From an uncultured Pelagibacteraceae bacterium (GTDB taxonomy: Bacteria > Pseudomonadota > Alphaproteobacteria > Pelagibacterales > AG-422-B15), in the NCBI GenBank assembly GCA_902610585.1, contig CACLWE010000001.1:46970-110969 (forward strand): 64,000 nt of DNA. The letters are read 5' to 3'. The notes beneath the pieces are model-generated. The model was not told the origin of the DNA. It made no database searches and saw nothing but the letters and a program-made list of their open reading frames with translations. A program made the position numbers and the translations under genes. Below are positions 1 through 64,000 of the stretch, in pieces; position 1 is the first letter of the stretch; every line of letters begins with the position of its first letter.

Positions 1-411
1 CTCGCATATATAAAATTGGATGGGAATATAGGCTGTATGGTCAATGGCGCAGGCTTAGCAATGGCTAGCTTAGATATTATTAAAATGTATGGTGGTGAGC
101 CCGCCAACTTTCTTGATGTTGGCGGTGGAGCTTCTAAAGAAAAGGTTTCGAGTGCATTTAAAATTATTCTTTCTGATAAAGGTGTAAAAGGCATCTTAGT
201 TAATATCTTTGGTGGAATCATGAGATGTGACATCATTGCTGAAGGAATTGTTGCTGCTGCAAAAGAATTAGAAATCTCTGTACCGCTTGTAGTTAGACTT
301 GAAGGCACAAATGTTGATGAAGGTAAAAAAATTCTTGATAATTCAAGTATCGAAATTATTTCTGCCAATGATTTAGATGATGCAGCAAAAAAAATAGTCA
401 AGTTAGTTTAA
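1..411 (+). CDS. sucC: Succinyl-CoA synthetase beta subunit, C-terminal part (5' cut by window edge)
   Basis: The reading frame is open from base 1, so this is the end of a gene that begins outside the window. The last 136 codons carry the SucC C-terminal ligase domain: the [13 protein letters not shown] segment, then [14 protein letters not shown] (the subunit interface and nucleotide-linked loop), then [10 protein letters not shown]. SucC binds the nucleotide and, with SucD, converts succinyl-CoA to succinate with substrate-level phosphorylation. The stop codon overlaps the ATG of sucD by one base, as expected for translational coupling in a sucCDAB-lpd operon. The nucleotide-grasp domain lies outside the window, so ATP versus GTP preference cannot be judged. 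Confidence 0.97.
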
Positions 412-1292
412 TGTCAGTAATAGTTAACAAAGATACAAAAGTTATTTGTCAGGGTTTCACCGGATCACAAGGTACCTTTCATTCAGAACAGGCAATTAAA
501 TATGGCACTAACATGGTTGGTGGAGTTACTCCAAAAAAAGGAGGAACTGAGCACTTAGGGTTACCAGTATTTGATACAGTAAAAGAAGCTAAAGATAAAA
601 CGGAAGCAAATGCCACTGTAATTTATGTTCCTCCCCCATTTGCCGCAAAAGCAATTTTAGAAGCAATAGATAGTGAGATGGAGCTAATAGTTTGTATAAC
701 AGAGGGAATTCCTGTTATGGATATGCTAGAGGTCAAAGATAAATTAAGATCTTCCAAATCACGTCTCATTGGCCCCAATTGTCCCGGAGTCATAACTCCT
801 GATGAGTGTAAGATTGGTATAATGCCAGCGCATATTCATCAAAAGGGAAACGTAGGAATTGTATCTAGGTCTGGAACACTAACTTATGAAGCAGTTTATC
901 AAACAACAGTGGAAGGTCTTGGACAATCCACCTGTATTGGAATAGGGGGCGATCCAGTGAATGGAACAAACTTTATTGATTGTTTGGAACTTTTCTTATC
1001 TGATCCGGAAACTGAATCGATAATCATGATTGGTGAAATTGGTGGTTCAGCTGAGGAAGAAGCAGCTGAATTTTTGAGAAAAGAAAAGGTAAAAAAGCCA
1101 ACCGTTGGATTTATTGCAGGAACGTCAGCCCCTCCAGGAAGAAGAATGGGACACGCTGGAGCAATTGTATCTGGAGGGAAAGGTGGAGCAGAAGATAAAA
1201 TTGAAGCCATGAAGAGTGCTGGGATTCAAATTTCAAATTCTCCAGCAGCTTTAGGATCAACTTTACTTGAGGTATTAAAGAATCAAAACTAA
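411..1292 (+). CDS. sucD: Succinyl-CoA synthetase alpha subunit
   Basis: This 293-residue protein has the normal SucD length. An N-terminal CoA-binding Rossmann domain ([12 protein letters not shown], around residues 14-25) is followed by the ligase domain with IGPNCPGVI and the phospho-histidine loop [14 protein letters not shown], in which His248 is the residue that carries phosphate. It forms the catalytic complex with SucC in the TCA cycle. The ATG overlaps the sucC stop codon and sucA follows 14 bases downstream. Nothing is missing or unusual. Confidence 0.98.
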
Positions 1293-1306
1293 AATTAATC
1301 TGCTTA

Positions 1307-4267
1307 ATGACAAAGTCATCCATAAACGATATTTTTGATAAAACATCTTTCCTGCACGGTGCAAACGCAGTTTATATCGAACAAATGTTCGAAAGATTTC
1401 AAAATAATCCCGCTGACATTCCAGATGATTGGAGAACTTTTTTTTCTGGTATTACAGATAACTTAAATCAACAAAATATTCTTCGTGCCAGTTGGGCATC
1501 TCAAAATGTAGAAACCAATAATGAAGAAGATACTTTAGAAAATATTAATGAGAGTGAAATCAAAATAGAGTCCCAAATATTAAATAAAGATAACATTGTT
1601 ACGAGTGAAGTATTTAAAGAACAGGTTTTTGACTCAATAAGGGCAATAAGACTTATCAGAGCTTATAGAGTTAATGGTCATCTTGCATCAAATCTGGATC
1701 CACTAAATTTAAAAGAAATTAAAACATATTCTGAACTTGATTATAGAAATTATGGTTTCAAAGAAAATGACCTTGATAAAGAAATTTTTATTGACGGAAG
1801 TCTTGGTCTAAACTTTGCTAAACTCAGAAATATAATTGACATACTTAAGGAAACTTATTGCGGATCTATAGGTGTTGAATTTGTTCATATTCAAGATGCT
1901 GATCAAAAGCAATGGGTTCAAGAAAGAATAGAGGAAGTTAGAAATAAAACACAGTTTACCTCAAACGGTAAGAAAGCAATATTCAAACGTTTGCTTGAAG
2001 CTGAAATGTTCGAGCAATTCCTTGATAAAAAATTTATAGGCACCAAAAGGTTTGGGCTCGTTGGCAGTGAGTCGACTGTCCCAGGCATTGAGCAAATAAT
2101 AAAACAAAGCTGCTTAGCAGGAGTCGAGGACATATATATAGGAACCGCACATCGTGGGAGATTAACTCTTCTTTCATCTGTTATGGAAGTTCCCTTGCGA
2201 TCAATTATGGCAAAATTTGAGGGTGGAGGAGAGGATCCAAATGAAGTTTTAGGATCCGGGGACGTGAAGTACCATTTAGGGATTTCAAGTGATAGAGAGT
2301 TTGATGATAAAAAAATTCATCTTTCTTTGACGCCAAACCCATCACATTTGGAGGCAGTGGATCCCGTAGTGATTGGAAAAGTTAGAGCTGAGCAAACATT
2401 GCTTCAAGATAAAACAAACGACAGAGTAATAGGACTATTAATTCATGGTGATGCTGCAATGGCTGGGCAAGGTGTTGTTGCAGAAACTTTTGCGATGTCG
2501 CAATTACGGGGTTTTCGCACAGGAGGTACAATTCATTTTGTTATTAACAATCAAATAGGTTTCACCACAATGCCCCATTATGGTCGTTCAGCTCCATACT
2601 GTACCGAAATAGCAAAAATCATACAGGCGCCGATATTTCATGTTAATGGAGATGATGTTGAAGCAGTCGTTCATGTATGTAGACTAGCAGTTGAATTTAG
2701 AAATAAATTTAAAACTGACGTTGTAGTAGATATGTTTTGTTATCGTCGATCTGGCCATAATGAAATGGATTTACCAGAATTTACACAGCCGCTAATGTAT
2801 CAAAAAATTAAATCTCACCCTTCTACTCTTAAAATTTATGAAAAAAAACTTATTGAAGAGGGTGTTTTAACTAATGATGATGTTGAAAATGAAAGATCAA
2901 TTTACGCCAGTAAATTGAATGAAGAGTTAAAATTTGCAAAGTCGTATAAGCCAAATAAAGCTGACTGGCTTGAAGGTTCATGGAAAGGTATAACGGTAGC
3001 GTCAATCGATGCAAGAAGAGGTAAAACAGCTATTACTGAAAATGAGCTTTTAAAAATTGGGGAAGAAATACATACCATTCCAGAAAACTTTAACCCTCAT
3101 AGAAGAATAAAAAAAATTTATGATGATAGATTATCAAGTATACAAACAGGTAATGGAATTGACTGGGCAACTGCTGAGTCTCTTGCATTTGCTTCATTGT
3201 TATCAGAAGGTTATGGAGTAAGGCTTTCTGGTCAAGACTCGGGCAGAGGCACTTTTAGTCAAAGACATGCAGTTCTTTATGATCAAGTAAGCGAGAAAAG
3301 ATTTGTACCATTGAGACATTTTAGAGAAAAACAAGGATTTTTTGAAATCATTGATAGTTTTTTATCTGAGTATGGTGTTTTGGGTTTCGAATATGGTTAT
3401 TCACAAGTTGATCCAAGAACTCTAGTGCTTTGGGAGGGTCAATTTGGTGACTTTGCAAACAATGCTCAGACAATAATTGACCAATTTATAACTACTGGTG
3501 AGAGAAAATGGTTAAGAATGTCAGGTCTGACATTGCTTTTGCCACACGGCCATGAAGGCCAGGGACCTGAACACACAAGTGGAAGATTAGAGAGATTTTT
3601 ACAAATGTGTGCCGAGGACAATATTCAAGTTGTTAATTGTACTTCACCCGCAAATTATTTTCATGCTCTTAGAAGACAGCTTCATAGAGATTTCAGAAAA
3701 CCACTGGTTATCATGACACCTAAATCTACATTAAGGCACAAAAAAAATACATCTAGCATTGAAGAATTTACAAATGGATCAACCTTTCATCGAATTTTAA
3801 GAAAAGAACTAACTTCAGATCAAAAATCAAAAGTAAATAGATTGCTTTTATGTTCTGGAAAAATATATTTTGAGCTTGATGACCATCTTGAAAAATTAAA
3901 AAAAGATAATGTACACATTTTAAGATTTGATCAATTGTATCCATTTCCTTATGAAGTTTTAAAAGAAGAAGTGTTACAGTTTCCAAATGCTGAAATAATT
4001 TGGGTTCAAGAAGAGCCATCAAATATGGGAGCATTCAGATTTGTTAAACATCGTATTGAGTCAGTATTACAGGGAGTAACAGGAAAATATAAAGAGCTAC
4101 TATTTATAGGTAGAAAGGCATCCGCATCTCCTGCTACTGGTATAGCCAATCGTCATGCAGAAAACCAAGCCAATATTATAAAGCTGGCTGTAGAGAGCGA
4201 TATAAATGAAATTAAAAAACACAAGGATGGCGTAACATTAGTTAAATTTAAACTGCCGATTGAATAA
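1307..4267 (+). CDS. sucA: 2-oxoglutarate dehydrogenase E1 component
   Basis: This 986-residue protein is the thiamine-diphosphate-dependent decarboxylase of the 2-oxoglutarate dehydrogenase complex. The N-terminal segment FLHGANAVYIEQMFERF with DDWRTFF is the E2-binding motif typical of this family. The TPP site is marked by GTAHRGRL (near residue 280) and HGDAAMAGQG (near 380). The transketolase-like pyrimidine domain starts around residue 620 (ESLAFASLL) and includes LLPHGHEGQGPEHTS. It lies between sucD and sucB in the same orientation, so the two TCA steps are probably co-transcribed. Confidence 0.98.
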   Translation: MTKSSINDIFDKTSFLHGANAVYIEQMFERFQNNPADIPDDWRTFFSGITDNLNQQNILRASWASQNVETNNEEDTLENINESEIKIESQILNKDNIVTSEVFKEQVFDSIRAIRLIRAYRVNGHLASNLDPLNLKEIKTYSELDYRNYGFKENDLDKEIFIDGSLGLNFAKLRNIIDILKETYCGSIGVEFVHIQDADQKQWVQERIEEVRNKTQFTSNGKKAIFKRLLEAEMFEQFLDKKFIGTKRFGLVGSESTVPGIEQIIKQSCLAGVEDIYIGTAHRGRLTLLSSVMEVPLRSIMAKFEGGGEDPNEVLGSGDVKYHLGISSDREFDDKKIHLSLTPNPSHLEAVDPVVIGKVRAEQTLLQDKTNDRVIGLLIHGDAAMAGQGVVAETFAMSQLRGFRTGGTIHFVINNQIGFTTMPHYGRSAPYCTEIAKIIQAPIFHVNGDDVEAVVHVCRLAVEFRNKFKTDVVVDMFCYRRSGHNEMDLPEFTQPLMYQKIKSHPSTLKIYEKKLIEEGVLTNDDVENERSIYASKLNEELKFAKSYKPNKADWLEGSWKGITVASIDARRGKTAITENELLKIGEEIHTIPENFNPHRRIKKIYDDRLSSIQTGNGIDWATAESLAFASLLSEGYGVRLSGQDSGRGTFSQRHAVLYDQVSEKRFVPLRHFREKQGFFEIIDSFLSEYGVLGFEYGYSQVDPRTLVLWEGQFGDFANNAQTIIDQFITTGERKWLRMSGLTLLLPHGHEGQGPEHTSGRLERFLQMCAEDNIQVVNCTSPANYFHALRRQLHRDFRKPLVIMTPKSTLRHKKNTSSIEEFTNGSTFHRILRKELTSDQKSKVNRLLLCSGKIYFELDDHLEKLKKDNVHILRFDQLYPFPYEVLKEEVLQFPNAEIIWVQEEPSNMGAFRFVKHRIESVLQGVTGKYKELLFIGRKASASPATGIANRHAENQANIIKLAVESDINEIKKHKDGVTLVKFKLPIE

Positions 4268-4293
4268 TAATCTTAAAGTGTTAAATATTAAAT

Positions 4294-5532
4294 ATGTCTG
4301 TTGAAATCAAAGTTCCTTCACTCGGAGAAAGCGTTGTAGAGGCAACGGTAGCAAAATGGTATAAGAATGAAGGTGACTCTGTATCCGTCGATGAACCACT
4401 GCTTGAGCTTGAGACAGATAAAGTAACTCTTGAAGTTCCTTCGCCATCAAATGGCTGCATACAAAAAATCAACGCAGAAGAAGGTTCAACTGTTGAAGTT
4501 GGAGCAATCTTAGGGTCTATTGATGAAAATGCATCTATAGACAAAAAAGTTAATCAGTCAGAACCAGTAATTGAAAAATCAGTTACGACTCCAGAAAAAA
4601 TTATTCCTGAGGAAATAAAGTCTCCACCAAAAGAAGAGATGCCCATTCAAATTGATAATTTAAATAATCAAAAATTATCACCTGCTGTAAGAAAAATTGC
4701 TGCTGAAAAGAATATAAATATTAATACTGTAACCTCTTCAAGAGAGGATGGTAGAATTACTAAATCTGACGTCATAAATTATCAAAATATAGAAAAACAA
4801 GAAAATACTCCTCAAACAATTAGACAAACCGATAAAAGAGAAGAACGAGTGCCCATGTCGCGTTTAAGGCAAACCATTGCGAAACGTCTAAAGGATGCCC
4901 AGAATAATGCTGCTATGCTCACAACATTTAATGAGGTTGATATGAGTGAGCTTATAAAGACACGTAATGATCATAAATCAGAATTTGAAAAAAAGTATGG
5001 CGTGAAATTAGGCTTCATGTCTTTTTTTGTAAAAGCATGTATAACTGCGCTGAGAGATATTCCTGAAGTAAATGCAGAAATTGAAAATAACGATGTCATT
5101 TATAAAAACTTTTACAATATTGGTGTTGCTGTTGGAACTGATCAAGGCCTCGTCGTACCAGTTGTTAAAGACGCCGATAAAAAATCTCTTGTTGAAGTAG
5201 AAAAAGAAATCTATCAACTGGGACAGAAAGCTCGTTCTGGCCAATTAAGTATTGAAGATATGCAGGGCGGTACATTTACAATATCCAATGGTGGTGTTTA
5301 TGGATCTTTAATGTCAACTCCAATATTAAATCCACCTCAATCAGGAATATTGGGAATGCATAAAATAGAAGAAAGACCCATAGCTATTGATGGTGAAATA
5401 ACAATTAGACCAATGATGTATCTTGCCCTTTCATACGATCATAGAATAGTAGACGGCAAAGGAGCTGTAACTTTTTTAGTGAGAGTTAAAGAGGGTCTAG
5501 AGGATCCAAGTAGATTATTGTTAGGAGTTTAA
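4294..5532 (+). CDS. sucB: Dihydrolipoyl succinyltransferase (E2 of 2-oxoglutarate dehydrogenase)
   Basis: This 412-residue protein shows the classic E2 layout. One lipoyl domain spans residues 1-75, with the lipoylated Lys43 in [13 protein letters not shown] charged, Pro/Glu-rich linker follows, then a peripheral subunit-binding domain at about 128-165 ([13 protein letters not shown]). The catalytic acyltransferase domain starts near 190 ([15 protein letters not shown]) and carries the active-site [11 protein letters not shown], with His383 and Asp387. It passes succinyl groups to CoA and forms the complex core. The gap from sucA is 26 bases and lpd begins 1 base after its stop. Confidence 0.98.
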
Positions 5533-5533
5533 T

Positions 5534-6925
5534 TTGGAACAATTTGATATCACAGTGATTGGCAGCGGGCCTGCTGGTTACGTTTGTGCAATTAGGGCAT
5601 CACAACTTGGATACAAGGTTTGTTGTATCGAAAAGGGACAAACGCTTGGCGGTACCTGCTTAAATATTGGATGTATTCCCTCAAAATCTCTATTGCATTC
5701 TTCTCATTTATTTCATCAAGCTTCAGAACTTAATCAATTAGGCATTAATTTTGATAACGTATCGTTTGATCTAAATAAAATAATGAAATCTAAAAATGAA
5801 AGCGTCGAGTCACTTACAAGTGGCATCGACTTTCTTTTTAAAAAAAATAAAGTTACAAGAAAATTGGGATTTGCGAAGTTCATTGACAATGAGCAAATTG
5901 AGATTTTAACTGGCGATAGTTCTGAGGTTATTAAATCATCTAAAACAATTATTGCTACAGGTTCAGAAGTTGTTTCACCTGAGGGAGTGATCATTGATGA
6001 AATTGATATCTTATCATCCACTGGAGCTTTAAGTTTATCGTCTGTTCCAAAGCACCTAATGGTTATTGGTGCAGGTTACATTGGCCTGGAAATGGGATCT
6101 GTTTGGTCAAGACTAGGGTCAAAGGTAACGGTTATTGAATATGCTGACCGAATACTTCCTGGAATGGACCAAGAAATTTCTGATGCTTTTCAAAAAATAC
6201 TCATTAAACAAGGATTTGATTTTAAACTTTCCACTGCTTTAAGAAAGGTAAATAAAAGCGACGGCTCGCTTTCTGTTTCGGTTGAAAACAATGGTCAAAC
6301 TCTTGATATGGATTGTGACAAAGTTTTAATATCGACTGGTCGAAAACCTTACACTTTTGGTCTGAACTTAGAGAAGATAGGAGTAAAAACGAATGATAAA
6401 GGCTTTATTGAGACTAATCAGCATTTTAATACTTCGATTGAAAATATTTACGCAATCGGTGATTGTAAAGTAGGACCAATGCTTGCCCATAAAGCTTCAG
6501 AAGAAGGTACTGCTGCAGCTGAGATTATTGACGGTCAGGCTGGACACGTTAACTACAATACAATTCCATCGGTTATTTATACTGCCCCAGAAGTAGCATC
6601 AGTTGGAAAAACAGAGGAAGAATTAAAGAAAAACAACATCACATACAAAATAGGTAAATTTCCGTTTTCAGCAAATGGTAAAGCTAAAGTGATGAATGAA
6701 ACAAGCGGGTTTGTGAAGATCTTATCTGATAAAAATACAGATGAAGTATTAGGTGTTCATATCATTGGAGCAGACGCCGGCAACCTTATTGGCGAACTCA
6801 CAATTGCAATGGAATTTGGAGCATCAGCTGAGGATATCGCAAGAACGTGTCATGCACATCCAACTCTAACAGAATCAATAAAAGAAGCTGCGTTAAACGT
6901 GGATAATCAAGCTATTCATATTTAG
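5534..6925 (+). CDS. lpd: Dihydrolipoyl dehydrogenase (E3)
   Basis: This 463-residue FAD/NAD disulfide oxidoreductase reoxidises the lipoyl groups of E2. An FAD-binding GSGPAGY is at residues 11-17, the redox-active disulfide is Cys42/Cys47 (GGTCLNIGCIPSK), the NAD-binding GAGYIGLEMGSVW lies near residue 180, and the C-terminal interface supplies the His442-Glu447 dyad in HAHPTLTE. The start is TTG at 5534, because no ATG lies between it and the FAD motif and a TAGGAG Shine-Dalgarno sits at 5522-5527. The 3' end overlaps the convergent membrane-protein gene by 14 bases. Confidence 0.97.
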   Translation: MEQFDITVIGSGPAGYVCAIRASQLGYKVCCIEKGQTLGGTCLNIGCIPSKSLLHSSHLFHQASELNQLGINFDNVSFDLNKIMKSKNESVESLTSGIDFLFKKNKVTRKLGFAKFIDNEQIEILTGDSSEVIKSSKTIIATGSEVVSPEGVIIDEIDILSSTGALSLSSVPKHLMVIGAGYIGLEMGSVWSRLGSKVTVIEYADRILPGMDQEISDAFQKILIKQGFDFKLSTALRKVNKSDGSLSVSVENNGQTLDMDCDKVLISTGRKPYTFGLNLEKIGVKTNDKGFIETNQHFNTSIENIYAIGDCKVGPMLAHKASEEGTAAAEIIDGQAGHVNYNTIPSVIYTAPEVASVGKTEEELKKNNITYKIGKFPFSANGKAKVMNETSGFVKILSDKNTDEVLGVHIIGADAGNLIGELTIAMEFGASAEDIARTCHAHPTLTESIKEAALNVDNQAIHI

Positions 6926-7502
6926 CTTCCTTTTTTGTTATTAATAAAGTCATCAAGTACAGCCAGACTGCTACAACTACATGATAAAAATGCCAGCTGA
7001 GATTTGGTTCAAACAGCTGAACCTGTCTAATAATAAAATTAACCAGTATAATTGAAAAAATGAAGCTTGATACGAAACGAGAAGAAATTTTTTCTCTTGG
7101 TATCAAAAAAGAAAAAATTATTCCGAGAATAAGCCACATAACAGCATACATGATGATTAAACTCTTTGCTTGAAAGAAAATATATATACTTATCAATGCC
7201 ATTATTAGTGCAAAAATTAAAATTATCTTTTCATTAAGGAACTGACTTTTTTTAATGACGTTTATCGTGATAAGTGGCACTCCGAATAGAAGTGATAGAG
7301 CTGTGAACAATTGATGTGAAGACTTCAGCTCGGTATGCATGTTCAAGCCAAACCTAAGGGTTGCTAAAAAAGCTGCGACTGCCAGTACTAAAACTCCGGC
7401 AGCAGCAAAGTTTAGCTTATGTTGCAAAAAGACTCTTATTGAGTATGCACCAGCTATTACAATCAGTATTTCAGAAAGAGCAAAATGAGCTGGAGGTGTC
7501 AT
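6912..7502 (-). CDS. Polytopic membrane protein of unknown function
   Basis: I do not recognise this 196-residue protein. It is mostly hydrophobic with about six candidate membrane helices, starting near residues 7-25, 32-50, 65-82, 93-110, 113-133 and 142-160, and a last hydrophobic stretch containing SWHFYHVVVAVWLYLM near the C-terminus that has two closely spaced histidines. It starts on the stop codon of the preceding fatty-acid-hydroxylase-family gene (one-base overlap), so the two are almost certainly translated together. A role in membrane lipid or quinone metabolism is inference from that coupling only. Its 3' end overlaps lpd on the opposite strand. Confidence 0.8.
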   Translation of the reverse strand: MTPPAHFALSEILIVIAGAYSIRVFLQHKLNFAAAGVLVLAVAAFLATLRFGLNMHTELKSSHQLFTALSLLFGVPLITINVIKKSQFLNEKIILIFALIMALISIYIFFQAKSLIIMYAVMWLILGIIFSFLIPREKISSRFVSSFIFSIILVNFIIRQVQLFEPNLSWHFYHVVVAVWLYLMTLLITKKEAKYE

Positions 7503-8422
7503 TAATGACTTTTAATCGCCCTGTTATAGTCTTCTTTAATTTGAGTTGAAGTTTTTCGAGTTCCGTCATGCGACCATCCAGGAGGGCCAAAAAGATACAT
7601 AAATCTATCTTTAAGCGAAATACCGCGCATTGAAATGTCTTTAAATATATTTGCATATTCTTCAAATAATATCCTAAGAGGATTCAAAGATGTCATCGGA
7701 ACCACCAATCCATAGTCACATGGTTCTTTTGGATCTTCAGCAACAAATGTTCCAAACATTCTATCCCAAACCATTAGTGTTCCAGCATAATTTGCATCAA
7801 GGTATTTCGGATTTCTTGCATGATGAACTCTATGGTGTGAAGGTGTGTTAAATAAATACTCATACCAGCGTGGTAACTTATATATAGTTTGAGTGTGGCA
7901 TAAATATTGGTAGTAACCGTTTATAAACACACAGAATAAAACCATTACTGGATCAAAGCCAATGATTACAAGTGGTATTTTGAGCATTCGAGTTCCAGTG
8001 AAGTGTTTTGTAAATGGTTGTCTTGCACCCACATCGATGCCCATTCTTTCTGAAGAGTGGTGAGTTCGATGCAGCCCCCAGCCCCATCTCCATCGATGAC
8101 AAATTCTGTGATGTAAATAAAAAGTTAAATCATCAAGTATGAAGCATAAAACTAAAGCGCTTAAAGTAAATGGGAATGTATAAATCTGAAATTCCTTAGC
8201 CCAAAATAGAGCTCCTAGTGTTATAAACGCAAATAGTCCATTAACAGGGTAACTCAAAACTCCCATGGACATATTTAATATCCATTCTTTAAAATCATTT
8301 TTACCTTTCAATTTAAAGAAATATATAGCTAATGTTTCTATTACTGCTATTCCAATTAAAATTGGTACCAATAACCAAAAAAGCTCTAGAGCGGAATATC
8401 GGAACAAAAAATCAACTGACAT
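7502..8422 (-). CDS. Sterol desaturase / fatty acid hydroxylase family membrane enzyme
   Basis: This 306-residue integral membrane protein has the histidine boxes of the di-iron fatty acid hydroxylase superfamily: HHRICH (His104, His105, His109), HRTHH (His118, His121, His122) and SHHRVHH (His196, His197, His200, His201). N-terminal hydrophobic helices lie at about 12-36, 55-75 and 85-102. Family members use a di-iron centre and O2 to hydroxylate or desaturate lipids such as sterols, fatty acids or carotenoids; the substrate here is unknown. It overlaps the upstream NTF2-like gene by 11 bases and the downstream membrane-protein gene by one base, so the three form a unit. Confidence 0.93.
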   Translation of the reverse strand: MSVDFLFRYSALELFWLLVPILIGIAVIETLAIYFFKLKGKNDFKEWILNMSMGVLSYPVNGLFAFITLGALFWAKEFQIYTFPFTLSALVLCFILDDLTFYLHHRICHRWRWGWGLHRTHHSSERMGIDVGARQPFTKHFTGTRMLKIPLVIIGFDPVMVLFCVFINGYYQYLCHTQTIYKLPRWYEYLFNTPSHHRVHHARNPKYLDANYAGTLMVWDRMFGTFVAEDPKEPCDYGLVVPMTSLNPLRILFEEYANIFKDISMRGISLKDRFMYLFGPPGWSHDGTRKTSTQIKEDYNRAIKSH

Positions 8423-8807
8423 TTTTAAAACTCTCTAACATGTTACCCATCATCTTGTGTATTATATTAACACCCTGGAGTGGTCTGATAAATACTTTAA
8501 ATTCAGTAATAAGTCCAGCTTCATTCCATGTAATGAGGTCGATTCCATTTATATCAGTATCTTCAATAGTCAAAGTAAATTCAAGGCTGGCGTTTGTTTT
8601 TCCAATTATTTCTTTATGATATTTAAAATTCGATGCATTAAATACTTCTGATGCAGCCATTAAATATTTTAATGTGATATCTTTTCCTCGCTGAGGTGTG
8701 TACACAACTGGAGAATAAAAAATAACATGCTCATCTAATATCTCTGTCAGAGCATTATAGTCTCGAAGATTAACAACATCATGCCATCTTGATATTGGGT
8801 TTTGCAT
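8412..8807 (-). CDS. SnoaL/NTF2-like fold protein
   Basis: This small 131-residue protein fits the nuclear-transport-factor-2-like (SnoaL) fold. The start ISRWHDVVNLRDYNALTEIL with DEHVIFYSP is the usual helix-helix-strand opening. TPQRGKDITLKYL then forms the cone entrance, and the remaining half is a series of beta strands ending in DLITWNEAGLITEFKVFIRP. Such proteins are small-molecule isomerases, cyclases or binding proteins, and no specific activity can be assigned. It overlaps the downstream fatty-acid-hydroxylase-family gene by 11 bases, suggesting that it handles that enzyme's substrate or product. That link is inference. Confidence 0.85.
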   Translation of the reverse strand: MQNPISRWHDVVNLRDYNALTEILDEHVIFYSPVVYTPQRGKDITLKYLMAASEVFNASNFKYHKEIIGKTNASLEFTLTIEDTDINGIDLITWNEAGLITEFKVFIRPLQGVNIIHKMMGNMLESFKNVS

Positions 8808-8828
8808 ATTTATTAATATATAATTTAT

Positions 8829-9746
8829 TTATTTCTTAGCAAGCGGATGGGTTTTTGAATATGCTTCATATAGTCGCTCAGTCTCAACTTTGGTATATCT
8901 TTGAGTTGTGGAAAGACTGCTGTGTCCCAATAATTCTTGAATTGTTCTCAGGTCTCCACCTGAGTCAAGCAAATGTGTAGCAAAACTATGTCTTAACGCA
9001 TGAGGGGTTGCAGTTTCAGGTAAAGACAAATTATGCCTAATTTTTTCCAAAGTATATTGAATAATTCTCGGACTAAGACGGTTCATTCTTTTACCTAAAA
9101 AAAGTGGATCACCATTTTCAAAACCCTTTGGACACTCTTTTATATATTCTTTTATTTCGTGCTTAATAAATTCCATTAAAGGCACGAGTCTTTCTTTGTT
9201 ACCTTTGCCTCTAATGACCAAATATTCATTCTCATTAATATCTTCATAATTTAAATTTAATGCCTCGGAAATTCTCAATCCGCATCCATATAAAAGCATA
9301 AGGATTGACTTATTACGTAATCCCACCCATTTCTCTTTTTCAATTTCTTGTGAATATTTTATAGCTTTAATTGCAAGATCAGCTGAAATTGGTCTGGGCA
9401 AAGATTTTTTTGTTTTCGGAGATTTTAAAGATTGTATCGTACTATTTTTTATTTTTTCATTCTTTACTAAGAAATTAAAAAAAGATTTTAATGATGATAT
9501 CACTCTTGCAATTGATGTAGTTCGAATACCTTGATTTCTTAAAAAGGATAAGAAACTTCTGAAGTCAGAAATTTGCATACTATCAAGATCATTTATTGAT
9601 AAGCTACCCCCAAAATGGTCCTTTGAAAAAATTAAAAATTTTTCAACGTCATTTTTGTAGCTTATAAGCGTGTTGTCACTTAAGTTTCTAACTTTTTGTA
9701 AATTTTCAATCCAATCGTGAAAGCATTCTTTAACTTGTTTATTCAC
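8829..9746 (-). CDS. xerC: Tyrosine recombinase XerC
   Basis: This 305-residue tyrosine recombinase resolves chromosome dimers at dif together with XerD. The N-terminal core-binding SAM-like domain covers about residues 5-95 and the catalytic domain runs from 115. The catalytic set is complete: Arg158 (CGLRIS), Lys181 (RGKGNKERLVPL), His249 and Arg252 (HALRHSFATHLL), His275 (LLGHSSLSTTQ) and the nucleophile Tyr284. The start is GTG at 9746, four bases after the tal stop. XerC rather than a phage integrase is favoured by its length, sequence and core-gene setting. XerC versus XerD is a judgement from overall similarity. Confidence 0.9.
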   Translation of the reverse strand: MNKQVKECFHDWIENLQKVRNLSDNTLISYKNDVEKFLIFSKDHFGGSLSINDLDSMQISDFRSFLSFLRNQGIRTTSIARVISSLKSFFNFLVKNEKIKNSTIQSLKSPKTKKSLPRPISADLAIKAIKYSQEIEKEKWVGLRNKSILMLLYGCGLRISEALNLNYEDINENEYLVIRGKGNKERLVPLMEFIKHEIKEYIKECPKGFENGDPLFLGKRMNRLSPRIIQYTLEKIRHNLSLPETATPHALRHSFATHLLDSGGDLRTIQELLGHSSLSTTQRYTKVETERLYEAYSKTHPLAKK

Positions 9747-9749
9747 GCA

Positions 9750-10406
9750 CTAAAGAATTTTTTGTTTTGTTTTTTTCCAATCATCAAGAAAAGCTTTTAA
9801 ACCCTTATCTGTTAAGGGATGCTTATATAGCTTTTCAAGTGTTGCAGGCGGCAAGGTGACTACATCAGCACCAATCATTCCAGACTCTATTACATGATCA
9901 ACAGTTCTAACTGAAGCAACTAATATTTTTGTTTTAATATTTTTATAATTTGAATATATCGCTTTGATTTCTCTAATTAGGTTCATTCCATTTTCACCTA
10001 TATCATCTAATCGTCCAACAAATGGAGATATATATGTTGCTCCACATTTAGCAGCAATTAATGCCTGCGCAGCTGAAAAACATAGGGTTACATTGGTCTT
10101 GATTTTTTTGCTGCTTAGTATCTTACAAGCTTTAAGACCTTCTTCTGTTAAAGGTAACTTGATAACAATATTTTTGGATATTTTTGATAGTATTTTTGCT
10201 TCTGCAATCATTCCCTTGCATTCAATGGCTGTAACTTCAGCACTAATCGGCCCTTTTATCATTTTAGAAATTTCTTTAAGTATTTTTTTAAAATCTTTTC
10301 CTGATTTGGCCACTAATGATGGATTGGTTGTAATTCCATTAATCAAGCCGGTTTCTTTAAATTCTCTAATTACTTCTACATCTGCTGTATCTAAAAAGAA
10401 TTCCAT
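9750..10406 (-). CDS. tal: Transaldolase / fructose-6-phosphate aldolase family protein
   Basis: This 218-residue protein belongs to the short TalC/FSA-type transaldolases. The opening [16 protein letters not shown] and GITTNPSLV are diagnostic. The Schiff-base lysine is Lys83 in [13 protein letters not shown], and [10 protein letters not shown] and ILVASVRT complete the barrel. It moves dihydroxyacetone units in the non-oxidative pentose phosphate pathway; short homologues may act as transaldolase or as fructose-6-phosphate aldolase, which sequence alone does not separate. It is the first gene of a minus-strand run ahead of xerC and divergent from priA. Confidence 0.93.
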
Positions 10407-10464
10407 AACAAATAATATTTTGACTGATATATTTATATCATAGTTAGAGATTCAAACAAAATTT

Positions 10465-12459
10465 ATGAATAAAATTATTTACTATATAGATGTCTTATTA
10501 GCTCACAATGTAAGTGAAGAATTTACCTATAAGCATGAAACGATTGAAAAACCTAGAGTCGGAATGATTGTTTTAGCTCCTTTGCGCTCAGGAAAAAAAA
10601 TTGGAGTTATCACCAAAGTAAACAGTGTTTTAAATGATTCAAAAATAAAGTTGAAATTTATAAAAGAAATTTCACCCGAATATAGACTGAATTCAAAAAT
10701 GATAAAGTTTTTAAATTGGGTTAGTAATTACAATTTAATTGATAGAGGGCTAGTTCTCAAAATGATTTTGTCGCATAGTAAATTTTATTTTAAGAAGAAA
10801 AAAACAAAAGAACTCACTTCGAATATTAAAAAAAATGTTAAGGCAATAAAGCTAAGTTTGGAGCAAAAAAGGGCGTCTCAAGATATACTAAAAATTTTCC
10901 AACAACGAAATTTTAAGTCTGTCCTACTTGATGGTGTTCCTGGATCTGGAAAAACAGAAGTTTATTTTGATGTTATAAAAAAATTTATTAAAGACGGTGA
11001 ACAAGTTTTAATTATGTTTCCAGAAGTTTCATTGACAGGAGATTTTGTAAATAGAATTGAAGAAAGATTTGGGTTTTCACCAGTAGTTTGGCACTCAAAG
11101 ATAAGTACTGCTTATAAAACAAAAGCATTAAAGAGCATTATTGATGGTACTTCTCAAATTATTATTGGTGCTCGTTCTTCTTTATTTCTACCATACAAAA
11201 ACCTATCAATGATTGTCTTAGATGAAGAACATGACAGCTCTTATAAACAAGAAGAACAAGGTATATACCACGCACGGGATATGTCAGTTGTTAAGAGTTC
11301 AATAGAAGATATTCCAATTATTTTAACAAGCGCTACCCCATCACTCGAGACAATTTTTAATGTGATGAATAAAAAATATAATAAAGTTTCGATTAAAAAT
11401 AAGTATTTTAATCAAGAAGAAAATGAAATTTTCATAGTTAATATGAAAAAAGAAAAATTAAAAAAAGATCAATGGTTATCTGAAAGACTCATTAAAGAAA
11501 TCAGTCAGACATTGAATAAGAAACAGCAGACATTGCTTTATATCAACAAAAGAGGATATGCACCCGTAATTATTTGTAAGTCATGTGGGCATAAAATCAC
11601 ATGTAAAAACTGCTCAAGCTACTTAGTAGAACATTTAAAGAATAAAAAATTACTATGTCATCACTGCGGTCATAGTATTTTTACAAAGGGCTTAGAATGT
11701 CCTTCATGTCAAAATAATGATAGCCACTTTATTGATTATGGAGCTGGCGTTGAAAAGATATTTACAGAAATTTCAAAAACTTTTCCCTTGGCAAAGATAT
11801 GCCTATTCTCTAGTGATCATATAAAATCACAAGATGAATTAGAAATTAAGGTAAAACAAATTAAAGATCATGAATACGATATTATTATTGGAACTCAACT
11901 TATAACTAAAGGTTATCATTTTCCTAGCCTTGCATGTGTTGGAATAATTGATGCTGACATGACATTGAAAGGTGGTGATCTGAGAGCTTCTGAAAAAACT
12001 TATCAGGCCTTATACCAAGTATCTGGAAGAGCAGGACGGGCTCAAACAAAAGGAAGAGTAATTATTCAAACATATTATCCTGAAAACGAAACTATTCAGT
12101 CTCTTGCAAAATTAGATCGAGATGCATTTTATGAAAATGAAATATATTATCGCAAACTTAATAATCTTCCACCCTCAGGAAAAATGGCAGCAATAATTGT
12201 TAGTGGAAATAATATTGCCAAGGTGAGGGAGCAATGCAGTATCATGTTTGGTTCTATTCCAAATATTTCAGAACTTGAAATATATGGTCCAGCCCCAGCC
12301 CCATTGTCCAAGTTAAAAGGACGCCACAGGCAGAGATTTTTGATACATGACAAAAAAGCCAGAAATATGCAAAAAATAGTCAATGCTTGGCTCAAGAATT
12401 CCAAATCATTATCTAGCGTAAACATATCTGTGGATATCGACCCGTTTAGCTTTGTATAA
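10465..12459 (+). CDS. priA: Primosomal replication restart helicase PriA
   Basis: This 664-residue superfamily 2 helicase reloads the replisome at stalled forks. The N-terminal DNA-binding domain covers about residues 1-110. The helicase core has Walker A GVPGSGKTEVYF (around 157-168), Walker B LDEEHDSSYK and the SATPSLET motif III. Two zinc clusters follow, with CKSCGHKITCKNC and CHHCGHS...CPSC supplying eight cysteines, then the GTQLITKGYHFP and SGRAGRAQTKGRV helicase motifs. It is somewhat shorter than the roughly 730 residues of the E. coli enzyme, but no core motif is missing. It sits just upstream of atpH in the same direction. Confidence 0.97.
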   Translation: MNKIIYYIDVLLAHNVSEEFTYKHETIEKPRVGMIVLAPLRSGKKIGVITKVNSVLNDSKIKLKFIKEISPEYRLNSKMIKFLNWVSNYNLIDRGLVLKMILSHSKFYFKKKKTKELTSNIKKNVKAIKLSLEQKRASQDILKIFQQRNFKSVLLDGVPGSGKTEVYFDVIKKFIKDGEQVLIMFPEVSLTGDFVNRIEERFGFSPVVWHSKISTAYKTKALKSIIDGTSQIIIGARSSLFLPYKNLSMIVLDEEHDSSYKQEEQGIYHARDMSVVKSSIEDIPIILTSATPSLETIFNVMNKKYNKVSIKNKYFNQEENEIFIVNMKKEKLKKDQWLSERLIKEISQTLNKKQQTLLYINKRGYAPVIICKSCGHKITCKNCSSYLVEHLKNKKLLCHHCGHSIFTKGLECPSCQNNDSHFIDYGAGVEKIFTEISKTFPLAKICLFSSDHIKSQDELEIKVKQIKDHEYDIIIGTQLITKGYHFPSLACVGIIDADMTLKGGDLRASEKTYQALYQVSGRAGRAQTKGRVIIQTYYPENETIQSLAKLDRDAFYENEIYYRKLNNLPPSGKMAAIIVSGNNIAKVREQCSIMFGSIPNISELEIYGPAPAPLSKLKGRHRQRFLIHDKKARNMQKIVNAWLKNSKSLSSVNISVDIDPFSFV

Positions 12460-12543
12460 AATTCGAATTGCGACATTCCAATACTTGAAAAATATGAGAG
12501 TTAATGGTACGGAAAGAGTGAATTTTTAAGGAATTTCCACATA

Positions 12544-13104
12544 ATGGCTAACGCAAGTACAAGACAAGTCGCATCAGTTGATAGATATGCTAATGCATTA
12601 TTTCAGTTGGCAAAAGAGGCCAAAGTACTCGAAACTGTCTCTAGTGAACTTTTAAATTTAAAAAAAATACTGAATGAAGATGGTACTTTACTATCCATGG
12701 TTAAGAATCCTTCAATCAGCAAATCTAACAAATTTAATTTTTTTAATTCACTTTCTGAGAAAATTGAAATGTCCAAGCTGGCAAAAAATTTTATTGGAGT
12801 AATAATTAATAAAAATCGAATAAACTACTTAATGGATATAATTAATTCATTTGAGAAATTAATGTCTGGACTTAAGGGTGAGATGTCAGCAACAATTACT
12901 TCAGCTAAAGTTCTGAAAGAAGAAGAATTAAAACATATTAATGATAAACTCAAAGATAAGTTTAGTTCAGAATTTAATATTAACACTATAGTTGATGAGA
13001 CATTAATAGGGGGTCTTAAAATACAAGTTGGTAGTCAAATGATTGATAGCAGTATTAAAAATCAACTCCAAACATTAAAAGAAAAAATGAAAGAGGTCGC
13101 TTAA
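12544..13104 (+). CDS. atpH: F1 ATP synthase delta subunit
   Basis: This 186-residue protein is the peripheral stalk subunit that ties F1 to the b subunits. The N-terminal helical bundle starts with [13 protein letters not shown] and continues through FNFFNSL. The C-terminal part has [16 protein letters not shown] and ends with the family signature [25 protein letters not shown]. An AAGGAA ribosome site lies at about 12529-12534. It is the first gene of atpHAGDC, and its stop overlaps the atpA ATG by one base. The F0 genes are not in this window, as is normal for alphaproteobacteria, where F0 and F1 are separate operons. The 84-base leader after priA shows no convincing promoter. Confidence 0.97.
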
Positions 13105-14630
13105 TGGACATACAACCATCAGAAATATCAAAAATACTCAAAGAAGAAATTAAAAATTTTGGATCTGACTCTGAAATTACAGAAGTTGGTCAAGTTCTTT
13201 CAATTGGAGATGGTATCGCAAGAATTTATGGTCTTGATAATGTTCAGGCCGGTGAAATGGTAATGTTTGATGATGGTACAAGAGGAATGGCCCTTAACCT
13301 GGAGGATGATAATGTAGGTGTTGTACTATTTGGAAGTGATGCAAATATTAAAGAAGGTGATACAGTTAAAAGGACAAACTCTATTGTTGATGTTCCAGTA
13401 GGTAAAGAGTTGCTAGGAAGAGTTGTGGACGCTCTTGGAAATCCTATAGATGGAAAAGGAAACATAGAGTCACAGAATAGAAGTCGTATTGAAGTTAAAG
13501 CGCCAGGTATAATACCAAGAAAATCAGTATCCGAACCAATGCAAACAGGTCTTAAAGCGATCGACAGCTTGATTCCAATTGGCAGAGGGCAACGTGAATT
13601 AATTATTGGTGACAGACAAACTGGAAAAACAGCAATTGCTATTGATACTATCATAAATCAAAAATCTATTAATGAGTCTGGCGATGAAACTAAGAAACTT
13701 TATTGTATTTATGTCGGTATAGGTCAAAAAAGATCTTCGATTGCTCAAACAGTGAAAGCCTTAGAAGACGCTGGTGCAATGGAATATACTACAGTTGTTG
13801 CAGCAACAGCAAGTGACGCTGCTCCACTACAATTTCTTGCTCCTTATACTGGTTGTTCAATGGGTGAATATTTCCGTGATAATGGAATGCATGCATTAAT
13901 AATTTATGATGATTTATCAAAACAGGCAGTAGCTTATAGACAAATGTCATTACTTCTTAGAAGACCTCCAGGACGTGAAGCATTTCCAGGAGATGTATTT
14001 TATCTTCACAGTAGATTACTTGAGAGAGCAGCCAAGATGAATGATGAAAATGGAGGTGGTTCACTAACAGCGTTGCCTGTGATTGAAACTCAAGCAAATG
14101 ATGTTAGTGCATTTATACCAACAAACGTGATTTCAATCACTGATGGTCAAATTTTTCTAGAAACTGAATTGTTTAACCAAGGTATCAGACCTGCAGTTAA
14201 TGTAGGTTTAAGCGTGTCACGAGTTGGTTCTGCAGCGCAAACTAAGGCGATGAAGAAGGTTGCAGGCTCGATAAAACTTGAACTGGCCCAGTACCGTGAA
14301 ATGGCAGCATTTGCCCAATTTGGTTCAGACCTAGATGCCTCGACTCAGAAGCTATTAAATAGAGGTTCAAAACTTACCGAACTATTAAAGCAAAACCAGT
14401 ATTCACCGATGACAATTGCAGAGCAAGTTGTTTCAATTTTTACTGGTGTGAACGGTTACTTAGATGATCTGGAGTTGAATCAGATAAGGGATTTCGAAAA
14501 AGATCTATTTGAACTTATAAAATCATCTCATTCAGATATTATTGAGTCTATCAATTCATCTGGAGACTTGAACGATGATACTTCCAGTAAATTAACATCA
14601 ATAATTGAAGAGTTTAAAAAAAATAGGTAA
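13104..14630 (+). CDS. atpA: F1 ATP synthase alpha subunit
   Basis: This 508-residue protein is the non-catalytic nucleotide-binding subunit of the F1 hexamer. An N-terminal beta-barrel (around residues 20-95) precedes the nucleotide domain. The P-loop [11 protein letters not shown] is near residues 169-179, [14 protein letters not shown] follows, and the alpha-subunit signature with its arginine finger is at [17 protein letters not shown]. The ATG overlaps the atpH stop, and atpG begins on the base after the atpA stop. Length and motifs are normal. Confidence 0.99.
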
Positions 14631-15515
14631 ATGCCAAGTTTAGACGATCTAAAAAAACGAATTGGTAGCGTTAAGTCTACTCAAAAAATAACTAAAGCCA
14701 TGAAAATGGTTGCGGCTGCAAAATTACGGCGTGCCCAAGAGTCTGCTGAGTCAAGTCGTCCTTATTCTGAGACCATGGAAGATCTTATATCATCTATATC
14801 ATCTGGGTACTCTCCAACTTCAAATGAAAGAAATTTATTAACCGGAGATAATGAGGACTCAATTCATATGTTGATCCTCTTTACATCTGAGAGAGGACTA
14901 TGTGGTGGATTTAATTCAATTGTCACTAAATCACTTCGAGATAAAGTAGCAAGTCTTGAGGAGTCAGGCAAACAAGTAAAAATTATTTGTGTCGGAAAAA
15001 AGGGTTATGACATTATTAAAAGACAGCATGAAGAAAAAATTGTCGAAGTTGTTGATATGAGATCTGTTAAGTCTGCTTCTTATCAGGATGCAAAAAATAT
15101 AGCTGACAAAATAATAAAAATGTATTTTGACGAAGAATTTGATAAATGTTCTATCTTTTATAACAAGTTTAAATCAGTAATATCACAGATTCCGACTGAA
15201 CAACAAATTGTTCCAATTGATATTACTGAAAACGAGTCAGATACAACGAAAAATGACAATACTTTTTTTGAATTTGAACCTGGTGAGAGTGAAATACTCG
15301 ATGAACTACTCCCGCTGAACTTTACAATACAAATATTTAAAGCTTTACTAGAAAGTGCAGCTAGCGAACAAGGTGCTAGAATGAGCGCTATGGATAATGC
15401 ATCAAGAAATGCTTCTGATATGATTGATAATTTAACACTATTTTATAACCGTTCCAGACAAGCTGTTATTACTAAAGAGCTTATTGAGATAATTTCTGGA
15501 GCAGAAGCAGTTTAA
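14631..15515 (+). CDS. atpG: F1 ATP synthase gamma subunit
   Basis: This 294-residue protein is the rotating central shaft. The N-terminal coiled coil begins with DLKKRIGSVKSTQKITKAMKM, the Rossmann-like middle has ERGLCGGFNS, and the C-terminal helix carries ASEQGARMSAMDNASRNASDM with the usual rotor contacts. The ATG immediately follows the atpA stop and atpD starts 13 bases later behind an AAGGAG site. Nothing is odd. Confidence 0.98.
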   Translation: MPSLDDLKKRIGSVKSTQKITKAMKMVAAAKLRRAQESAESSRPYSETMEDLISSISSGYSPTSNERNLLTGDNEDSIHMLILFTSERGLCGGFNSIVTKSLRDKVASLEESGKQVKIICVGKKGYDIIKRQHEEKIVEVVDMRSVKSASYQDAKNIADKIIKMYFDEEFDKCSIFYNKFKSVISQIPTEQQIVPIDITENESDTTKNDNTFFEFEPGESEILDELLPLNFTIQIFKALLESAASEQGARMSAMDNASRNASDMIDNLTLFYNRSRQAVITKELIEIISGAEAV

Positions 15516-15519
15516 TTAA

Positions 15520-16956
<1,437 letters not shown>

Positions 16957-16961
16957 CTTGA

Positions 16962-17348
16962 ATGTCTGATCAATTTAACTATAAATTAGTAACACCTGAA
17001 AAAATATACCTTGAGGGTGATGCTCAAATGGTTGTCTTACCTGGTGCGGAGGGTGATCTTGGAGTGCTTCCAAATCACTCAAATATTATTACTTCTCTTA
17101 GGCCAGGAATCATAAAAGTAACTAATTCAGATCAAACACAATCATTGTTTGTTGAAGAGGGCTTTATTAAATTCTCTAACAACGAGCTACTTGTTATAGC
17201 TGTGGGTTTGGATGAAGAAGCTGCTCTAAATAATGATTTTATCAATGCTAAAATTGAGAATTATTCTTCAGCTCTTAATGCTGCTGATGAAGCCCAAAAA
17301 ATGAAAATTCAGAAAAAAATTGATAGTTTAAGACTTCTTTTAAATTAA
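16962..17348 (+). CDS. atpC: F1 ATP synthase epsilon subunit
   Basis: This 128-residue central-stalk subunit regulates rotation and ATP hydrolysis. The N-terminal beta sandwich is recognisable from KLVTPEKIYLEGDAQMVVLPGAEGDLGVLPNHSN, given here as its overlapping parts KLVTPEKIYLEG and GAEGDLGVLPNHS. The C-terminal hairpin is about 40 residues and includes NAADEAQKMKIQKKIDSL. It is the last gene of the F1 operon. Its 3' end overlaps the convergent rppH gene by four bases. Confidence 0.95.
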   Translation: MSDQFNYKLVTPEKIYLEGDAQMVVLPGAEGDLGVLPNHSNIITSLRPGIIKVTNSDQTQSLFVEEGFIKFSNNELLVIAVGLDEEAALNNDFINAKIENYSSALNAADEAQKMKIQKKIDSLRLLLN

Positions 17349-17815
17349 CCATCAATATTATTAATCTCTTTAAATATACTTGTATAAAGTCTTCTTTTAA
17401 AGGGAACGATTTTTTCAAGTATATTATCTTGTGTAGACCATTCCCATTTCTTAAATTCCGGTTTTTTTGTTTTAATATTTATATCTTCATCTTTTCCAGT
17501 AAAACTTATTATAAACCATTTTTGTTTTTGACCAATAAATCTACCTTTCCAAAGTTTTTTTCTTAAATAAGAAGGAAGTTTATAAAAATACCAAGTTTTA
17601 CATTCATATATAATTTTATAATTTTTTTTAATTCCAGTTTCCTCTTTCATTTCTCGTATAACAGCTGTTGCAGGGCTTTCCCCTTTATCAATTCCACCTT
17701 GTGGCATCTGCCAAGCTGATTTATCTTTATCAAATCTCTGTCCAATAAAAATTTGCTTTTTAGAGTTGAGTATGATCATTCCAACTCCTCTTCTATATCT
17801 TGGTTTTTGATCCAT
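17345..17815 (-). CDS. rppH: RNA pyrophosphohydrolase (Nudix)
   Basis: This 156-residue Nudix hydrolase strips pyrophosphate from RNA 5' ends and so triggers mRNA decay. RYRRGVGMIILN and WQMPQGGID are typical of RppH. The Nudix box runs from Gly40 to Ile62, with the metal-binding REMKEE at 54-59. FKKWEWSTQDNILEKIVPFKR near the C-terminus is the RppH-specific tail. Alphaproteobacteria usually carry rppH near ctpA, as here, with a 27-base gap between the ctpA stop and the rppH start. An alternative diadenosine polyphosphate hydrolase label applies to the same family. Confidence 0.95.
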   Translation of the reverse strand: MDQKPRYRRGVGMIILNSKKQIFIGQRFDKDKSAWQMPQGGIDKGESPATAVIREMKEETGIKKNYKIIYECKTWYFYKLPSYLRKKLWKGRFIGQKQKWFIISFTGKDEDINIKTKKPEFKKWEWSTQDNILEKIVPFKRRLYTSIFKEINNIDG

Positions 17816-17842
17816 TCTGTTCTATTGCTGAAAATATTAATT

Positions 17843-18991
17843 TTATTCAACTATCTTTTCTTTATCAAAAAGATCTAGAGCATAATTTAATTGATTATCG
17901 GTTTCTTCGTCCTCATCATAAATATATTCAACTTCAATATCTGGAGTTATTCCAACTCTATGAATAGAGTCACCAGAGGGTGTATAATAAAGCGCTGTTG
18001 TCATTCTGATGGCACTAGAATCTTTTAATGGAAAGATCGTTTGAACTGATCCCTTTCCATATGATTGTTCTCCAAGGATAATTGCGCGTTTGTGGTCTTG
18101 AAGCGCGCCGGCAACAATTTCAGAGGCTGATGCGGATCCCTGATTTATAAGAACAATAATTGGCTTATCGTTTGCAATGTCCCCACCTGACGCTGTAAAC
18201 CTTGATATATCATTTTTATCTCTTCCCTTTATTGATACAATTTCACCAGATTTTAGGAAGTTATTTGTAACTTTTGCCGATTGATCCAATAAACCACCAG
18301 GATTATTCCTTAAATCAATTATGTAGCCTTCAACATTATTTTTTCCGATACTGTTTGATAATTCTTTTACAGCATTTCTAATGCCTTTATCGGCTTGTTC
18401 ACTGAATGAAATTAATCTTATGTATCCAATGTTACCTTCAGCCTTAAATTTAACTGCTTGTACAGTTATAACCGCCCTTTTTAATGTCACATCTATGGGG
18501 TCTTCTTCTCCGATTCTAACCACTTTTATTGTTAATGATTTACCTACAGGCCCTCGTAAAAGTTCAACAGCTTCACTTAGTGTTAATCCAAGCACGTCAA
18601 TTTCATCAATATGTGTAATATAATCACCAGGGCGCATTCCTGCTCTCGCAGCCGGAGTGTCATCAATTGGGGAAATTACTTTTACATACCCGTTTTCCAT
18701 TGTTACCTCAATTCCAAGTCCCCCAAATTCGCCTTTAGTTTCTTCTTGCATATCAGTATAAATTTCTGAGTCCATATAGCTTGAAAATGGATCCAATGAT
18801 TGAAGCATACCGTTAATTGCGTATTCAATTACCTTCTCATCATCTATATCCTCGACATAATTACTTTTTATAATGTCAAAAACATCCCCAAAGACATCCA
18901 ATTTTTTATAAAGGTCTTGGTTATTTGCAGAGATATAATTAAAGCTAAAAAGTGATATAACAAACGATAGCGTAATAAACAAAATTTTCAT
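17843..18991 (-). CDS. ctpA: C-terminal processing peptidase (S41 family)
   Basis: This 382-residue protease begins with a signal peptide (LFITLSFVISLFSFNYISA, cleavage near residue 22), so it acts in the periplasm. A PDZ domain is at about 88-165 (GLGIEV through AGMRPGDYITHI). The peptidase S41 core contains GYIRLISF, IDLRNNPGGLL, then SASASE near residues 286-291 with the general-base Lys313 in YGKGSVQT. The Ser-Lys spacing matches Prc/CtpA enzymes. It starts two bases after rlmH. The EnvC-type M23 peptidase gene that often lies between rlmH and ctpA in this phylum is absent. Confidence 0.96.
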   Translation of the reverse strand: MKILFITLSFVISLFSFNYISANNQDLYKKLDVFGDVFDIIKSNYVEDIDDEKVIEYAINGMLQSLDPFSSYMDSEIYTDMQEETKGEFGGLGIEVTMENGYVKVISPIDDTPAARAGMRPGDYITHIDEIDVLGLTLSEAVELLRGPVGKSLTIKVVRIGEEDPIDVTLKRAVITVQAVKFKAEGNIGYIRLISFSEQADKGIRNAVKELSNSIGKNNVEGYIIDLRNNPGGLLDQSAKVTNNFLKSGEIVSIKGRDKNDISRFTASGGDIANDKPIIVLINQGSASASEIVAGALQDHKRAIILGEQSYGKGSVQTIFPLKDSSAIRMTTALYYTPSGDSIHRVGITPDIEVEYIYDEDEETDNQLNYALDLFDKEKIVE

Positions 18992-18993
18992 TT

Positions 18994-19428
18994 TTAAACT
19001 CTATGATATGGATGATTAGATACAATAGTAGCAGATCTATATATTTGTTCTAATAAAATTATTAGTGCAAATGAGTGCGTTAATGTCATTTTACTCAAAG
19101 AAATAACTTTATTACTTTTTTCTAGTATACCTTTCTTAATACCATCAGTACTGCCAACAATAAATTTCAAGTTTTTGAAATTATTATTAAATAAGAATAC
19201 TTTTAAGTCTTCAGTTGAAAAATGCTCACCTTTCTCGTCAAGGCTTACAAAACACTCATTGGCCTTCTTTTTAACTATTCTATTTTCAATTCCTTTATTA
19301 TTAATTTTTACTGTTTTTATATCAGTTATAATATTTCTAAACTGTGAAATACGTTTTATATAAATATCATGAAGTTGTTCTTCATGATCAAATTTAAATT
19401 TATCAAAATGTAGAATTTCAATTTTCAT
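18994..19428 (-). CDS. rlmH: 23S rRNA (pseudouridine-1915-N3)-methyltransferase
   Basis: This 144-residue SPOUT methyltransferase modifies helix 69 of 23S rRNA. The N-terminus (MKIEILHFDKFK) is diverged, but the middle LDEKGEHFSTEDLKVFL, the SAM-knot segment KFIVGSTDGIKKG and the C-terminal SLSKMTLTHSFALIILLEQIYR with closing NHPYHR are diagnostic. It lies 11 bases after rsfS, the usual alphaproteobacterial order. The body is shorter and more lysine-rich than enteric RlmH, in keeping with genome composition. Confidence 0.95.
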   Translation of the reverse strand: MKIEILHFDKFKFDHEEQLHDIYIKRISQFRNIITDIKTVKINNKGIENRIVKKKANECFVSLDEKGEHFSTEDLKVFLFNNNFKNLKFIVGSTDGIKKGILEKSNKVISLSKMTLTHSFALIILLEQIYRSATIVSNHPYHRV

Positions 19429-19439
19429 TTAAGGATCAA

Positions 19440-19763
19440 TTATTCAATTTCTGCGGACCACATATTTTCTAAGTTATAAAATTTTCTAATTTCATCTTTG
19501 AATAAATGTATAATAACGTCACCACTATCAATTACTATCCAGCCACTGTCTTGGTTTCCCTCGATTGATGGCAGTGTAATATTTAGACTTTTAAGCATTT
19601 TATGAACTGATTGGGAAATTGCGTTTATATGTCTATTTGATGTTCCAGTTGCAAATACTAAGTGGTCAGCTAGTGATGTTTTTTTAGATATATCTATTGA
19701 GACTATATCCAGAGCTTTATTATCCTCTAAATCACTTAATATTTTTTTTAGTATTTGAGTCAT
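19440..19763 (-). CDS. rsfS: Ribosomal silencing factor RsfS
   Basis: This 107-residue protein of the Iojap/RsfS family binds L14 and blocks joining of the ribosomal subunits when nutrients are short. Signature segments are DNKALDIVSIDISKKTSLADH, read as DIVSIDISKKTSLADHLVFA, then GTSNRHINAISQ, and the C-terminal GWIVIDSGDVIIHLF. Its ATG overlaps the nadD stop by four bases, so the two are translationally coupled. Confidence 0.96.
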   Translation of the reverse strand: MTQILKKILSDLEDNKALDIVSIDISKKTSLADHLVFATGTSNRHINAISQSVHKMLKSLNITLPSIEGNQDSGWIVIDSGDVIIHLFKDEIRKFYNLENMWSAEIE

Positions 19764-20317
19764 TTATTATTTCTAATGGCAGTTGATGACTCACTTTCAT
19801 TGAAGTCACGAATAAATATCCAAGCAGGTGATTTGGTAAATATTAACTTTGCATCAGATAATTTTATTTGGTTGTTTTTAAATTTTTCCGCAACTATAGA
19901 AGTAAGTGGATTATATAATTTTTCGTTACGATTAAATACAGCAATAGGCATTTGATTAAAAATATCTAAATAATTTTTCCATTTATCCATTTCTTCAAAA
20001 GAGTCGCTACCCATTAAAAATATGAACTCATCCTCGTTAAAGTTGGATTTGATATGTTTCAAGTTATCAATTAAATAATTTGAGTTAGTAATATCCTCAA
20101 AAAATTTCAGTTTAATATTGTTATTGCCTATTAGTTTTTTTGCTTGATTATTTCTGTCTTCAAATGACATATAATCATCCTTTTCCTTTAATGGATTTTG
20201 CTTTGTGATCATCCACCAGACTTCATCGAGATCAAAAATTTGAATTGCCTTTTCTGATAATTTTAAATGTCCTAAATGTGCTGGATTAAATGAACTTCCT
20301 AAAATGCCAATTTTCAT
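19760..20317 (-). CDS. nadD: Nicotinate-nucleotide adenylyltransferase
   Basis: This 185-residue nucleotidyltransferase makes deamido-NAD in NAD biosynthesis. The ATP-binding GSSFNPAHLGHL at residues 7-18 has the HxGH motif, WWMITKQNPLK follows, then FLMGSDSFEEMDKWKN. The C-terminal SESSTAIRN is the second nucleotide motif (the usual ISSTxIR). It abuts proA with no gap and overlaps rsfS by four bases. Confidence 0.96.
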   Translation of the reverse strand: MKIGILGSSFNPAHLGHLKLSEKAIQIFDLDEVWWMITKQNPLKEKDDYMSFEDRNNQAKKLIGNNNIKLKFFEDITNSNYLIDNLKHIKSNFNEDEFIFLMGSDSFEEMDKWKNYLDIFNQMPIAVFNRNEKLYNPLTSIVAEKFKNNQIKLSDAKLIFTKSPAWIFIRDFNESESSTAIRNNK

Positions 20318-21574
20318 TTACGGTCTAACCTGTCCATTTCCTCTCACTATATATTTATAAGTTGTCAGCCCTTCTAACCCAACTGGCCCTCTGGCGTGCA
20401 ATTTGCCAGTAGCAATTCCTATTTCAGCACCTAAACCAAATTCCCCTCCATCTGCAAACTGGGTTGAAGTATTATGCATAACAATTGCACTACCTACAGT
20501 ATTTAAAAACTTTTCAACTTTCTCTTTATCTTCAGAAATAATACTCTCTGTATGACCTGATCCATATGTAGCAATATGTTCTATTGCTTCATCTACCCCT
20601 TTAACAGTCTTTATAGATATTATTGCATCTAAATATTCTGTACCCCAATCTTCTTCGGATGCTTTTAGAACTTTGTCTGAGATTTTCATACATGCATTAT
20701 CTCCTCTTATTTCACAGCCCCCATTAATTAAATCAGTAATAATTTTTGGTAGATGAGTGTCGACACAGTTTTCATCAATTAATATAGTTTCAGCTGCACC
20801 ACAAATTCCAGTTCTTCTCAATTTTGCATTTTCAATGATTTTGCTTGCTATTTCTGTATCTGATGTTTCATCAACATATAAATGACATATTCCATCGAGA
20901 TGTCCAATAACAGGTATTTTTGCGGTGTCTTGAACTTTTTTTACCAAACCTTTACCGCCTCTAGGTACTACAACATCAATATATTTTCCCATTTTAGCAA
21001 GCATGTAATCTACTGCCGCTCTATCTGTGGTGCTTACATATTGAACAATATTTTCGCTAACAGAATTTTCCTTTAAAGCCCCTTGTATCGATTTTACCAT
21101 TTCTGAGTTAGTGTTAAAGCACTCAGATCCTCCTCTAAGTATTACGCTATTGCCAGCTTTTAGACATAAAACTGTCGCATCAACTGTAACATTTGGTCTG
21201 CTTTCATAAATAATTCCTATAACACCAAGAGGAACAGACACTCTTTCAACTAACATTCCATTTGGCCGTTTATTAGAATAAAGTTTGTTTCCAACTGGGT
21301 CTTCTAAAGAAATAACATTTTCAATTGACGACAATATTCCATCAAATCGTTTGTCATCTAGCATAAGTCGATCAACCATTGCATTTGAAAGACTATTTTC
21401 AGAGTTACTAATATCTAATGAATTAGCATCTAGAATATTTTTTTTATTCTTTTCTAAACTTACTATAATTGATTTTAAAATATTATTTTTATCTCTTTCG
21501 TTCAAAGACCTAATGTCTTTTGAGGCCCTAACACTGTTTTCACCCATCTTTTCTAATTCTAATTCAATACTCAT
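20318..21574 (-). CDS. proA: Gamma-glutamyl phosphate reductase
   Basis: This 418-residue NADPH-dependent enzyme reduces glutamyl 5-phosphate to the semialdehyde in proline synthesis. Diagnostic segments are RVSVPLGVIGIIYESRPNVT (around residues 110-129), LKAGNSVILRGGSE, VPRGGKGLV and the active-site Cys region RRTGICGAAETIL near residue 253. The end GPVGLEGLTTYKY is typical. It overlaps the proB stop by four bases, so the two steps, whose intermediate is labile, are co-translated. Confidence 0.98.
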   Translation of the reverse strand: MSIELELEKMGENSVRASKDIRSLNERDKNNILKSIIVSLEKNKKNILDANSLDISNSENSLSNAMVDRLMLDDKRFDGILSSIENVISLEDPVGNKLYSNKRPNGMLVERVSVPLGVIGIIYESRPNVTVDATVLCLKAGNSVILRGGSECFNTNSEMVKSIQGALKENSVSENIVQYVSTTDRAAVDYMLAKMGKYIDVVVPRGGKGLVKKVQDTAKIPVIGHLDGICHLYVDETSDTEIASKIIENAKLRRTGICGAAETILIDENCVDTHLPKIITDLINGGCEIRGDNACMKISDKVLKASEEDWGTEYLDAIISIKTVKGVDEAIEHIATYGSGHTESIISEDKEKVEKFLNTVGSAIVMHNTSTQFADGGEFGLGAEIGIATGKLHARGPVGLEGLTTYKYIVRGNGQVRP

Positions 21575-22680
21575 ATCAAAACTAAATCGTCCTTATGTAT
21601 CATTTCTTCTCTGTAAGAGTAACTTAGAATGTTAGCTATTTCATCACTTTTGTGTCCCATAATTTTAATACTTTCTTCTGCAGCGTAACCGGCTAACCCT
21701 ATACCTATTTTATTTTGGTCAGACGACAATACTTCAATAACATCTCCTCTTTCAAAGTTTCCCTCTACTGACTTTACACCAGCCGGTAAGAGACTGCTTC
21801 CTTTTTTAAGTGCATCAACAGCTCCATCATCAATTATTATTTTACCTACGGGCTTCATTGTTCCCGCGATCCATTGCTTGCGTGCTGCCAAGGGGGTCTT
21901 AGTTGGTTCAAACCATGTACATGGACGTCCCTCAAATAAGGACTTTACAGGTCTCATTATAGAACCATTAGTAATTGCTAAGTGACAGCCTGATAGCATA
22001 GCTGTCTTTGCGGCTTGAATTTTTGTCTTCATTCCACCTTTTCCGTAATCCGAAATTGATTGCCCAATCATTTTTTCAATATCTTTATCAATTTCACTTA
22101 CTTTGTTTATCAATTTTACATCCTCATCAGTACTAGGATCAGCAGAATAAAGGCCATTAATATTAGATAATAAAATAAGACAATCTGCACTTGTTATTTG
22201 AGCCACTCTTGATGCAAGTCTATCATTGTCCCCATATCTTATTTCACTTGTCGCGATTGTATCATTTTCATTAACGACTGGAACAATACCCAATTTTAAT
22301 AATGTATCTATTGTTCTTCTGGCATTTATTGATCTTCTTCTTTGTTCAGTATCATCTAAGGTAAGAAGAATTTGGGAAATTTTAATTTCATTCTTTTCAA
22401 AGGCACTCTTAAATGAGCCCATTAAATGTATTTGGCCCACAGCAGATACAGCTTGATTCATATCCATCTTCATATTTTTCATATCAAGATCTAAATCTTT
22501 TGCGCCCATCGCAATTGCTCCAGAAGAAACAATTATAACCTCTTTATCATTTTCTCTTAAATATTTAACATCTTCAGCAAGACTATTAAGCCATTCTTTA
22601 TTAAGACTTCCCGAAGTTTCATTGAATAGAAGTGCAGATCCAATTTTGATAATAATTCTATTTGTTTGTTCTAATTTCAT
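21571..22680 (-). CDS. proB: Glutamate 5-kinase
   Basis: This 369-residue enzyme starts proline synthesis. The amino-acid kinase domain covers about residues 1-255, with IIIKIGSALLF, IIVSSGAIAMGAKDL, NENDTIATSEIRYGDNDRLA and GKGGMKTKIQAAK. A C-terminal PUA domain (about 275-360, GRI-like start GKIIIDDGAVDALKKGSSLL) is present as in most proteobacterial ProB. The product feeds directly to the overlapping proA. Feedback control by proline is expected from the family and not visible here. Confidence 0.98.
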   Translation of the reverse strand: MKLEQTNRIIIKIGSALLFNETSGSLNKEWLNSLAEDVKYLRENDKEVIIVSSGAIAMGAKDLDLDMKNMKMDMNQAVSAVGQIHLMGSFKSAFEKNEIKISQILLTLDDTEQRRRSINARRTIDTLLKLGIVPVVNENDTIATSEIRYGDNDRLASRVAQITSADCLILLSNINGLYSADPSTDEDVKLINKVSEIDKDIEKMIGQSISDYGKGGMKTKIQAAKTAMLSGCHLAITNGSIMRPVKSLFEGRPCTWFEPTKTPLAARKQWIAGTMKPVGKIIIDDGAVDALKKGSSLLPAGVKSVEGNFERGDVIEVLSSDQNKIGIGLAGYAAEESIKIMGHKSDEIANILSYSYREEMIHKDDLVLI

Positions 22681-23670
<990 letters not shown>

Positions 23671-23689
23671 TTAGAAAAAAGATATAGAC

Positions 23690-23947
23690 TTACTCTTTGG
23701 GAACAACAGAAATAAATGTTTTTCCGTTTTTTTTCTTACCAAACTTTACAAAGCCATCAACAAGCGAAAAAATTGTATGATCTTTTCCAAGGCCTACATT
23801 ATCACCTGGGTGCCATTTAGTACCCCTTTGTCTAGCTATGATGTTACCAGGTATTACAGTTTGACCACTGTATTTCTTTATACCCAATCTTCTTCCAGCT
23901 GAGTCTCTTCCGTTTCTCGATGAGCCGCCAGCTTTTTTAGTTGCCAT
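23690..23947 (-). CDS. rpmA: 50S ribosomal protein L27
   Basis: This 85-residue protein has the full L27 sequence: [20 protein letters not shown] at the start, [20 protein letters not shown], then [20 protein letters not shown] and a short C-terminal strand. The N-terminal tail reaches toward the peptidyl transferase centre. It follows rplU with a two-base gap. Confidence 0.99.
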
Positions 23948-23949
23948 TA

Positions 23950-24384
23950 TTAGCTATCCTTTTTTTTCACAGTTTTCTTTTTAACTGTAGTTTTCTTTTT
24001 TGTAACTGTTTTCTTTTCAGTTTCTAACTTCGTATCACTTGCTTTCTTCACAGCTTTTTTTGAAGCGAATCCAGGTATATCAAGTGAATTAATTTTTAAA
24101 AAAGTTATATCCTGTCTGTGACCATTAAGCCTTCGATAGTTTTTTCTTCTTTTCTTCTTAAATACTAAAATTTTTCTATCTCTGTCTTGTTTAACAATTT
24201 CAGCATTAACTTTCGCGCCACTGATTTGTGGAGATCCCACAGAAAATTGTTCTTTATCACAAGCGAAAAGGACATCATCGATAGTGATCTTATCACCATC
24301 TTTGCCATCAATTTTGCTCACACTCAACATAGTGTTTTCGCTAACTTTATACTGCTTTCCGCCAGTTGAAATAATCGCAAACAT
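23950..24384 (-). CDS. rplU: 50S ribosomal protein L21 with a lysine-rich C-terminal tail
   Basis: The first 103 residues are ordinary L21 ([16 protein letters not shown], then [22 protein letters not shown]). About 40 further residues form a basic tail of Lys and Thr repeats, such as [17 protein letters not shown]-terminal extensions of L21 occur in other alphaproteobacteria, but their function is not clear. It is the first gene of the rplU-rpmA-obgE run and has its own well-formed promoter at 24420-24447. Confidence 0.98.
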
Positions 24385-24419
24385 AATAGAAATTACTATT
24401 TGATATTAAAAGTGGCCTG

Positions 24420-24447
24420 AATATAAACGTCACTTTTCTTATGTCAA
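24420..24447 (-). promoter_or_regulatory. Sigma70-type promoter for rplU-rpmA operon
   Basis: On the minus strand a perfect TTGACA (24447-24442) is separated by 16 bases from TATATT (24425-24420). Transcription would start near 24413, giving a leader of about 29 bases before the rplU ATG at 24384. The remaining intergenic sequence up to 24549 holds no other clear signal. Confidence 0.6.
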
Positions 24448-24549
24448 TAGCCATAATTTCAGATAAAAAAACTTAAAATCTGCGAGATTTATGCATAAAA
24501 TATACATATAAATACCCTACTTAATCAGCGTTTTATCAAATAAATAAAT

Positions 24550-25764
24550 ATGACCTTATCAATAAAACCATTCAAAGCCTTTAGGCCTTTACAGAAAAGA
24601 GTAGAGGAAGTGGTATTGCCAACTTTTGATAATTTAACGAACAAACAGTTAAATAAAATTTTAAAAGAGTCAGAATATAATTTCCTAAACGTAGTAAGCC
24701 CAAAAGCATTTTACCCTAACATTACCAAAAAAAATTCAAAAAAGCACGCATACGAGCACTTAGAATCTATGATTAAGAATAATATTATTTTTCAGGAGAA
24801 GGAAGAATGTTTTTATATATATTGTTTAGATAAATATAATAAGAAGCAGTTTGGTATAGTTGCATCAATAGAGCTCGACGAAGGGAATAATAAAATTCTG
24901 AAACATGAAGCAATATTTAAAGCACGATCGAATTCTATCATGGAAACAATTGAACATACAAAAATGCAAATAGGTCCAGTTTATTTATCCTATAAAAATC
25001 AAAATAGCAGACCCATTGATTTTAAAAAATACGAAAGAAAAAAACCTCTTTATAAATTTAAGTCGCCAGGCGGTACAACCAGATCTCTTTGGAAAGTAAG
25101 TGAAAAAAATGAAATCCAATCTTTGAGAAAGAAATTATCAAAAATTCGAAAATTTTATATTGCTGATGGGCATCACAGGTACTCCGCTATTGAAAATTTA
25201 AATAAAAAGAAAAATATTAATAAAATTAAAAAAGAAAAAATAAACCTTCTTGCGGCAATATTTGATGAGCATTCTGTTAATATATTGAGCTTTCATCGAC
25301 TAGCTAAATTTAAAAATTTTAATCAACAAAAAATAATTCAGGCCTTAAAGAAAAAATTTAAGCTAGAAAAAAAATTAAAATTTAAAAATCCGTGTGACCC
25401 AGGCAGTGTGATGATATACTTAAATAAAACTTGGTACAATGTTTCACTCACATCAAATAAAAAACTCTATACTAAATATGAAACTGACACTGACATAGTT
25501 GAGAAAATAATGATAAATAGTATCATTAAAAAACAATGTAATTGTTCTTTAGTAAATTTGTCGAATATTCCTGGTAAATTTGATCATAAAAAGTTAGCAA
25601 ATGAAGTGGATAAAGGTGTGGCAGATATAGGATTTTTTATTTGCCCTTTACCGATGAAAAAGATAATGTCCATCGCAGACAAAGGTAAGATTGTCCCTAA
25701 AAAGTCAACTTACTTTGATCCGAAGCCTGCTGATGGCTTGGTTAATTTGCTTATGGATATTTAA
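24550..25764 (+). CDS. DUF1015 family protein (serine-biosynthesis neighbour)
   Basis: This 404-residue protein matches the DUF1015 family: KPFKAFRPLQ at the start, FYIYCLDKY, VASIELDEGNNKILKHE, the central RSLWKV and the conserved IADGHHRYSA near residue 203, ending with PKSTYFDPKPADGLVNLLMD. The biochemical role is not established. Homologues in other bacteria are often found beside serC and serA, and here serC starts 4 bases after its stop, so a role linked to serine or phosphoserine is a reasonable inference. The sequence is unusually rich in lysine and asparagine. Confidence 0.93.
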   Translation: MTLSIKPFKAFRPLQKRVEEVVLPTFDNLTNKQLNKILKESEYNFLNVVSPKAFYPNITKKNSKKHAYEHLESMIKNNIIFQEKEECFYIYCLDKYNKKQFGIVASIELDEGNNKILKHEAIFKARSNSIMETIEHTKMQIGPVYLSYKNQNSRPIDFKKYERKKPLYKFKSPGGTTRSLWKVSEKNEIQSLRKKLSKIRKFYIADGHHRYSAIENLNKKKNINKIKKEKINLLAAIFDEHSVNILSFHRLAKFKNFNQQKIIQALKKKFKLEKKLKFKNPCDPGSVMIYLNKTWYNVSLTSNKKLYTKYETDTDIVEKIMINSIIKKQCNCSLVNLSNIPGKFDHKKLANEVDKGVADIGFFICPLPMKKIMSIADKGKIVPKKSTYFDPKPADGLVNLLMDI

Positions 25765-25768
25765 TTTA

Positions 25769-26929
25769 ATGGAAAAGCCCGCTCAGAAACCTCATTATCC
25801 TTATTTTTCATCCGGTCCTTGCGCCAAACCTCCTGGATGGTCGTTTGATAATTTAAAAAATGCAGCTCTTTCAAGGTCTCACAGATCTGGTGCAGCTGTT
25901 AAAAAACTTCAAGAGGTAATTGATAAGTCAAGACAACTGTTGGAAATTCCTGATGACTACTTAATTGGTATTGTTCCCGCGTCTGACACTGGCGCTGTTG
26001 AAATGGCTATGTGGTGTATGCTTGGTCAAAGAGGAGTTGAAGTTTATTCATGGGAAAATTTTGGTCATGACTGGAATATAGACGCAGGAGAACAACTGCC
26101 TCTAAAAGATAAAAAGTTAATTAAAGCAGAATATGGCGAACTTCCTGATTTTTCTCATAGCAATTCTGACAACGATATTGTTTTTACATGGAATGGTACT
26201 ACCGCAGGTGTAAGAATAAAAAATACTGATTGGATAAGTGATCAAAGAAAAGGATTAACAATATGCGATGCCACATCAGCAGTTTTTTCAATGCACATGG
26301 ATTGGCATAAATTAGATGTGATTACTTACTCATGGCAAAAAGTTTTAGGAAGTGAAGCTGCCCATGGTATGTTGATTTTATCCCCTCGTGCAGTTGAACG
26401 ACTTGAAACTTTCACTCCACCATGGCCCATCCCAAAAATATTTCGTCTAGCAAATAATCAAAAATTAATTTCAGGAATATTTTCTGGAGCAACAATAAAC
26501 ACTCCATCCATGATCAGTGTTGAAGATGTATTAAATTCCCTTAACTGGGGCTTAGAGTTAGGCGGTTTAAATAAATTAATTGATATATCAGAAACAAATT
26601 TAAAATTAGTTAATAATTGGATTGATAAGCATGATAATTTTGAATTTCTAGCTAAAGATCCAGAGACCAGATCTTGTACTTCAATTTGTATACTTCCAAA
26701 GGATGAGTGGTTTAAAGCTCTTAATGACGAAGACAAAGTAAATTTTATGAAGGAAGTTTGTTCATTGCTTGAAAGCAATGAAGCAGGATATGATCTAAAC
26801 TCCTATAAAACGGCACCACCGGGAATTAGAATATGGGGCGGTTCAACAGTTGAAAATAAAAATGTTGAACTTGTTCTACCTTGGATTGACTGGGCTTATT
26901 TAACAACTAAAGAAGCCTTTAAAAAGTGA
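25769..26929 (+). CDS. serC: Phosphoserine aminotransferase
   Basis: This 386-residue PLP enzyme makes phosphoserine from 3-phosphohydroxypyruvate. It is of the alphaproteobacterial type: PYFSSGPCAKPPGWS near the N-terminus, IGIVPASDTGAVEMAMW, then VFSMHMDWHKLDV and the PLP lysine Lys191 in SWQKVLGSEAAHG. I place the start at the ATG at 25769 (MEKPAQKPHYPYF). An in-frame upstream start at 25691 would add 26 unrelated residues inside the DUF1015 gene. The stop overlaps the GTG of serA by four bases. Confidence 0.96.
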   Translation: MEKPAQKPHYPYFSSGPCAKPPGWSFDNLKNAALSRSHRSGAAVKKLQEVIDKSRQLLEIPDDYLIGIVPASDTGAVEMAMWCMLGQRGVEVYSWENFGHDWNIDAGEQLPLKDKKLIKAEYGELPDFSHSNSDNDIVFTWNGTTAGVRIKNTDWISDQRKGLTICDATSAVFSMHMDWHKLDVITYSWQKVLGSEAAHGMLILSPRAVERLETFTPPWPIPKIFRLANNQKLISGIFSGATINTPSMISVEDVLNSLNWGLELGGLNKLIDISETNLKLVNNWIDKHDNFEFLAKDPETRSCTSICILPKDEWFKALNDEDKVNFMKEVCSLLESNEAGYDLNSYKTAPPGIRIWGGSTVENKNVELVLPWIDWAYLTTKEAFKK

Positions 26930-27867
26930 ATAAAGTACTTATTGCCGATAATGTTTCTGACGCTGTTTTTAAAGTATTTGATGAAAATAACATTGAATAT
27001 GTTCAGAAAACAGGTCTTAGTGAAGACGAGCTTTCAAGAGAAATCGTAGATTACGCCGGGTTAGTAATTAGATCAGCAGTCACTGTAACTGACAAAATAA
27101 TAAGCAGCGCTAAAAATCTGAGAGTTATTGGTAGGCCAGGCGTAGGGGTTGACAATGTTGACCTTGACTCAGCTACCAAAAATAACATCGTAGTCATGAA
27201 CACTCCTCTTGGAAATGTTCAAGCAACTGCCGAACTTACATTTTCTATTATACATGCATTAATGAGAAAAATTACAGAGGCAAATGAGTCAATGCACAGT
27301 AAAAAATGGGAGAAAAAGAATTTCATTGGATCTGAGATGTTGGGCAAAACTATTGGCATCGTAGGATTTGGGAATATAGGAAAAAAAATTTCTGAAATAT
27401 CACACGCATATGGAATGAATGTTCTTGTTCATAGTGCTTCATTAAGTGATACAGAACAAAAAAAATATAAAGTTGAAAAAGTATCTTTTGAAGAAATTTT
27501 GTTACACTCAGATATTATAACGTTTCATAATAAACTATCAGATAAATCAAAATATATGATTAATAAAGACACTCTTAAAACAATTAAAAAAACAGCAATT
27601 ATTATTAATTGTGCGAGAGGGGGGATTGTAAATGAAAATGATGTTAAGAATGCAATTGATAAAAATGGTTTAGGAGGATATGGTTGCGATGTTTACGAGA
27701 AAGAGCCACAAACTGATAGTATATTCTCAGGTATGAAAAAAGTTATAATGACACCTCACATCGGCGCCAGTACTGCAGAGGCGCAAGAAAAAGTTGCTAT
27801 ACAAATTGCAGAGCAAATGGTCGATTATCTTTTAAATAATAATGTAGTTAACCAAGTAAACAAATAA
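26926..27867 (+). CDS. serA: D-3-phosphoglycerate dehydrogenase, short form without ACT domain
   Basis: This 313-residue 2-hydroxyacid dehydrogenase oxidises 3-phosphoglycerate, the first step to serine. It has VIGRPGVGVDNVDL, the NAD motif GKTIGIVGFGNIGK near residue 140, NCARGGIVNE and the catalytic TPHIGASTAEAQEKV. It ends immediately after the catalytic domain, so both the ASB and the ACT regulatory domains of the long SerA form (about 525 residues) are missing. It starts with GTG within the serC stop. Function is well supported by the serC-serA-gpmA context, though 2-hydroxyacid dehydrogenases as a class can be misassigned. Confidence 0.9.
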   Translation: MNKVLIADNVSDAVFKVFDENNIEYVQKTGLSEDELSREIVDYAGLVIRSAVTVTDKIISSAKNLRVIGRPGVGVDNVDLDSATKNNIVVMNTPLGNVQATAELTFSIIHALMRKITEANESMHSKKWEKKNFIGSEMLGKTIGIVGFGNIGKKISEISHAYGMNVLVHSASLSDTEQKKYKVEKVSFEEILLHSDIITFHNKLSDKSKYMINKDTLKTIKKTAIIINCARGGIVNENDVKNAIDKNGLGGYGCDVYEKEPQTDSIFSGMKKVIMTPHIGASTAEAQEKVAIQIAEQMVDYLLNNNVVNQVNK

Positions 27868-28587
27868 ATGTCTAATACTCTGATATTAATCAGACACGGT
27901 AAAAGTGTTTGGAACGTAAAAAATATTTTTACCGGATGGGTTGATGTAGAATTAGACGATTTAGGAAAAAAAGAGGCATTAAAGTCAGCATTGTTGCTCA
28001 AAGAAGCTGAAATAGTTCCTTCATTCGCATTTACATCATTTTTAAAAAGGGCACAAAATACGCTTCAAATAATTCTTGAGGAATTAAATATATATAATCT
28101 TCACACAGAAACTGCCTGGGAATTAAATGAAAGACACTATGGAGCACTGCAAGGATTAAACAAAGATGAAGTTAAAAAAAAATATGGTGAAGATCAGTTT
28201 TTAAAATGGAGGAGAGGTTACAGCACACCACCACCTGCACTACCAATTGATAGTGAAATGAATCCTAATAAAGACGATTTATATAAAGGAATAAATAATT
28301 TACCCCTAACAGAATGTTTAGAAGATACGTATGCGAGAGTAATTCCTTACTGGGAAAATTCTATAAAACCTTTAGTACTAAAAAATACCACTATTATTTC
28401 AGCACATGGAAACAGCTTAAGAGCTCTATGTAAGTACTTGTTTGACGTATCTGATGAAGACATAACAAGCTTAGAAATACCAACTGCAAATCCACTAGTT
28501 ATCAGCCTAAATAATAGTTGCAAAATTCACTCCGCAAGTTATCTTGATGCCTCCAGAGCACAAAAATTGCCAATAATTGGCGAATAA
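27868..28587 (+). CDS. gpmA: 2,3-bisphosphoglycerate-dependent phosphoglycerate mutase
   Basis: This 239-residue histidine phosphatase superfamily enzyme interconverts 3- and 2-phosphoglycerate. The catalytic LIRHGKSVWN (phospho-His10) is at residues 6-15, FTGWVDVELDDLGKKEA follows, then ELNERHYGALQGLNK, and the second histidine is in ISAHGNSLRAL. It begins directly on the base after the serA stop, so the enzyme that supplies or drains 3-phosphoglycerate is tied to serine synthesis. Confidence 0.96.
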   Translation: MSNTLILIRHGKSVWNVKNIFTGWVDVELDDLGKKEALKSALLLKEAEIVPSFAFTSFLKRAQNTLQIILEELNIYNLHTETAWELNERHYGALQGLNKDEVKKKYGEDQFLKWRRGYSTPPPALPIDSEMNPNKDDLYKGINNLPLTECLEDTYARVIPYWENSIKPLVLKNTTIISAHGNSLRALCKYLFDVSDEDITSLEIPTANPLVISLNNSCKIHSASYLDASRAQKLPIIGE

Positions 28588-28599
28588 AAAGGGAAAGTT

Positions 28600-29772
28600 A
28601 TGAGTGAAGTATTTATTACATCTGCCGTTAGAACAGCCGTTGGTTCTTTTAATGGATCTTTATCGGGTATGCCAGCACACGATTTAGGTACAATAGTTAT
28701 AAAAGAAACGCTTAATAGATCAGGCATTGAAGGTGGTGATGTAGATGAGGTGATACTTGGACAAGTACTAACTGCAGCAACCGGTCAAAACCCTGCTAGA
28801 CAAGCATCAATAAATGCTGGTTTAAATAAAGAAACCCCAGCATGGCTAGTTAATCAAGTTTGTGGATCTGGCTTACGAAGTGTTGCTTTGGCCTACCAAT
28901 CTATAATGAATGGCGATGCAAATATTATTATTGCTGGTGGACAAGAAAGTATGAGTCAATCCCCGCACTGTATGCACCTAAGAAATGGTACCAAAATGGG
29001 CGATGATAAGATGATCGACTCAATGATCAAAGATGGTTTGTGGGATGCTTTTAATGGATATCACATGGGAACAACTGCTGAAAATGTTGCACAACAATGG
29101 CAAATTACTAGAGATCAACAAGATGAATTTGCTTTTAACTCACAACAGAAAGCAAGTAAAGCTAAAGCAGATGGAGTATTTAAGGATGAAATTGTTCCAG
29201 TTGAAGTCCCATCAAGAAAAGAGACAGTAGTTTTTGATAGTGATGAATATATTAAAGACAATGTTCAATTAGAAAAAATTTCATCTTTAAGACCTGCATT
29301 TGCAAAAGAGGGAACAGTTACAGCGGCAAATGCAAGTGGTATAAACGATGGCGCAGCTGCTTTGGCAGTAATGTCCTCAGATGAAATGAAAAAAAGAAAC
29401 CTTGAGCCTATGGCAAGAATTGTATCGTGGTCAAGTGCTGGGGTTGATCCATCTGTGATGGGTACAGGACCTATACCTGCAAGCAGAAAAGCTCTTGATA
29501 AAGCAGGGTGGGATGTTTCTGATTTAGATTTAATTGAGTCAAATGAAGCATTTGCCGCTCAATCTTGTGCAGTAAATAAAGAAATGGGATGGGATGTTTC
29601 AAAAGTGAATGTTAATGGGGGAGCGATTGCCATAGGACATCCAATTGGTGCGTCAGGAGCTAGAATTCTTGTAACATTATTAAATCAAATGAAAAGACAG
29701 GACGCTAAAAAAGGACTTGCCACATTATGCATTGGTGGCGGTATGGGTGTCGCTTTGTGCGTCGAACGATAG
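28600..29772 (+). CDS. phaA: Acetyl-CoA acetyltransferase (beta-ketothiolase)
   Basis: This 390-residue thiolase condenses two acetyl-CoA to acetoacetyl-CoA. The acyl-binding Cys88 is in NQVCGSGLRSVAL, His347 in GGAIAIGHPIGASGAR and Cys377 in CIGGGMGVALC. AAGGGAAAG gives a good ribosome site. It is followed by phaB after 9 bases, so acetoacetyl-CoA goes to (R)-3-hydroxybutyryl-CoA. A PHB synthase gene is not in the window. The pair can also feed the ethylmalonyl-CoA pathway, whose signature genes lie at 43.5-48.5 kb. Confidence 0.97.
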   Translation: MSEVFITSAVRTAVGSFNGSLSGMPAHDLGTIVIKETLNRSGIEGGDVDEVILGQVLTAATGQNPARQASINAGLNKETPAWLVNQVCGSGLRSVALAYQSIMNGDANIIIAGGQESMSQSPHCMHLRNGTKMGDDKMIDSMIKDGLWDAFNGYHMGTTAENVAQQWQITRDQQDEFAFNSQQKASKAKADGVFKDEIVPVEVPSRKETVVFDSDEYIKDNVQLEKISSLRPAFAKEGTVTAANASGINDGAAALAVMSSDEMKKRNLEPMARIVSWSSAGVDPSVMGTGPIPASRKALDKAGWDVSDLDLIESNEAFAAQSCAVNKEMGWDVSKVNVNGGAIAIGHPIGASGARILVTLLNQMKRQDAKKGLATLCIGGGMGVALCVER

Positions 29773-29781
29773 GAGAAAATT

Positions 29782-30504
29782 ATGTCTAAAGTAGCATTAG
29801 TAACTGGAGGAACAAGAGGAATAGGTGCTGCAATATCTCTTGCTTTAAAAAAGGAGGGGTGCAATGTTGCTGCAACCTATAGTTCAAATTCAGATGCAGC
29901 AAATAAGTTTTCATCCGAAAACGGTATTGAGGTATTTCAATGGAATGTTGCCGATGCAGCTGCATGTGAAGCGGGCGTAAAGCAAGTTGCTGATAAGCTG
30001 GGCACTGTTGACATTTTAGTGAATAATGCCGGCATTTCCAAAGCTTCAATGGCTCATAAAATGTCAGTTGAACAATGGGATGATGTAATAAGAACTGACT
30101 TAGATTCAGTTTTTTATATGACAAGATGTGTACTTGAAGGCATGAGAGAAAAATCTTTTGGAAGAATAATCAGCATTTCTTCTATTAACGGTCAAAAAGG
30201 TGAGATGGGTCTAATAAATTATAGTGCGGCAAAAGCTGGTTTATTAGGTTTTACCAAAGCATTAGCGCAAGAAACTGCTAGAAAGAATATTACAGTTAAC
30301 GCTATTGCACCTGGCTATATCGATACTGAAATTCTAGCGGATGCCTCCGAGGATTTTATGAAAAGTTTAATTGGAAAAATTCCTGTAGGAAGACTTGGAA
30401 CAGTTGATGAGGTTTCACGAATAGTTACATTCCTTGCTAGTGATGAAGCGGGCTTTATAACAGGTTCTACGATATCTGCAAACGGTGGACAATATTTTAC
30501 TTAA
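29782..30504 (+). CDS. phaB: Acetoacetyl-CoA reductase
   Basis: This 240-residue short-chain dehydrogenase of the PhaB type reduces acetoacetyl-CoA to (R)-3-hydroxybutyryl-CoA with NADPH. It has the cofactor motif TGGTRGIGAAIS (residues 8-19), NNAGISKASMAHKM, the catalytic Ser in ISISSINGQKGEMG and Tyr147/Lys151 in NYSAAKAG. An AGGAGA ribosome site lies 7 bases ahead of the ATG. FabG-like ketoacyl reductases are close relatives, but pairing with phaA favours PhaB. It overlaps the convergent gloB end by four bases. Confidence 0.94.
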   Translation: MSKVALVTGGTRGIGAAISLALKKEGCNVAATYSSNSDAANKFSSENGIEVFQWNVADAAACEAGVKQVADKLGTVDILVNNAGISKASMAHKMSVEQWDDVIRTDLDSVFYMTRCVLEGMREKSFGRIISISSINGQKGEMGLINYSAAKAGLLGFTKALAQETARKNITVNAIAPGYIDTEILADASEDFMKSLIGKIPVGRLGTVDEVSRIVTFLASDEAGFITGSTISANGGQYFT

Positions 30505-31259
30505 AAGGAATCTTTGAGATTTCTTATATGACCGAATACTTCTTCTGGACTTTTACCCGTAAGCCCAAGAGAGTTGATCAAATCTTCATCATCTGCCTTT
30601 AAGAAAATATTTAATCTCTTTTCATCACCAATTGTTGATGGAATAGATGGTATGTTTTGTTTATCTAGGCTTTTCAGACGATCCATTTTTGATACTATTT
30701 CATCCGACGGGTAAATAGAGCTTATAAAATTTCCATTACTTAAAGTATATTCATGGCCACAGTAAATTTTTGTTTCATCAGGTAGATCCCTTAGTTTTGT
30801 AAGAGATTTCCACATCATTTCTGGTGAACCTTCAAAAAGTCTACCACATCCAAGTGAAAATAGCGTGTCACCAGTAAAAACAAGTTTTAGGGATTCAAAA
30901 TAAAAAGCGATGTGGCCCGTAGTATGCCCAGGTATTTCAATTATCTGAGCATTGTGTTCATCAAAATTCCAAATATCACCCTCTGAAACTTGTATATCAA
31001 TTCCTGGTATTCTCTCAAAATCTTTTTTGCTGCCAACTATTTTGCATCCATACTTTTCTTTGAGTTCAAAATTTCCTCCTACATGATCAAAATGATGATG
31101 AGTATTAAGTATGAATTTTAAATTAAGTTTGTGTTTATTTAGAACATCAATTACAGGACCTGCTTCAGAAGGATCAACAACAAATGCATCCCCATTTTTA
31201 TTTGAGTATATATAAGCATAATTATCGCTTAAGCATTTAACAATAAGTATTTCATTCAT
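30501..31259 (-). CDS. gloB: Hydroxyacylglutathione hydrolase (glyoxalase II)
   Basis: This 252-residue metallo-beta-lactamase fold enzyme hydrolyses S-lactoylglutathione in methylglyoxal detoxification. The metal-binding THHHFDHVGG lies near residues 53-62, the C-terminal half has TGHIAFYF and TGDTLFSLGCGRLFEGSPEMM, and YCGHEYTLSN is the substrate-binding signature. It follows metW after two bases on the same strand, so it may be read through from the metX promoter. Confidence 0.95.
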   Translation of the reverse strand: MNEILIVKCLSDNYAYIYSNKNGDAFVVDPSEAGPVIDVLNKHKLNLKFILNTHHHFDHVGGNFELKEKYGCKIVGSKKDFERIPGIDIQVSEGDIWNFDEHNAQIIEIPGHTTGHIAFYFESLKLVFTGDTLFSLGCGRLFEGSPEMMWKSLTKLRDLPDETKIYCGHEYTLSNGNFISSIYPSDEIVSKMDRLKSLDKQNIPSIPSTIGDEKRLNIFLKADDEDLINSLGLTGKSPEEVFGHIRNLKDSF

Positions 31260-31261
31260 AT

Positions 31262-31873
31262 TTAATCCTTTGAAACTAAAAAAAGTCCGACTTCATTAAA
31301 GTAGCTATCAAGAAAATTTTTTCCACTAAAATTGGAAAGTTTTTTATTAGAAAGATCACCTTTCTTTTCAATTTTGATTTCTAACTCCTCACATAAATCA
31401 ATAAAATCATTAATTGTACAAAAATGTAGATTTGGAGTTTCATGCCATGAATAACTTAGTTTCTTGCTTACTGGCATTTTTCTATTCAACAATAAACTAG
31501 CCCCAATCTTCCAGTGGCCAAAATTCGGAAAGGATATAATTGCTTTTTTAGAAATTCTAACCAATTGCTGCATTACTGTTTTAGGACTTTTTGTAGCTTG
31601 TAAAGTGTAAGTAAGTATTGAATAATCAAATAACTTATCTGGATAATCATACAAATCAGTATCTGCATCTCCTTCAATTACTGAAATGCCTTTGGCTAAA
31701 CAAAGCTGAACCTTTTTTTGATCAATTTCCATCCCGCGACCATCAATATTTTTATACTCTCTCAAATACTCCAACAAAGACCCATCATTGCACCCAACAT
31801 CAATAACAGAAGCATTGTTAGGAATTAGCTCAGCAATTACACCAAAATCTTTGTTCTCGTTTATTAAGCTCAT
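31262..31873 (-). CDS. metW: Methionine biosynthesis protein MetW
   Basis: This 203-residue methyltransferase-fold protein is the standard partner of MetX. The SAM-type fold is seen in VIDVGCNDGSLLEYL (about 19-33), then GMEIDQKKVQLC and the conserved SFPNFGHWKIGASLLLNRKMP. MetW is needed for full MetX activity in several bacteria. Its ATG overlaps the metX stop by four bases, and the pair is controlled by the upstream SAM-II element. Confidence 0.96.
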   Translation of the reverse strand: MSLINENKDFGVIAELIPNNASVIDVGCNDGSLLEYLREYKNIDGRGMEIDQKKVQLCLAKGISVIEGDADTDLYDYPDKLFDYSILTYTLQATKSPKTVMQQLVRISKKAIISFPNFGHWKIGASLLLNRKMPVSKKLSYSWHETPNLHFCTINDFIDLCEELEIKIEKKGDLSNKKLSNFSGKNFLDSYFNEVGLFLVSKD

Positions 31874-32985
31874 AAATTTTCAAATGTTGAATTAATGAAT
31901 CCTTTTATCGCCTCAAAAAACTTTGGTTCATCCAATAGGAATGAGTCATGACCGTTTTCAGTTTCAATTTCAATAAAACTGACATTAAGCCCAAGAGAAT
32001 TGAAAACTTTTACAATTTTTTTGTTTTCAGATGTTGGGTATAGCCAATCACTGGTAAATGACACACAAAGAATTTTAGATTGCGTATTTTTAAAGGCCTC
32101 TATTAAGGAGCCATTATTTGCTGAGGAAACATCAAAATAATCCATTGCTCGAGTGATATACAGATAGCTGTTTGCATCAAAGCGATCAACAAAAGTAAAT
32201 CCTTGATGTCTTAAGTAACTTTCAATTTGAAAATCGGCATCAAAAGAATAATCCAAGCTATTTTTATCTTGGAGATTTCTTCCAAACTTACTTTGTAGAG
32301 CTTCTTTAGATAGATATGAAATATGTGCTGCCATTCTAGCTACTGAAAGCCCTTTCATGGGTTTTTTATCAGAATGATAGTAATTTCCTGATTGCCAGTT
32401 TGGATCAGCCATTATGGACTGCCTTGCAAGCTCATTTAATGCAATGTTTTGAGCCGAATGGTTTGTTGCAGTTGCAATAGGAACTGCTGAATGTACCATT
32501 TCAGGAAACTTTGAAAGCCATTCGAGTACCAACATGCCCCCCATCGATCCGCCAGTAACACAGAATATTTTCTCAATTCCCAAATAATCAATTAATAATT
32601 TTTGAGCTCTGACCATATCTGCAATTGTAATTACAGGAAAATCAGTCGCGAATTCTTTACCGTTTTCAGGATTTATTTCTTTTGGACCCGTTGATCCCAT
32701 GCACCCACCAATAACATTAGGGCAAATGACGAAGAACTTGTTCGTATCAATTGGTTTATCGGGCCCTACAACCATCGACCACCAGCCATTTTTTTTTGTA
32801 ATGGGATGATCACTTGCCACATATTGATCGCCAGTCAAGGCATGACAAACCAAGATTGAATTATTTTTTTTATCGTTAAGTTTGCCATATGTTGTATATG
32901 CAGTTTTAAATTTAGATAAACTTCCACCTCCATCCAAATTTAATGGTTCATCTTCTGCTAAAGTAACAATTTTATTTTCACTCAT
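31870..32985 (-). CDS. metX: Homoserine O-acyltransferase MetX
   Basis: This 371-residue alpha/beta hydrolase-fold enzyme acylates homoserine to enter methionine synthesis. The nucleophile Ser147 is in CVTGGSMGGMLVLEW, the acid is in SFTSDWLYP and the histidine in ENGHDSFLLDEP. GGCMGSTGPKEINP is the family loop. Sequence alone does not settle acetyl- versus succinyl-CoA use. I set the start at ATG 32985 (MSENKIVTLAEDEP). An earlier in-frame TTG at 33015 would place the N-terminus in the attenuator stem and add non-family residues. Confidence 0.96.
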   Translation of the reverse strand: MSENKIVTLAEDEPLNLDGGGSLSKFKTAYTTYGKLNDKKNNSILVCHALTGDQYVASDHPITKKNGWWSMVVGPDKPIDTNKFFVICPNVIGGCMGSTGPKEINPENGKEFATDFPVITIADMVRAQKLLIDYLGIEKIFCVTGGSMGGMLVLEWLSKFPEMVHSAVPIATATNHSAQNIALNELARQSIMADPNWQSGNYYHSDKKPMKGLSVARMAAHISYLSKEALQSKFGRNLQDKNSLDYSFDADFQIESYLRHQGFTFVDRFDANSYLYITRAMDYFDVSSANNGSLIEAFKNTQSKILCVSFTSDWLYPTSENKKIVKVFNSLGLNVSFIEIETENGHDSFLLDEPKFFEAIKGFINSTFENL

Positions 32986-33000
32986 AATTTTTTCCAAAAA

Positions 33001-33031
33001 AAAACCGCCCAACAACTAAGTTTGGCGGTTT
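33001..33031 (-). terminator. Intrinsic attenuator terminator between SAM-II aptamer and metX
   Basis: Read on the minus strand, AAACCGCC (33031-33024) pairs perfectly with GGCGGTTT (33009-33002) around a 14-base loop and runs into about nine U residues ending near 32996. It sits 5-6 bases downstream of the SAM-II aptamer and 10 bases upstream of the metX ATG, so it is an attenuator that would stop transcription when SAM is bound. I could not pick out the competing anti-terminator with confidence. Confidence 0.88.
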
Positions 33032-33036
33032 CAACT

Positions 33037-33091
33037 ACCTCTTTAGCTGCATTTTTATTGCGCCCGCAAGCTGTGCTCAAATCGGCGCAAT
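33037..33091 (-). promoter_or_regulatory. SAM-II riboswitch upstream of metX-metW
   Basis: On the minus strand the stem ATTGCGCC / GGCGCAAT closes a loop that starts GATTTGA and ends CTTGC. It is followed by the A-rich linker and TGCAGCTAAAGAGG, which pairs back as a pseudoknot in this class. These match the SAM-II core (GCGC stem, GAUUU, then AUAAA-UGUAGCUAAA-AGG) that alphaproteobacteria carry in front of metA/metX. It lies between a strong promoter and a terminator hairpin, the expected arrangement for SAM-dependent repression of methionine synthesis. Confidence 0.88.
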
Positions 33092-33097
33092 TCATGT

Positions 33098-33124
33098 ATT
33101 ATATATTCAATAGGATATTGTCAA
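33098..33124 (-). promoter_or_regulatory. Sigma70-type promoter for the metX-metW transcript
   Basis: On the minus strand TTGACA (33124-33119) and TATAAT (33103-33098) are both perfect consensus hexamers, separated by 15 bases, a little short of the usual 17. The transcript would begin near 33091, right at the first base of the SAM-II stem. Confidence 0.65.
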
Positions 33125-33198
33125 ATTAGAAGATTTATTTATTTCAAAGATTTTCTTTCAAATTTAGCTATATTCACCTATTTATAGCCAATTGAAAT

Positions 33199-34263
33199 AT
33201 GAAAAAACTTAAAAATATAAAGCTTTACGAAGGAGGCATTTCATCAATTCCTGGCAAAAAGCAAGTTATTAAGGTGTCCTCTAATGAGTCACCATTTGGT
33301 CCGAGCTTGCGAGTACAAAAGGCGATATCAACGGCTAAGTCAAAAACTCACAAATATCCTGACGGAAATAGTCTGGAATTAAAAAATGCCTTATCAAAAA
33401 AAACCAAATTAAATATCAACAACCTCTTCGTTGGAAATGGATCAGACGAGATACTAGGCCTGGCTTGTCAACTTTTTCTAAATAAAGGAGACGAAGTTAT
33501 TATTCCTAAACACAGTTTTTTAATGTTTGAAATTTACTCTAAAATCAGTGGGGGCGTTGTTAAACGTTCATCAACAAAAAATTTACGTTTTGATGTAAAA
33601 AGCATTTTAAATAAAATCACAAAAAAAACTAAAATTATATTTATTGCGCAGCCCAATAATCCAACAGGATTTTATCTATCCAAAGAAGAATTAAGATTGC
33701 TTATCTCACGTGTCCCTAAGAAGATATTTATAATTATTGATTCTGCCTATGCAGAATATGTAACTGATAAAGATTACTCTAATGGCATTAACTTTGCCAA
33801 AAAATATAAAAATATCATTGTCACTAGAACTTTCTCAAAAATTTATGGTTTGGCGTCCTTAAGATTGGGTTGGTGCTATGCCCATACAGATATAATAAAA
33901 TTAATGAATAAAGTGAGAGGGCCATTTAACGTAAATCAAATTGCCCAACTTGCCGGCGTTGAGGCATTAAAAGATAAAAAATATGAAAAAAATGCAATAA
34001 ACCATAACAAATTTTGGCTAAAAAAAATGAATAGTGAATTAAGTAGATTGCCAGTAAATGTTTATGATAGCAGAGCAAATTTTCTACTCATTAATGTAGG
34101 CAAATCTGTAAAAAAACTAAATCAGTATTTATTGTCAAAATCAATTATTGTAAGGTTAATGGATAAGTATAATCTTCCAGATTGCATTAGGTTATCTATT
34201 GGTAAATCTACAGAAAATAGAAAAGTCCTTAAAGCTATGAAAGAGTTTTATAATGCCAAGTAA
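33199..34263 (+). CDS. hisC: Histidinol-phosphate aminotransferase (HisC family)
   Basis: This 354-residue PLP aminotransferase of class I/II has ISSIPGK, VSSNESPFGPS, FVGNGSDEIL, FIAQPNNPTGFYLS, and the PLP lysine Lys214 in TFSKIYGLASLRLGW. It makes histidinol phosphate and, in alphaproteobacteria with this arrangement, may also transaminate aromatic keto acids. It overlaps tyrA by 11 bases, which supports a role in aromatic amino acid synthesis in addition to or instead of histidine. The gene is divergent from the metX control region. Confidence 0.92.
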   Translation: MKKLKNIKLYEGGISSIPGKKQVIKVSSNESPFGPSLRVQKAISTAKSKTHKYPDGNSLELKNALSKKTKLNINNLFVGNGSDEILGLACQLFLNKGDEVIIPKHSFLMFEIYSKISGGVVKRSSTKNLRFDVKSILNKITKKTKIIFIAQPNNPTGFYLSKEELRLLISRVPKKIFIIIDSAYAEYVTDKDYSNGINFAKKYKNIIVTRTFSKIYGLASLRLGWCYAHTDIIKLMNKVRGPFNVNQIAQLAGVEALKDKKYEKNAINHNKFWLKKMNSELSRLPVNVYDSRANFLLINVGKSVKKLNQYLLSKSIIVRLMDKYNLPDCIRLSIGKSTENRKVLKAMKEFYNAK

Positions 34264-35179
34264 GAAGAGACCATTTAAAAAAATTAGTATAATTGGTTTG
34301 GGTTTAATAGGTTCTTCTATTGCCTTAGCTATAAAAAAGAAAAAACTAGCAGAAATTACCTCTGGTTACTCCAGGTCTTTAAAAACAAGAACTATCGCGA
34401 AAAAACTTAAATTAACAAGTGAAATAAAAAATAATATATCAGACTGCGTAAAGAATTCAGATTTGGTTATTATTTGTACTCACTTAAGCAGTTACAAAAG
34501 TATTTTTAAAAAGATATCACCACATCTTAATAAAGATGCCATTGTAACAGATGTTGGATCTGCGAAAGAGCATTCAATTTCAGAAGTCGAGAGTTTAGTT
34601 AAAAAAAAGATAAATTTTGTACCTGCTCATCCTATTGCTGGCACTGAAAAAAGTGGGCCAAAAGCTGGCTTTGCTGAACTATTCGAAGAAAGATGGTGCA
34701 TAATTACACCTTTAAAAGGCAATAAAACCAGAGACATAAATAAAGTAAAAACTTTTTGGAAAAAATTGGGAAGCAAAGTAGAAACTATGACTCCTTCTAG
34801 ACATGACAAAGTAATGGCAGTGACTTCTCATTTGCCCCATCTAATTGCTTATAATATGGTCCATACAGCAGCTGATTTAGAAAACTTTACAAAATCAGAT
34901 ATTGTTAAGTATAGCGCGAGTGGATTTAGAGATTTCACAAGAATTGCTTCCTCAGATCCTACTATGTGGAGAGATGTAATTTTGGCAAACAGAGAAGCTG
35001 TATTAGAAATGATTGGTAGATTTTCTGAAGACCTGAGTGCTATACAAAAATCAATACGGTGGAAAGACGGAGATAGTTTGTATAAGTTATTTTCAAAAAC
35101 AAGAATTGTGCGTGAGAAAATAATTAAAGCAGGTCAAGACACTTCTGATGCCGATTTTGGTAGATCAAAAAGAAAATAA
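34253..35179 (+). CDS. tyrC: Prephenate / arogenate dehydrogenase
   Basis: This 308-residue enzyme oxidatively decarboxylates prephenate or arogenate on the way to tyrosine. The NAD motif IIGLGLIGSSIALAI is at about residues 12-26, VTDVGSAKEHSI follows, then HPIAGTEKSGPKAGFAELF with the catalytic His, and VTSHLPHLIAYNM. The C-terminal helical domain includes SGFRDFTRIASSDPTMWRDV. Overlap with hisC suggests coupled transamination and dehydrogenation. Its 3' end overlaps the DUF2125 gene by 15 bases on the other strand. Confidence 0.94.
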   Translation: MPSKKRPFKKISIIGLGLIGSSIALAIKKKKLAEITSGYSRSLKTRTIAKKLKLTSEIKNNISDCVKNSDLVIICTHLSSYKSIFKKISPHLNKDAIVTDVGSAKEHSISEVESLVKKKINFVPAHPIAGTEKSGPKAGFAELFEERWCIITPLKGNKTRDINKVKTFWKKLGSKVETMTPSRHDKVMAVTSHLPHLIAYNMVHTAADLENFTKSDIVKYSASGFRDFTRIASSDPTMWRDVILANREAVLEMIGRFSEDLSAIQKSIRWKDGDSLYKLFSKTRIVREKIIKAGQDTSDADFGRSKRK

Positions 35180-35899
35180 TTCCTTTAAATCGATCAAAGG
35201 GATGAAAAGCACAGAAATAATTCCATTTTTAATTACCAAAGGGGTGCTAAACAAATTATCATTGTTTTCAACATTTGATACGTTTAGTTGAATATTGCCA
35301 TTTAAATTTGTACTTAAATCAGAAATTTTTCCCTCTAGCAAAATTCTTGTTTCATTTTTAAATGAGTCTAAAACATTTGATGCAACAGCTGTAAAAAAAA
35401 CGCGATAGCCATTCTCATTAACTTTATTCATTTTAAAAATAATTTTTTTTATATTCTCTATATTGTAATTACCTATATTCAGACTCATATTATTTGAAAT
35501 TGAATAAATCTCATAAATTTGTCCTTTATCCATCGACAATCTGAGCTGAATATCATTCAAAAAAAAATTTAAAGAGTCGTCTTCATTAAATGAACTATTT
35601 ATTTTATCCGTTCTCATCATTAGTTTACTTATATCGAAAGGATTCATATCAATTTTTATATTTCCTATTTCTATATTAGATAGGCTATCTGATCTGTTGA
35701 GATTAGGATTTACAATCAAACCTGATATTCTGTAAGGATACCCCGTCACCTTCAAGTCGTTATACTTAATGTTGTATCTTTCAAGGTTACTTGATAATTG
35801 GGATTTCAACTGAAAAGAAATAAACATCCAATAAATTGAATAAATGAGCAAAATAGCCAATACCAAAATGATTATTCTATTAAATGAAAATATCTTCAT
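35165..35899 (-). CDS. DUF2125 family envelope protein
   Basis: This 244-residue protein begins with a membrane anchor or signal segment (FNRIIILVLAILLIYSIYWMF, about residues 5-25). It has the DUF2125 landmark KVTGYPYRISGLIVNPN, followed by repeated beta-strand segments in which lipid-scaffold-like patterns of alternating hydrophobic residues are visible. Alphaproteobacteria commonly keep this family next to tyrC. No activity is established. It overlaps plsC by four bases, so a role at the envelope is likely but inferred. Confidence 0.85.
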   Translation of the reverse strand: MKIFSFNRIIILVLAILLIYSIYWMFISFQLKSQLSSNLERYNIKYNDLKVTGYPYRISGLIVNPNLNRSDSLSNIEIGNIKIDMNPFDISKLMMRTDKINSSFNEDDSLNFFLNDIQLRLSMDKGQIYEIYSISNNMSLNIGNYNIENIKKIIFKMNKVNENGYRVFFTAVASNVLDSFKNETRILLEGKISDLSTNLNGNIQLNVSNVENNDNLFSTPLVIKNGIISVLFIPLIDLKELFSF

Positions 35900-36630
35900 T
35901 TTGGATATTTAATCTTGGCCTCTTCAAGCAGTTTATCAGACTGATTTTCAATAGAATTATATAATTTTTCTGTAAATTCAGTTTTATCTAGCCCTGGCTC
36001 AATTGGTTTTAAAAATTCAATTACCATTTTACCAGGATAACGAAGAAATCGTCTCCTTGACCAAAAGTAACCACAATTAATTGCAACTGGTAGACAAGGA
36101 ATTTTGAGACCATCGTACAAAGCTGTAACGCCATACTTATATTGGCGACGTTCACCAACTGGTGTTCTGGTCCCTTCAGGAAAAATTAATAAAGGACGGG
36201 GATCATTGTCCATACTTCTTTTTGCAGAATTCACCATTGCCTGAATATTTGTTTCCCCTTTTCTCCTATCGACATATATGAAATTTGCTTTCTTAAAACA
36301 AAGTCCAACAATTGGTATGAATAATAATTGTTTTTTTGCAATTATTGATGGTGTTTCAATCGCTTCATTAAGAAAAATAGCTTCTGCAAGAGATTGATGT
36401 TTAGCAGCTATGAGATATTTTCGAGTGCTTGGAATGTTTTCTAACCCACGGTACTCAACTTCTAGATTTGCAAATAGCTTAAGGCTTAATTTTGTATGTG
36501 TTGATTGAAAACGTATGATGCCAAGCATATGTATTTTAGGTAAGAAAAAAAGTATAGGTGCAAAAAAAATACAAATTAATAATACAATATAAAATGCTAA
36601 ATTTGCTAAAAGAGATCTTACATAAATCAT
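35896..36630 (-). CDS. plsC: 1-acyl-sn-glycerol-3-phosphate acyltransferase
   Basis: This 244-residue membrane acyltransferase makes phosphatidic acid. A first hydrophobic helix is at about residues 8-30. Motif I is AAKHQSLAEA (HX4E, a form also common in this phylum in place of HX4D), the FIYVDRRKGE block follows, motif III is IFPEGTRTPVGERR, and the PCLPVAINCGYFW block is near residue 170. It is flanked by envelope-associated genes (DUF2125 downstream, DUF218 upstream), all on the same strand with gaps of 3 bases or overlaps. Confidence 0.93.
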   Translation of the reverse strand: MIYVRSLLANLAFYIVLLICIFFAPILFFLPKIHMLGIIRFQSTHTKLSLKLFANLEVEYRGLENIPSTRKYLIAAKHQSLAEAIFLNEAIETPSIIAKKQLLFIPIVGLCFKKANFIYVDRRKGETNIQAMVNSAKRSMDNDPRPLLIFPEGTRTPVGERRQYKYGVTALYDGLKIPCLPVAINCGYFWSRRRFLRYPGKMVIEFLKPIEPGLDKTEFTEKLYNSIENQSDKLLEEAKIKYPK

Positions 36631-36633
36631 AAT

Positions 36634-37212
36634 TTAAAGTCCTATACTCAAACTTATTTTTGTCCTTAAATATTTTATATACTCTACAATTAATTTCTTC
36701 ATACGAATATTTATTTTTTGATTGTCATATTTTACACCATAATAGAAAGTTTCTTTATCTAATAAAAGTCGATTTACCTCGAGTTCAACTCTGGGTAGAT
36801 GGTAATCAGATGTTATTAATAGAATATTTTTAATATTATTATTCTTTTTCCAAAAAAAAATTTCTCTAACATTTTCGAAGGTATTTGTTGAAATGCTCTC
36901 AAGTTGAACACAACAATTAAATAGCTGATTAAATTTTGGAAATTCTTTTTTTATTTCCTCAATAGAAATTTCTTTATTAACTCCTGATATTAAAAGCTTG
37001 TACCCAATCTCACTATTAAGTATTTTAAGTCCCTCTAATATTCTAAATTTATCACCAGTTAGTACGACTATTCCTTCGATTTCTTTTTTATTGAGGTCTG
37101 TATTTTTATAGCTTTGAATGTTGAAGAGAAAGAAATTAAATTGTAAGAGTACGATAATTACAAATAAAAGTAGAGAAAAATGAATGTAATGTGATTTTAA
37201 TTCATTAATCAT
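36634..37212 (-). CDS. DUF218 (YdcF/SanA-like) protein
   Basis: This 192-residue protein has one N-terminal membrane helix (about residues 12-32) and a DUF218 domain: EGIVVLTGDKFRILEGL, YKLLISGVNKEISIEE, SISTNTFENVREIFFW and ILLITSDYHLPRVELEVNRL. Family members such as SanA and YdcF are envelope-associated with unclear activity. The gene is three bases upstream of plsC. Typical alphaproteobacteria keep ftsEX next to this locus, but no ftsE or ftsX is present here. Confidence 0.9.
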   Translation of the reverse strand: MINELKSHYIHFSLLLFVIIVLLQFNFFLFNIQSYKNTDLNKKEIEGIVVLTGDKFRILEGLKILNSEIGYKLLISGVNKEISIEEIKKEFPKFNQLFNCCVQLESISTNTFENVREIFFWKKNNNIKNILLITSDYHLPRVELEVNRLLLDKETFYYGVKYDNQKINIRMKKLIVEYIKYLRTKISLSIGL

Positions 37213-37272
37213 TTTAAATAAGTTACACTATTTTACTGCTAATAATTACAATTAATAAAATTAAGTAAGACT

Positions 37273-37662
37273 ATGATAATATCCTGTCCATCATGTTCGG
37301 CAAAGTATCTAGTAAATATAGAGGATATTGGCTTTGGCAGACAGGTTAAATGTACAAGATGTAACCATTCTTGGTTTCATGAAAATAAGAATTATGAAAA
37401 TGATAAAAAGTTACAAATAGAGGAAATTATTAATACTTACGCAGAACGGGATCATTCAAAGGATCAGAATTTACCAGTTGTTTATGAAAAAAACAAAACA
37501 AGTATTCCACTCCCATTTCTACTTTTATTGACCCCAGTAATTTTCATATCAATCGATGCGGTTATACAAAACTCTAGTGTAAATGCATTTGAATTGAGCA
37601 GGTCAATTAACAGTTATATTGATTATATATTAGAACAAATAAGAAGCTTCTTTTCTTATTAA
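37273..37662 (+). CDS. Zinc-ribbon membrane protein (MJ0042/DUF3426 type)
   Basis: This 129-residue protein begins with a CxxC zinc ribbon, CPSCSAKYLVNIEDIG then VKCTRCNHSWFHE, followed by a charged linker and one membrane helix near residues 77-95. It matches the alphaproteobacterial family of zinc-ribbon plus transmembrane proteins, often encoded near ftsEX. It is divergent from the DUF218 gene, with the 60-base gap between them. Function is unknown. Its 3' end overlaps lysA on the opposite strand by four bases. Confidence 0.85.
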   Translation: MIISCPSCSAKYLVNIEDIGFGRQVKCTRCNHSWFHENKNYENDKKLQIEEIINTYAERDHSKDQNLPVVYEKNKTSIPLPFLLLLTPVIFISIDAVIQNSSVNAFELSRSINSYIDYILEQIRSFFSY

Positions 37663-38891
37663 ATTTCATTTTTAATAAAGTCTTCGTACGACTGAGTTTT
37701 TCTAATTATTCTTATTTGAGATCCATCTACCATGAGCTCTTCAATAAGTGGTCGAGCATTATAGTTTGAACTCATCGTTGAACCATATGCCCCAACATCT
37801 TTTAATATGACGTATTGACCACTCTTTACTTTATTAAATTTTTGAATATTAAGAAATACGTCAGAACTCTCACATATTGGACCAACTATATCTGTATTTA
37901 TTTCATCATATTCACTTGTCCTGACATCTGGCATTATTTCGTGATGAGCATCGTATAATGCAGGCCTCATCATATCGTTCATGCCTGCGTCGATAATGAC
38001 AAATTTTTTTCCAGTTATATTCTTTGTATAAAGTACTTTTGATACTAATATTCCTGCATTTGCAGCTATAAGCCTACCTGGTTCAAAGATAAATTTAAGA
38101 TTTTCTGTATCAAAATATTTTACGATTAAGTTTTTATAGTCTTCAAAAGTAAAATTTCTTTTTTCAGGACTAATTCCCCCACCAACATCAACGGTATTTA
38201 TTTTTTTTGTTTCACTATTTATTTTAGCAACTAATTCACCAATAATTTCAAATGTTCTTTGAAATGGTGTTAGGTCTTTAATGTTGCTACCTATATGAAA
38301 AGCTATAGATGAAATCTCTAAATTTGGATAATTTTGTCGATTTTGAAAAATTTCGTAAGTTTGTTCTATACTGACTCCAAATTTATCCTCGAGACTGCCT
38401 GTGCTAATTTTTTTGTGCGTTTCTGATTGTATATCTGGATTAATCCTAATTCCTACTTTCTGAATTTTTCCCGACACAGAAGCTATTTGATTTATATGAT
38501 CAAGTTCATCGAGTGATTCTGCATTGATTTGTAAACAATTATTACTGATCGCAAATTGAATATCACTAGCAGTTTTGCCAATGCCTGAAAAAACTATTTT
38601 ATTTGGTTTCATCCCTGCTTGTAATGCTTTTCTCATTTCCCACTCAGAAACAACATCTCCTCCCGCTTCGAGTTCGGTTAGAGTTTTTAGTATTGTTAGA
38701 TTTGAATTTGATTTGAGAGAAAAACACACCGTTGCATCAAGTGAAGTAAGTGAATCTGAAAACTCTCTAAAATTATTTGTGAGAGTTTGTTTGCTATAAC
38801 AGTAGAATGGTGTAACTCTACCTTCAGCAATTTCTCTTATCGAGATATCCTCAAATTTAAGAATATCATTTTCATATTTTAGAAAGGACAT
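37659..38891 (-). CDS. lysA: Diaminopimelate decarboxylase
   Basis: This 410-residue PLP enzyme converts meso-diaminopimelate to lysine. The PLP lysine is Lys60 in CFSLKSNSNLTIL. GGDVVSEWEMRKAL follows, then the barrel segments IAFHIGSNIKDLTPF, VDVGGGISP and EPGRLIAANAGILVSKV, and the C-terminal GPICESSDVF and YGSTMSSNYNARPL. It is two bases downstream of the LptM-like gene, in the argH-lptM-lysA order usual for alphaproteobacteria. Confidence 0.97.
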   Translation of the reverse strand: MSFLKYENDILKFEDISIREIAEGRVTPFYCYSKQTLTNNFREFSDSLTSLDATVCFSLKSNSNLTILKTLTELEAGGDVVSEWEMRKALQAGMKPNKIVFSGIGKTASDIQFAISNNCLQINAESLDELDHINQIASVSGKIQKVGIRINPDIQSETHKKISTGSLEDKFGVSIEQTYEIFQNRQNYPNLEISSIAFHIGSNIKDLTPFQRTFEIIGELVAKINSETKKINTVDVGGGISPEKRNFTFEDYKNLIVKYFDTENLKFIFEPGRLIAANAGILVSKVLYTKNITGKKFVIIDAGMNDMMRPALYDAHHEIMPDVRTSEYDEINTDIVGPICESSDVFLNIQKFNKVKSGQYVILKDVGAYGSTMSSNYNARPLIEELMVDGSQIRIIRKTQSYEDFIKNEI

Positions 38892-38893
38892 TT

Positions 38894-39016
38894 TTAAGCC
38901 TTATAGATCTCTATTTTATAATTGCTTTTTGATTCTGTTGGGGGAAATTCAAGAGAGCCTTTTTTCCCACATCCAAGAATACATAAGAAAATAATCAAAA
39001 TACTAATATTTTTCAT
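38894..39016 (-). CDS. lptM: LptM-like small outer-membrane lipoprotein (40 residues)
   Basis: This 40-residue protein begins with a signal peptide (MKNISILIIFLCILG) and a lipobox ending in Cys16 (LGCGKKGSLEFP). Lipidated CGxKGxL followed by a proline-rich tail is the hallmark of LptM (formerly YifL), a lipoprotein that helps LptD fold and be disulfide-bonded in E. coli. It lies between argH and lysA, exactly where LptM homologues sit in many proteobacteria. It overlaps the argH 3' end by 14 bases and ends two bases before lysA. It is short enough to be missed by length cut-offs. Confidence 0.88.
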   Translation of the reverse strand: MKNISILIIFLCILGCGKKGSLEFPPTESKSNYKIEIYKA

Positions 39017-40400
39017 TACTTAATTCTTTCCTAGCTTGACTAATCATTTTTCTTATCTCAGATATTGCTGTTCCGCCATAGCTTTTTTTATTGTTAATAC
39101 TATTTTTCAAATCTAAAAATCCATACACAGATTTGTCTATATTTTTATCAAATTTTTTATAATCCTTCATCGATATCTTATTTAAACTTATTTTCTTTTT
39201 TTCTGCAAAGTTGACAATTTTAGCAGTTAAATTGTGCGCACTTCTAAAAGAATAACCAAGATTTATAACTAGCCAATCTGCTAAATCAGTTGCATTGGCA
39301 AAAGAAGATTTAAGCTTTTTCTCGATGTTTGATTTTTCAATTTTAATTGTAGAGATTATTTCGATCATACAATCGAGACAAAGATGAATGTTTTTACTTG
39401 TTGAGGTTACAAGCGCCTTATCTTCCTGAAGGTCTTTGCTGTAAGTTAGTGGAAGAGATTTAAGCAAGTTAAGCATAGATGATAGATTTCCTGAAATTGT
39501 CGAAGATTTTGCTCTAATTAATTCAGCGCCATCAGGATTTTTTTTCTGAGGCATAATTGAAGAACTCGACATTAATTGGTCTCCGATTTTAAAGAAACCC
39601 ACTAAATCGGAATTATAAAGAGTAATTTCCTCGGCTAACCTTGATAAGTGAACAGCCATTAAGGATGAACTAGATAAAAAATCTACCACAAAATCTCGAT
39701 CAGAAACTGTATCCAATGAATTTTTTGTAGGTTTTTTGAAGTCAAGCATTTTTGTTGTTTTGTTTCTATTAATTGGAAAATTAGTTCCCGCTAAGGCTCC
39801 TGCACCAAGCGGATTTTCATTCATTCTTCTAAAAGAGTCGCTGAATCGATTCGTATCCCTGTTAAACATTTCAAAGTACGCCATAAAAAAATGTCCAACT
39901 GATATTGGCTGCGCAGTTTGCAGGTGAGTAAGGCCTGGAAACGTAATCAAAATATTTTTACTTGCAACCTGTAGTAACGCAGATTTCAGTTTTTTTAATT
40001 TTTTTGAAATCAGTATATTATCTTTTTTCATCCATAATTTTAAATCTGTTACAACTTGATCATTTCTAGATCTACCAGTATGTAACCTTTCAGCGGCATC
40101 ACCAATAAGCTCTTCTAGTCTACTTTCAATATTCATGTGGATATCTTCAAGATTATCATCAAATATAAATTTATTATTTTTAATTTCAGTCCTAATTTTT
40201 TTTAATCCGGAAATAATTTTTTTTGAGTCTTTATTAGAAATTATTTTTTGAGACGAGAGCATTGTAGCGTGCGCAATCGATGCTTCAATATCCTCTTCAA
40301 ATAAAAATTTGTCATTTTCCAAAGACGAATTAATATTTATAAAAGACTCACTCGATTTTTTATTAAATCTATCTCTTAACTTATTTTTTTTAATGGACAT
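39003..40400 (-). CDS. argH: Argininosuccinate lyase
   Basis: This 465-residue fumarase-superfamily enzyme splits argininosuccinate to arginine and fumarate. Signatures are EDIHMNIESRLEEL, LHTGRSRNDQVVTDLKLWMK, FPGLTHLQTAQPISVGHF and the catalytic loop GDQLMSSSSIMPQKKNPD, with NPLGAGALAGTNFP between them. It begins 28 bases from the divergent TlpA-like gene. The C-terminus has the GGTAISEIRKMI closing segment. Confidence 0.97.
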   Translation of the reverse strand: MSIKKNKLRDRFNKKSSESFININSSLENDKFLFEEDIEASIAHATMLSSQKIISNKDSKKIISGLKKIRTEIKNNKFIFDDNLEDIHMNIESRLEELIGDAAERLHTGRSRNDQVVTDLKLWMKKDNILISKKLKKLKSALLQVASKNILITFPGLTHLQTAQPISVGHFFMAYFEMFNRDTNRFSDSFRRMNENPLGAGALAGTNFPINRNKTTKMLDFKKPTKNSLDTVSDRDFVVDFLSSSSLMAVHLSRLAEEITLYNSDLVGFFKIGDQLMSSSSIMPQKKNPDGAELIRAKSSTISGNLSSMLNLLKSLPLTYSKDLQEDKALVTSTSKNIHLCLDCMIEIISTIKIEKSNIEKKLKSSFANATDLADWLVINLGYSFRSAHNLTAKIVNFAEKKKISLNKISMKDYKKFDKNIDKSVYGFLDLKNSINNKKSYGGTAISEIRKMISQARKELSNEKY

Positions 40401-40428
40401 TTTACTAAAACTATTTATTTCTCAAATA

Positions 40429-40962
40429 ATGATGATTTCTTTATGCAGTAGATTTATAATTTTGATGGTATATGCCACAATCCTTATCTTTTGCAACAGT
40501 TTATATACTTCAAATTCATACGCGAATGAGTTGATAATAGAAAAAAAACAAGGTTTTTTAAGTAAATTCGAAGATATCAATAGCAATGATGTCACTTTAA
40601 ATGATTTTAATGGCAAGTTGCTTTTAATTAATCTCTGGGCAACATGGTGTGAACCTTGCAAAGAAGAAATGCCGTCACTCGATAGATTGCAACAAAAATA
40701 TGATAAACAAGATTTTCAGATACTTGCAATAAGCGTTGATCGTGGGCCGAAGAAAAAGTCAGTAAATTTTTTTAATGAATACGAAATCCAAAATATAGAT
40801 TTATTCTTTGACGATAAAAATAATATACCACGAGAAGTAAGAGCAGCAGGACTGCCATTTTCATTTTTTATTGATCAAGAGGGAAATCAAATAGCAAAGT
40901 TTATTGGTCCAACTGAATGGGACAGTAACTACTTTCAAGATTATATTGATAGTAATTTATAA
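40429..40962 (+). CDS. TlpA-like periplasmic thioredoxin
   Basis: This protein has an N-terminal hydrophobic segment (ISLCSRFIILMVYATILIF) ending in a small-residue stretch near residue 27, suggesting a signal peptide or anchor. It then has the thioredoxin fold DFNGKLLLINLWATWCEPCKEE, read as LLINLWATWCEPCKEEMP with the WCEPC redox motif, then AISVDRGPKKKSVNFF and GLPFSFFIDQEGN. It belongs to the TlpA/ResA group of thiol-disulfide exchangers in cytochrome c maturation and related tasks. I start it at the ATG at 40429; an earlier frame reaching 40309 would lie inside argH and lacks the signal-peptide shape. Confidence 0.88.
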   Translation: MMISLCSRFIILMVYATILIFCNSLYTSNSYANELIIEKKQGFLSKFEDINSNDVTLNDFNGKLLLINLWATWCEPCKEEMPSLDRLQQKYDKQDFQILAISVDRGPKKKSVNFFNEYEIQNIDLFFDDKNNIPREVRAAGLPFSFFIDQEGNQIAKFIGPTEWDSNYFQDYIDSNL

Positions 40963-40966
40963 ATAA

Positions 40967-41896
40967 TTATAAGGCTTGTTCTAATTCGGGAAGAACTTGA
41001 AACAAGTCTGCTACCAAACCATAGTCTGCCACATCAAATATAGGTGCTTCTTCATCTTTATTTATGGCAACTATAATTTTTGAGTCTTTCATGCCAGCCA
41101 AGTGCTGGATCGCTCCAGATATTCCGACCGCTATGTACAGTTCGGGTGCTACAACTTTACCAGTTTGTCCGACTTGATAATCATTTGGAACAAAGCCTGC
41201 ATCAACGGCAGCTCGAGATGCTCCAACAGCAGCTCCAAGTTTTTCGGCAACTTTATCTAAAAGTTCAAAGTTTTCTCCATTTTGCATTCCACGTCCACCT
41301 GAAATAATTGTCTTTGCAGAAGTAAGTTCTGGCCTATCAGATTTTGTTAGCTCTTCGCCCACAAATTCTGAAATTGATGGAATATTCTCAGCATTTATCT
41401 TTGCAACCTCGCATTCAGCAGAGTCAGTTGTTGCAGCTTTGAAAGCAGTTGGTCTAACCGTGAGAACTTTCTTTGCGTCAGATGTTTGTACAGTTGCAAT
41501 AGCGTTACCAGCATAAATTGTTCTAATAAATGTATCTGCACTTTCAACAGCAACGATCTCCGATATTTGAGAGACATCAAGTTTTGCAGCAAGTCTAGGC
41601 ATCACATTTTTACCAGTTGTTGTTGCTGCAGCCAAAAAGTAGTCATAATCGCCGGCAATATTAAAAATAACTTGAGTAAGTTTTTCAGCCAAAACATTAT
41701 CAAATGCTGCATCATCCAAGTGGAGTAATTTACTCAATCCATTAATTTTTGAAGCCTCCGCAACAGCTTCATCAATATTTGAGCCCACAATAAGTCCGTG
41801 AACATCGCCTTCAATTTGAGACGCTGCTGTTATAGCTTTTAAACTTTGATCGCTGACCTTTCCGTTTGCATGCTCGATATAAAAAAGTGATGTCAT
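40967..41896 (-). CDS. etfA: Electron transfer flavoprotein alpha subunit
   Basis: This 309-residue subunit has the N-terminal adenine-nucleotide-like domain and the C-terminal FAD-binding domain with [53 protein letters not shown] and [20 protein letters not shown]. It carries electrons from acyl-CoA dehydrogenases to the ubiquinone pool. It overlaps etfB by four bases. Its placement a few genes from methylsuccinyl-CoA dehydrogenase identifies a likely electron donor. Confidence 0.97.
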
Positions 41897-42642
41897 ATAA
41901 CTCCTGCCTCATTTTTTAATTTTTCTACAAGATCTCCAACATTCTCGACTTTGACTCCAGCCTGACGCTTTGGAGGTTCAATAACTTTTAAAATACTTAC
42001 TCTAGGTGTAACATCAACTCCATAGTCTTCAGGAGATTTTTGATCAATTGGCTTCTTTTTTGCTTTCATTATATTGGGTAGAGAAGCATACCTAGGTTCA
42101 TTCAATCTTAAATCGGTGGTAATAATAGCGGGCATATTCAGATTTACAGTTTGTAAACCTCCATCTATTTCTCTGGTGACTTTAACCTTGTCGCCGTCGA
42201 TTTCAACTTTTGAAGCAAAAGTTCCTTGAGGCATATCTGTTAGTGCAGCAAGCATCTGACCAGTTTGATTGTTATCTCCATCAATCGCTTGCTTTCCGGA
42301 TATCACTAGTCCAGGTGACTCGCTTTCACAAATTTTTGCTAGAATTTTTGCAATTGAAATAGGCTCAACTTTTTCTTCTGTGAGCACATGTATTCCTCGG
42401 TCAGCTCCCATTGCAAGAGCCGTTCGAATAGTTTCTTGACAAGATTGATTGCCGATTGAAACAGCGATGATCTCTTCAGCTTTACCAGCTTCTTTTAATC
42501 TAATTGCCTCTTCAACTGCAATTTCACAAAAGGGGTTCATAGACATTTTTACATTCTCAGTTTCAACACCAGTTTGATCAGATTTAACTCTGATGTTAAC
42601 GTACGGATCAATAACTCTTTTGACAGGGACTAAAATTTTCAT
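41893..42642 (-). CDS. etfB: Electron transfer flavoprotein beta subunit
   Basis: This 249-residue subunit binds AMP and supports FAD in EtfA. It has [64 protein letters not shown] and the docking-region [22 protein letters not shown] near residue 190. The overlap with etfA shows coupled translation. The gene starts 43 bases downstream of the cobalamin adenosyltransferase stop. Confidence 0.97.
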
Positions 42643-42685
42643 GATTTATGTGTTATAATATCTTTTTTAGTTGAGTAAACATAAA

Positions 42686-43249
42686 TTATACATTCTTACC
42701 AGGTTTCCACAAAATATCTTTTTTGCCATTGTTGTTTTCAACTCTCGATAAAACAAAAAATAAATCAGATAACCGATTGATATATTTAATTGCTTCTTCG
42801 TTGACCTCTTCTTTTTTTGCAAGCGCGACAATCTGAGTTTCAGCTCGGCGCGTTACAGTTCTTGCGTTGTGTAAAAATGCCGCAGATTGAGACCCTCCCG
42901 GTAGCACAAAAGAATTAAGGGGTGCTAACTTTGCGTTATATTTGTCAATTGTTTTTTCAATTCTTGTAACCTGCTTGCTTGTAACGCGTAGCGGTTTATA
43001 TTTTGGTTTTTTTTCAACTGGAGTTGCGAGATCAGCACCTAAATCAAATAAGTCATTTTGTATTTCTGAAATTATTTTTTTCAGAGATGATTTTGCACTC
43101 GTGTTTAAAATTCCAAGTATAGAATTCAGTTCATCGACAGTCCCGTATGCTTTTATTCTTATATTATCCTTAAATACACGTTTGCCAGATACTAGCCCTG
43201 TCTTGCCTTTATCACCGGCCCTTGTATAAATTTTATTGAGTTTTACCAT
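42686..43249 (-). CDS. pduO: Cob(I)alamin adenosyltransferase, PduO type
   Basis: This 187-residue ATP:cob(I)alamin adenosyltransferase makes coenzyme B12. It has TRAGDKGKTGLVSGKRV at the N-terminus (ATP site), AYGTVDELNSILG, then FVLPGGSQSAAFLHNARTVTRRAE and INRLSDLFFVLSRVEN. The adenosylcobalamin it produces is the cofactor of the neighbouring ethylmalonyl-CoA mutase. It overlaps the HIG1-type gene by one base. Confidence 0.95.
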   Translation of the reverse strand: MVKLNKIYTRAGDKGKTGLVSGKRVFKDNIRIKAYGTVDELNSILGILNTSAKSSLKKIISEIQNDLFDLGADLATPVEKKPKYKPLRVTSKQVTRIEKTIDKYNAKLAPLNSFVLPGGSQSAAFLHNARTVTRRAETQIVALAKKEEVNEEAIKYINRLSDLFFVLSRVENNNGKKDILWKPGKNV

Positions 43250-43452
43250 TAAGAACTAGTTGAAAAGTAAAGAGCACTCATAATTATTACAATCGCAATA
43301 AACTGCAGAGTAATTCTAAGTCTCATAAGTTTATTTGAGTACTTTTTATTAAAATCTCCACCTTTAAACATAGCGTAAATACCTGTTCCTAAAACCGCTA
43401 AAACAGCAAGAAGTGATACAGGAATTAATAAGTAATATAAAAAACCTGGCAT
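43249..43452 (-). CDS. HIG1-type twin-transmembrane small protein
   Basis: This 67-residue protein has two membrane helices (about residues 6-30 and 46-64) separated by a basic loop with MFKGGDFNKKYSNKLMRLRI. That pattern is the hypoxia-induced-gene-1 (HIG1) domain found as a small twin-membrane protein in alphaproteobacteria. In mitochondria HIG1 proteins assist respiratory supercomplexes. Bacterial function is not settled. It overlaps the adenosyltransferase gene by one base and sits six bases after mcd, so it is probably co-transcribed. Confidence 0.88.
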   Translation of the reverse strand: MPGFLYYLLIPVSLLAVLAVLGTGIYAMFKGGDFNKKYSNKLMRLRITLQFIAIVIIMSALYFSTSS

Positions 43453-43458
43453 ATAAAA

Positions 43459-45114
43459 TTAAGCAGGGTTCGTAGAAACAAGTCGACGTGTTACAATGTC
43501 GGCCTGTATCTCTGCAGTTCCTTCAAATATATTTAAAATTCTGGAGTCACATAAAATTCTACTTATTGGATACTCAAGCGCAAACCCATTACCTCCATGA
43601 ATTTGGACTCCGTTATCTGCGCATGCCCAAGCAACTCTAGCAGCCAACATTTTTGCCATTCCTGCTTCCAAATCACATCTGTGTCCTTTATCTTTTTCTC
43701 TTGCAGCATAATAAGTTAATTGTCTTGCAGCCATAATCTCAGTAGCCATAGAAACAATTTTAGATGCATTTCTAGGTTTGTCATACAGCGAACCGCCATT
43801 TGTATCTAGCCTATCTATTGCGTATTGCATTGCAGTTTCAAAAGCTGATTGTGCTACACCCAGTGCTCTAGCTGCAGTCTGTATACGAGCTGCTTCAAAA
43901 GTTTCCATCATTTGTTTGAAGCCATTTCCTTCTTTTTCACCAAGTAAATTTTCTTTTTTAACTTTAAAGCCGTCAAAAGCCATTTCGTACTCTTTCATAC
44001 CTCTGTACCCTAAAACCTCGATTTCTCCACCACTAATTCCCTCATCAGGGAACATATTATCGTCATCGCCCCTCTGTTTTTCAGCAAGGAACATTGATAA
44101 ACCTTTGTAGCCTTTTTCATCAGGGTTTGTGCGTGCTAATAACATCATCACGTCACTTCGAGCTCCATGTGTAACCCATGTCTTGTTTCCTGTGATTGTA
44201 TAGTGCTCTCCATTTGCAACTGCCCTTGTTTTGAATGAGCCCATATCAGATCCTGAATGAGGTTCGGTTAAAACAGCACATGGAAGCATTTCACCAGATG
44301 CAATTTTCGGTAAATATTTATTTTTCTGTTCTTCGGTGCCACCTGTAATCAATAATTCGGCAGCTATATCGCCGCGTGTACCAAGTGAGCCAATGCCAAT
44401 ATAACCCCTTGCAAGTTCCTCAGTTACCACACAGTCAACAAATCTTGTCATTCCAAGTCCACCGTATTCTTCAGGTATCGTCAGACCAAATACACCAAGT
44501 TCAGACATTTTTTCAATTACAGACATCGGAATAAGGTTATCTTTAAGATGCCATTCATGAGCGTTTGGCGTCACATCATCTTCAACAAATTTTCTAAATT
44601 GTTCTTGAATTATTGATGTAGTTTCATCTAGGCCGCTATTACCAAAGTTTTTACTTGAAAATCCATCTTTTAATAATTGAGCAAGTTTCATGCGATCTGC
44701 AGTACTATTGCCATTCAAAATCAGATCATTAAATTCTTCGGTCCCTGTTTCTTGAAAGAGACCATTTTTTAATCCTAAATCTTGAGGACGAACATACTCA
44801 AGTTGTGACATTGGTATCCCAGATTTAATTTGCGCACAGTATTCCGAAAAAGTAATTTGCAAAATTAATTGCTCTGTTTCATTAAACGTCCCTGTCGAGT
44901 CTAGGTTTGAGGCCCAATTAACCATTTCTTTCAAAGTAGCTCTATATGCAGCAACCCAAGATAAGCCATGTGCAGCATGTTGTTCCCTATCTAGATTATC
45001 ACGAGACAATTTTCCATTAACAATTAACTCACCTCTTACATGTTGCAGGGCAGCATCGTAATACTTATCGACAGTAATAAGGGATTTTTGACATTTAGAA
45101 ATTAGTTCGTGCAT
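43459..45114 (-). CDS. mcd: Methylsuccinyl-CoA dehydrogenase
   Basis: This 551-residue acyl-CoA dehydrogenase has an N-terminal extension of about 150 residues and is close in length to the roughly 547-residue Mcd of Rhodobacter. FAD-binding and catalytic segments are LTIPEEYGGLGMTRFVDC, CAVLTEPHSGSDMGSFKT, NGFKQMMETFEAARIQTAARALG and the C-terminal HGGNGFALEYPISRILCD with NIFEGTAEIQ. It oxidises (2S)-methylsuccinyl-CoA to mesaconyl-CoA in the ethylmalonyl-CoA pathway and passes electrons to ETF. Position between ccr and the adenosyltransferase supports this over a fatty acid role. Confidence 0.9.
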   Translation of the reverse strand: MHELISKCQKSLITVDKYYDAALQHVRGELIVNGKLSRDNLDREQHAAHGLSWVAAYRATLKEMVNWASNLDSTGTFNETEQLILQITFSEYCAQIKSGIPMSQLEYVRPQDLGLKNGLFQETGTEEFNDLILNGNSTADRMKLAQLLKDGFSSKNFGNSGLDETTSIIQEQFRKFVEDDVTPNAHEWHLKDNLIPMSVIEKMSELGVFGLTIPEEYGGLGMTRFVDCVVTEELARGYIGIGSLGTRGDIAAELLITGGTEEQKNKYLPKIASGEMLPCAVLTEPHSGSDMGSFKTRAVANGEHYTITGNKTWVTHGARSDVMMLLARTNPDEKGYKGLSMFLAEKQRGDDDNMFPDEGISGGEIEVLGYRGMKEYEMAFDGFKVKKENLLGEKEGNGFKQMMETFEAARIQTAARALGVAQSAFETAMQYAIDRLDTNGGSLYDKPRNASKIVSMATEIMAARQLTYYAAREKDKGHRCDLEAGMAKMLAARVAWACADNGVQIHGGNGFALEYPISRILCDSRILNIFEGTAEIQADIVTRRLVSTNPA

Positions 45115-45124
45115 ATTTAACTTT

Positions 45125-46360
45125 CTAGTTTAGAGATTTTTGTCCTTCTTTTGCGGCGCCAACAAGGACAGCCATATTTCCACCTTTATGTTCATTGTTA
45201 AGCATCTTTTCATGAGCATCAGGAATATTGTTCCATGCAAAAAGCTCTGACATACAAGGATCTAATGTACCGTCAATAACAAGTTCATTCGCTGCATTCG
45301 CTTGCTTTGAATTTCCAAAGTGTGAACCCTGAAGTCTTTTACTTTGCATCCATAGATATCTAGCATCTAATGTGAGATTATATCCTGTGGTACCAGCACA
45401 AATAACAACCATTCCTCCTGGTTTTACTACAAAACATGAAACAGGAACGGTAGTTTCGCCCGGATGCTCAAATACCATGTCAACATTATTACCCTTACCT
45501 GTAAATTCCCATAAGGCCTTTCCAAATTTTCTAACTTCTTTCATATAGTTTGCATATGTTTCAGCGTCATCAATATCAGGATGTTCACCCCAACAATCAA
45601 AATCTTTTCTGTTTAGAACACCTACAGCTCCAAGATCTTTTACATAATCAATTTTAGAGTTATCAGATACAATACCAATTGGTTTAGCACCAACAATTTT
45701 TGCAAGTTGTACTGCCATGCTTCCAAGACCACCCGATGCGCCCCATATTAAAACAAACTCACCTGGCTTTAATTCATTTGGAGCGTGGCCAAATAGCATT
45801 CTATATGCAGTTGCAAGAGTTAACATATAACAGCCACTTTCTTCCCAAGATAAATTTGGTGGCTTACGTAAAACTTGGTGCGCTTGAACAGCTGTGAATT
45901 GAGCAAAGGTCCCATCTGCTGTTTCGTAACCAAAGACCTTATTTGTTTTTGATATCATTGGTTCACCACCATTAACCTCAGCATCCTCATGATCCCACTG
46001 CATACCATGAATGATTACCTCGTCGCCCACTTTCCATTTTTTTACACCAGAACCAACTTTCCAAACTATCCCAGAACAATCAGAACCGGCGATGTGATAA
46101 TCTTTTTTAGTCATATCAAGCGTAGATACAGGTTTTCCAAGGCCAGCCCAAACACCGTTGTAGTTTACGCCCGCGGCCATTACGAATATTAAAACGTCAT
46201 TGGATCCAACTTCAGGAACATCAAATTCTTCTTCTTTAAATGATTGCATTGGGTTTCCATGACGATCTCTTCTGATTACCCATGCGTGCATTTTCTTAGG
46301 GACAAAACCAAGAGGTGGAATTTCACCTATTGCATAAATATCTTTTTCTTCAGTGGTCAT
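45125..46360 (-). CDS. ccrA: Crotonyl-CoA carboxylase/reductase
   Basis: This 411-residue medium-chain dehydrogenase/reductase carries the Ccr-specific opening IYAIGEIPPLGFVPKKMHAW (about residues 9-28), then AAGVNYNGVWAGLGKPV, the NADPH domain with IWGASGGLGSMAVQLAKIV near 208-225 and ELVIDGTLDPCMSELFAWN. It reductively carboxylates crotonyl-CoA to ethylmalonyl-CoA, the key step of the pathway. A ribosome site AGGAG precedes the start. It is divergent from ecm across 134 bases, and mcd follows after 10 bases. Confidence 0.95.
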   Translation of the reverse strand: MTTEEKDIYAIGEIPPLGFVPKKMHAWVIRRDRHGNPMQSFKEEEFDVPEVGSNDVLIFVMAAGVNYNGVWAGLGKPVSTLDMTKKDYHIAGSDCSGIVWKVGSGVKKWKVGDEVIIHGMQWDHEDAEVNGGEPMISKTNKVFGYETADGTFAQFTAVQAHQVLRKPPNLSWEESGCYMLTLATAYRMLFGHAPNELKPGEFVLIWGASGGLGSMAVQLAKIVGAKPIGIVSDNSKIDYVKDLGAVGVLNRKDFDCWGEHPDIDDAETYANYMKEVRKFGKALWEFTGKGNNVDMVFEHPGETTVPVSCFVVKPGGMVVICAGTTGYNLTLDARYLWMQSKRLQGSHFGNSKQANAANELVIDGTLDPCMSELFAWNNIPDAHEKMLNNEHKGGNMAVLVGAAKEGQKSLN

Positions 46361-46494
46361 AAATCAGCTCCTGTAGTGTAGATTATATAAAACTAATGTT
46401 TCTTTTTTCTAGGTTTATAGCCATTTTAGCTAGATTAGTATATACATTTTAAACAAAAGGATTTAATAAAACCAAAAAAAAACGTTGAAAAACA
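46361..46494. promoter_or_regulatory. Divergent control region between ccrA and ecm
   Basis: This 134-base AT-rich stretch must drive ccr leftward and ecm rightward. A TATAAT-like hexamer for ccr lies at 46387-46382 on the minus strand, but I find no convincing -35 partner. TATACA at 46441-46446 is a weak candidate for ecm. An imperfect inverted repeat TAGC-N7-GCTA at 46418-46432 could be an operator, but it is short enough to be chance in such composition. Confidence 0.35.
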
Positions 46495-48450
46495 ATGGAT
46501 AAACCTTGGCTCATAAGAACTTACGCAGGACATTCGTCTGCCAAAAAGTCAAATGAACTCTATCTTAAGAACTTATCAAAGGGTCAAACAGGTATCTCAG
46601 TAGCCTTCGATTTACCTACTCAAACTGGGTATGACAGTGATCACATTCTCGCTAAAGGGGAGGTTGGCAAAGTTGGCGTTCCAATCTGTCATATTGGCGA
46701 TATGAGATCGCTCTTTAATCAAATTCCATTAGATAAAATGAATACATCAATGACCATTAATGCTACGGCTGCATGGTTGCTGAGTTTATATGTAGCCGTT
46801 GCAGATGAACAGGGCATAGACAGAAATAAATTACGGGGAACAACTCAAAACGATGTTTTAAAAGAATATCTCTCAAGAGGAACATATATTTTTCCACCTG
46901 ACCCAAGTTTAAAAATAATATCTGACGTGATTACTTTTACTTTTAAAGAAATGCCAAATTGGAATCCAATCAATGTATGTCCTTACCATTTAGTTGAAGT
47001 AGGTGCAACTCCTGAGCAGGAATTAGCTTTTGGTCTTTCAATTGCAGTTGCGTATCTCGATAAAGTCAAAACCTCAAATGTGTTATCAGAGGAAGAATTT
47101 GAAAATGTAGTAGGTCGCATAAGCTTCTTCGTTAATTCTGGAATCAAATTTATTACTGAGATGTGTAAAATGAGAGCATTTGTATCTTTGTGGAATGAAA
47201 TTACAAAAGAGAGATATGGTGTTAAGGATCCTAAAAACAGAAGATTTAGGTATGGCATGCAAGTAAACAGTCTTGGATTAACTGAGCAACAACCTGAAAA
47301 CAACGTATATAGAATATTAATTGAAATGCTAGGTGTCGTGCTCTCAAAAGATGCAAGAGCAAGAGCAGTTCAGTTACCAGCTTGGAATGAAGCAATGGGA
47401 TTGCCAAGACCATGGGATCAACAATGGTCCTTAAGATTACAACAAATTGTTGCGTATGAAACAGATCTTCTACATTTTGACGATATATTCAATGGCTCTG
47501 AAGTAATTGATGAAAAGGTTAAAAATCTTAAAGAGACTGCGATGAAAGAATTTAATCACATTCAATCAATTGGTGGTGCAGTAGCCGCAGTTGAAAGTGG
47601 TTACTTAAAACAGGAATTGGTCAATTCTCAAAAAGAAAGGCTAAAAAGAATTAATGATAAAGAGCAAATCGTTGTTGGAGTTAATGAGTTTGTTGAGACT
47701 GAAGAGTCACCTCTTGTATCAAATGATGGAGGCATAGAAACAATTGATCCAAAAATTGAAAATGAACAAGTAAAAGCAGTTATTGATTGGAGACAAAACA
47801 GAGATCAAAAACAGGTTGATAGCGCTTTAAATCAATTAAGCGAAGCAGCAAAATCTGGAGAAAACATAATGGAAGCTTCTATTACAGCTGCAAAAGCAGG
47901 TGTAACAACAGGTGAATGGTCTCAAATACTTCGGGATGTTTTTGGTGAGTTCAAAGCACCGACTGGTATAACTAATATTCAACCATCCAATAATGACGAT
48001 TACAGCCCAATACGTAAAAGAGTTGAGTCATTGTCAGATAAGATGGGAAGAAGAATTAAATTTCTTGTAGGTAAACCTGGCCTTGACGGACATTCTAGTG
48101 GAGCTGAACAAATTGCTGTAAGTGCGAGTGATTGTGGAATGGATGTTTTGTACGAAGGAATTAGATTAACACCAGAACAAATAGTAAAATCATCTGTTGA
48201 AGAAGATGTGCACATCATCGGACTTTCTATTCTATCTGGTTCTCATGTGCAGCTTGTCGAGGAAATTATGAATGAAATGAAAAAAAATAAAGTAGATGAT
48301 ATCCCGGTAATTGTAGGAGGTATAATTCCAACAGAAGATGAAAAGATCTTAATTAAAAATGGAGTTCAAGCAGTTTATACTCCAAAGGATTATCAGCTGA
48401 AAGATATAATGAGTGACATTGTGAGCATTGTTGAGAGAAAAGTATCTTAA
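46495..48450 (+). CDS. ecm: Ethylmalonyl-CoA mutase (B12-dependent)
   Basis: This 651-residue mutase rearranges ethylmalonyl-CoA to methylsuccinyl-CoA. The N-terminal barrel has WLIRTYAGHSSAKKSNELY, QTGISVAFDLPTQTGYDSDH, the substrate loop and RYGMQVNSLGLTEQQPENN. The C-terminal cobalamin domain carries GLDGHSSGAEQ (DxHxxG, with His533 as the lower B12 ligand) and SGSHVQLVEEIM. Length and N-terminus are those of Ecm rather than the two-part methylmalonyl-CoA mutase. An in-frame TGA at 46486 fixes the start at 46495. It overlaps the esterase gene by one base. Confidence 0.95.
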   Translation: MDKPWLIRTYAGHSSAKKSNELYLKNLSKGQTGISVAFDLPTQTGYDSDHILAKGEVGKVGVPICHIGDMRSLFNQIPLDKMNTSMTINATAAWLLSLYVAVADEQGIDRNKLRGTTQNDVLKEYLSRGTYIFPPDPSLKIISDVITFTFKEMPNWNPINVCPYHLVEVGATPEQELAFGLSIAVAYLDKVKTSNVLSEEEFENVVGRISFFVNSGIKFITEMCKMRAFVSLWNEITKERYGVKDPKNRRFRYGMQVNSLGLTEQQPENNVYRILIEMLGVVLSKDARARAVQLPAWNEAMGLPRPWDQQWSLRLQQIVAYETDLLHFDDIFNGSEVIDEKVKNLKETAMKEFNHIQSIGGAVAAVESGYLKQELVNSQKERLKRINDKEQIVVGVNEFVETEESPLVSNDGGIETIDPKIENEQVKAVIDWRQNRDQKQVDSALNQLSEAAKSGENIMEASITAAKAGVTTGEWSQILRDVFGEFKAPTGITNIQPSNNDDYSPIRKRVESLSDKMGRRIKFLVGKPGLDGHSSGAEQIAVSASDCGMDVLYEGIRLTPEQIVKSSVEEDVHIIGLSILSGSHVQLVEEIMNEMKKNKVDDIPVIVGGIIPTEDEKILIKNGVQAVYTPKDYQLKDIMSDIVSIVERKVS

Positions 48451-49103
48451 TGCCAATCTTAAGTGGACCAGTTTTAGAACCTCAAGACTCTTCAAAGCCA
48501 TCAAAACTTGTAATATTTTGTCATGGATACGGCGCAGATGGCAATGATCTGATTGGCCTTGCTAATTATATTCAGCCTCAAATGCCCGATGCAGTTTTTT
48601 TATCACCTAATGCACCTGAAAAATGTGGATTAAACCCAATGGGATATCAATGGTTTGATTTTCAATCGGGTGATCCTGCAACTATTTGGAAAGGTGTGTT
48701 AAATGCAGCTGATACACTTAATGGTTATATTGATGAACAACTTAAGAATTATGAGTTAAGTGATGATAATTTGGCGCTCGTAGGTTTTAGTCAAGGCACA
48801 ATGATGAGTTTACATGTCGGCCTTAGAAGAGAAAATTCAATGAGAGCAATTGTTGGCTTTTCAGGAAGGTTAATTGCTCCAGAACTTCTTAAAAATGAAT
48901 TAAAGTCAAAACCTCCAATTTATCTAATTCATGGAGATATGGACCCTATGGTTCCTTATCAAGAAACTATTGAAGCTGAAAAAAAATTATCACAATTGAG
49001 TATAGATGTTAAGGCTCATATTTCTACAAACACTCAGCATTCAATTGCTCAAGACGGATTAGATATAGCTATTAAATTCTTAGTCGAAAAGTTCTCAAAT
49101 TAA
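48450..49103 (+). CDS. Phospholipase/carboxylesterase family alpha/beta hydrolase
   Basis: This 217-residue esterase is in the YpfH/carboxylesterase family. KLVIFCHGYGADGNDLIGLA forms the oxyanion region, read as LVIFCHGYGADGNDL, LALVGFSQGTMMSLHVGL holds the nucleophile Ser in GFSQG, IHGDMDPMVPYQET supplies the Asp and THQ-like NTQHSIAQDG the His. Substrates in this family are often unknown. The ATG overlaps the ecm stop, so it is expressed with the mutase; removal of unwanted acyl-CoA or acyl esters is possible but not shown. Confidence 0.9.
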   Translation: MPILSGPVLEPQDSSKPSKLVIFCHGYGADGNDLIGLANYIQPQMPDAVFLSPNAPEKCGLNPMGYQWFDFQSGDPATIWKGVLNAADTLNGYIDEQLKNYELSDDNLALVGFSQGTMMSLHVGLRRENSMRAIVGFSGRLIAPELLKNELKSKPPIYLIHGDMDPMVPYQETIEAEKKLSQLSIDVKAHISTNTQHSIAQDGLDIAIKFLVEKFSN

Positions 49104-49147
49104 AATATTTTTTGAAATATTTATACAATTGAATATATTAATTAATA

Positions 49148-49705
49148 ATGAGTATTGCAGTTCCTTTAGAAAAATGTCCAGCTTTGGTTCTAAATTCAGA
49201 TTTCAGGCCTCTTAGCCATTATCCACTTTCTCTCTGGTGTTGGCAGGATAGCGTAAAAGCTGTTGTTCTTGGAAGGGTAAATATTGTATCAAACTATGAA
49301 AGAGAAATTAGAAGTCCAAGTTTTCAAATGTATTTGCCAAGCGTTATTAGTCTAAAAACGTACATCAAGCCAAATAGAAATCCAATCTTCTCAAGATTTA
49401 ACGTTTTTTTGCGTGATAAGTTTAGTTGTCAATATTGTGGTTCAAAGAAAGATTTAACATTTGATCATCTTATACCTAGATCACACGGCGGTGAAACAAC
49501 TTGGGAAAATATTGTAACAGCATGTTCAAGTTGTAACGTAAAAAAGGGAGGAAAACTTTTGAAAAACTCGGGTATGAAGCCTCTCAATATTCCAAAAGTA
49601 CCTACAATGTCTGATTTAGATAAATGTGGCCGATCTTTTCCTCCTAACTTTTTGCATGAAAGCTGGATGGATTTCTTATATTGGGATATTCAACTAGAAA
49701 GATAA
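49148..49705 (+). CDS. HNH endonuclease domain protein
   Basis: This 185-residue protein belongs to a conserved alphaproteobacterial HNH family. CPALVLNSDFRPLSHYPLSL opens it, then the zinc-HNH core CQYCGSKKDLTFDHLIPRSH, WENIVTACSSCNVKKG and C-terminal MKPLNIPKVPTM. The full HNH set (CxxC, His, Asn, CxxC) is present. Chromosomal genes of this type lie in core regions without mobile partners, so it is probably a cellular DNA-processing or RNA-repair factor. I see no sign of insertion. Confidence 0.92.
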   Translation: MSIAVPLEKCPALVLNSDFRPLSHYPLSLWCWQDSVKAVVLGRVNIVSNYEREIRSPSFQMYLPSVISLKTYIKPNRNPIFSRFNVFLRDKFSCQYCGSKKDLTFDHLIPRSHGGETTWENIVTACSSCNVKKGGKLLKNSGMKPLNIPKVPTMSDLDKCGRSFPPNFLHESWMDFLYWDIQLER

Positions 49706-50233
49706 TTAAATTCTCTCAGCCAAAAAAATAGCAGCTTTTGTTGTTTCATTGATTGTTTTTCTTAAAACAGAATAACCAAAGGCTTCTCGCGACCCTTCAT
49801 CAATAGCGGTATTTTTATGTTCAACTTCATCATCGCGAAATTTTACTAATTTTTTTCTTAATTCTTCGTCCACTCCCTCTAGTTGATCAATTTGTTTTTG
49901 ATAATGTTTTTCAATAATTTCTTCAACTGCCTCAGTGCACACATAGGCTGCTTTGGGGCCCATGAGGGCAGTACCTACACCCATTGCATAAGCACCAATA
50001 CCAAATAGGCCTTTCAGTTTTGTGGGTCTGATTTTTTTTTCTTTGGCGATATTGTCAAAAAAATCTAAATGTTCCTCTTCATCTTTAGCCATTTTCGATA
50101 TTTGGTCAAAATCTTTCTTATTTTTTTGAAGTTTGAATATCATTTTCTGGCCCTGATATATTTGCTGAGCACCAAGCTCACCTGCCTGATCAACTCTAAT
50201 AATCTTTTTTAAAATTTTTTCTTTAACGTTCAT
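49706..50233 (-). CDS. coq7: Demethoxyubiquinone hydroxylase Coq7
   Basis: This 175-residue di-iron monooxygenase adds the last ring hydroxyl in ubiquinone synthesis. The four-helix ligand motifs are complete: DQAGELGAQQIYQGQK (residues 15-30), MAKDEEEHLDFFDN, YVCTEAVEEIIEKHYQ and RDDEVEHKNTAIDEG. It overlaps dsbB by 11 bases. Coq7 marks an aerobic, ubiquinone-using cell. Confidence 0.96.
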   Translation of the reverse strand: MNVKEKILKKIIRVDQAGELGAQQIYQGQKMIFKLQKNKKDFDQISKMAKDEEEHLDFFDNIAKEKKIRPTKLKGLFGIGAYAMGVGTALMGPKAAYVCTEAVEEIIEKHYQKQIDQLEGVDEELRKKLVKFRDDEVEHKNTAIDEGSREAFGYSVLRKTINETTKAAIFLAERI

Positions 50234-50702
50234 TTTTCAAAAATACAAAATACAAAGTTATAGATAATAGTAAAAATGTCATAATCAAGTTTGCCTCAGC
50301 TACCGAAATAAAATTAAATAAATAAGTAGGTTCGTCACATCTAATCAATGGAGTTTGATTAAGACTTTCTAAAAGTTTAGACTTGTCAGATAAATCAGAC
50401 AAATTAGAAGTACATCCTGAATTTAAATTAACCAAGCCTCTTTCGACCAATACATGTCTTAAGGTATACAAAAATCCAAATAGTAAAATCAGAATTGAAG
50501 CATAGTTTGCGATACTTTTAATTGTTGCTCTTTTTTCAAATTTAAAAATAATTGATGCTAGACCTATTATAATTAATAAATAGTAAGGATACCTTTCAAC
50601 GAGACACATATCACAAGGAGCCATATTAAATACGTATTGCAGTACAAATACTGCAATTATTACTAATGCTGAGATAATAAAGTTGATGTTAATAAGACTC
50701 AT
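50223..50702 (-). CDS. dsbB: Disulfide bond formation protein DsbB
   Basis: This 159-residue membrane protein has four hydrophobic helices and the two redox pairs of DsbB: Cys30-Cys33 (PCDMCLVERYPY) after the first helix, and Cys96 with Cys121 in the second periplasmic loop (NSGCTS and IRCDEP). It reoxidises DsbA and passes electrons to quinone. It lies next to the ubiquinone gene coq7 and follows the YqaA-type gene after four bases. Confidence 0.93.
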   Translation of the reverse strand: MSLININFIISALVIIAVFVLQYVFNMAPCDMCLVERYPYYLLIIIGLASIIFKFEKRATIKSIANYASILILLFGFLYTLRHVLVERGLVNLNSGCTSNLSDLSDKSKLLESLNQTPLIRCDEPTYLFNFISVAEANLIMTFLLLSITLYFVFLKNER

Positions 50703-50706
50703 AATT

Positions 50707-51336
50707 CTAGTGTTTAATATATAAAATGCCTAAAATCACTAAAGTTATAAGAATAAATGAATATAAATTTATTCTTTTTTCAAATGATTCAAGTGCAATG
50801 CTTCCAAATCGATAGATTAAATAGCCTATAAGAAAAAATCTCACTGATCTTGAGACCACACTTGCAACTAAGAAAATAAAAAAATTAATACCTAAAAAAC
50901 CACTTGTCAGTGTAACAATTTTAAAAGGAATAGGAGTAAAACCACCTATGAAAACGTAAAGGAAACCATAATTATCTATGTCATTAACAAATGAGTTAAA
51001 TGACTCAACCAAATTCAAATTCTGAAGAATAAAATTTCCCACACTATTAAAGAAGTATACACCAATAAAATATGCAATTATCGCTCCAGTAATTGAGCCA
51101 AGAACTGAGAGTCCAGCAATTTTAAATATTTTCTTTTTGTCTAATGCCATCATTGGAACCATGAATATTTCTTGAGGGAATGGAAAAATAATTGCTTCAA
51201 TTAATCCCATCAAAAAGATAAACGGATAAGCGAACTTAGTTTTTATAAAACGCTCACCAAGTGAGACAAAATATGCTTTTAAGTTATGATAAATTGAGAT
51301 TAACATACCATTGCTAATATATATATTTGCATACAT
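50707..51336 (-). CDS. YqaA/DedA-related VTT-domain membrane protein
   Basis: This 209-residue inner membrane protein has the SNARE-associated/VTT core: FLMGLIEAIIFPFPQEIFM with a re-entrant loop, GSITGAIIAYFIGVYFF and FIGGFTPIPFKIVTLTSGFLG, and final helices. Related DedA and TVP38 proteins act in lipid scrambling or envelope homeostasis; the YqaA branch is not well defined. A second in-frame methionine lies at residue 11. Alphaproteobacteria often keep it upstream of dsbB, as here. Confidence 0.88.
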   Translation of the reverse strand: MYANIYISNGMLISIYHNLKAYFVSLGERFIKTKFAYPFIFLMGLIEAIIFPFPQEIFMVPMMALDKKKIFKIAGLSVLGSITGAIIAYFIGVYFFNSVGNFILQNLNLVESFNSFVNDIDNYGFLYVFIGGFTPIPFKIVTLTSGFLGINFFIFLVASVVSRSVRFFLIGYLIYRFGSIALESFEKRINLYSFILITLVILGILYIKH

Positions 51337-51349
51337 AATTCTACTAAGC

Positions 51350-51378
51350 CTTTATGACGAATATAAGTAAAGTATAAT
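51350..51378 (+). promoter_or_regulatory. Probable promoter for tRNA-Leu
   Basis: A perfect TATAAT is at 51373-51378, 14 bases ahead of the first tRNA base at 51393. The -35 region around 51351-51356 (TTTATG) is a weak match at 16-17 base spacing. Start of transcription would fall near 51385, typical of a short leader. Confidence 0.5.
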
Positions 51379-51392
51379 AAGTCTTTAAGAAT

Positions 51393-51477
51393 GGGGATAT
51401 GGCGGAATTGGTAGACGCGCCAGACTCAAAATCTGGTGCCTTCGGGCGTTCCGGTTCGACTCCGGATATCCCTACCA
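51393..51477 (+). tRNA. tRNA-Leu(CAA) with encoded CCA end
   Basis: The 85-base cloverleaf can be drawn by hand. The acceptor stem is GGGGATA / TATCCCT (with a G-U end pair), the D-arm contains GGCGGAATTGGTAGACGCG, and the anticodon stem CCAGA/TCTGG encloses loop CTCAAAA with anticodon CAA at 34-36, reading UUG. A long variable arm (about TGCCTTCGGGCGT) marks a class II tRNA, and the T arm is CCGGTTCGACTCCGG. The discriminator A and CCA are encoded. The next gene, pabB, starts 9 bases later. Confidence 0.95.
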
Positions 51478-51486
51478 GTATTTTAT

Positions 51487-52896
51487 ATGAGAAAAAAAAA
51501 GATAAAGATAAATAAACTTGATTACATTAATCCGGAAGAAGTATTAATAAGATTTCAAGATAAAAGAAATTTAATTTTTTTAGATAGTGCAAATAAAACG
51601 ATATCTGAAAATAATAGGTATTCCTACATTGCATTTGATCCTATCTACACCATAAAGTTCAATGCAAGCAAAAATTATTTAAATTCAAAAAAATTTGCAA
51701 GAATAAATAAATTAATATCAAGTTTTAAATCAAAAAAAATTAAATCATTACCAAAGTTTCAGTGTGGTTTAGCAGGATATGTTTCTTATGAAGCAGGCCT
51801 TGCAAAGGAAAAGATTGAAAGTGCAAATCCATTAGAAAAAATATTGCCAAATTTATTTTTTGGTCTCTTCGATATAGTGATTGCTTTCGATAACAAATTG
51901 AAAAGAGCTTATCTTTTTTCAATTAATTTAGATAAAGAATTTAAAATTGAGCTATCACATCAAATTCGATTACAAAATGCAAAAAACTTGTACTCGGTGC
52001 CGCGGATAAACAATCCAATTAACAAACTACTTGGTTTTCAGTGGAAAAAAGATTTTGATAAAAGAAAATATATTTCAAAAATTAATAAAATACTAAATTA
52101 CATAAAAAATGGTGATATATTCCAAGCTAACTTCACTCAACGTTTTTTATCTAAGATTCCAAAAGACTATGATGTCGTTCGGTACTATTTGCATTATCGA
52201 AATAATACAGAGACACCTTTTTCATGCTTAATTAGAAGTGAGGATTTTAATATATTTTCTTATTCACCTGAAAGATTTCTAAAATTAGAGAATAACAAAA
52301 TCATGGTTTCGCCAATAAAAGGTACAATTGAAAGAGGTGAGAGTGAATTCGAAGATGCAAAATTAAAAGAACAATTATCTTCAAGTAAGAAGGATAATGC
52401 TGAAAATTTAATGATCGTTGACGTTTTGAGAAATGACATTTCTGAAGTCTGTAAACCTGGAACGGTAAAAGTTTCTCGTTTGGCTGAACTAGAAACCTAT
52501 AACAATGTTCACCATCTTGTTTCTGATATTGAGGGTACGTTATCTAAAGGTATGAATATATTTGATGTTATAAAACACTGTATGCCTGGAGGATCCGTAA
52601 CTGGGGCACCAAAAGTAAGAGCAATGCAAATTATTTCAGAATTAGAAACTTTCAAAAGAGGTGTTTATTGTGGAGCTATAGGTTTCGTCTCATTTAGTGG
52701 TTATGCAGATTTTAATATCCCAATCAGAACCATTACTGTCAATAATGAAAAAGTAATTCTAAATTCTGGGGGAGGGATCGTAGCAGATTCAAAACCTTTA
52801 AATGAATATCGCGAATTGAATAAAAAAGTTGAGAATCTATTACAGATTAATAAAAAATCATTGAATAAGTTTATGTCTAAGAACAAACAAATATAA
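51487..52896 (+). CDS. pabB: Aminodeoxychorismate synthase component I
   Basis: This 469-residue chorismate-using enzyme makes 4-amino-4-deoxychorismate for folate. It has GLAGYVSYEAGLAKEK, KKDFDKRKYISKINKIL, NGDIFQANFTQRF, SPERFLKLENNKIMVSPIKG, VDVLRNDISEVCKPG and MPGGSVTGAPKVRAMQII, the PabB/TrpE catalytic set. I start it at ATG 51487 (MRKKKIKINKLDY). A longer in-frame start at 51436 would be inside the tRNA. Translation of pabC begins on the last base of its stop. Confidence 0.94.
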   Translation: MRKKKIKINKLDYINPEEVLIRFQDKRNLIFLDSANKTISENNRYSYIAFDPIYTIKFNASKNYLNSKKFARINKLISSFKSKKIKSLPKFQCGLAGYVSYEAGLAKEKIESANPLEKILPNLFFGLFDIVIAFDNKLKRAYLFSINLDKEFKIELSHQIRLQNAKNLYSVPRINNPINKLLGFQWKKDFDKRKYISKINKILNYIKNGDIFQANFTQRFLSKIPKDYDVVRYYLHYRNNTETPFSCLIRSEDFNIFSYSPERFLKLENNKIMVSPIKGTIERGESEFEDAKLKEQLSSSKKDNAENLMIVDVLRNDISEVCKPGTVKVSRLAELETYNNVHHLVSDIEGTLSKGMNIFDVIKHCMPGGSVTGAPKVRAMQIISELETFKRGVYCGAIGFVSFSGYADFNIPIRTITVNNEKVILNSGGGIVADSKPLNEYRELNKKVENLLQINKKSLNKFMSKNKQI

Positions 52897-53717
52897 TGAA
52901 GGTTTATCTCAATAATAAATTTATAGATGAAGAAAAAGCAACTTTTAACATAAAAGACCGCGGTTTACTTTTAGGAGACAGTATTTTTGATACCTTATTA
53001 TATAATAAAAATAAAATAATTTTATTTGATTTTCATTTTGCTAGATTTAATAAGTCAATAAGAAATAATTATTTTAATTTCAAGTTATCAAAGAAGAATT
53101 TACAAAATATAATTTTAAAATTAATAAAAAAAAATAATCTTTTAAACAACAAACTTTCAATAAGATATACATTGACCAGAGGTGATGCAAAGAGAAGAGG
53201 GTTAGATATTGAAAACAATCAAAAGTCAAATTTTCTCATTACTATTTCTAAATTAACCAGTAATCATACAACTATAAAGCCAGTGAAGCTTAAAGTTTCA
53301 AAAATCAAAAGATTCTCAAATTCTTTGTTATCTAGGAATAAAACAAACAATTATTTTGAGAATATCCAATCAAAACTCATTGCGCAGAAAAATGGATATG
53401 ATGACGCGTTAATGCTTAACGAAAGTGACAAAATTTGCTGCTGCTCAAGCTCAAATATTTATTTTGTTAAAAAAAATAAAATTTTTACCCCTCCAATCAA
53501 TGATGGTGCCTTAGATGGGACTGTAAGGCGTTTATTAATAGAAAAGAAAAAGGTTGAAGTTAGAAGCATATCATTGAATAATCTCTCCAATGTAAGTGAA
53601 ATATTTCTTACAAATAGCATGGGTTTGCGGCCAGTTAGTAAAATTAACAACCGTTCTTTTAAAAACGGGCCAATAACTAAAAAAATTACGGAATATTTGA
53701 ATAAATTAGGTATTTAA
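52896..53717 (+). CDS. pabC: Aminodeoxychorismate lyase (class IV aminotransferase)
   Basis: This 273-residue class IV PLP enzyme has GLLLGDSIFDTLLY near residues 24-37, LSIRYTLTRGDAKRRGL, KTNNYFENIQSKLIAQKNG with the PLP lysine expected in the KTNNY segment, and DDALMLNESDKICCCSSSNIYF. Overlap with pabB makes the 4-amino-4-deoxychorismate to 4-aminobenzoate step most likely. The branched-chain aminotransferase family is the alternative. The gene is lysine and asparagine rich. Confidence 0.9.
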   Translation: MKVYLNNKFIDEEKATFNIKDRGLLLGDSIFDTLLYNKNKIILFDFHFARFNKSIRNNYFNFKLSKKNLQNIILKLIKKNNLLNNKLSIRYTLTRGDAKRRGLDIENNQKSNFLITISKLTSNHTTIKPVKLKVSKIKRFSNSLLSRNKTNNYFENIQSKLIAQKNGYDDALMLNESDKICCCSSSNIYFVKKNKIFTPPINDGALDGTVRRLLIEKKKVEVRSISLNNLSNVSEIFLTNSMGLRPVSKINNRSFKNGPITKKITEYLNKLGI

Positions 53718-53718
53718 A

Positions 53719-55515
53719 ATGAGTGTTGTAAGTGCAGTTTCAAGAGAATTTAGTTATTTTAAGTTTTTTTTAAAATTAGTTGGACGATCAAGAAGTTTCG
53801 ACAAAAAAAAATACACAACTGTAGCTGATATTATGGAGGAGCAGGTTGATAAAACTCCTGACAATATTGCCATTGAGTTTGAAGACAAGAAATACACATA
53901 TCGTGAGATGGATGCTGAAGCGAACCAGATTGCAAACTGGGCAATTAATAAAGGTTATAAGACGGGAGATGTAATATCTCTTTTGATGGAAAATAAACCT
54001 GAGTATATATTTACATGGTTTGGACTTTCGAAGATAGGCGTTACAGTTGCTTGTCTTAACAATAATATTAAGAGTAAATCGCTTGCTCACTGCATTAAAA
54101 AATCAGAAAGTAAAAGTCTGATCATAAGTTCTGACTTAATGGAAAATCTTGCATCAGCTCAAGAATATATTGAAGGCAATTTAGATGTTTATGTAGCAGG
54201 TCAGGATGTTCAAGGTTATGAAACTTTAGACGGCTCACAAATTGAAAACAGTAAAGTAAGACCCGAAACTTCTTTGAGAGAAGAATTATCAAATAGTCAA
54301 TCACTGTTTTATATTTATACAAGTGGAACTACAGGCATGCCAAAAGCCGCAAATTTCAGCCATCAAAAATTTTTAGTTGGATGCGGTCTGCAAATGTTTT
54401 CACTTGATATGAAACCGACTGATAAAACTTACATGGTCTTACCACTCTATCATGCAACGGGTGGAGTTGTTGGTGTTGGTTCGACATTTTGTACTGGTGG
54501 CACATTAGTATTGAGAAAGAAATTCTCTGCTGCTAGTTTTTGGGAAGATTGTGTTAAACATGATGTAACAGTAATTACATATATAGGAGAACTGTTTCGT
54601 TATTTAGTAGCCACCAAGAAAAGTGAATACGAAACAAAGCATAAAATTAGAGGCATCTATGGTAACGGTCTCAGACCTGAAGTTTGGAAGATTGTTCAAG
54701 AAAGATTTGGTATTGATAGGATTGTTGAGTTTTATGGGGCCTCAGAGGGAAATATTTCACTAACAAATGTTGATAGTAAGTTCGGTTCAATCGGAAGAAT
54801 ACCCCCATATTTAAAAAGTGTATTACCAACTAAAGTGGTTAAATTCGATGTAGAAAATGAGGTGGTGATCAGAGATGAGAATGGGTTTTGCATAGAATGT
54901 GAAGACGGTGAGGCCGGTGAGGCGATTGGATTTATACCTGATGATGACAAGTTCACAGGTAAATTTGAAGGTTATACAGACAAAGAGGCAACTAAGAAAA
55001 AAATTCTCGAGAATGTCTTTGAAAAAGGCGATCGATGGTTCTCTTCTGGGGACTTGCTTAAAAAAGATAAGCAGGGATATTACTATTTTGTTGACCGTAT
55101 AGGCGATACTTTTAGATGGAAATCAGAAAACGTATCAACCAATGAAGTAAGTGAAGCCATCTCTGCGTATAAAGGTATTGATGAAGTCAACGTTTATGGA
55201 GTTGAAGTACCAAATCAAGACGGCAGAGCCGGAATGGCTTCTTTAGTTGTAAATGATGAATTTAAATTAGAGCAGCTTTATGAATATCTGACTGAGCAAT
55301 TGCCAGCTTATAGTGTGCCAGTATTTATAAGGATAAGTCCAGAAATAGAAAAAACTGGGACGTTCAAGTATAAAAAAACTGACTTAGTAAAAGACGGTTA
55401 CGACCCAACAAAAATTAAAGATCCTATTTACTTTGCTTCAGGTGATGAAAAAAAATATTTAAATTTAGATCAAGATTCTTTCAATAAAATAAATAGCAGA
55501 GAAATTCGAGTCTAA
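53719..55515 (+). CDS. FATP-type long/very-long-chain acyl-CoA synthetase
   Basis: This 598-residue adenylate-forming enzyme is of the fatty-acid transport/very-long-chain acyl-CoA synthetase branch (FadD6-like). It has YTSGTTGMPKAANFSH (P-loop, near residue 198), LPLYHATGGVVGVGSTF, YGASEGNISLTN, and SGDLLKKDKQGYYYFVDRIGDTFRWKSENVST, seen here as SSGDLLKKDKQGYYYF and DRIGDTFRWKSENVS. FATP enzymes activate long-chain or unusual fatty acids. It starts one base after pabC, a translational fusion of convenience rather than a pathway link. Its 3' end meets the porin-like gene with a four-base overlap. Confidence 0.92.
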   Translation: MSVVSAVSREFSYFKFFLKLVGRSRSFDKKKYTTVADIMEEQVDKTPDNIAIEFEDKKYTYREMDAEANQIANWAINKGYKTGDVISLLMENKPEYIFTWFGLSKIGVTVACLNNNIKSKSLAHCIKKSESKSLIISSDLMENLASAQEYIEGNLDVYVAGQDVQGYETLDGSQIENSKVRPETSLREELSNSQSLFYIYTSGTTGMPKAANFSHQKFLVGCGLQMFSLDMKPTDKTYMVLPLYHATGGVVGVGSTFCTGGTLVLRKKFSAASFWEDCVKHDVTVITYIGELFRYLVATKKSEYETKHKIRGIYGNGLRPEVWKIVQERFGIDRIVEFYGASEGNISLTNVDSKFGSIGRIPPYLKSVLPTKVVKFDVENEVVIRDENGFCIECEDGEAGEAIGFIPDDDKFTGKFEGYTDKEATKKKILENVFEKGDRWFSSGDLLKKDKQGYYYFVDRIGDTFRWKSENVSTNEVSEAISAYKGIDEVNVYGVEVPNQDGRAGMASLVVNDEFKLEQLYEYLTEQLPAYSVPVFIRISPEIEKTGTFKYKKTDLVKDGYDPTKIKDPIYFASGDEKKYLNLDQDSFNKINSREIRV

Positions 55516-56696
55516 AAATACCTTGCTAACTTAATTGAAAATACTGAATCTTCCTCAAAAGCATATGTAAAGTCTTGACTGTCAATGCTTCCATTAAATG
55601 TAGCATCAATAAACAATTTTATATTATTATTAATTCTTTGCTCATATTCAGCAATAAATCTATTTGAATTTCCTCTCATGTCGATAAACATCCCAGCTAA
55701 AAGAGATGTCGAATTAATATCATTTTTAGTCCATCTTAAGGCTGCAACGCTGTCATTATTAAAGGGATAACTATTTCTATCATCAAAAGAGTATTCGATG
55801 ACAAGGCCAAGATCACTTTGAGAGTCTCTAATTCCGTAAAAAGTATATTCAAAGCCTCCTGCAACACCTAGATGTCTCTCGTTCCCATCTTTTGCACTTA
55901 AGGCCTCTAATTTATATAGCCATGCACCTTTTGTTGCTTGAATGTCAAGGCTGGTTTGTGAGAGAGTTGTATAGTGGGGATTAAACTTAAGAGTTGAAGG
56001 ATTAATATTTAGTTGCGGTGCGCGATTATTGCCATGAAAATGTGCAATACCAATATCATAATCGTCATAAACCATTGAATATCTTAGGGCAAAGTCTAAC
56101 TTTTGTTCCTTAGCAGATGACTCATAAGTTATTGAGTTTTGATCCACTTCGAGGGCAAGTCTGGGTCTACCATTTTTACTGGGAAACTTTCTCTCAATGA
56201 AATAAGGCATTAAATAAAGGTCAATTGTTCCATAATTATTATCATAAGCTAGTGAAAGCAAAGGTTGGCCAAGCTTTTTAGTGCCAGTCATATCCTCAGC
56301 GAGGTTTGATTGATTGATTATATCAATTATGTTAAAACTTTCGTTTACTCCCCAAAAAATTATTTCATTACCGATTTTAAAAGTATAGTTTTCAAAATAC
56401 TGCTCATATTTCAATTTTTGAAAATCAATATAACGTCTTTCACTATCTTTCTCATCGTACCTAGCGATTGCGCTGATTGTTATTTTCGCATCCCTTTCAT
56501 CCAAATAGGAGATAAAATTACCTTTGGTAAAAAAAGAATAGTTATTTTTTGATTGATGATGTTTGCCGTCACCATTTGTAAATATTGAAAATTCAGGCTG
56601 GACTAGTCCATATAGTTTGTATTCAAGGGCATTTACATTAAATGAAAAGATAAAAGTAACAATTAAAGCAAAGTTTAAAATTTTTATATAAATCAC
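55512..56696 (-). CDS. Outer-membrane beta-barrel candidate of the RND/LolA-like cluster
   Basis: This 394-residue protein starts with a signal peptide (LNFALIVTFIFSFNVNA, about residues 7-23). It contains regular amphipathic strand repeats such as GTIDLYLMPYFIE, FALRYSMVYDDYDIGIAHF and RFIAEYEQRINNNIKLFIDA, and ends in a terminal aromatic (SIKLARYF) typical of outer membrane barrels. It resembles DUF1302-like porins that accompany MMPL-type RND permeases. It lies three bases downstream of the LolA-like gene. The substrate is unknown. Confidence 0.82.
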   Translation of the reverse strand: MIYIKILNFALIVTFIFSFNVNALEYKLYGLVQPEFSIFTNGDGKHHQSKNNYSFFTKGNFISYLDERDAKITISAIARYDEKDSERRYIDFQKLKYEQYFENYTFKIGNEIIFWGVNESFNIIDIINQSNLAEDMTGTKKLGQPLLSLAYDNNYGTIDLYLMPYFIERKFPSKNGRPRLALEVDQNSITYESSAKEQKLDFALRYSMVYDDYDIGIAHFHGNNRAPQLNINPSTLKFNPHYTTLSQTSLDIQATKGAWLYKLEALSAKDGNERHLGVAGGFEYTFYGIRDSQSDLGLVIEYSFDDRNSYPFNNDSVAALRWTKNDINSTSLLAGMFIDMRGNSNRFIAEYEQRINNNIKLFIDATFNGSIDSQDFTYAFEEDSVFSIKLARYF

Positions 56697-56699
56697 TTA

Positions 56700-57488
56700 T
56701 TAATCTGCTAGTCGCAACAAACTAGATTTTTCAAAGTCTTTTTTATTAATTCCAACGTTAAGTTCACGATTGACCCACTTGTAAATAGTTTTATTTTTAT
56801 TTTGATGATTCACAACTCTAAAAGTGTCAGCATTCCAGATTTTATCATTATACAGTTGGTAATCTTCAAAATATAATGTTTTCAACAATTCACCTTTCCT
56901 ATCAAAGTATTCTATCATTCTTGGTCTCAGCAACTTGTCAGTAAAACCAATTCTTTTTGTATAACCAGAATTTTTATACTTTGGTATTGAAACAAGTTTA
57001 TAGCAAATCTCTCCTTCATATTCTTCCTCTCCAATAAACTCCCATTCATACTTTCTATAATCATTCCCAGAAAAGTCTTCAAAAGCTATTTCACTACCCA
57101 TAAAAGATCCCGATTTATTACTAGATGAGATCCTCTTCACTCTACCTAAAGCAGGCAAATACAACCATTGATCATCATCGTCATTTACATGAGTGTGTGA
57201 AAGCATTACTGTTCCTTCAACATCCTTAGGTTTATTAAAAAATATTATAGATTTATCCCCATCATTGGGATCATCATTCTCTAGTGTTTTTCCTGAAATC
57301 TCCCTTATCACTTCATTTCCTTTTGGATCAACAAGTATCATCATTTGATCAGACTCACTATCAACATAACCACGGGTACTTTCATAAGACTCTTTTGCGA
57401 TTCTCAAACCTTTTTCAAAATTATCCTCACTTAAAAGGCTGGTATTAACAAACATCACAAAAAATAAGATTAATAAGAATTTATTCAT
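56700..57488 (-). CDS. Periplasmic LolA-like protein (outer membrane lipoprotein-sorting family)
   Basis: This 262-residue secreted protein begins with a signal peptide (FLLILFFVMFVNTSLLS). The body is a LolA-like half-barrel: DKSIIFFNKPKDVEGTVMLS, DDDQWLYLPALGRVKRISSSN, GSFMGSEIAFEDFSG, YEGEICYKLVSIPK and RMIEYFDRKGELLKTLYFEDY. The family (pfam17131 type) is usually encoded with an RND/MMPL permease and an outer membrane protein. It probably shuttles a lipophilic cargo across the periplasm. Gaps to its neighbours are 3 and 7 bases. Confidence 0.9.
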   Translation of the reverse strand: MNKFLLILFFVMFVNTSLLSEDNFEKGLRIAKESYESTRGYVDSESDQMMILVDPKGNEVIREISGKTLENDDPNDGDKSIIFFNKPKDVEGTVMLSHTHVNDDDDQWLYLPALGRVKRISSSNKSGSFMGSEIAFEDFSGNDYRKYEWEFIGEEEYEGEICYKLVSIPKYKNSGYTKRIGFTDKLLRPRMIEYFDRKGELLKTLYFEDYQLYNDKIWNADTFRVVNHQNKNKTIYKWVNRELNVGINKKDFEKSSLLRLAD

Positions 57489-57495
57489 AATTTAA

Positions 57496-59790
57496 TTATA
57501 CCACATTCCTTCTTCTAAATATTAACAATAATGCAGGTAATAAGAATAGATCAATTATTAGCGCGATAAGAATAATGAGTGCGCACATACCACCTAAAAT
57601 AAAATTTGTTTGAAAACTAGACTGCAGTAGGAATGCAAAACCACTAAATAAACATATTGATGCAACAATAATAGGAAAACCTACGTACTTGAAACAATAC
57701 TGAATTGCATCAGAAGCATTTAAATTAAGTGACTCAGCCTTTTTATATTTGGATAGAAAGTGTATTGTTGCATCTACGACTAGTCCTAAAGATACTAGAA
57801 TAGATAAAGTGTGACTAAAAGTTACAATGTTTGTAAAAATTGCAAGTATTCCATAAGACAGAATAAACGGCACAACATTTGGAACTATACTAATCAATCC
57901 CAACTTCAGACTTCTAAGTGTAATTCCAATAACTATTACGATGAATGAAAATGAGAATAAAAGCCCTCTCATTAAGCCATTTGTATTTTCTTGATATACA
58001 TATGGCATCATTATAGGTATACCGACTACCCCATCCGTTTGATATCCTTGAAGATTATTTTTAATCCATTCATCAGTTCTTTCATTAAATTCTATGGATT
58101 CTTTTGAAGTAGCCATATTAAGTCTAATCAATAATCTTGACTCTGATTTGTCTGCAGTCATTTGATTTTTTAAATCCATTCCATATGGCACAGAAAATTC
58201 ATACATGAGAAGATATTGAGCATTAAGAGGTTTATTATCTGGGATTGAATAAAACTCATTATTTCCTCCATTCATATTTTTATTTAACGTTTTAATAATG
58301 TCGGAAACAGTGGTTACAGTAACAACTTCATCTTGTGTTTCAAGCCATCTGGCAAACTCATCAATTTTTTTCAGATATTCAGGACTTGTTATTCCATCTG
58401 TTTCTTCTGATGATAAGTTTGCAAATATAAAAAAGGAGCTGCCAAATTCATCATTAACAATATTTTTTACCTTAACCCAGTTATCTACTCTGTCAAAATA
58501 ACTATCAAAATCATCATCGAAATAGAGGTTAGGAATGAGATTAATAAGTAATAAGGAGGCAAGTCCAATAAAAGTAATTATATAAAGTTTAAATCTATAA
58601 ATTAGATCACCCAATTTACTCAGAGCATTTAGTACCACTGAGGATTTTCCATCAGTCTTGATGGGCATAAGCATGAAAATTATTGGTAGTATTGTTACAG
58701 ATAAAATAAAGCTGAAAGTAGATCCAATAACAACAGTATTTGCCATTTCACTAAAAGCAGGAATTTTTCCAAAATTGACTCCCGCCACTCCAACTGCAGT
58801 AGTAAAGCTTGTAAGAAATACTGGAGTAAAATTAATTTTCATACTTTCGACAATTGATTTTTTCTTATCCATTCCTTCATTCATATTTGTTAATGCAATA
58901 GACAAAATATGAATGGCATGCGCTAAGGCTATAGTAAGAATCAAAATAGGTGCAATAATCAATGGCGGCTGCGCTTCAAAACCAAGCCATCCGGCCATTC
59001 CCATTGATGGTAGAATAGATAAAAAAATCACAATTAATGAAATTGCTGAAGCCGTAATAGATCTTAATAATATGTATGACAGAATAATAATAAGTGCCAA
59101 AAATCCCGGGTACATTGAAGTTGCATCTGATCTTGCTGTTGTTTGAAAGTTATTTGAATACATTGCTGAACCAGCAACTGTTACGAAAATATCTGGATAT
59201 TTGGTATTAAAATACGCTTTTTGCTCATTGGCAAATTCGATCGGATCTTCAAAACCTGTATCTTCAGGTACATCAAGACTTATATTTACGAATGATACTC
59301 TAGCACTTTCAGACAATATGAAATTTACTATAGTTCTTTCTTGAAGCGCTAAAGATTTCAATTCCTGAAGACTGTTTTCATCCATCAAGTCAGTATCGCT
59401 TATGAAGTCAGATATATTAATGTCATCATCATCTACGGTCGTATACTGAAAATTTGTTAATGAACTTACTCTTGAAGAAAAAGGTGTTTGCCAAGACGCT
59501 TCAGTTAATTCATGTATTAATTGAATGACATCTTTTTGAAAAATATCGCCGTTGTTTGGTTTAATAACGAATGACAATGTGTCTATCATTCCATATTTTT
59601 CTTCTAGATTTAGAATATCTTGGTAATTTGGCTGGCCGCTCTCAACAAAACCTCTATATCCTGATGGTGCTTCCAAAAATCGAGCTCCAGCAGTTGCAAC
59701 CAAAACTAGTAATAAAATAGCAATAAGCGTCTTAATTCTGTGGTCCAAAATACTGACTGTGTATTTTTCTATTATTGCTTCAAAATTCAT
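57496..59790 (-). CDS. MMPL-type RND permease
   Basis: This 764-residue inner-membrane protein has the two-fold RND layout: a first helix at about 20-39, a large periplasmic domain, helices around 218-415, a second periplasmic domain, then helices around 610-760. It has DATSMYPGFLALIIILSYIL, HAIHILSIALTNM and a matching LVVDATIHFLSKYKKA in the second half. MMPL/HpnN-like permeases move lipids or hydrophobic compounds to the periplasm. It is the first gene of the three-gene export cluster and diverges from ispH across 34 bases. Confidence 0.93.
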   Translation of the reverse strand: MNFEAIIEKYTVSILDHRIKTLIAILLLVLVATAGARFLEAPSGYRGFVESGQPNYQDILNLEEKYGMIDTLSFVIKPNNGDIFQKDVIQLIHELTEASWQTPFSSRVSSLTNFQYTTVDDDDINISDFISDTDLMDENSLQELKSLALQERTIVNFILSESARVSFVNISLDVPEDTGFEDPIEFANEQKAYFNTKYPDIFVTVAGSAMYSNNFQTTARSDATSMYPGFLALIIILSYILLRSITASAISLIVIFLSILPSMGMAGWLGFEAQPPLIIAPILILTIALAHAIHILSIALTNMNEGMDKKKSIVESMKINFTPVFLTSFTTAVGVAGVNFGKIPAFSEMANTVVIGSTFSFILSVTILPIIFMLMPIKTDGKSSVVLNALSKLGDLIYRFKLYIITFIGLASLLLINLIPNLYFDDDFDSYFDRVDNWVKVKNIVNDEFGSSFFIFANLSSEETDGITSPEYLKKIDEFARWLETQDEVVTVTTVSDIIKTLNKNMNGGNNEFYSIPDNKPLNAQYLLMYEFSVPYGMDLKNQMTADKSESRLLIRLNMATSKESIEFNERTDEWIKNNLQGYQTDGVVGIPIMMPYVYQENTNGLMRGLLFSFSFIVIVIGITLRSLKLGLISIVPNVVPFILSYGILAIFTNIVTFSHTLSILVSLGLVVDATIHFLSKYKKAESLNLNASDAIQYCFKYVGFPIIVASICLFSGFAFLLQSSFQTNFILGGMCALIILIALIIDLFLLPALLLIFRRRNVV

Positions 59791-59824
59791 AAGTTTAGTT
59801 CTATATGTAAAGTAATATAAGACA

Positions 59825-60766
59825 ATGAATATAAAAGAAAATAAACAAATATTACTTATCTCGCCGAGAGGCTTTTGTGCTGGGGTTACACGAGCAATAG
59901 ATACAGTAGTCGAAGTTTTAGAAAAGTTTGGACCTCCCGTTTACGTTAAACATGAAATTGTTCATAACAAACATGTAATTGATGATCTAAAATCAAAAGG
60001 CGCAATATTCATTGAGGATATCAACGATGCTCCTATTGATAAACCACTGGTTTTTTCAGCACACGGTGTAGCAAAAAATATTTTAGATACGGCCAAACAA
60101 ATGAATAAATATGTAGTTGATGCAACTTGTCCATTGGTTACAAAAGTTCATGTTCAAGCAATAAAATTTTACAATCTAAATTACAAAATAATTTTAATTG
60201 GTCATAAAAATCATCCAGAGGTAGAGGGAACACTTGGTCAATTACCCGCGGGCGCAATTGTGTTAATAGAAAATTTAGATGATATTCAAAATTTGAAGTT
60301 TGAAAATGAAGATAAACTTGCATATGTAACTCAAACAACACTATCTGTTGATGATACGAAGGAAATTATAGATGCCCTAAAGAAAACGTTTCCTCATATA
60401 AAATCATCGCCTAAAGAGGATATTTGTTATGCAACAACAAATAGGCAGAATGCTATTAAAGACTATGCTCATGAATGCGACTCTTTCATTGTTGTAGGAT
60501 CAAAAAATTCATCAAATTCAAATCGTTTAGTTGAAGTAGCAAAAAAATCTGGATGTGATCTTTCTGTGCTATTAGAAAATGCAAGTAATTTAAATATTGA
60601 TAATTATAAAAATCATCAAACTATAGGCCTTTCTTCAGGAGCCTCTGTTCCGGATATACTTGTTCAAGATGTTATTTCTAAATTTAGAGAAGCATTTGAA
60701 ATTAATGTTAAAGAAGTTGGTGCAGGTGAAGAAAATATAAGTTTTAAATTACCAAGAGGAATTTAA
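59825..60766 (+). CDS. ispH: 4-hydroxy-3-methylbut-2-enyl diphosphate reductase
   Basis: This 313-residue iron-sulfur enzyme makes IPP and DMAPP in the last step of the MEP pathway. The three cluster cysteines are Cys18 (PRGFCAGVTRAI), Cys102 (DATCPLVTKVH) and Cys201 (DICYATTNRQ). EIVHNKHVIDDL, HGVAKNIL, GHKNHPEVEGTLGQL and TQTTLSVDDT follow the family order, and VVGSKNSSNSNRLVE is near the C-terminus. It ends one base before the TTG of the thioesterase. Confidence 0.97.
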   Translation: MNIKENKQILLISPRGFCAGVTRAIDTVVEVLEKFGPPVYVKHEIVHNKHVIDDLKSKGAIFIEDINDAPIDKPLVFSAHGVAKNILDTAKQMNKYVVDATCPLVTKVHVQAIKFYNLNYKIILIGHKNHPEVEGTLGQLPAGAIVLIENLDDIQNLKFENEDKLAYVTQTTLSVDDTKEIIDALKKTFPHIKSSPKEDICYATTNRQNAIKDYAHECDSFIVVGSKNSSNSNRLVEVAKKSGCDLSVLLENASNLNIDNYKNHQTIGLSSGASVPDILVQDVISKFREAFEINVKEVGAGEENISFKLPRGI

Positions 60767-60767
60767 A

Positions 60768-61214
60768 TTGAATTTAAACAATCTTAGCTGGAAATATAGT
60801 AATCCACATATCTTGGAATTTAAAGTTGCCAGTGATGACATTGATATTCTTGGCCATGTTAACAACAAAGTATATTTGAACTGGTGTGAACTAGTCAGTT
60901 GGGATCATTCTGCAAAATTAGGTATAACTCCTGATACTTATAAAAAAAATCAATGTGCATGTGTTGTTATTAGGAGTGAAAATAATTTTTCTGGATCACT
61001 TTTCATTGATGATAAAATTGCAATTTCAACATGGATTACTAAAACTGATAAAAAAATTAGATTGAGCAGATTTTTTCAAATAATAAATATTACAAAAAAT
61101 CAAACTGTCTTTTCATCAAATGTTGATTATGCGTGTGTGAGTCTTATTAATTTTAAGCCAGTAAGAATGCCAGAAATTTATAAAAATAGTTATGAAGTTA
61201 CTTGTGATGTTTAA
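60768..61214 (+). CDS. Hotdog-fold acyl-CoA thioesterase (4-hydroxybenzoyl-CoA thioesterase type)
   Basis: This 148-residue hotdog-fold protein has the YbgC/4HBT pattern DIDILGHVNNKVYLNWCE, in which the Asp and His-x-x-Asn positions surround the active site, and later FFQIINITKNQTVFSSNVDYACVS, read as SSNVDYACVSLINFKPVR. It starts with TTG at 60768 one base after the ispH stop, supported by an AGAGGA ribosome site at about 60753-60760. Substrate is undetermined. Confidence 0.88.
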   Translation: MNLNNLSWKYSNPHILEFKVASDDIDILGHVNNKVYLNWCELVSWDHSAKLGITPDTYKKNQCACVVIRSENNFSGSLFIDDKIAISTWITKTDKKIRLSRFFQIINITKNQTVFSSNVDYACVSLINFKPVRMPEIYKNSYEVTCDV

Positions 61215-61692
61215 GTTAAGAAATGTAACTATAGAGGATATAAAAGATATCATTTTGATTAATGAAGATGCCATTCCTGCTGTGAACTCCGTATCATATG
61301 AAGAGTTTTTAAATTTTTATGAAAAAAAAACTTATTTTAAAGTTGCTATCAACAGTGATAAAAATATTTGTGGGTTTTTACTTGTTTTACCTTCTGGCCT
61401 TGATTATCAGAGTTTAAATTATAAGTGGTTTACTGAAAGATATAGAGATTTTGCGTACATAGATAGAATTGCTATATCGAGTAAATATAGAGGATTGGGT
61501 ATAGGTAAAAGTCTGTATCTCGATCTCGAAAGATCACTAGATGAATATAATATGATTGCATGCGAATTTAATATAGAACCACCAAATCCAATCTCTAAAA
61601 AATTTCACGAAAGTCTAAATTATAAGAATGTAGGCTTTCAGTTTACTGAAAATAATACAAAAAAAGTTTCATTAATGGTTAAAAATATCTAA
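61207..61692 (+). CDS. GNAT family acetyltransferase
   Basis: This protein of about 161 residues has the GNAT fold: RNVTIEDIKDIILINEDAIP at the N-terminus, CGFLLVLPSGLDY, and the acetyl-CoA binding loop RIAISSKYRGLGIGKSLYLDLE, read as SKYRGLGIGKSLYLD (the R/Q-x-x-G-x-G/A motif). FGV-like NYKNVGFQF closes it. The start is ATG 61207 or the in-frame ATG 61192; the former overlaps the thioesterase stop by 8 bases and I prefer it. Substrate unknown. Confidence 0.85.
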   Translation: MFKLRNVTIEDIKDIILINEDAIPAVNSVSYEEFLNFYEKKTYFKVAINSDKNICGFLLVLPSGLDYQSLNYKWFTERYRDFAYIDRIAISSKYRGLGIGKSLYLDLERSLDEYNMIACEFNIEPPNPISKKFHESLNYKNVGFQFTENNTKKVSLMVKNI

Positions 61693-62801
61693 TGAGTACT
61701 AATTTCGTAGATGTACTAGTAATTGGTGGAGGGGTTATTGGATTAGCCATAGCTAAAAGTTTTGCCGCCAAAGGTCGTGCAGTGATTGTATTGGAAAAAG
61801 AAAATACTTTTGGTTCTGTTACCAGTTCCAGAAACAGCGGAGTAATTCATGCAGGTGTTTATTATGACAAGGACTCAATGAAGGCTAAATTTTGTGCCGA
61901 TGGAAATCGTAGAATGTATGAATATTGTCAAAAATTTAATGTGCCTCACATTAATACAGGAAAGTTCATTGTCGCAACAACTCCCAATGAAATTCCCAAA
62001 CTCGAGGAAATTTTTTCCAAAGCAGAATATAATGGTGTCGAAGGAATAGAAAGAGTAACAGGAAATTACGTTACCAGCAAAGAGCCTTTAGTGGAATGTA
62101 TTGAGGCATTATTCGTGCCATCATCGGGCATTGTTGATCAAAACTCTCTCATGAGGTCTTATCTTGGTGAATTGGAGGAAAGCTCCGGCAATATTGTTTT
62201 TAATTCACAATTCTTACGTTCTGAAATTCATGGTGATAAATATTGCTCTACTGTGCTGAGTGATGGAGAAGAAATAATTATAGAATCATCAGTCATAATA
62301 AATGCTGCTGGTCTAAATGCTGAAAATATTGCAAATAATATTCTACCCTTAGATAAAAAATATATTCCCAAAACATATTTCGCTAAAGGTAATTATTTCG
62401 AAACAGGAAAAGACCTAAAGATTCGACATCTAATTTACCCAATACCAAATGATGCAAGTCTTGGTTTACATTTGGGATTAGATTTAGGAATGCAAGTTAG
62501 ATTTGGACCTGATGTTGAATGGGTAGATGAAATTGATTATGAAGTAAAAAAAAATAGACAAGTTTTGTTTCATAATGATGTCATAAAATATATTCCCTCA
62601 ATTAAAATTGAAGATCTTAAAGCCGGATATTCAGGTGTAAGGCCAAAACTTAAGAATAAAGGCGAGGGTAAAAGTGACTTTTCAATTCAAGGAGAAGGGA
62701 CACATGGCATTAAGAATCTTGTTAACTTATTTGGAATTGAATCGCCTGGGTTGACCTCTTCACTTATTATTGGAGAATACGTTACCAATTTGATAAATTA
62801 A
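61692..62801 (+). CDS. FAD-dependent oxidoreductase, L-2-hydroxyglutarate oxidase-like
   Basis: This 369-residue DAO-type flavoprotein has VLVIGGGVIGLAIAKSFAAK (residues 8-27), SRNSGVIHAGVYYDKDSMKAKFC with the FAD-ligand His, then VPSSGIVDQNSLMRSY and GYSGVRPKLKNKGEG, ending NLFGIESPGLTSSLIIG. The pattern matches LhgO-like enzymes that oxidise L-2-hydroxyglutarate to 2-oxoglutarate. Its ATG overlaps the stop of the GNAT gene. That would link it to the 2-oxoglutarate node seen at the start of the window, but substrate is inferred from family only. Confidence 0.88.
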   Translation: MSTNFVDVLVIGGGVIGLAIAKSFAAKGRAVIVLEKENTFGSVTSSRNSGVIHAGVYYDKDSMKAKFCADGNRRMYEYCQKFNVPHINTGKFIVATTPNEIPKLEEIFSKAEYNGVEGIERVTGNYVTSKEPLVECIEALFVPSSGIVDQNSLMRSYLGELEESSGNIVFNSQFLRSEIHGDKYCSTVLSDGEEIIIESSVIINAAGLNAENIANNILPLDKKYIPKTYFAKGNYFETGKDLKIRHLIYPIPNDASLGLHLGLDLGMQVRFGPDVEWVDEIDYEVKKNRQVLFHNDVIKYIPSIKIEDLKAGYSGVRPKLKNKGEGKSDFSIQGEGTHGIKNLVNLFGIESPGLTSSLIIGEYVTNLIN

Positions 62802-63661
62802 AAAAGAAACTCTTTCTTTTGTGAATTTGATATATAGGATTTCATCTTCATCATAGCACCTTTTTCTATCTGTCTTACACGTTCTTTGGAAATTTTTAAC
62901 TCCTTGCCGAGTATATCTAATGTTTTAACTTCCTCTGAAAGGTGTCTATCCTTGATTATTTTTATTTCCCTTTCATCAAGTATCTCTAAAGTTTGTTTAA
63001 TTAGGTCTTTTTTGAAATTTACTTGATCCTTTTCAAATACTTTATCATCAGGTCTAGCATCCTCGTCCTCAATGAGTTCCATAAACTCACTTTCACTTTC
63101 GTCATTAATTTTATGATTAAGAGAACTATCGTTTTGACTAATTCTGCTATCCATTTTTATAACATCAGAAGTTGAAATATTTAAATCATTAGCGATGCCT
63201 TGCGCAGTACGAAAATCAATTGATCCATGTTCCGTTTGATGAATTTTTTGTTTTAATTTTCTGAGACTAAAAAATAGACTTTTTTGTTTTGAGGTAGTTG
63301 CGATTCTCACTAATGACCAATTTTTTAGAACGAAGTCTTGAATTGATGCCCTGATCCACCATCCAGCATAAGTTGAAAATCTGACTTCTTTGTCCAATTC
63401 AAACCTTTCTGCAGCTTTCATTAGACCTATATTTCCTTCTTGAATAAGGTCGCTTAAATTAAGACCGTAGTTCTTATACTTAACAGCAAAAGCTATAACC
63501 AACCTTATGTGAGATTGAGTTAGTTCGTGCAATGCCTTTTCATCTTTATTTTTGATCCATTTTTTTGCTAAAACCTTTTCGTGATTCTCTTCAAGTAAAG
63601 GAATAGACATAGCTTTTTTAACAAAGGACTTCATTTCATTTGTATCATCAAAACTTGACAT
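62798..63661 (-). CDS. rpoH: Heat-shock sigma factor RpoH (sigma-32)
   Basis: This 287-residue sigma factor has region 2 LVIAFAVKYKNYGLNLSDLI and EGNIGLMKAAERF with RFSTYAGWWIRASIQDFVL, the RpoH box in KQKSLFFSLRKLK, region 3 around TAQGIANDLNIS, and region 4 LDILGKELKISKERVRQIEKGA. Extension of sigma-32 to start at a TTG (63682) would add seven residues; ATG 63661 (MSSFDDTNEMKSF) is preferred. It directs transcription of chaperones and proteases. Alphaproteobacteria may carry more than one RpoH, and only one is visible here. Confidence 0.93.
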   Translation of the reverse strand: MSSFDDTNEMKSFVKKAMSIPLLEENHEKVLAKKWIKNKDEKALHELTQSHIRLVIAFAVKYKNYGLNLSDLIQEGNIGLMKAAERFELDKEVRFSTYAGWWIRASIQDFVLKNWSLVRIATTSKQKSLFFSLRKLKQKIHQTEHGSIDFRTAQGIANDLNISTSDVIKMDSRISQNDSSLNHKINDESESEFMELIEDEDARPDDKVFEKDQVNFKKDLIKQTLEILDEREIKIIKDRHLSEEVKTLDILGKELKISKERVRQIEKGAMMKMKSYISNSQKKEFLF

Positions 63662-63748
63662 GCATGCAAAATACAAATTCAATGTGAAAAGACAATTTGA
63701 ATCTTCAATTTTGAGGGGATAAAAACTGCCAATGTGGCTTAATTTAAT

Positions 63749-64000
63749 ATGAAAGACATTGTAAAATATGAAGATTTTGAAAAAATTGAGATTTTAGTAG
63801 GTACTATTCTAGAAGTAAAAATAAACGAAAAGGCGAGAAAACCAGCTTATGTGCTGAAAATAGATTTTGGTGAAAAAGTTGGTATTAAAGAAAGTTCAGC
63901 TCAAATAACAAACTATTCAATTGAAGAGCTTCTTCAAAAACAAATTATTGCAGTATGTAATTTTGAGAAAAAAAATATTGCAGGCATTGAGTCAGAGGTA
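63749..64000 (+). CDS. CsaA-like tRNA-binding protein (3' cut by window edge)
   Basis: The frame opens at ATG 63749 and runs 84 codons to the window end. MKDIVKYEDFEKIEILVGTI with VKINEKARKPAYVLKIDFG is the OB-fold tRNA-binding domain of CsaA/YtpR-type proteins, and GIKESSAQITNYSIEELLQK continues it. Such proteins are about 110 residues and are described as chaperone-like tRNA-binding proteins. The last part, about 25-30 residues, lies outside the window. It is divergent from rpoH across 87 bases. Confidence 0.9.
   Translation, partial: MKDIVKYEDFEKIEILVGTILEVKINEKARKPAYVLKIDFGEKVGIKESSAQITNYSIEELLQKQIIAVCNFEKKNIAGIESEV

Follow-up and report, generated by a model that had tools for sequence, protein, structure and literature searches.

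The question raised by this locus is whether a compact run of genes from a marine bacterium of the SAR11 order (Pelagibacterales) encodes part of the ethylmalonyl-CoA pathway, and what that pathway would do there. The ethylmalonyl-CoA pathway fixes CO2, and the glyoxylate shunt is a hallmark of SAR11. The shunt is established as doing the same net job, the assimilation of acetyl-CoA to malate. The window, i.e., the whole stretch of 64,000 nucleotides that was analysed, comes from a genome of genus g1 in family f1, which is assembled in 25 contigs and is 77% complete. The original prediction had read the run as an ethylmalonyl-CoA island in a streamlined genome. That reading is supported and came through the refuting checks proposed with it, yet the notable points, namely the replacement of the shunt, a fused protein and the likely import of vitamin B12, lie outside the genes it described. 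We put at roughly 0.86 the probability that the island encodes the Ccr, Ecm and Mcd enzymes of a pathway which, judging from gene content, has likely taken the place of the glyoxylate shunt in one SAR11-order genus.

Island layout and signature enzymes

In order of coordinates, the reverse strand of the island carries etfA (40967-41896; PF01012 and PF00766 above cut-off) and etfB (41893-42642; PF01012 above cut-off), which encode the alpha and beta subunits of an electron transfer flavoprotein and overlap by 4 bases; the etfA product is predicted to be the electron acceptor side for Mcd. They are followed on the same strand by a PduO-type cob(I)alamin adenosyltransferase gene (42686-43249; TIGR00636 at 212 bits against a cut-off of 108, and PF01923), whose product is predicted to supply Ecm and methylmalonyl-CoA mutase (Mcm) with adenosylcobalamin, by a gene for a HIG1/twin transmembrane helix small protein of 67 residues (43249-43452; NF033233 at 77 bits against 49, and PF04588), by mcd (43459-45114) and by ccr (45125-46360). 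The forward strand carries ecm (46495-48450) and a carboxylesterase gene (48450-49103; PF02230) that shares one base with the 3' end of ecm. From etfA to ecm the spacings are, in order, -4, 43, -1, 6, 10 and 134 bases. The open reading frames and family matches agree with the predicted co-stranded run, in which no gap exceeds 43 bases, and with an ecm starting divergently 134 bases from ccr. Alignment of the window with eight SAR11-order loci reveals in the ccr/ecm intergenic region (46361-46494) a conserved core, TTCTAGGTTTATAGCCA then ATTAGTATATA, which makes this region a candidate control region.

The ccr product, a crotonyl-CoA carboxylase/reductase of 411 residues, scores 558 bits with TIGR01751 (cut-off 379) and 609 bits with structure 4gi2. 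Supply of polyketide extender units was also considered as the role of Ccr and set aside, since the ethylmalonyl-CoA pathway is otherwise largely present. The mcd product, a (2S)-methylsuccinyl-CoA dehydrogenase of 551 residues, aligns with the solved Mcd 6es9 over nearly its full length (678 bits, residues 15-546), including the N-terminal extension, and keeps the substrate-binding arginines. With residue roles taken from PMC5798300, the equivalents of Arg252, Arg376, Arg421, Ala285 and Glu535 are kept, while Phe287 is replaced by Leu. The substrate residues are kept in 31 of 31 SAR11-order rows, one of which has a gap at the Glu535 position, and the Leu is found in 27 of the 31; hence, the substrate range could differ slightly.

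The ecm product has 651 residues, matches PF01642 and PF02310, and ends in a B12-binding domain with a DGHSSG motif at residue 531. In a tree of 52 Ecm rows, all of them sequence homologues taken from tblastn coordinates, these rows split from three Mcm rows with an SH-aLRT of 100, and the split is also seen in a smaller tree without 19 of the 52 Ecm loci. The mutase of the window falls in a clade apart from the genome's own methylmalonyl-CoA mutase. The six SAR11-order rows, chosen from 34 loci, form one clade (SH-aLRT 86) that is nested in no other group.

Spread and conservation of the island

Ecm is present in 42 of the 53 genomes of family f1 and in none of 344 other Pelagibacterales genomes (E 1e-200). 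The full gene run is found in 28 of 34 SAR11-order loci (L004-L037), the other six being truncated by contig ends inside the run, and the carboxylesterase gene lies 3' of ecm in 32 of the 34, the remaining two loci stopping within ecm. Outside SAR11, ccr lies upstream of and divergent from ecm in 39 of 46 alphaproteobacterial loci, and in eight of the 46 ccr, mcd, pduO, etfB and etfA all lie on one side of ecm, together with hig1 in seven of these eight. The neighbourhood of ecm and ccr-mcd-hig1-pduO-etfBA is shared with Sneathiella and some other Alphaproteobacteria, although hig1 and mcd, 6 bases apart in the window, are separated in Sneathiella chinensis by other DNA of about 2.6 kb. The arrangement of the genes is thus old among Alphaproteobacteria and not peculiar to the source genome. 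The content of the island and its pathway assignment stand as predicted, but the order itself is not new.

The rest of the pathway

The original prediction left the partner enzymes to be sought elsewhere in the genome. Within the window, a phaA-like acetyl-CoA acetyltransferase gene (28600-29772, forward strand; TIGR01930 at 487 bits against a cut-off of 241, and PF00108/PF02803) is predicted to encode the first step towards crotonyl-CoA, and is followed by a phaB-like acetoacetyl-CoA reductase gene (29782-30504, forward strand; TIGR01829 at 322 bits against 302). The candidate for (R)-3-hydroxybutyryl-CoA dehydratase is a MaoC protein of about 156 residues, for which a frame of 135-161 residues exists in 29 of 36 g1 genomes; none was found in the 77% of the source genome that is assembled. 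The mcl1 gene sought was found as a separate gene whose product, Mcl1, has 326 residues (5ugr, 425 bits), and a Mcl1-type frame of 328-333 residues occurs in 32 of the 36 g1 genomes, with a shorter frame in one more. The epimerase exceeds the TIGR03081 cut-off in 27 of the 36 and was not found in the source genome itself at its 77% completeness. For propionyl-CoA carboxylase, a PccA/PccB-type pair was found, in which a 510-residue carboxyltransferase (PF01039, 639 bits) adjoins a 663-residue biotin carboxylase-type protein. The pair is called by size, adjacency and Pfam matches and has no propionyl-CoA carboxylase equivalog match; its nearest NCBIfam model, mmdA, is below cut-off, so the substrate is not settled. 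Mcm matches PRK09426 at 1199 bits against a cut-off of 876, and MeaB is present.

With the ethylmalonyl-CoA pathway known from Rhodobacter, Methylorubrum and Paracoccus, the present case shares homologues of Ccr, Ecm, Mcd, mesaconyl-CoA hydratase (Mch), Mcl1, epimerase, PCC (here the PCC-type pair) and Mcm. It differs in its host, a SAR11-order genus with assemblies of 0.7-1.3 Mb, in having no detected CbiC, and in the fusion of Mch to a thioesterase-type CitE domain.

A fused CitE-like and mesaconyl-CoA hydratase protein

Mch was found as the second half of a fused protein of 652 residues, behind a CitE-like domain. The Mch half spans residues 301-651 and matches 4e3e at 432 bits, 8hgn at 392 bits and PF19315 at 41.8 bits against a cut-off of 26.5. 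Among 385 genomes of the class sampled, the source genome alone carries the fusion, and among all genomes sampled it is confined to genus g1. In eight genomes, picked for having all four genes on one contig, the fusion gene, ecm, mcm and mcl1 keep their order and similar distances.

The CitE-like half keeps the equivalents of Arg76, Glu141, Asp168, Glu44 and Asp45. At the position of Asp299 it has Glu in all four aligned fusions, chosen out of 26 loci, whereas two of two Mcl1 proteins have Asp. All 11 fused database proteins that were aligned have this Glu (E268). According to PMC3832036, this position holds Glu within the malyl-CoA thioesterase cluster and Asp in CitE-like enzymes outside it. 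By this signature the N-terminal half is predicted to belong to the malyl-CoA thioesterase subgroup. The R. sphaeroides malyl-CoA thioesterase and the enzymes clustering with it resemble the fusion in that Glu replaces the Asp299 of malyl-CoA lyase and the Mg-binding and Arg residues are kept; the difference is that the predicted thioesterase domain of the present genome is fused to mesaconyl-CoA hydratase. An AlphaFold2 structure of the fusion from an 11-row alignment was discarded, its mean pLDDT of 44 being too low for use, so that domain identity is read from sequence only.

In ten of the 384 other genomes of the class, a single frame interrupted by one or two stop codons matches both parts, and the CitE-like gene lies directly 5' of mch in all six that were read. 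The lyases of these six tandem loci, read from the ten by a motif filter, likewise all have Glu at the Asp299 position. The ten genomes suggest that the fusion may derive from a tandem gene pair, but in the hydratase tree the fusion is not placed among the tandem-pair genomes, and is nearest to unfused hydratases of the small-genome family f25 (SH-aLRT 92); as both the fusion and the f25 rows are on long branches and the composition of f25 is unusual, this placement may reflect attraction.

Glyoxylate shunt and B12 supply

Most sampled SAR11 relatives carry the glyoxylate shunt genes: in family f2, isocitrate lyase is full-length in 18 of 23 genomes and malate synthase is present in 22 of 23. 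In contrast, neither the isocitrate lyase family, whose presence elsewhere in the genome was also to be checked, nor malate synthase was found in any of the 36 g1 genomes. If misses were independent, a universal gene would escape detection in every one of the 36, given how complete they are, with a probability of about 10^-27. This absence covers genus g1 out of the genera of f1.

The marker of B12 biosynthesis, CbiC, was found in none of 59 genomes, so g1 probably imports its B12. Of the 36 g1 genomes, 29 carry a B12 riboswitch, and riboswitch-like matches that fall short of the cut-off were seen in two f2 genomes. In the source genome the riboswitch lies just upstream of a TonB receptor, which is why a role in B12 uptake is proposed for this receptor; it scores 93 bits with the curated B12-receptor model TIGR01779, below the cut-off of 600. 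Weighing against this picture, CobS/CobT-like genes adjoin Mcm.

Discussion

A genome in 25 contigs raises the concern that the assembly, from a single cell or a metagenome, is contaminated or that the island is foreign DNA acquired recently, as does the restriction of Ecm to family f1 within the SAR11 order. We regard this as extremely improbable: the same order recurs in loci from many assemblies, interrupted only by contig ends, the linkage of the fusion gene, ecm, mcm and mcl1 is kept in the genomes picked for it, and the SAR11-order Ecm rows are nested in no other group. It also seems quite improbable that the island and its partners are mainly catabolic, acting on propionyl-CoA, methylsuccinate or branched C5 acids instead of giving net assimilation of acetyl-CoA, with the TCA cycle refilled by another carboxylation. 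An mmsA-like methylmalonate-semialdehyde dehydrogenase (TIGR01722 above cut-off), the PCC-type pair, Mcm and several acyl-CoA dehydrogenases recognised by eye would fit such a role. However, Ccr is established as a reductive carboxylase converting crotonyl-CoA to ethylmalonyl-CoA, a step that serves neither propionate nor C5 breakdown. In addition, the window encodes PhaA and PhaB, and neither shunt enzyme was found in the 36 g1 genomes.

A rival concerning the fusion alone is unlikely, though it deserves more weight than these: its N-terminal half could be a beta-methylmalyl-CoA or citramalyl-CoA lyase, so that one protein would hydrate mesaconyl-CoA and cleave the product. The domain is CitE-like, and according to PMC3832036 catalytic residues are common to members of that family; its nearest NCBIfam models are citE and RipC, neither of which it matches above cut-off. 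Against this stand the Glu where, by the same paper, CitE-like enzymes outside the thioesterase cluster have Asp, and the presence of a separate standard Mcl1.

Returning to the ethylmalonyl-CoA pathway as a substitute for the shunt, two acetyl-CoA would be converted to crotonyl-CoA, which Ccr would carboxylate to ethylmalonyl-CoA. PduO would provide the adenosylcobalamin with which Ecm would yield methylsuccinyl-CoA, and Mcd would pass electrons to the adjoining ETF. The hydratase half of the fusion would then form beta-methylmalyl-CoA, which Mcl1 would cleave to propionyl-CoA and glyoxylate; Mcl1 would also condense glyoxylate with acetyl-CoA to malyl-CoA, from which the thioesterase half would free malate. 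PCC, epimerase and Mcm would take propionyl-CoA to succinyl-CoA, and B12 would enter via the TonB receptor downstream of the riboswitch.

On balance, we think it reasonably probable that a SAR11-order lineage replaced the shunt with this B12-dependent pathway and runs part of it via a new bifunctional enzyme, Mch plus malyl-CoA thioesterase, whose halves would act directly on either side of Mcl1's two reactions. In this way the fusion could pull carbon through Mcl1 and drive the reversible condensation towards malate, and the acetate economy of the lineage would be tied to B12 that other plankton release. The lineage would comprise the genus and, because the island is shared within family f1, probably most of the family. 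As the ethylmalonyl-CoA genes are present and shunt genes were not detected, growth on acetate-like carbon is predicted to need imported B12. Neither the ethylmalonyl-CoA pathway in SAR11 nor such a fusion is reported in any title or abstract opening covered by our literature search, which excluded preprints and most subscription papers.

If this reading is true, a shunt-less, B12-dependent lineage would differ from its relatives in carbon economy, in its need for the vitamin and in its ties to the organisms that produce B12. The fusion would offer a simple case, open to testing, in which adjacent steps of a pathway have been brought into one protein in a streamlined genome, and the presence of ecm and ccr could mark B12-dependent growth of the lineage in the sea.

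Island genes and enzyme identity

The gene content and layout claimed for the island in the original prediction were borne out by open reading frames, family matches and gap measurements. The minus-strand run consists of ccr (45125-46360), mcd (43459-45114), a gene for a 67-residue HIG1/twin-helix protein (43249-43452), a PduO-type adenosyltransferase gene (42686-43249) and, as its last genes, etfB followed by etfA. The ecm gene (46495-48450, plus strand) is divergent from ccr, with 134 bases between them, and its end shares one base with an esterase gene. Homologues of phaA and phaB are also within the window (28600-30504).

Ccr passed the TIGR01751 cut-off and matched the solved enzyme 4gi2 with 609 bits, while Mcd matched 6es9 with 678 bits over residues 15-546. 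Three arginines, one alanine, a catalytic glutamate and a shifted phenylalanine are described for the 6es9 enzyme in an excerpt of PMC5798300. Both the window protein and all 31 SAR11-order rows retain the arginines, the alanine and the glutamate, save for one row with a gap at the glutamate position. The position of Paracoccus Phe287 is occupied by leucine in 27 of these rows, and by phenylalanine in the remaining four and in 23 of 23 other rows. Ecm carries the DGHSSG B12 motif, and its identity, for which phylogeny had been proposed as the check, is supported: in a tree of 52 Ecm rows and three methylmalonyl-CoA mutase (Mcm) rows, it splits from the source genome's own Mcm with an SH-aLRT of 100.

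Distribution and gene order

The source genome, 1.21 Mb in 25 contigs and 77% complete, is assigned to genus g1 of family f1 in the SAR11 order, and the loci nearest to the window Ecm carry Pelagibacteraceae or Pelagibacterales titles. Among 397 genomes of the order, Ecm was found (E 1e-200) in 42 of 53 f1 genomes versus none of the 344 others. The 11 f1 genomes without a match are all at most 91% complete, and include both genomes of genus g283 (61% and 54% complete). The relatives searched comprised 36 g1 genomes, counting the source genome, together with 23 from family f2 in this order, each of these 23 being 97% complete or better; Ecm is present in 30 of the 36 g1 genomes, once as a fragment, and Mcm in 34.

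When the island was compared across related genomes, the full run was present in 28 of 34 SAR11-order loci, the other six being interrupted by contig ends; it is thus stable among these kin. Of 46 alphaproteobacterial loci from outside SAR11, eight have ccr, mcd, pduO, etfB and etfA upstream of ecm on the minus strand, seven of them with a HIG1 match between pduO and mcd; ccr, taken by itself, has this position in 39 of the 46. Sneathiella chinensis has about 2.6 kb of other DNA between hig1 and mcd, whereas the window has 6 bases. Given the same order in non-SAR11 loci and this wider spacing, the island is a compact version of a known arrangement, and its gene order is old.

In the divergent region between ccr and ecm (46361-46494), nine aligned sequences share a core, GGTTTATAGCCA, with a T-rich run before it and ATTA(G/A)TATAT after it; this core may be a regulator site. 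The 32 SAR11-order loci extending past ecm all have a carboxylesterase on its 3' side (48450-49705), and 31 of them, all but L031 with no HNH match, have an HNH endonuclease gene there as well. In several other Alphaproteobacteria, homologues likewise occur downstream, at a distance of some kilobases from ecm.

Remaining pathway genes

The original prediction left the remaining pathway genes to be sought elsewhere in the genome. Mcl1 was found as a separate 326 aa protein (5ugr, malyl-CoA/beta-methylmalyl-CoA lyase, 425 bits), and Mcm (1199 bits, cut-off 876) lies with MeaB about 20 kb after ecm. For propionyl-CoA carboxylase the outcome was divided: a PccB/PccA-type pair on contig C17 is a candidate, and no propionyl-CoA carboxylase equivalog was hit in the NCBIfam search. 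The epimerase was likewise recovered in part: 27 of the 36 g1 genomes have it above cut-off, and in the 77% complete source genome it was not found. A MaoC protein (135-161 aa frame), a candidate crotonyl-CoA-forming dehydratase, is present in 29 of the 36, the source genome not among them.

Two more biotin-type carboxyltransferases are found in the source genome (C5:70424-71866 and C6:74188-75612; 548 and 507 aa frames), and f2 genomes have two weak matches apiece.

In eight genomes, picked for having them on one contig, the fused gene described below, ecm, mcm and mcl1 follow one constant order, at spacings of 55-84 kb, 16-20 kb and 11-13 kb, respectively.

A fused hydratase

The mch gene was located about 8 kb before the window, as the second half of a single 652-residue open frame (contig C1, 36916-38874). 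Residues 10-220 are HpcH/HpaI (CitE-like). Residues 301-651 match 4e3e, the Chloroflexus mesaconyl-CoA hydratase (its label reads MaoC domain protein dehydratase), with 432 bits, and 8hgn, labelled beta-methylmalyl-CoA dehydratase, with 392 bits; this half is also above the cut-off for the Pfam mesaconyl-CoA hydratase family.

The CitE-like domain lies within a long frame in 26 of 36 g1 genomes, intact at 652-654 residues in 25 of these loci and cut by a contig end in the other. Across the class, 122 of 385 genomes match at 1e-100 and 11 matches cover both halves, only that of the source genome being stop-free. The other ten have one or two internal stops; in the six that are readable, the CitE-like gene ends within 18 codons of the mch start, in the same frame. 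In the protein database, the best 120 of 1554 matches all have the fused domain set.

According to an excerpt of Zarzycki and Kerfeld (PMC3832036), CitE-like enzymes have aspartate at Rhodobacter lyase position 299, the exception being the malyl-CoA thioesterase cluster, with glutamate. Glutamate is found there in four aligned fusions and six parsed tandem lyases, and aspartate in both g1 Mcl1 sequences aligned and in an f2 homologue; all of these retain Arg76, Glu141, Asp168, Glu44 and Asp45. Each of the 11 fused database proteins aligned carries this glutamate (E268). Given this residue and the domain matches, the fusion is most likely, judging from sequence, a mesaconyl-CoA hydratase joined to a malyl-CoA thioesterase. 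These two steps directly flank the two Mcl1 reactions in the known pathway, and we infer that the fusion couples them.

The mesaconyl-CoA hydratase nearest the fused one in the tree is unfused (L199, L202 and L211, from genomes G212, G309 and G387) and belongs to f25, another small-genome alphaproteobacterial family (0.9-1.1 Mb assemblies); a fourth f25 genome, G081, has no match at 1e-100. Around the fusion gene in locus L177 (2765-18262), leuCDB- and asd-like genes were recognized by eye before the fusion and sdh-, mmsA-, mdh- and sucCD-like genes after it, a TCA-cycle neighbourhood in which only mmsA was confirmed by family search.

Glyoxylate shunt

An excerpt of PMC10308909 names the glyoxylate shunt a hallmark of SAR11, and reports that it is mostly absent from AEGEAN-169, another name for SAR11 subclade V. 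The search for isocitrate lyase raised by the original prediction found no PF00463 match in any of the 36 g1 genomes, and malate synthase was not found in them either; within f1, the search for shunt enzymes covered genus g1. From the listed completeness values, and assuming independent misses, a universal gene would go undetected in every one of the 36 with a probability of about 10^-27. In f2, all 23 genomes have some PF00463 match (full-length in 18, short related stretches only in five) and 22 have malate synthase.

B12 supply

Two B12-dependent mutases, Ecm and Mcm, are encoded. With search filters that lose weak matches, a cobalamin riboswitch was above cut-off in 29 of 36 g1 genomes versus none of 23 f2 genomes, two of which have matches below it. 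On contig C4 of the source genome (L224:7123-10132), such a riboswitch directly precedes the gene for a TonB receptor of 751 residues. Next in the row comes a DUF6580 membrane protein, which is a candidate for B12 uptake at the inner membrane. Among equivalogs, the B12 receptor gives the TonB receptor its best match, at a score far below cut-off. CbiC/CobH, a marker of de novo B12 synthesis, was found in none of the 59 g1 and f2 genomes (the control search was positive in 7 of 14 reference genomes). Given the riboswitch and receptor, and that CbiC/CobH was not found, B12 is likely imported.

In locus L003 (10945-13769), CobS- and CobT-like cobaltochelatase subunits adjoin Mcm and MeaB, in a genome where CbiC was not detected; such genes do not by themselves show B12 synthesis. 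A SAM-alpha riboswitch in the window (33022-33098, minus strand) stands immediately upstream of 31870-33015, a gene resembling metX (homoserine acetyltransferase) by eye.

Relation to known systems

Every enzyme except the fusion is already known, as is the island order, and the system is a variant of the known ethylmalonyl-CoA pathway. Literature searches, whose coverage is incomplete, returned no report of this pathway in SAR11 or of such a fusion. As far as these searches reach, what is new is a SAR11-order genus without the glyoxylate shunt that carries the pathway, with a fused enzyme and a predicted dependence on B12.
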